This document shows, piece after piece, positions 1 to 11,786 of a stretch of DNA of 11,786 bases (the stretch's first letter is position 1; every line of letters begins with the position of its first letter). Made by a program: the position numbers and the translations under genes. The DNA is from Spirochaetes bacterium RBG_16_67_19 (GTDB lineage: Bacteria > Spirochaetota > Spirochaetia > SZUA-6 > DRHE01), in the NCBI GenBank assembly GCA_001829505.1, contig MIBK01000027.1, positions 10,395 to 22,180 on the forward strand, given 5' to 3'. The notes beneath the pieces were generated by a model, which was not told the origin of the DNA, did no database searches, and saw only the letters and a program-made list of their open reading frames with translations.

Positions 1-743
1 TTGTCGGCGCCCAGCTCGCGATGGATCTCCTTGAGCTGCTCCTGCAGGAAATATTCCTTCTGCGCTTTCTCGATTTTCTTGCGCACCCGGGAGGTGATCT
101 TTTCCTCGTAGGCGGCGATTTCCGCCTCGGCCGAAAGCAGGCCGATGAGGCTTTCCAGCCGCTCGCGCACGTCCACCTGGGACAGCAGCTCGATCTTCTT
201 CTCCACCTTGAGGGGCACGTTGGCCGCGATCAGGTTCACCAGGCGGTCCGGGTTGGTCACCTTCTCGATCCCGGAGGCCACCTCGCGGGGGATCTTCTTC
301 TGCGCCTCGTTGTAGCGGGCGAACTCGGAAAGAACGGTGCGCATCAGGGCGGCCACCTGCGAGCTGGACTCGCGGCGCTCCTCGCGCCCCTCGCGGATGG
401 CGCGCACCTGCACGCGGTAGTACTCCGCGCTCTCCAGAAAACGCACGATGGAGGCCCGCTCCCCCCCCTCCACCAGCAGGCGCACGGTGCCGTCCGGGAG
501 CTTCAGCATCTGCAGCACGCGGGCCACGGTGCCCACCGGATGAATGTCCTCCGCGCCGGGCTCCTCCTCGCGGTCGGTTTTCTGGGTGGCCAGGAAAAGG
601 TGCTTGCCGCCCTTCATGGCTTCCTCCACCGCGCGCACCGAGCGGCGGCGGCCGACGAAGAAGGGCACGATCATGTGGGGGAACACCACCAGGTCGCGCA
701 GCGGAACCAGGCAAAGCTCCGTGCGCGGGGGGAACACCTTCAT
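1..743 (-). CDS. lon: Lon protease, N-terminal part (runs off window start)
   Basis: This is the 5' third (about 247 codons) of an ATP-dependent Lon protease, a cytoplasmic AAA+ serine protease that degrades misfolded and regulatory proteins. Translation gives the Lon substrate-binding N-domain ([23 protein letters not shown] near residues 10-32, read as [11 protein letters not shown] and so on). It then enters the helical linker, which ends in [18 protein letters not shown], the classic stretch before the AAA+ module. The AAA+ and Ser-Lys protease domains lie outside the window. The start is ATG at 741-743, overlapping the clpX stop in an ATGA arrangement. No good Shine-Dalgarno is visible before it, so translational coupling to clpX is likely. 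It is the last visible gene of tig-clpP-clpX-lon. The family call is very secure. Confidence 0.95.
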
Positions 744-1990
744 GCGGTCTTTTTTTCGCTGAGCAGGGTGATCTCGGGATCGATGGCCTTATCGACGGTA
801 TCCGGGGTGACGGTGACGCGCTTGCGGCCCTTGATCGAGGGCAGGTCGAACATGATGCCGGTCATGATCTTCTCCACGATGGCCCGCAGGCCCCTGGCCC
901 CGGTCTTCTGCCCCAGGGCCTTGCGGGCGATGGCCTCGATGGAGGCCTCCTCGAACACCAGCTCCACGTTGTCCAGCTTCAGGGAGGCCTGGTACTGCTT
1001 GACGATGGCGTTCTTGGGCTCGGTGATGATGCTCTTCAGGGCCTCCAGGCCCAGTTCCTCCAGGGTGGTGACGATGGGCAGGCGGCCCACGAACTCGGGG
1101 ATCATGCCGAACTGGATCAGGTCGTCCGGGTGCAGGTGGCCGAACAGCTCCACCAGGTCCTTCTCCCGGGTCGGCTTCACGTCCGCCCCGAAGCCCATGG
1201 GGTGCTTGGAGACGCGCGTGTCCACGATGCGGTCCAGGCCGACGAAGGCCCCGCCGCAGATGAACAGGATGTTGGTGGTGTCGATCTTCAGGGTTTCCTG
1301 GTTCGGGTGCTTGCGCCCGCCCTGGGGGGGGACCGCGGCGGAGGTGCCTTCGATGATCTTGAGCAGCGCCTGCTGCACGCCCTCCCCGGACACGTCCCGG
1401 GTGATGGACACGTTCTCACCCTTTTTGGCGATCTTGTCGATCTCGTCGATGTAGACGATGCCCTTCTCGGCGGCGGCGATGTTGTTGCCGGCCGCCTGGA
1501 TCAGCTTCAGCAGGATGTTCTCCACGTCCTCGCCGACGTAGCCCGCCTCGGTCAGGGTGGTGGCATCCGCCATGGCGAAGGGCACCTTGAGCTTGCGGGC
1601 CAGGGTGCGGGCCAGCAGGGTCTTGCCGGTGCCGGTGGGCCCGATCAGCAGGATGTTGGATTTCTCGATTTCAATGTCCGGGTCGATCTTGTGACCCATG
1701 GCGATGCGCTTGTAGTGGTTGTACACCGCCACCGACAGCACCTTCTTGGCCTGCTCCTGGCCGATGACGTACTGGTCCAGGTAGTCCTTGATCTCCTTGG
1801 GCTTGGGGATGTCCTCCTTGAACTCCCCGGCCAGCAGCTCGTCTTCCTCGTCCAGGATCTTGCGGCACACCCCCACGCACTCGTCGCAGATGTAGACTCC
1901 CGGCCCGGCGATCAGGCGGCGGGCCATCTCGGCGCTCTTGCCGCAGAAGGAGCAGGTCTTCAGGCCTTCACTTTTTGCCGGCTTGCTCAT
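740..1990 (-). CDS. clpX: ATP-dependent Clp protease ATP-binding subunit ClpX
   Basis: ClpX is the hexameric AAA+ unfoldase that recognises substrates and feeds them to ClpP. The 416-residue product is family-sized. The N-terminal zinc-binding domain has Cys13, Cys16, Cys35 and Cys38 (CSFC and CDEC). The AAA+ module has Walker A GPTGTGKT (117-124), the pore-1 loop GYVGED (150-155), Walker B IVYIDE (178-183), the arginine-finger region GRLP (302-305) and sensor 2 GARGLR (364-369). The ClpP-docking loop, usually IGF or LGF, reads MGF (265-267). The ATG at 1988-1990 lies inside clpP, a 23-bp overlap, and the stop overlaps the lon start. The 3' end holds seven consecutive A residues on the coding strand, forming an in-frame A AAA AAG heptamer (see findings). 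Very secure. Confidence 0.97.
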
Positions 1991-2597
1991 TCACTTTTCT
2001 TTCGAGAATCTTGTCCACCAGGTTGTAGGCCACGGCCTCCTCCGCGGACATATAGTAATCCCGTTCCAGGTCCTGCGCAATCAGCTCCTCGCTCTTGCCG
2101 GTATGCCTGGCGAAGTACTGGATGATGATCTTCTTCATGCGGATGATCTCGCGGGCCTGCAGTCCGATGTCCGACGCCTGCCCCGACACCCCGCCCCAGG
2201 GCTGGTGCACCAGGATGCGGGAGGAGGGCAGCACGAAGCGCTTGCCCGCGGTGCCGCAGGTCAAAAGCAAAGCCCCCATGGAGGAGGCCTGCCCCAGGCA
2301 GATGGTTTGTACGTCCGGCTTGATGTACTGGATCGTGTCGTAGATGGCCAGCCCGGCGGTAACCGTCCCGCCGGGGGAGTTGATGTACAGGTGGATGTCC
2401 TTTTCCGGGTCCTGGCTTTCCAGGAACAGGAGCTGGGCCACCACCAGGTCGGCGGTCACGTCCACGATCTCCCCGTCCACGAAGACGATGCGGTCCTTCA
2501 ACAGGCGGGAGAAGATGTCGTAGGAACGCTCGCCCCGGCCGGTCTGCTCGATGACCATGGGGACGAGGCTGCTGGACTTCGGTTGGCTCAATGGCAT
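1968..2597 (-). CDS. clpP: ATP-dependent Clp protease proteolytic subunit ClpP
   Basis: ClpP is the tetradecameric serine peptidase that degrades chains delivered by ClpX. The 209-residue protein has the full catalytic triad: Ser106 in GQASSMGA, His131 in ILVHQPWGG and Asp180 in ERDYYMS. The oxyanion/handle region [18 protein letters not shown] (71-88) and the hydrophobic pocket that receives ClpX loops are of normal type. The ATG at 2595-2597 is preceded by CAGGAG with 5-nt spacing, a good ribosome binding site. It lies 31 nt downstream of the tig stop and its 3' end overlaps clpX by 23 nt, so tig, clpP and clpX are probably co-transcribed. A short N-terminal propeptide may be removed by self-cleavage, as known for the family. 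Very secure. Confidence 0.97.
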
Positions 2598-2628
2598 AGA
2601 CGCTCCTGGCGGTGATTTTGTCTTGAAT

Positions 2629-3981
2629 TTAATAGTTTCCCCCCAGCAAGTCCAGGAGTTTCACCTTCTTGCCTTTCTTGCGCTCGGCGGAGGACAGCAG
2701 CTGGTCGTAGAGCTTCTCGTTCTTGATGTCGAAGGCCAGGTAATCGTACAGGTGGTTCTTGGTGTAGATCTCCTTGGCCTGCTCGAAGCTGATGCCGCGC
2801 GCCTCGGCGTCCGCCTTGACCCGGCCGTCCAGCTCCTCCTGGGTGGCTTCGACGTTCTCCCGCTTGACCATCTCGCTGACCACCAGCTGCAGGCGCAGCT
2901 TCTTCTCCGCGGCCGGCTTCCATTCCTCCTGCACGCTCTGCTTGCTGCGCCCCTCCTTTTCCAGCTCGCGCAGCACTACGCTCTCCTCGGCCCGCAGGCG
3001 CCCCAGGAAGCGCTGAAACTCCTCCTCCAGCTCGCTTTCCAGCATGGACTTGGGTAGTGCGATGGTCGCCCCGGCGGCGACCTTGTCCAGGAGCTGGCTG
3101 ATGCTGTGCTCCCGCACCCTGCGGGAGGCGTGCTGGGCGAGCTTCTCCCGGATGTCCTTCTTCAAATCCTCCAGGCTCTTGTACTTGTCGCTGATATCCT
3201 GGGCCAGCTCGTCGTTGATCTCCGGAAGCTGCTTCTCCTTGACGCTGTTCAGTTTGACCTTCAGGGAAAGCTTGCGTCCGGCCAGCTCCTTGACCTCGAA
3301 GTCTGCGGGGTAATCCTTGGCGATGGACTTTTCCTCGCCGGCTTTCATCCCGGCGACCTCCTCGTCGAAGCGGTACAGGTTGTAGCCGCTGCCCACCTCG
3401 AACACGAAGGACTGCCGGCGGGTGGCGGTCCTCTCCTGGCCGCCGTCCTCCAGCTCCACGTAGTCCACGTTGACGATGTCGCCCTTGGCGGCCACAGGGT
3501 CCTTCTTGTCCACGACCACGGAGTTCTGCTCCTGCAGGCCCTTCAGCTCCCGCTCCAGGTCCTCCTCGCCGACCTCCACCTCCAGCTCCTCGTACTCCTG
3601 GCCCTTGTACTCGGGCAGCTCGATCTTGGGGAAGGTGTCGAAGGTCACCTTGTAGCTGAACTCCTTGCCCAGCTCCAGCTTGTCCGCGGCGTCCACGGTG
3701 GGCACGGAGGTGGCGATGGGCTTGTGCTCCCCGCCCTCCAGGGCCTGCTGCAGGCTTTTCTGCACGACCTTCTCCGCGGTCTCCCCCAGGATGACCTCCC
3801 CGTACTTCCGCAGCAGGATGGCGGGGGGTACCTTGCCCTTGCGGAAGCCGTCCATGCGCACGTTCCGGCAGTACTCCGACAGCAGCTCGTCGTACTCCTT
3901 GCGGATGGCCTCCTCGGCAACGGTGATGGTAAGGCGCACGCTGGAGTTTTCCAGCAGCTCGGTTTCCTTGTTCTTGATCAC
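2629..3981 (-). CDS. tig: Trigger factor, ribosome-associated chaperone/PPIase
   Basis: Trigger factor binds near the ribosomal exit tunnel and shelters nascent chains. With the GTG start at 3979-3981 it has 450 residues, usual for the family. The ribosome-docking signature GFRKGKVP is at 45-52. The central FKBP-like PPIase domain covers about residues 155-260 ([18 protein letters not shown], then GMKAGEEK). The C-terminal helical arms form the substrate cradle, and the chain ends in a basic tail near RKKGKKVK. I choose GTG because GGAGG lies 8 nt upstream (3990-3994). A longer TTG start at 3996 would fall inside that Shine-Dalgarno. From memory, the N-terminus and PPIase motifs look most like spirochaetal trigger factors. 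It leads the tig-clpP-clpX-lon operon. Confidence 0.95.
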
Positions 3982-3989
3982 GTTGTAAA

Positions 3990-3994
3990 CCTCC
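3990..3994 (-). promoter_or_regulatory. tig Shine-Dalgarno (decides GTG start)
   Basis: On the minus strand GGAGG is followed by the 8 nt TTTACAAC and then GTG at 3981-3979. The spacing is ideal, and this rules against the in-frame TTG at 3994-3996, which overlaps the SD itself. The SD directly follows the U-tract of the upstream terminator, with no nucleotide between. Confidence 0.85.
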
Positions 3995-4030
3995 AAATAA
4001 AAGGCGATCCGGAGCAGCTCCAGATCGCCT
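3995..4030 (-). terminator. Intrinsic terminator between tRNA-Gly and tig
   Basis: On the minus strand an AGGCGATC arm (4030-4023) pairs with GATCGCCT (4009-4002). Inside it, a T-G wobble and GGAG/CTCC extend the stem to 13 bp closed by a CTG loop. The RNA then reads UUUUAUUU. This is a textbook Rho-independent terminator for the tRNA cluster, beginning 10 nt after tRNA-Gly. The U-tract runs directly into the tig Shine-Dalgarno, so the element could also act as an attenuator for tig-clpP-clpX-lon. Confidence 0.85.
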
Positions 4031-4039
4031 CGCCGATCG

Positions 4040-4111
4040 AGCGGGAAACGGGACTTGAACCCGCGACATCCACCTTGGCAAGGTGGAGCTCTACCACTGA
4101 GCTATTCCCGC
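4040..4111 (-). tRNA. tRNA-Gly(GCC)
   Basis: A complete cloverleaf can be drawn. The acceptor GCGGGAA pairs with TTCCCGC, the D arm is GCTC/GAGC, and the anticodon stem CCACC/GGTGG encloses loop TTGCCAA with anticodon GCC. The T arm is GCGGG/CCCGT with loop TTCAAGT (last pair G-T). The discriminator is T and no 3' CCA is encoded. It is the last tRNA of the cluster. Confidence 0.95.
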
Positions 4112-4126
4112 CTGTATGCCCTCACC

Positions 4127-4144
4127 GCTGCCCAATAGGGCAGC
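4127..4144 (-). other. Hairpin between tRNA-Leu and tRNA-Gly
   Basis: A perfect 7-bp inverted repeat (GCTGCCC and GGGCAGC) with a 4-nt loop lies in the spacer between tRNA-Leu and tRNA-Gly. On the minus strand it is followed by GGTGAGGG, with no U-tract. A processing or spacer hairpin is therefore more likely than a terminator. Confidence 0.5.
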
Positions 4145-4164
4145 AGCTTTCTCACCTGTTTCGC

Positions 4165-4250
4165 TGCGAGAGAAGGGACTCGAACCCTTATACCCTGAAT
4201 CGGGCACCAGATCCTAAGTCTGGCGTGTCTGCCAGTTCCACCACTCTCGC
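4165..4250 (-). tRNA. tRNA-Leu(TAG)
   Basis: This is a class II tRNA of 86 nt with a long variable arm. The acceptor GCGAGAG pairs with CTCTCGC. The anticodon stem CCAGA/TCTGG encloses loop CTTAGGA, giving anticodon TAG (reads CUA). The variable arm is TGCCCGATTCAGGGTA-like, with CCC/GGG pairing. The T arm AAGGG/CCCTT holds TTCGAGT. The discriminator is A, as expected for leucine tRNAs. No CCA is encoded. Confidence 0.95.
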
Positions 4251-4263
4251 ATACTATATTATG

Positions 4264-4294
4264 AAAAGAGGGAAAGCGTCAAGTTTCCCTCTTT
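4264..4294 (-). terminator. Terminator-like hairpin between tRNA-Lys and tRNA-Leu
   Basis: An 11-bp perfect inverted repeat (AAAGAGGGAAA at 4265-4275 and its complement at 4284-4294) has an 8-nt loop. On the minus strand the 3' arm ends in a run of four T (4267-4264) followed by CAT, so the U-tract is short. It may reduce transcription of the Leu-Gly half of the cluster relative to His-Arg-Lys, or serve as an RNase processing site. The hairpin is certain from sequence; its termination activity is inference. Confidence 0.55.
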
Positions 4295-4301
4295 GTCGGG
4301 A

Positions 4302-4374
4302 TGAGCCGTGGAGGTCTCGAACCTCCGACCCGCAGATTAAGAGTCTGCTGCTCTACCAACTGAGCTAACGGCCC
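4302..4374 (-). tRNA. tRNA-Lys(CTT)
   Basis: The cloverleaf has acceptor GGGCCGT with ACGGCTC (one G-T pair), D arm GCTC/GAGC and T arm GGAGG/CCTCC. The anticodon stem GCAGA/TCTGC encloses loop CTCTTAA, anticodon CTT (reads AAG). The discriminator is A and no CCA is encoded. Confidence 0.95.
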
Positions 4375-4392
4375 ATGTTTTCAAAAGCGAAT

Positions 4393-4467
<75 letters not shown>

Positions 4468-4475
4468 CACTTCCG

Positions 4476-4550
4476 GGTGAGTGATGGGACTTGAACCCAC
4501 GACATCCAGCTCCACAGGCTGGCGCTCTAACCACCTGAGCTACACTCACC
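4476..4550 (-). tRNA. tRNA-His(GTG)
   Basis: The acceptor GTGAGTG pairs with CACTCAC. The anticodon stem CCAGC/GCTGG encloses CTGTGGA, anticodon GTG. The base at 4550 supplies the encoded extra G at -1, opposite discriminator C73 (4476), the identity pair of bacterial histidine tRNA. It is the first tRNA of the cluster, only 8 nt before tRNA-Arg. Confidence 0.95.
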
Positions 4551-4625
4551 ACGTACGGTTCGTGTGTGCAGCCCACCCTGGAGGACCCCCTGCCCCGGCT
4601 GGAGCACGACGGCTGCGACGGCTAG

Positions 4626-4654
4626 ACAATGCACAATGCCGCCGGGTTTGTCAA
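4626..4654 (-). promoter_or_regulatory. Candidate promoter of the tRNA cluster
   Basis: On the minus strand a perfect -35 TTGACA (4654-4649) is followed, after 17 nt, by CATTGT (4631-4626) as a weak -10. Transcription would start near 4619, about 70 nt before tRNA-His, followed by a GC-rich discriminator as is common for stable-RNA promoters. The -10 is poor (3 of 6), so the exact position is uncertain. Confidence 0.5.
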
Positions 4655-4671
4655 TATTCGCGCAGAAGGCA

Positions 4672-4700
4672 TTGGCGGGTAGCAGCAATCTATATATATT
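4672..4700 (+). promoter_or_regulatory. Candidate promoter of the secreted-protein/bcp pair
   Basis: TTGGCG (4672-4677), a 17-nt spacer and TATATT (4695-4700) form a good sigma-70-type promoter inside an AT-rich patch. The predicted start is near 4706-4708, only a few bases before the ATG at 4710, which implies a leaderless or nearly leaderless mRNA. Confidence 0.55.
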
Positions 4701-4709
4701 AAATTGAAT

Positions 4710-5456
4710 ATGAAAACTCGAATCGCCGCGATGCTGGTACTGGGGGCCATCTGGTCCGCTCCGTTGTCCGCGGTTCCGCCGGAGTTGGTCCCCGCGATGT
4801 CCGCCCTGGACCGGGCCTACATACCGGCCCTGGGCCTGTCCGGGCAGAGCGGTGAGCTGGCCAGGGCCAAGACGGCCTTCCTCCGCTTCGAAAAATCCTG
4901 GGATGCCTTCCGGGAGCGGTTCGCGGCGCAGCCTGGTTTCGATGCCGAATGGAACAAGGACCTGGCCGGCGTGCACGAAGCCGTGGAGGAATCGCGCGCT
5001 GCGCTGATGGACAATTCGAACGGCCCCGCGGCCCACGAGGCGCTGGAGCGGGTGAGGATGATCCTGCTGGGATCCCGAGCCCGGCAGAAGATCCCCTATT
5101 TCCTCGATTCGCTCACCCTGTTCCACAACTTCATGGAAGACCTGCTCGAAGAAGCCCCGGCCCGGAAGCTCGCGGAGTGGGACGAGGCTGAGAAGCTGGG
5201 CTTCACGGCCGACCTGGAGGTTTGCCGCGCGCTGTGGAAGAAGGCGAAGGCCCGGGAAGGGCTGCTTCCCGAGGCGGGGCTCGCACCGAAAGCGGCCGCG
5301 GCGTTCGCGATCCAATGGGAGATCATCGACGGCGTGATGAGCGAAATCCGTGACGCACTGGCCGCCGGCGACGAAGCGGCCCTGCGCGCGGCGCTGAAGC
5401 AGTTGAAGCCCAATTTCATCAAGACCTTCTTCCTGTTCGGGGATTTCCCCGCGTAA
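4710..5456 (+). CDS. Secreted/periplasmic all-helical protein of unknown function
   Basis: The 248-residue product starts with a clear Sec signal peptide. It has a basic Lys2/Arg4, a hydrophobic core (residues 6-15) and a likely cleavage site after LSA around residue 21; there is no lipobox. The mature part is rich in Ala, Glu, Leu and Lys and should be a helical bundle. Notable conserved-looking stretches are AAHEALERVR and YFLDSLTLFHNFMEDLLEEA. Their His, Glu and Asp residues could bind a metal, which is inference only. I do not recognise a named family. The ATG at 4710 is chosen over TTG at 4704 because the signal peptide begins there. No Shine-Dalgarno is visible. bcp follows after 12 bp, so the two are probably one transcript, perhaps with an oxidative or envelope-stress role. 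Confidence 0.8.
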   Translation: MKTRIAAMLVLGAIWSAPLSAVPPELVPAMSALDRAYIPALGLSGQSGELARAKTAFLRFEKSWDAFRERFAAQPGFDAEWNKDLAGVHEAVEESRAALMDNSNGPAAHEALERVRMILLGSRARQKIPYFLDSLTLFHNFMEDLLEEAPARKLAEWDEAEKLGFTADLEVCRALWKKAKAREGLLPEAGLAPKAAAAFAIQWEIIDGVMSEIRDALAAGDEAALRAALKQLKPNFIKTFFLFGDFPA

Positions 5457-5468
5457 GGAGCACGAATC

Positions 5469-5921
5469 ATGGCAGAGCTCAGCAAGGGAGCGAAGGCGCC
5501 GTCCTTCAGCCTGCAGGACCAGGACGGCAAGACGGTCAAGCTGGGGGACTCCCAGGGCAGGAAGCTTCTCCTATACTTCTACCCCAAGGCCGACACCCCG
5601 GGCTGCACCACCCAGGCCTGCAGCATCCGCGACGCCATGCCGGATTTGAAGAGCCTGGGGATCGCCGCCGTGGGCATCAGCCCCGACGAGCCGAAAGCGC
5701 AGAAGAAGTTCGCCGACAAGTACCAGCTCTCCTTTCCCCTGCTCTCGGACCCGCAGCACGCCACGGCTGTGGCCTACGGAGCCTGGGGCGAGAACCAGGG
5801 CATCCTGCGCTCCTCCTTCCTCATTGACGAGGCGGGAAAGATCCTCCAGGCCTGGTACAAGGTGAGCCCGGCGGACACGGTGCCGTTGGCCAAGGAAGCG
5901 CTGCTTCAGGCTCGAGACTAA
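5469..5921 (+). CDS. bcp: Bcp/PrxQ-type thioredoxin-dependent peroxiredoxin
   Basis: This thiol peroxidase (AhpC/TSA superfamily, PrxQ/Bcp branch) reduces H2O2 and organic hydroperoxides in the cytoplasm, recycled by thioredoxin. The 150-residue length is typical. The active-site motif YPKADTPGCTTQACSIRD has peroxidatic Cys46 and, five residues on, resolving Cys51, the atypical 2-Cys arrangement of E. coli Bcp. The N-terminal GAKAPSFSL and the FLIDEAGKI segment near residue 117 match the fold. The ATG is preceded by AAGGAG at proper spacing, 12 bp after the upstream gene. Its TAA (5919-5921) overlaps, on the other strand, the TAG of the displaced E2 tail copy. bcp and the 2-oxo-acid dehydrogenase operon were therefore probably once directly convergent. 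Confidence 0.95.
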   Translation: MAELSKGAKAPSFSLQDQDGKTVKLGDSQGRKLLLYFYPKADTPGCTTQACSIRDAMPDLKSLGIAAVGISPDEPKAQKKFADKYQLSFPLLSDPQHATAVAYGAWGENQGILRSSFLIDEAGKILQAWYKVSPADTVPLAKEALLQARD

Positions 5922-5924
5922 TAC

Positions 5925-5975
5925 AGCAGCAGCTCCTGAGGGCGGGCGGCCAGGTCCATGAAGCGGCGCAGGAAG
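5925..5975 (-). repeat. Displaced 51-bp copy of the E2 gene 3' end
   Basis: This segment matches 6772-6822 at 50 of 51 positions; the only difference is at 5939, against 6786. On the minus strand it still encodes FLRRFMDLAARPQELLL, followed by Tyr and a TAG at 5918-5920. Upstream of the segment the similarity to E2 stops abruptly. It is a direct repeat bounding the low-GC insert and most simply the original E2 terminus, left beside bcp. Confidence 0.92.
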
Positions 5976-5987
5976 GAGCGCCAAGCG

Positions 5988-5998
5988 CCTTCACACCG
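5988..5998. repeat. 11-bp direct repeat, copy downstream of GYD gene
   Basis: CCTTCACACCG here recurs at 6331-6341 in the leader of the GYD gene, in both places next to a GCG-rich stretch (AGCG here, GGCGCT there). The two copies flank the GYD gene. This may be a short cassette boundary or chance. Confidence 0.4.
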
Positions 5999-6013
5999 GG
6001 CAACACGGTTGCA

Positions 6014-6307
6014 TCAAGTCAGGCTGGCGCAAAGCTTTCGGTATTCACCCTCGGTGAAAGCGCTCAAAGTTTGAGTGCGCACATTCCCCAGCGCGCCAAT
6101 CGTGAGCATCAGTCTCGTTACCACTTCGTCGTTCGGTGCTTCGGCAACCACGACAGCGTCGTATTGTCCCATCACCAGATACCATTCCTTCAGTTTTCCA
6201 CCCATTGCTTCTGCGGCTTTTCTTGCCGCATCCAGCCGTGACGGGCTTTCCTTGATAGTCTTCATGCCCTGCTCTGTGTAGTTCAACAAGATGATGTAAG
6301 TTCTCAT
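6014..6307 (-). CDS. GYD-domain protein
   Basis: This is a small (97-residue) soluble ferredoxin-fold-like protein of the GYD family, which has no settled biochemical function. Hallmarks are MRTYIILLNYTEQGMKTI at the start, SPSRLDAARKAAEAMGGKL, the family motif here as LVMGQYDAVVVAEAPND, and the C-terminal LGNVRTQTLSAFTEGEY. I take ATG at 6305-6307 because AAAGGGGA lies about 8 nt upstream and family members begin with M-x-T-Y-I. A start 30 nt upstream lacks both. Coding G+C is well below that of the neighbours, consistent with recent acquisition. It is on the same strand as the truncated GNAT gene upstream of it. Confidence 0.85.
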   Translation of the reverse strand: MRTYIILLNYTEQGMKTIKESPSRLDAARKAAEAMGGKLKEWYLVMGQYDAVVVAEAPNDEVVTRLMLTIGALGNVRTQTLSAFTEGEYRKLCASLT

Positions 6308-6330
6308 CCTAAGTTCCCCTTTCAGGCGCT

Positions 6331-6341
6331 CCTTCACACCG
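6331..6341. repeat. 11-bp direct repeat, copy upstream of GYD gene
   Basis: This is the second copy of CCTTCACACCG, matching 5988-5998. It lies in the GYD leader between the candidate operator and the Shine-Dalgarno. Confidence 0.4.
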
Positions 6342-6342
6342 T

Positions 6343-6359
6343 TGACTAAGTATAAGTCA
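6343..6359. promoter_or_regulatory. Inverted repeat over a possible GYD -10 element
   Basis: TGACT, 7 nt, AGTCA form a palindrome. Its centre contains, on the minus strand, TATACT, a fair -10 hexamer for the GYD gene. The -35 is weak. An operator for a repressor covering the promoter is possible but unproven. Confidence 0.3.
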
Positions 6360-6392
6360 TAAATGTTCCTACTGTGTCCTTTCCTGATCGGC

Positions 6393-6761
6393 TCAACCGC
6401 TGCGATCCGCCAAGCTTAGCTCCATGAAAACCCAATGCTGGCGATAGGCAACAGGGATTTCACTCTCTTCATAGGGCGATATGTCCCGAAAACCGAAGGA
6501 TCGATACAGGGCATGGGCGTCGGACATGAATCCGGCGCTTTCGAGGCGGAGAGTGGCATAGTCTGATTGGCGTGCTGCCTTAATGGTTTCGTTCACGAGC
6601 AAACGCCCGATTCCTTTGCGGCGAAAGCTCGGTCGGACGAACATCCGTTTCAGCTCTGCAGTTTGATTTCCGATTGTCCTAGAGCAGGCACTGCCCGCGA
6701 GAGAGCCGTCCTCAAAGGCGAGAAACAGGATTCCGTTCGGCGGCAGAAGCCCGACGGATCG
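6393..6761 (-). pseudogene. GNAT acetyltransferase remnant lacking its N-terminus
   Basis: The open frame reads as the middle and C-terminal part of a GNAT N-acetyltransferase. The order is PPNGILFLAFEDGSLAGSA (beta-strand 2-3 region), ELKRMFVRPSFRRKGIGRLL (strand 4 and acetyl-CoA pyrophosphate loop, R-R-K-G-I-G), then HALYRSFGFRD and a final VFMELSL. About 122 codons remain; the family usually has 150-170, so the first 40-50 residues are missing. The frame opens directly after the E2 stops (TGA TAA) and has no ATG, GTG or TTG until Met40 at 6642-6644. That Met would cut off a core strand, and no good Shine-Dalgarno precedes it. The break coincides with the edge of the 51-bp repeat, so the gene was truncated by the rearrangement. 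Function probably lost. Confidence 0.8.
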
Positions 6762-6764
6762 TTA

Positions 6765-8021
6765 TCATAAAAGCAGCAGCTCCTGGGGGCGGGCGGCCAG
6801 GTCCATGAAGCGGCGCAGGAAGCGCGCGGCATACACCCCGTCCAGGACGCGGTGGTCGAACACCAGCGACAGGGGCAGGTGCGGCACGGCCGCCCAGGCT
6901 CCGCCGCGGGCCACCGGCTGCTCGTGGATGCGCCCCAGGCCCAGGATGGCCACCTGGGGGGGCAGGATCAGCGGCCGCGCGTACAGCCCGGCGAAGGCCC
7001 CGTAGTTGGTCAGGGTGAAGGTGCCGCCGCGCAGCTCCTCCAGCCGCAGGGTCCTCCCGCGCGCGGCGGCGGCCAGCCGGTCCACCTCGGCCTGCAGCTG
7101 GGGCAGGGACAGGCCGTCGGCCCGCCGGATCACGGGCACCGCCAGCCCCTCCTCGGTGTCCACAGCCACGCCCAGGTTCACCTCGCCGAACTGCTCCACC
7201 TCCTGCCGCTGCGGGTGGTAGGCGGCGTTCAGCAGAGGGTATTCGCGCAGGGCGAGGCCCGCGAACTTGAGGAAGAACGGCAGGTAGCTCAGGCGGGGCA
7301 CCTGGCCTTCGCCGCCCCGCCCCTCGTTGAGAGCCCGCCGCAGGGCCACCAGCTCCTCCACGGGCACCAGCTCGTGGATGACCGCCGAGGGAATGGCGTT
7401 GCTTCTTTCCATATTGGAGGCCAGCGCCCGCCGCAGCGTGGAAAGGGGCTGTACCCGGCCGGCTGCCGGCGGTCTGCCGTTCTCCGCGGTCTCGGCGATA
7501 TCCTTGCGCAGCACGCGCCCGCCGGGTCCCGTGCCATGGACAGCCGCCAGGTCGATGCCCTGCCGGGCGGCCAACTTGCGGGCCACCGGGGAGGCGGCAA
7601 CCGGCTGGCCCAGGCCGGGGGCCGTGGTCCCGGCCGTGACGGGCGGCCCGGCCGGCGCCGCTTCACGCCCTTCGCGGCTCGGGGGCAGCTCCGCGGAGGT
7701 CGCGGTTTCCAGGTTCCCGACCAGGGAGCGCTCCTCCTCCATGCCCGCCTCGCCCCCGCCCGAATCCGGCTCCTCCAGCTCGAGCACCGCCAGGGTCCGG
7801 CCGACCTCGATGATCTCTCCCTCCTTGACCCCGAAGCTCACCAGCGTGCCGTCGCGCGGGGAGGGGATGTCGGCTACGACCTTGTCGGTCTCGACGATCG
7901 CCAGGGTCTGGCCTTGCTTCACGCGCTGCCCCGGCTGGACTTTCAGCTCCAGCACCTTGCCCTCGGCCAGCCCCTCGCCGATATCGGGGAAGGCGAACTC
8001 GAAGCGTTTCTTAGGGCTCAT
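6765..8021 (-). CDS. 2-oxo-acid dehydrogenase E2, dihydrolipoamide acyltransferase
   Basis: E2 forms the core of the pyruvate or branched-chain 2-oxo-acid dehydrogenase complex and transfers the acyl group from lipoyl-lysine to CoA. The 418 residues show one lipoyl domain (about 6-82) with Lys47 in VETDKV. A Pro/Glu/Ala-rich linker leads to a peripheral subunit-binding domain (about 143-176, SPVARKLAARQGIDL then GTGPGGRVLRKDI). The catalytic domain (about 190-418) has DHRVLDG with His390 and Asp394. The ATG at 8019-8021 overlaps the E1-beta 3' end by 11 bp. A tandem TGA-TAA stop follows. Its last 51 coding bases are duplicated 847 bp downstream, and the present C-terminus ends LLLL where the displaced copy ends LLLY. 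Whether the substrate is pyruvate or a branched-chain oxo acid cannot be decided from sequence alone. Confidence 0.93.
   Translation of the reverse strand: MSPKKRFEFAFPDIGEGLAEGKVLELKVQPGQRVKQGQTLAIVETDKVVADIPSPRDGTLVSFGVKEGEIIEVGRTLAVLELEEPDSGGGEAGMEEERSLVGNLETATSAELPPSREGREAAPAGPPVTAGTTAPGLGQPVAASPVARKLAARQGIDLAAVHGTGPGGRVLRKDIAETAENGRPPAAGRVQPLSTLRRALASNMERSNAIPSAVIHELVPVEELVALRRALNEGRGGEGQVPRLSYLPFFLKFAGLALREYPLLNAAYHPQRQEVEQFGEVNLGVAVDTEEGLAVPVIRRADGLSLPQLQAEVDRLAAAARGRTLRLEELRGGTFTLTNYGAFAGLYARPLILPPQVAILGLGRIHEQPVARGGAWAAVPHLPLSLVFDHRVLDGVYAARFLRRFMDLAARPQELLLL
6772..6822 (-). repeat. 51-bp direct repeat, in-gene copy at the E2 3' end
   Basis: This is the functional copy of the repeat. 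It supplies the last 17 codons or so of E2, except the extreme end. It matches 5925-5975 at 50 of 51 positions, including third codon positions, which shows recent duplication rather than protein homology. Confidence 0.92.
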
Positions 8022-8994
8022 AGGCCAGGACCCTTTCGGCTTCCAAGGTGATCTGCTCGGAGCGGATCAGGTAGTGGTGCTCGCCGCGGGCCAGGGGGGC
8101 GAAGACGTCCGGCCCGGTCAGGCGGGCGGGCGGTGCCTGGAGGTGCTCGAAGGCCCCCTCCACGGCCGCGGCCATGACCTCGGCCGCGGCGCCGAAGGAT
8201 TCGGAGGCCTCGTGCACGACCAGCAGGCGCCCGGTCTTGCGCACGGAGGCGACCAGCGTCTCGGCGTCCAGCGGGTAGATCGTGCGCAGGTCGATGAGCT
8301 CCACGGAGCGCCCTTTGGCGGCCAGCTGCCGCACCGCTTCGCGGGCCTCCTTCATCTGCGCCCCGTAGGACACCAGGGTCAGCTCGCTGCCCTCCGCTTC
8401 CACCCGCGCTTTGCCCAGAGGGATGGCGTAGGCCTCCTGCGGAACCTCCTGCCGCACGGAGCGGTAGATGCGGGCCGGCTCCAGGAACACCACCGGGTCC
8501 GGGTCGCGGATGGCGGCGATGAGCAGGCCCTTGGCGTCGTAGGGGGTGGAGGGGATCACGACCTTCAGGCCGCGCATGTGGCCGAACAGGGCCTCCATGC
8601 ACTCGGAGTGGTGCTCCGGGGCGCGGATGCCCCCGCCGTGCGGGGTGCGCAGCACCATGGGCACGGTCAGGGAGCCGCGGCTGCGGTTGCGCAGGCGCGC
8701 CGCATGGTTGGCCAGCTGGTTGAAGGCGGAGTAGGTGAAACCGCTGAACTGGATCTCCACCACCGGCTTCAGGCCCCCGACGGCCATGCCGATGGCCGCG
8801 CCCACGATCCCGCCCTCCGAAAGAGGGGTGTCGAAGCAGCGCTCCTCGCCGAAGCGCTCCTGCAGCCCGACCGTGGCCCGGAACACCCCGCCCTTGCCGC
8901 CCACGTCCTGGCCGAACACCAGGACCGCGGGGTCGGCCTCCATCTCCACGGCCAGCGCGTCGGTGACCGCCTCCACCAGGCACAGGCTGCTCAT
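8011..8994 (-). CDS. 2-oxo-acid dehydrogenase E1 component, beta subunit
   Basis: With E1-alpha this forms the thiamine-diphosphate-dependent decarboxylase (alpha2beta2) of a pyruvate or branched-chain 2-oxo-acid dehydrogenase. The 327-residue protein has VLVFGQDVGGKGGVFRAT (25-42), then DTPLSEGGIVGAAIGMA (55-71), with Glu60 in the position that activates the thiamine ring. HGGGIRAPEHHSECMEA (119-135) carries the conserved His129. The transketolase C-terminal domain (about 200-320) includes LIDLRTIYPLD and VVHEASESFG. The ATG at 8992-8994 overlaps the E1-alpha TGA by 4 nt (ATGA). The frame stays open far upstream, but that extension lies antiphase inside E1-alpha and is not coding. Confidence 0.94.
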   Translation of the reverse strand: MSSLCLVEAVTDALAVEMEADPAVLVFGQDVGGKGGVFRATVGLQERFGEERCFDTPLSEGGIVGAAIGMAVGGLKPVVEIQFSGFTYSAFNQLANHAARLRNRSRGSLTVPMVLRTPHGGGIRAPEHHSECMEALFGHMRGLKVVIPSTPYDAKGLLIAAIRDPDPVVFLEPARIYRSVRQEVPQEAYAIPLGKARVEAEGSELTLVSYGAQMKEAREAVRQLAAKGRSVELIDLRTIYPLDAETLVASVRKTGRLLVVHEASESFGAAAEVMAAAVEGAFEHLQAPPARLTGPDVFAPLARGEHHYLIRSEQITLEAERVLAYEP

Positions 8995-10058
8995 GGGCGC
9001 CTGCGCTCCAGCTGTCGGGCCAGGGGCTGCGGCAGCTCGTGGAACATAAACCGGAAGGTGTCCTCCAGGCTCGGGTCGTTGAGGCGCTCGGCCTGCTCGA
9101 ACTCGGCCTGGGCCCTGGCCAGGCACTTCTGTTTGATGTCCTGGACGTCCTTCTTGCGCAGCAGGCCGCGCAGGCGCAGGTAGCGCTCCAGGCGCAGCAG
9201 CGGGTCCAGCGCGCGCCAGCGCTCCACCTCGGAGTCCACCCGGTAATGGCGCGGGTCGTCGGAGGTCGTATGCGCCCCCAGGCGGTAGGTGTAGCCCTCG
9301 ATCAGGGTGGGGCCTCCGCCGGCGCGCGCCTTGTCCGCGGCCTGGCGCACCGCCGCGTACACGGCGAACAGGTCGTTGCCGTCCACCTGCACGCCCTCGA
9401 AGCCGTAGGCGAAGGCCTTCTCGGCCACGGTCGCCGAGGCGGTCTGCTTTCCGGCGGGAAGCGAGATGGCCCACTGGTTGTTCTGGGTGAAGAAGATCAC
9501 CCCGGACTTCCAAACCCCGGCCAGGTTCAGGGCCTCGTGCCAGTCCCCCTCCGAGGTGGCCCCCTCGCCCATGAAAGCGATCACCACCCGGTCGCTGCCG
9601 CGCAAGCGCTCGGCATAGGCCAGCCCCACCGCGTGCAGCGGCTGGCTGCCCACTGGCACGGAGATGGGCAGCATGTGGTAGGTCTCGCGCGGGAGGTGGC
9701 TGCCCAGCTCGTTGCCGTGCCAATAGAGGTAGATCTGGTGCAGGGGCAGCCCGCGCATGATCATGCCGGCCAGCTCGCGGTAGGCCGGCACGAACCAGTC
9801 ATCGGGGCGCAGGGCCAGCAGGGCCCCGGCGGAGTTGGCCTCCTGCCCCTCATTGAGCACGTAGGTGGGCATGCGCCCCTGGCGGTTCAGGTTCACCGCC
9901 CACTCGTCGGCCTGCCGGGCCAGCACCATGACCCGGTAGGCCTCCAGCACCTCTTCGTCGGAGGGACGCGGAAGTGCCGAGACGCAGTCCGCCAGACACC
10001 CTTCCGGGTTGAGGAGGGAAAGGCGTTTGCCCTCCCTTGGGTCGTAAGCTTGGAACAT
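8991..10058 (-). CDS. 2-oxo-acid dehydrogenase E1 component, alpha subunit
   Basis: This is the ThDP-binding alpha chain of the E1 heterotetramer, 355 residues. The pyrophosphate/Mg site appears as GEGATSEGDWHEALNLAGVW (164-183) and closes with NNQWAIS (193-199). The first residue triplet is GEG where many homologues have GDG. The loop GAHTTSDDPRHYR (261-273) is of the kind found in branched-chain and in many actinobacterial/Thermus-type two-chain enzymes, rather than the GHSMSDP of mitochondrial PDH. The ATG at 10056-10058 has AGTAGG about 7 nt upstream, a modest ribosome binding site. It is first in the E1-alpha, E1-beta, E2 operon, whose genes overlap. No lpd (E3) is nearby, so E3 is shared. 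Branched-chain or pyruvate substrate both remain possible. Confidence 0.94.
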   Translation of the reverse strand: MFQAYDPREGKRLSLLNPEGCLADCVSALPRPSDEEVLEAYRVMVLARQADEWAVNLNRQGRMPTYVLNEGQEANSAGALLALRPDDWFVPAYRELAGMIMRGLPLHQIYLYWHGNELGSHLPRETYHMLPISVPVGSQPLHAVGLAYAERLRGSDRVVIAFMGEGATSEGDWHEALNLAGVWKSGVIFFTQNNQWAISLPAGKQTASATVAEKAFAYGFEGVQVDGNDLFAVYAAVRQAADKARAGGGPTLIEGYTYRLGAHTTSDDPRHYRVDSEVERWRALDPLLRLERYLRLRGLLRKKDVQDIKQKCLARAQAEFEQAERLNDPSLEDTFRFMFHELPQPLARQLERRRP

Positions 10059-10071
10059 GCTTATGCCTACT

Positions 10072-10101
10072 TAGATAGTAATATTGATATACGACCGTCA
10101 A
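10072..10101 (-). promoter_or_regulatory. Candidate promoter of the E1-alpha/E1-beta/E2 operon
   Basis: On the minus strand TTGACG (10101-10096, 5 of 6) is a strong -35. Following it, TATCTA (10077-10072, spacing 18) or TACTAT (spacing 15) could serve as the -10. The ATG lies 14 nt beyond the first of these. The -10 is ambiguous. Confidence 0.4.
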
Positions 10102-10114
10102 CCGAAATCGGGGG

Positions 10115-10143
10115 TTGCAGGGGAATGACGGCGCAAATATGAT
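10115..10143 (+). promoter_or_regulatory. Candidate promoter of the internally repeated small protein
   Basis: TTGCAG (10115-10120), a 17-nt spacer and TATGAT (10138-10143, 5 of 6) lie just before a short leader holding AGGGAGG at 10153-10159. This is divergent from the E1-alpha promoter, the two sharing a 107-bp intergenic region. Confidence 0.5.
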
Positions 10144-10165
10144 GTTACCGACAGGGAGGGAACTA

Positions 10166-10453
10166 ATGGCAGACTTCACTTTCAACGGCAAGATCTTGAA
10201 GAATCGCACCGGGCAAAAAATGGGGGAAATCGACCGGACCTTCATCCGGGCCTGGAACAGCTCCAAGCTCGGTGAAATCGACCGGAAGAGCATCCGCAAT
10301 GCCCAGAGCAAGAAAGTCGCCGAGTTCGACGGCAAGGTCGTGAAGGATGACCTGGGCAACAAGCTGGCCGCGATCCAGGATATCCAGAAGCTCATCGAGG
10401 GCCCGACCGGAATGCCCCTCGTGGCCATGTGGTACTTTTTCGTCAGGAAATAA
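10166..10453 (+). CDS. Small internally repeated protein (beta-flower-like), function unknown
   Basis: The 95-residue protein is built of about four tandem units of 16-18 residues, each of the type (F/I)xGKxxKxxxGxKxGEID. In order: NGKILKNRTGQKMGEIDR, TFIRAWNSSKLGEIDR, KSIRNAQSKKVAEFDG and KVVKDDLGNKLAAIQD. A short C-terminal hydrophobic stretch (MPLVAMWYFFV) follows. Such repeats recall the small bacterial beta-flower or propeller-like families with four- or five-fold symmetry; this is from memory, not a search. The ATG at 10166 is chosen because AGGGAGG precedes it by 6 nt. The frame is also open upstream of the promoter, which supports the later start. A membrane protein gene follows after 35 bp. 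Confidence 0.75.
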   Translation: MADFTFNGKILKNRTGQKMGEIDRTFIRAWNSSKLGEIDRKSIRNAQSKKVAEFDGKVVKDDLGNKLAAIQDIQKLIEGPTGMPLVAMWYFFVRK

Positions 10454-10488
10454 CGGCCGGCCTTGATCGCCGGGCGCCGCATAGCGAT

Positions 10489-11154
10489 ATGAACAATGAG
10501 CTGACCTGGAAACGTTGGGGGGCGGCGACCGGCTACCTGGCCTTCGCCCTGGGGATCGCGGCGGCAAGCTTTGAGCGGGGAGCGCCGCCGGCCAATGCCC
10601 CGGTGGAGCAGGCCCTGGCCTACTTCGTGAAATACCGCACGCAGCTCCTGGCCCAGAGCCTGCTGTTCGTGCTGAGCGCCGGGGTGCTGCTCTGGTTCAT
10701 CGGCACCCTGCGCAGCTTTTTATTCAAGGCCGAGGAGGGAACCGGCTGGCTATCCTCGGTGGCCTTCGGCGCCGGCATCCTCTGGGCCGGGCTGCAGCTG
10801 GTCATGCAGGCCGGCCAGGTGGCGCTGGCCATGGGAGCGAACGCCGAGCTGCCCGCGGCGCTGGCCGGGATGATGGGGGACCTGACCTACGCCCTGTCGG
10901 TGATTGCCTACGTGCCCATGGGCATCATGCTCGCCGCGGTGGCGGTGGCCTCCTGGAGGTTCAAGGCCTTCCCTGCCTGGCTGGCCTGGCTCAGCGCGGT
11001 CGCCGCGGCGGCCAACCTGCTGATGTCGGCCGGCATCGTCGCGCAGGGCGGCCCCCTGGTGCCCGGCGGGGTGCTGACCTACGCGCTGTACCTGCTGCAG
11101 GCAGTCTGGCAGGTGGCGACCCCCACCGTGATGCTCGCGCGCGCGAAGGCTTGA
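10489..11154 (+). CDS. Six-helix integral membrane protein, function unknown
   Basis: The 221-residue protein has about six hydrophobic segments: near residues 10-27, 52-73, 86-112, 124-150, 160-184 and 190-215. The loops are short and rich in Gly/Pro/Ala. A periplasmic or external stretch with SFERGAPPANAPVEQAL follows the first helix, and a FKAEEGTGW loop follows the second. I recognise no named transporter or enzyme motif. The general pattern (LLWFIGTLRSFL, then GWLSSVAFGAG) resembles uncharacterised membrane proteins common in actinobacteria and other high-GC genomes. The ATG at 10489 is used; an upstream GTG at 10429 would overlap the preceding gene and adds a non-hydrophobic tail. No good Shine-Dalgarno is seen. 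It probably shares a transcript with its neighbours. Confidence 0.75.
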   Translation: MNNELTWKRWGAATGYLAFALGIAAASFERGAPPANAPVEQALAYFVKYRTQLLAQSLLFVLSAGVLLWFIGTLRSFLFKAEEGTGWLSSVAFGAGILWAGLQLVMQAGQVALAMGANAELPAALAGMMGDLTYALSVIAYVPMGIMLAAVAVASWRFKAFPAWLAWLSAVAAAANLLMSAGIVAQGGPLVPGGVLTYALYLLQAVWQVATPTVMLARAKA

Positions 11155-11185
11155 CCGGGGCCGGCGGATTTACGATCTCTTGGCT

Positions 11186-11626
11186 ATGGAACTCAAGTTC
11201 AGCGAATACGCCAAGATCCGCAAGCCCGTTGCGGAGGTTTTTGCTGCCGTCGTGGATCCAGCCAAGTTGAGCAAGTACTTCACCACCGGCGGGGCCAGCG
11301 CCCCGCTGGTGGAAGGCGCCACGGTCACCTGGGACTTCGCCGATTTCCCCGGCGCCTTCCCGGTGCGCGTGCGCCAGGTGGTGCCCAACCGTTTGATCGT
11401 GCTGGAGTGGCAGGCGGCGGACGGCAAGTACGACACGCGGGTCCGGATCAGCTTCGAGGCCCTGGACTCCGGGTCCAGCAAGATCCAGATCGCCGAGTCG
11501 GGTTGGAAAGAGACCCAGGCGGGGCTGGAGGCCTCTTATGGCAACTGCTACGGCTGGATGAACTTCCTGTGCTGCCTGAAGGTCTGGCTGGAGCAGGGCC
11601 TCAGCCTGCGCGAGTCTTTCTTCTAG
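11186..11626 (+). CDS. SRPBCC/AHSA1-family protein
   Basis: The 146-residue protein has the START-like helix-grip fold of the AHSA1 (Aha1 C-terminal-like) branch of the SRPBCC superfamily, which binds hydrophobic ligands. The family outline is visible: an N-terminal strand, IRKPVAEVFAAVVDPAKLSKYFT, the ATVTWDFADFPGAFPVRV segment, LIVLEWQA, then VRISFEAL. The long C-terminal helix near GWMNFLCCLKVWLEQG is also typical. Bacterial members rarely have known ligands and should not be read as Hsp90 activators. The ATG at 11186 fits family starts better than TTG at 11180. The gene lies 31 bp after the membrane protein gene and overlaps the convergent flavoprotein gene by 26 bp at its 3' end. Confidence 0.87.
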   Translation: MELKFSEYAKIRKPVAEVFAAVVDPAKLSKYFTTGGASAPLVEGATVTWDFADFPGAFPVRVRQVVPNRLIVLEWQAADGKYDTRVRISFEALDSGSSKIQIAESGWKETQAGLEASYGNCYGWMNFLCCLKVWLEQGLSLRESFF

Positions 11627-11786
11627 GCAGGTCGCGCAGCGCGAGCTCGGCGGCCTGCCGGCCGGAGACGGCGGCGTTCACCACCCCGGAAAGCCCCACC
11701 CAGAGGCCGGCCTGGTACAGGCCGGGCAGGAAGGCCGCGCGCCGCTTCCAGCGCAGCGGGTTCTTGTACCCCCAGCCCACGGGCGC
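11601..11786 (-). CDS. Phytoene-desaturase-like FAD/NAD(P) oxidoreductase, C-terminal end
   Basis: Only the last 61 codons are in the window, ending with TGA at 11601-11603. The translation contains FLPGLYQAGLWVGLSGVVN followed by AAVSGRQAAELALRDL. This matches the C-terminal FAD-binding signature of CrtI/CrtISO-like amine-oxidase-superfamily flavoproteins (typically GLYxAGxW, then GxxxAxxSGRxAA). Members desaturate or isomerise carotenoids or saturate retinoids, and many have unknown substrates, so no specific enzyme is assigned. The gene runs leftward from outside the window and its 3' end overlaps that of the SRPBCC gene by 26 bp. Confidence 0.75.
   Translation of the reverse strand, partial: APVGWGYKNPLRWKRRAAFLPGLYQAGLWVGLSGVVNAAVSGRQAAELALRDLPRRKTRAG

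Follow-up and report, generated by a model that had tools for sequence, protein, structure and literature searches.

A low-GC segment of 796 bp separates the dihydrolipoamide acyltransferase (E2) gene of Spirochaetes bacterium RBG_16_67_19 from its convergent neighbour bcp, and the segment is flanked on both sides by the same 51 bp from the E2 3′ end. In our view the locus is a genuine scar left fairly recently by the capture of foreign genes, and it represents a variant of illegitimate repair-associated insertion. Our preferred reading, to which we assign a probability of roughly 0.6, is that a foreign fragment was captured during the repair of a break at the E2/bcp junction, with duplication of 51 bp of the target.

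Structure of the locus

The window, i.e., the whole 11,786 bp stretch of DNA that was analyzed, covers positions 10395-22180 of contig C27. The assembly comprises 3.80 Mb in 245 contigs and is about 84% complete by estimate. E2 lies on the minus strand and points toward bcp on the plus strand, so that the two form a convergent pair. The features are as follows (window positions).

5469..5921, plus strand: bcp-type peroxiredoxin gene (AhpC-TSA), convergent neighbour of E2, stop codon TAA at 5919-5921 (ORF, PF00578)
5918..5924, minus strand: probable native E2 end outside the repeat, Tyr codon TAT at 5921-5923 and stop codon TAG at 5918-5920, overlapping the bcp TAA (sequence; LLLY ending also in relatives)
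5925..5975, minus strand: distal copy of the 51 bp repeat, probable original E2 terminus, now external to the gene (repeat comparison)
5976..6771, no strand: foreign insert, 796 bp, 53.5% GC, two ORFs of at least 80 aa fully inside, no inverted repeat at the ends by eye (ORF list, GC, Pfam)
6014..6307, minus strand: GYD-domain gene, 97 aa, ATG at 6305-6307 (PF08734)
6393..6761, minus strand: GNAT acetyltransferase gene, 5′-truncated, about 50 N-terminal residues absent (Pfam, longer relatives)
6765..6771, minus strand: new E2 end from the insert, Leu codon TTA and stop codon TGA (6765-6770), plus the junction base (sequence)
6772..6822, minus strand: proximal copy of the 51 bp repeat, encoding FLRRFMDLAARPQELL and two bases of the following Leu codon (sequence)
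6765..8021, minus strand: E2 dihydrolipoamide acyltransferase gene, 418 aa (ORF, Pfam)

The two copies of the repeat (6772-6822 and 5925-5975) are identical at 50 of 51 positions, and the single mismatch is synonymous, falling in a Pro codon of the E2 frame. Similarity ends sharply at both edges, with 12 matches in 40 positions on each flank. A blastn-short search against 1.6 Mb of the own genome recovered the second copy with E = 3.9e−21. In the distal copy, the minus strand reads on as CTG TAT TAG, which would give an E2 ending in ...RPQELLLY* with a stop that shares two bases with the bcp stop. From the proximal copy the frame runs into TTA TGA supplied by the insert, and the present E2 ends in LLLL*. 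The GC content of the insert (5976-6771) is 53.5%, compared with 73.0% in the E2 body and 64.9% in bcp. Among 7138 overlapping windows of 796 bp from the sampled part of the genome the mean was 66.8% (sd 4.5%), and 1.1% of them were as low as the insert.

Most of this anatomy had been described in a first-pass annotation made from the sequence alone. The repeat with one mismatch, the abrupt loss of similarity beside it, the fall in GC from about 70% to about 53%, and the reconstructed LLLY ending with a TAG overlapping the bcp TAA (5918-5924) all agree with our results. The repeat had also been placed as the last 51 bp inside E2, which is not the case, as the gene extends past it by TTA TGA. 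The alternative offered there, a decayed plain gene duplication, does not fit a duplication of only 51 bp with unrelated flanks.

Cargo of the insert

The insert carries a GYD gene and a remnant of a GNAT gene; the first-pass annotation had held the genes here to be unrelated to the oxo-acid dehydrogenase. The GYD domain is complete (PF08734, 109.6 bits). Relatives in metagenomes are up to 96% identical. In the phylum sample, matches were found in 2/392 genomes, namely the own genome (twice) and one genome at 34% identity. Scans of viral contigs with GYD and with E2 returned nothing. For the GNAT protein, 186 of the 394 genomes in the class sample had some match; the best in another genome reached 54% identity, and metagenome relatives reach 87%.

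The GNAT gene is a 5′-truncated remnant. Seven longer relatives that we fetched are 164-179 aa long and start about 50 residues earlier, and recognizable GNAT homology breaks off no more than about 20 bp from the border of the repeat. That the gene is cut near the repeat suggests that the border of the insert on this side is arbitrary. The truncation probably also exists in other data, judging from a cluster of 83-aa GNAT remnants (P0008, seven member sequences), which by its mark includes the window's own protein. The representative of this cluster lies on a 1427 bp contig and differs from the window's GNAT protein at two residues. A truncation present in other data makes an assembly fault at the right junction less likely. 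For the left junction, the own assembly is the sole source of support.

The probable native end of E2

The E2 endings were compared at the protein level in the 28 best-ranked relatives (P0197-P0224). Nine of these end in LLLY, one in LFLY, four in LLLH, four in LLLF, five in LLLSE, three in LLLL, and one in MLLL, and one is cut short. In the six-row clade that contains the window's E2, LLLY is the ending of three relatives (P0199, P0200, and P0223), P0197 (an E2 relative at 94%) shares the window's LLLL, and P0198 is truncated. P0223, on a 151 kb contig, is 95% identical over 277 aligned positions. In the E2 tree, whose bootstrap is not fully settled, the window groups with P0197 and the cut-short P0198 with support of 90/78; the next branches out are P0223 and P0199/P0200, all with LLLY. 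Because these next branches carry LLLY, the distal copy most likely represents the native E2 end. The tree placement and the endings would together date the insertion after the split from P0223 and perhaps before the split from P0197.

In another lineage, near-identical E2 proteins end either in LLLL (P0207/P0208) or in LLLSE (P0204, P0206, and P0209-P0211). This split may be a hint of repeated events at the E2 end, which would favour a site preference.

An LLLL-ending E2 and a differing truncated GNAT protein in other data also bear on whether the locus is an artefact in which overlapping pieces of two strains and a foreign contig were joined during assembly. Near-perfect tandem duplications do occur at several places in the assembly, one of them (C27:9333-9743) a short way outside the window, and they make such a fault conceivable. 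However, the two copies differ by one base and thus are not a plain graph overlap, and there is no N in positions 5400-7400. We consider an artefact very unlikely.

Other scars in the same genome

To look for similar structures, we scanned 123 stretches that together cover 41% of the genome (1.57 Mb, N excluded). The scan yielded 61 direct-repeat pairs, 11 of them sharp and non-tandem, and four were kept as scars, the window's included. Of the seven set aside, the L201 pair is a decayed second copy of a gene that we take to be methylglyoxal-synthase-like, four L153 pairs all lie in one repeat region, and two L219 pairs are pieces of a partial gene copy. A further pair, at L157, consists of paralogues.

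On C35 (L033), a gene that is presumably a sugar kinase has its last 53 bp repeated 3.5 kb on with three mismatches, and the DNA between has 61.8% GC. This insert carries the only other GYD gene found, with 77% DNA identity to that of the window. The distal copy has no stop codon and may or may not be the original, so that this case may have a different history.

On C88 (L219), a second copy of the final 35 bp of a cyclase-like gene, which include its stop codon, lies 1.7 kb on with one mismatch, and the DNA between has 53.6% GC. Besides a DUF6941 gene, the insert contains an incomplete second copy of the end of a nearby gene that is presumably an FAD-linked oxidase. It is a mosaic, in which low-GC DNA is combined with about 350 bp resembling a gene end 1.3-1.5 kb away (two pieces, 86.5% and 91%). 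An open frame on the opposite strand, which matches no Pfam family, ends about 15 bp past the distal copy, and for that reason the native junction looks like a tight convergent pair again.

The fourth scar, on C110 (L241), duplicates 46 bp from just upstream of a WYL-regulator gene. These recur 1.2 kb on with six mismatches, around an insert of 52.1% GC with a SocA/Panacea-type gene. The repeats of the four scars (51, 53, 35, and 46 bp) have no similarity to each other, and the four inserts and their ends are mutually unrelated except for the two GYD genes. Divergences between the copies of 2%, 3%, 6%, and 13% suggest that the four events differ in age.

As a control, 48 loci of other genomes (0.51 Mb) were scanned in the same manner, of which L037, L039, L040, and L042 seem to repeat L082, L085, L092, and L090. 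Ten sharp pairs were found, four of which were inspected individually, and no comparable scar was recognized among them. Pairs at L095 and L098 lie in repeat-rich stretches, and those at L094 are long or many-copied. At L107, a 36 bp pair with 46% GC between has both copies within reading frames of a repeat-type protein, and a 25 bp pair at L122 is unclassified. The rates, four scars in 1.57 Mb compared with at most one or two in 0.5 Mb of controls, are not claimed as a significant enrichment.

Evidence for and against a mobile element

Integrative elements enter the 3′ ends of genes, as e14 does in icd, and the duplicated gene end restores the target. The E2 locus is like these elements in that a duplicated gene end restores the target gene. 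It differs in having no recombinase ORF, no common attachment sequence that we could find, and cargo that is truncated near the border. The first-pass annotation had recognized the layout of such an element. The foreign, low-GC insertion at the tight E2/bcp junction, the native end beyond the distal copy, and the codons that the insert supplies to the proximal E2 all stand, whereas the reading as an element does not fare well.

Within the insert, the two ORFs of at least 80 aa are the GYD gene and the GNAT remnant; no recombinase ORF is found inside it, in agreement with the first-pass annotation. Neither of these ORFs, both tested against Pfam, is a transposase, and a comparison of the insert ends by eye revealed no terminal inverted repeats. 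With regard to an integron gene cassette, whose end would carry an attC site, the Rfam models run over positions 5400-7000 gave one unconvincing match (E = 0.62), which lies inside bcp. No further copy of the 51 bp sequence turned up in the own genome. Other matches to the 51-mer are at most 18 bp long in 1.6 Mb of it, a whole-genome search with the full segment found, besides the segment itself, only the second GYD gene, and pieces of 26, 20, and 20 bases from the 51-mer had no match in viral contigs.

At the DNA level we found no empty site, in scans of genome contigs that gave no relative above 46% identity. All 61 relative genomes compared are from outside the genus. In the six order relatives with both genes matched (G001, G006, G008, G009, G014, and G019), E2 and bcp lie apart.

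A non-autonomous or decayed integrative element, its recombinase acting in trans or lost, would explain the 51 bp copies as two hybrid attachment sites. The position at a gene 3′ end, the replacement end, and the length of the repeat all fit such an element, and the LLLL and LLLSE endings of near-identical E2 proteins in the other lineage could mean repeated events. The genome also has six tyrosine-integrase domains (PF00589, the tyrosine family being the one covered by the recombinase search), all of them on C198, C161, and C211, i.e., away from the insert. Nevertheless, the lack of any recombinase among the insert ORFs, the break in GNAT homology near the border, the absence of further 51-mer copies and of viral matches, and the unrelated repeats of 35-53 bp at the other three scars make such an element improbable.

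The genome encodes Ku (C85) and LigD (C85, in an 827-aa frame), which form the two-part bacterial end-joining system. Given the mutual dissimilarity of the four repeats and of the insert ends, together with the presence of Ku/LigD, the evidence argues against a single site-specific integrative element and for break-repair capture with long target duplication.

A proposed model of break-repair capture

In the break-repair capture that we favour, the chromosome would have broken at the tight convergent junction of E2 and bcp, and a random foreign fragment carrying the GYD gene and most of a GNAT gene would have been joined in, sealing the break. If the two strands broke about 51 nt apart and the overhangs on both sides were filled in, or if repair synthesis had an equal outcome, 51 bp of the target would be doubled, with one copy on each side of the insert. 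The outer copy would retain the native E2 end beside bcp. Through the inner copy the E2 frame would stay open up to two codons short of its end, and the last codons and the stop would come from the insert. The repeat, the foreign insert with its truncated cargo, the three further scars, and the presence of Ku and LigD are observed, and we infer from them the breakage, the filling-in, and the involvement of Ku/LigD. Break-repair capture would leave cargo with arbitrary ends and, at different sites, target duplications that are unrelated to one another, and both are found here.

The position at a gene end needs no targeting. An insertion at a tight convergent junction would survive only if both genes are left whole, and it is the long duplication that leaves them so; survivors would then be biased to sites where the duplication spares both adjoining genes. 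The scar on C110 duplicates an upstream region, not a gene end, and thus fits such a survival bias better than recognition of gene ends.

Template switching, by microhomology-mediated replication repair or by one-sided illegitimate recombination of incoming DNA, would produce this anatomy too and would require neither a staggered break nor Ku/LigD. A polymerase would have left the E2 end, copied foreign DNA, and re-entered 51 bp upstream. The mosaic insert on C88, with its near-copy of a gene end 1.3-1.5 kb away, speaks for this explanation, as may a weak match (15/17 bases, E = 0.89) that spans the left junction in the window and DNA flanking the second GYD gene and could be a microhomology. 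For E. coli, much of the small-scale variation is also estimated to stem from illegitimate recombination (PMC2884548, in the portion of the text available). As no donor was found, there is no demonstrable switch point, and Ku/LigD offer an equally good route. We consider template switching unlikely, though less so than an integrative element.

Several observations count against break-repair capture. Neither the donor sequence nor an empty site at the DNA level was found. The near-perfect tandem duplications in this metagenome assembly are possible assembly faults. The sugar-kinase scar, whose distal copy is without a stop, and the small deletions that predominate among bacterial NHEJ repair events (PMC10932983) fit it less well. 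Duplications of 35-53 bp also far exceed the maximum of 11 nt in PMC2567098, as far as its excerpted text goes.

Comparison with known systems

Insertions of mitochondrial DNA at double-strand breaks in primates (numts) have target duplications of 1-11 nt that are read, in the excerpts of PMC2567098, as filled-in overhangs of natural breaks. As in the bacterium studied here, an arbitrary-ended foreign fragment has its target duplicated on both sides, with no element genes or terminal repeats; the difference lies in duplications of 35-53 bp, in a bacterium, around foreign genes. The acquisition of heterologous DNA by bacterial NHEJ (Dupuy et al., 2019, Nucleic Acids Res.) shares with our case a Ku/LigD host and the capture of foreign DNA. 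The passages citing that work give mostly small deletions after induced breaks and no comparable natural scar, and bacterial NHEJ repair events are likewise described as mostly small deletions in the available part of PMC10932983.

Small variable segments in bacterial genomes are flanked by repeats in 10-18% of cases and have been attributed largely to illegitimate recombination (PMC2884548, available portion). These are similarly short, strain-variable, and in part repeat-flanked. Within the same portion, 66-94% of the repeats fall below 30 bp, and they are treated as places where slippage and deletion occur, whereas the repeats of the present scars are the tails or upstream regions of neighbouring genes and surround foreign cargo. 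In the titles and abstract openings surveyed, no bacterial case of 35-53 bp target duplications around foreign genes was apparent.

Implications

The main interest of these scars lies in their recurrence in one genome and in long duplications that spare the genes struck. On a broader reading, which we put forward as speculative and rather doubtful, this lineage would repeatedly gain foreign genes at breaks whose overhangs measure about 35-55 nt, and the E2 3′ end would be hit recurrently. If this were true, the long fill-in duplication would make captures harmless by re-creating the tail or the upstream region of the gene struck, and there would be an element-free, sequence-independent route for adding genes at tight gene junctions. 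To our knowledge, the entry of genes without a mobile-element signature into bacterial chromosomes is poorly documented in nature. What the scars in this Ku/LigD genome provide is a pattern that can be searched for, namely low-GC cargo between direct repeats of a gene tail or of an upstream region. Its frequency can be compared between genomes that have Ku/LigD and genomes that lack them, and the natural share of end joining in gene acquisition would then be open to direct test.

Direct-repeat pairs elsewhere in the genome

Direct-repeat pairs are present on contigs C35, C88 and C110 of the source genome (G000), in the sampled stretches L033, L219 and L241, respectively:

L033 (C35), 3419-3471 and 6944-6996: two copies of 53 bp from the end of a gene
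L219 (C88), 444-478 and 2146-2180: two copies of 35 bp from the end of a cyclase gene
L241 (C110), 1667-1712 and 2905-2950: two copies of 46 bp from upstream of a WYL-regulator gene

The gene whose end is duplicated on C35 is presumably sugar-kinase-like. The 3.5 kb between the copies carries GYD and alpha/beta-hydrolase genes, along with what we take to be an MFS-like gene. The C88 insert is a mosaic (GC 53.6%) that contains an incomplete copy of the end of a gene lying nearby, as well as a DUF6941 gene, and the C110 insert (GC 52.1%) carries a SocA/Panacea-type antitoxin gene.

L034 (C27, 9333-9743), L138, L200, L205, L220 and L225 contain nearly perfect head-to-tail duplications, whose periods range from 178 to 658 bp. 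These duplications are either assembly faults or real and young. Several direct repeats of 48-985 bp lie in L153 (C85:18000-37000) at 11217-15396, and the Ku gene is located approximately 3 kb away.

E2 endings and a window protein

The protein encoded at 4704-5456 of the window matches the CATRA-associated small protein family below threshold (25.3 bits against a cut-off of 29).

Within one other lineage, near-identical E2 proteins have two endings, LLLSE or LLLL (P0204, P0206 and P0209-P0211 versus P0207 and P0208). The difference may reflect either a second event at the E2 gene end or a small indel.
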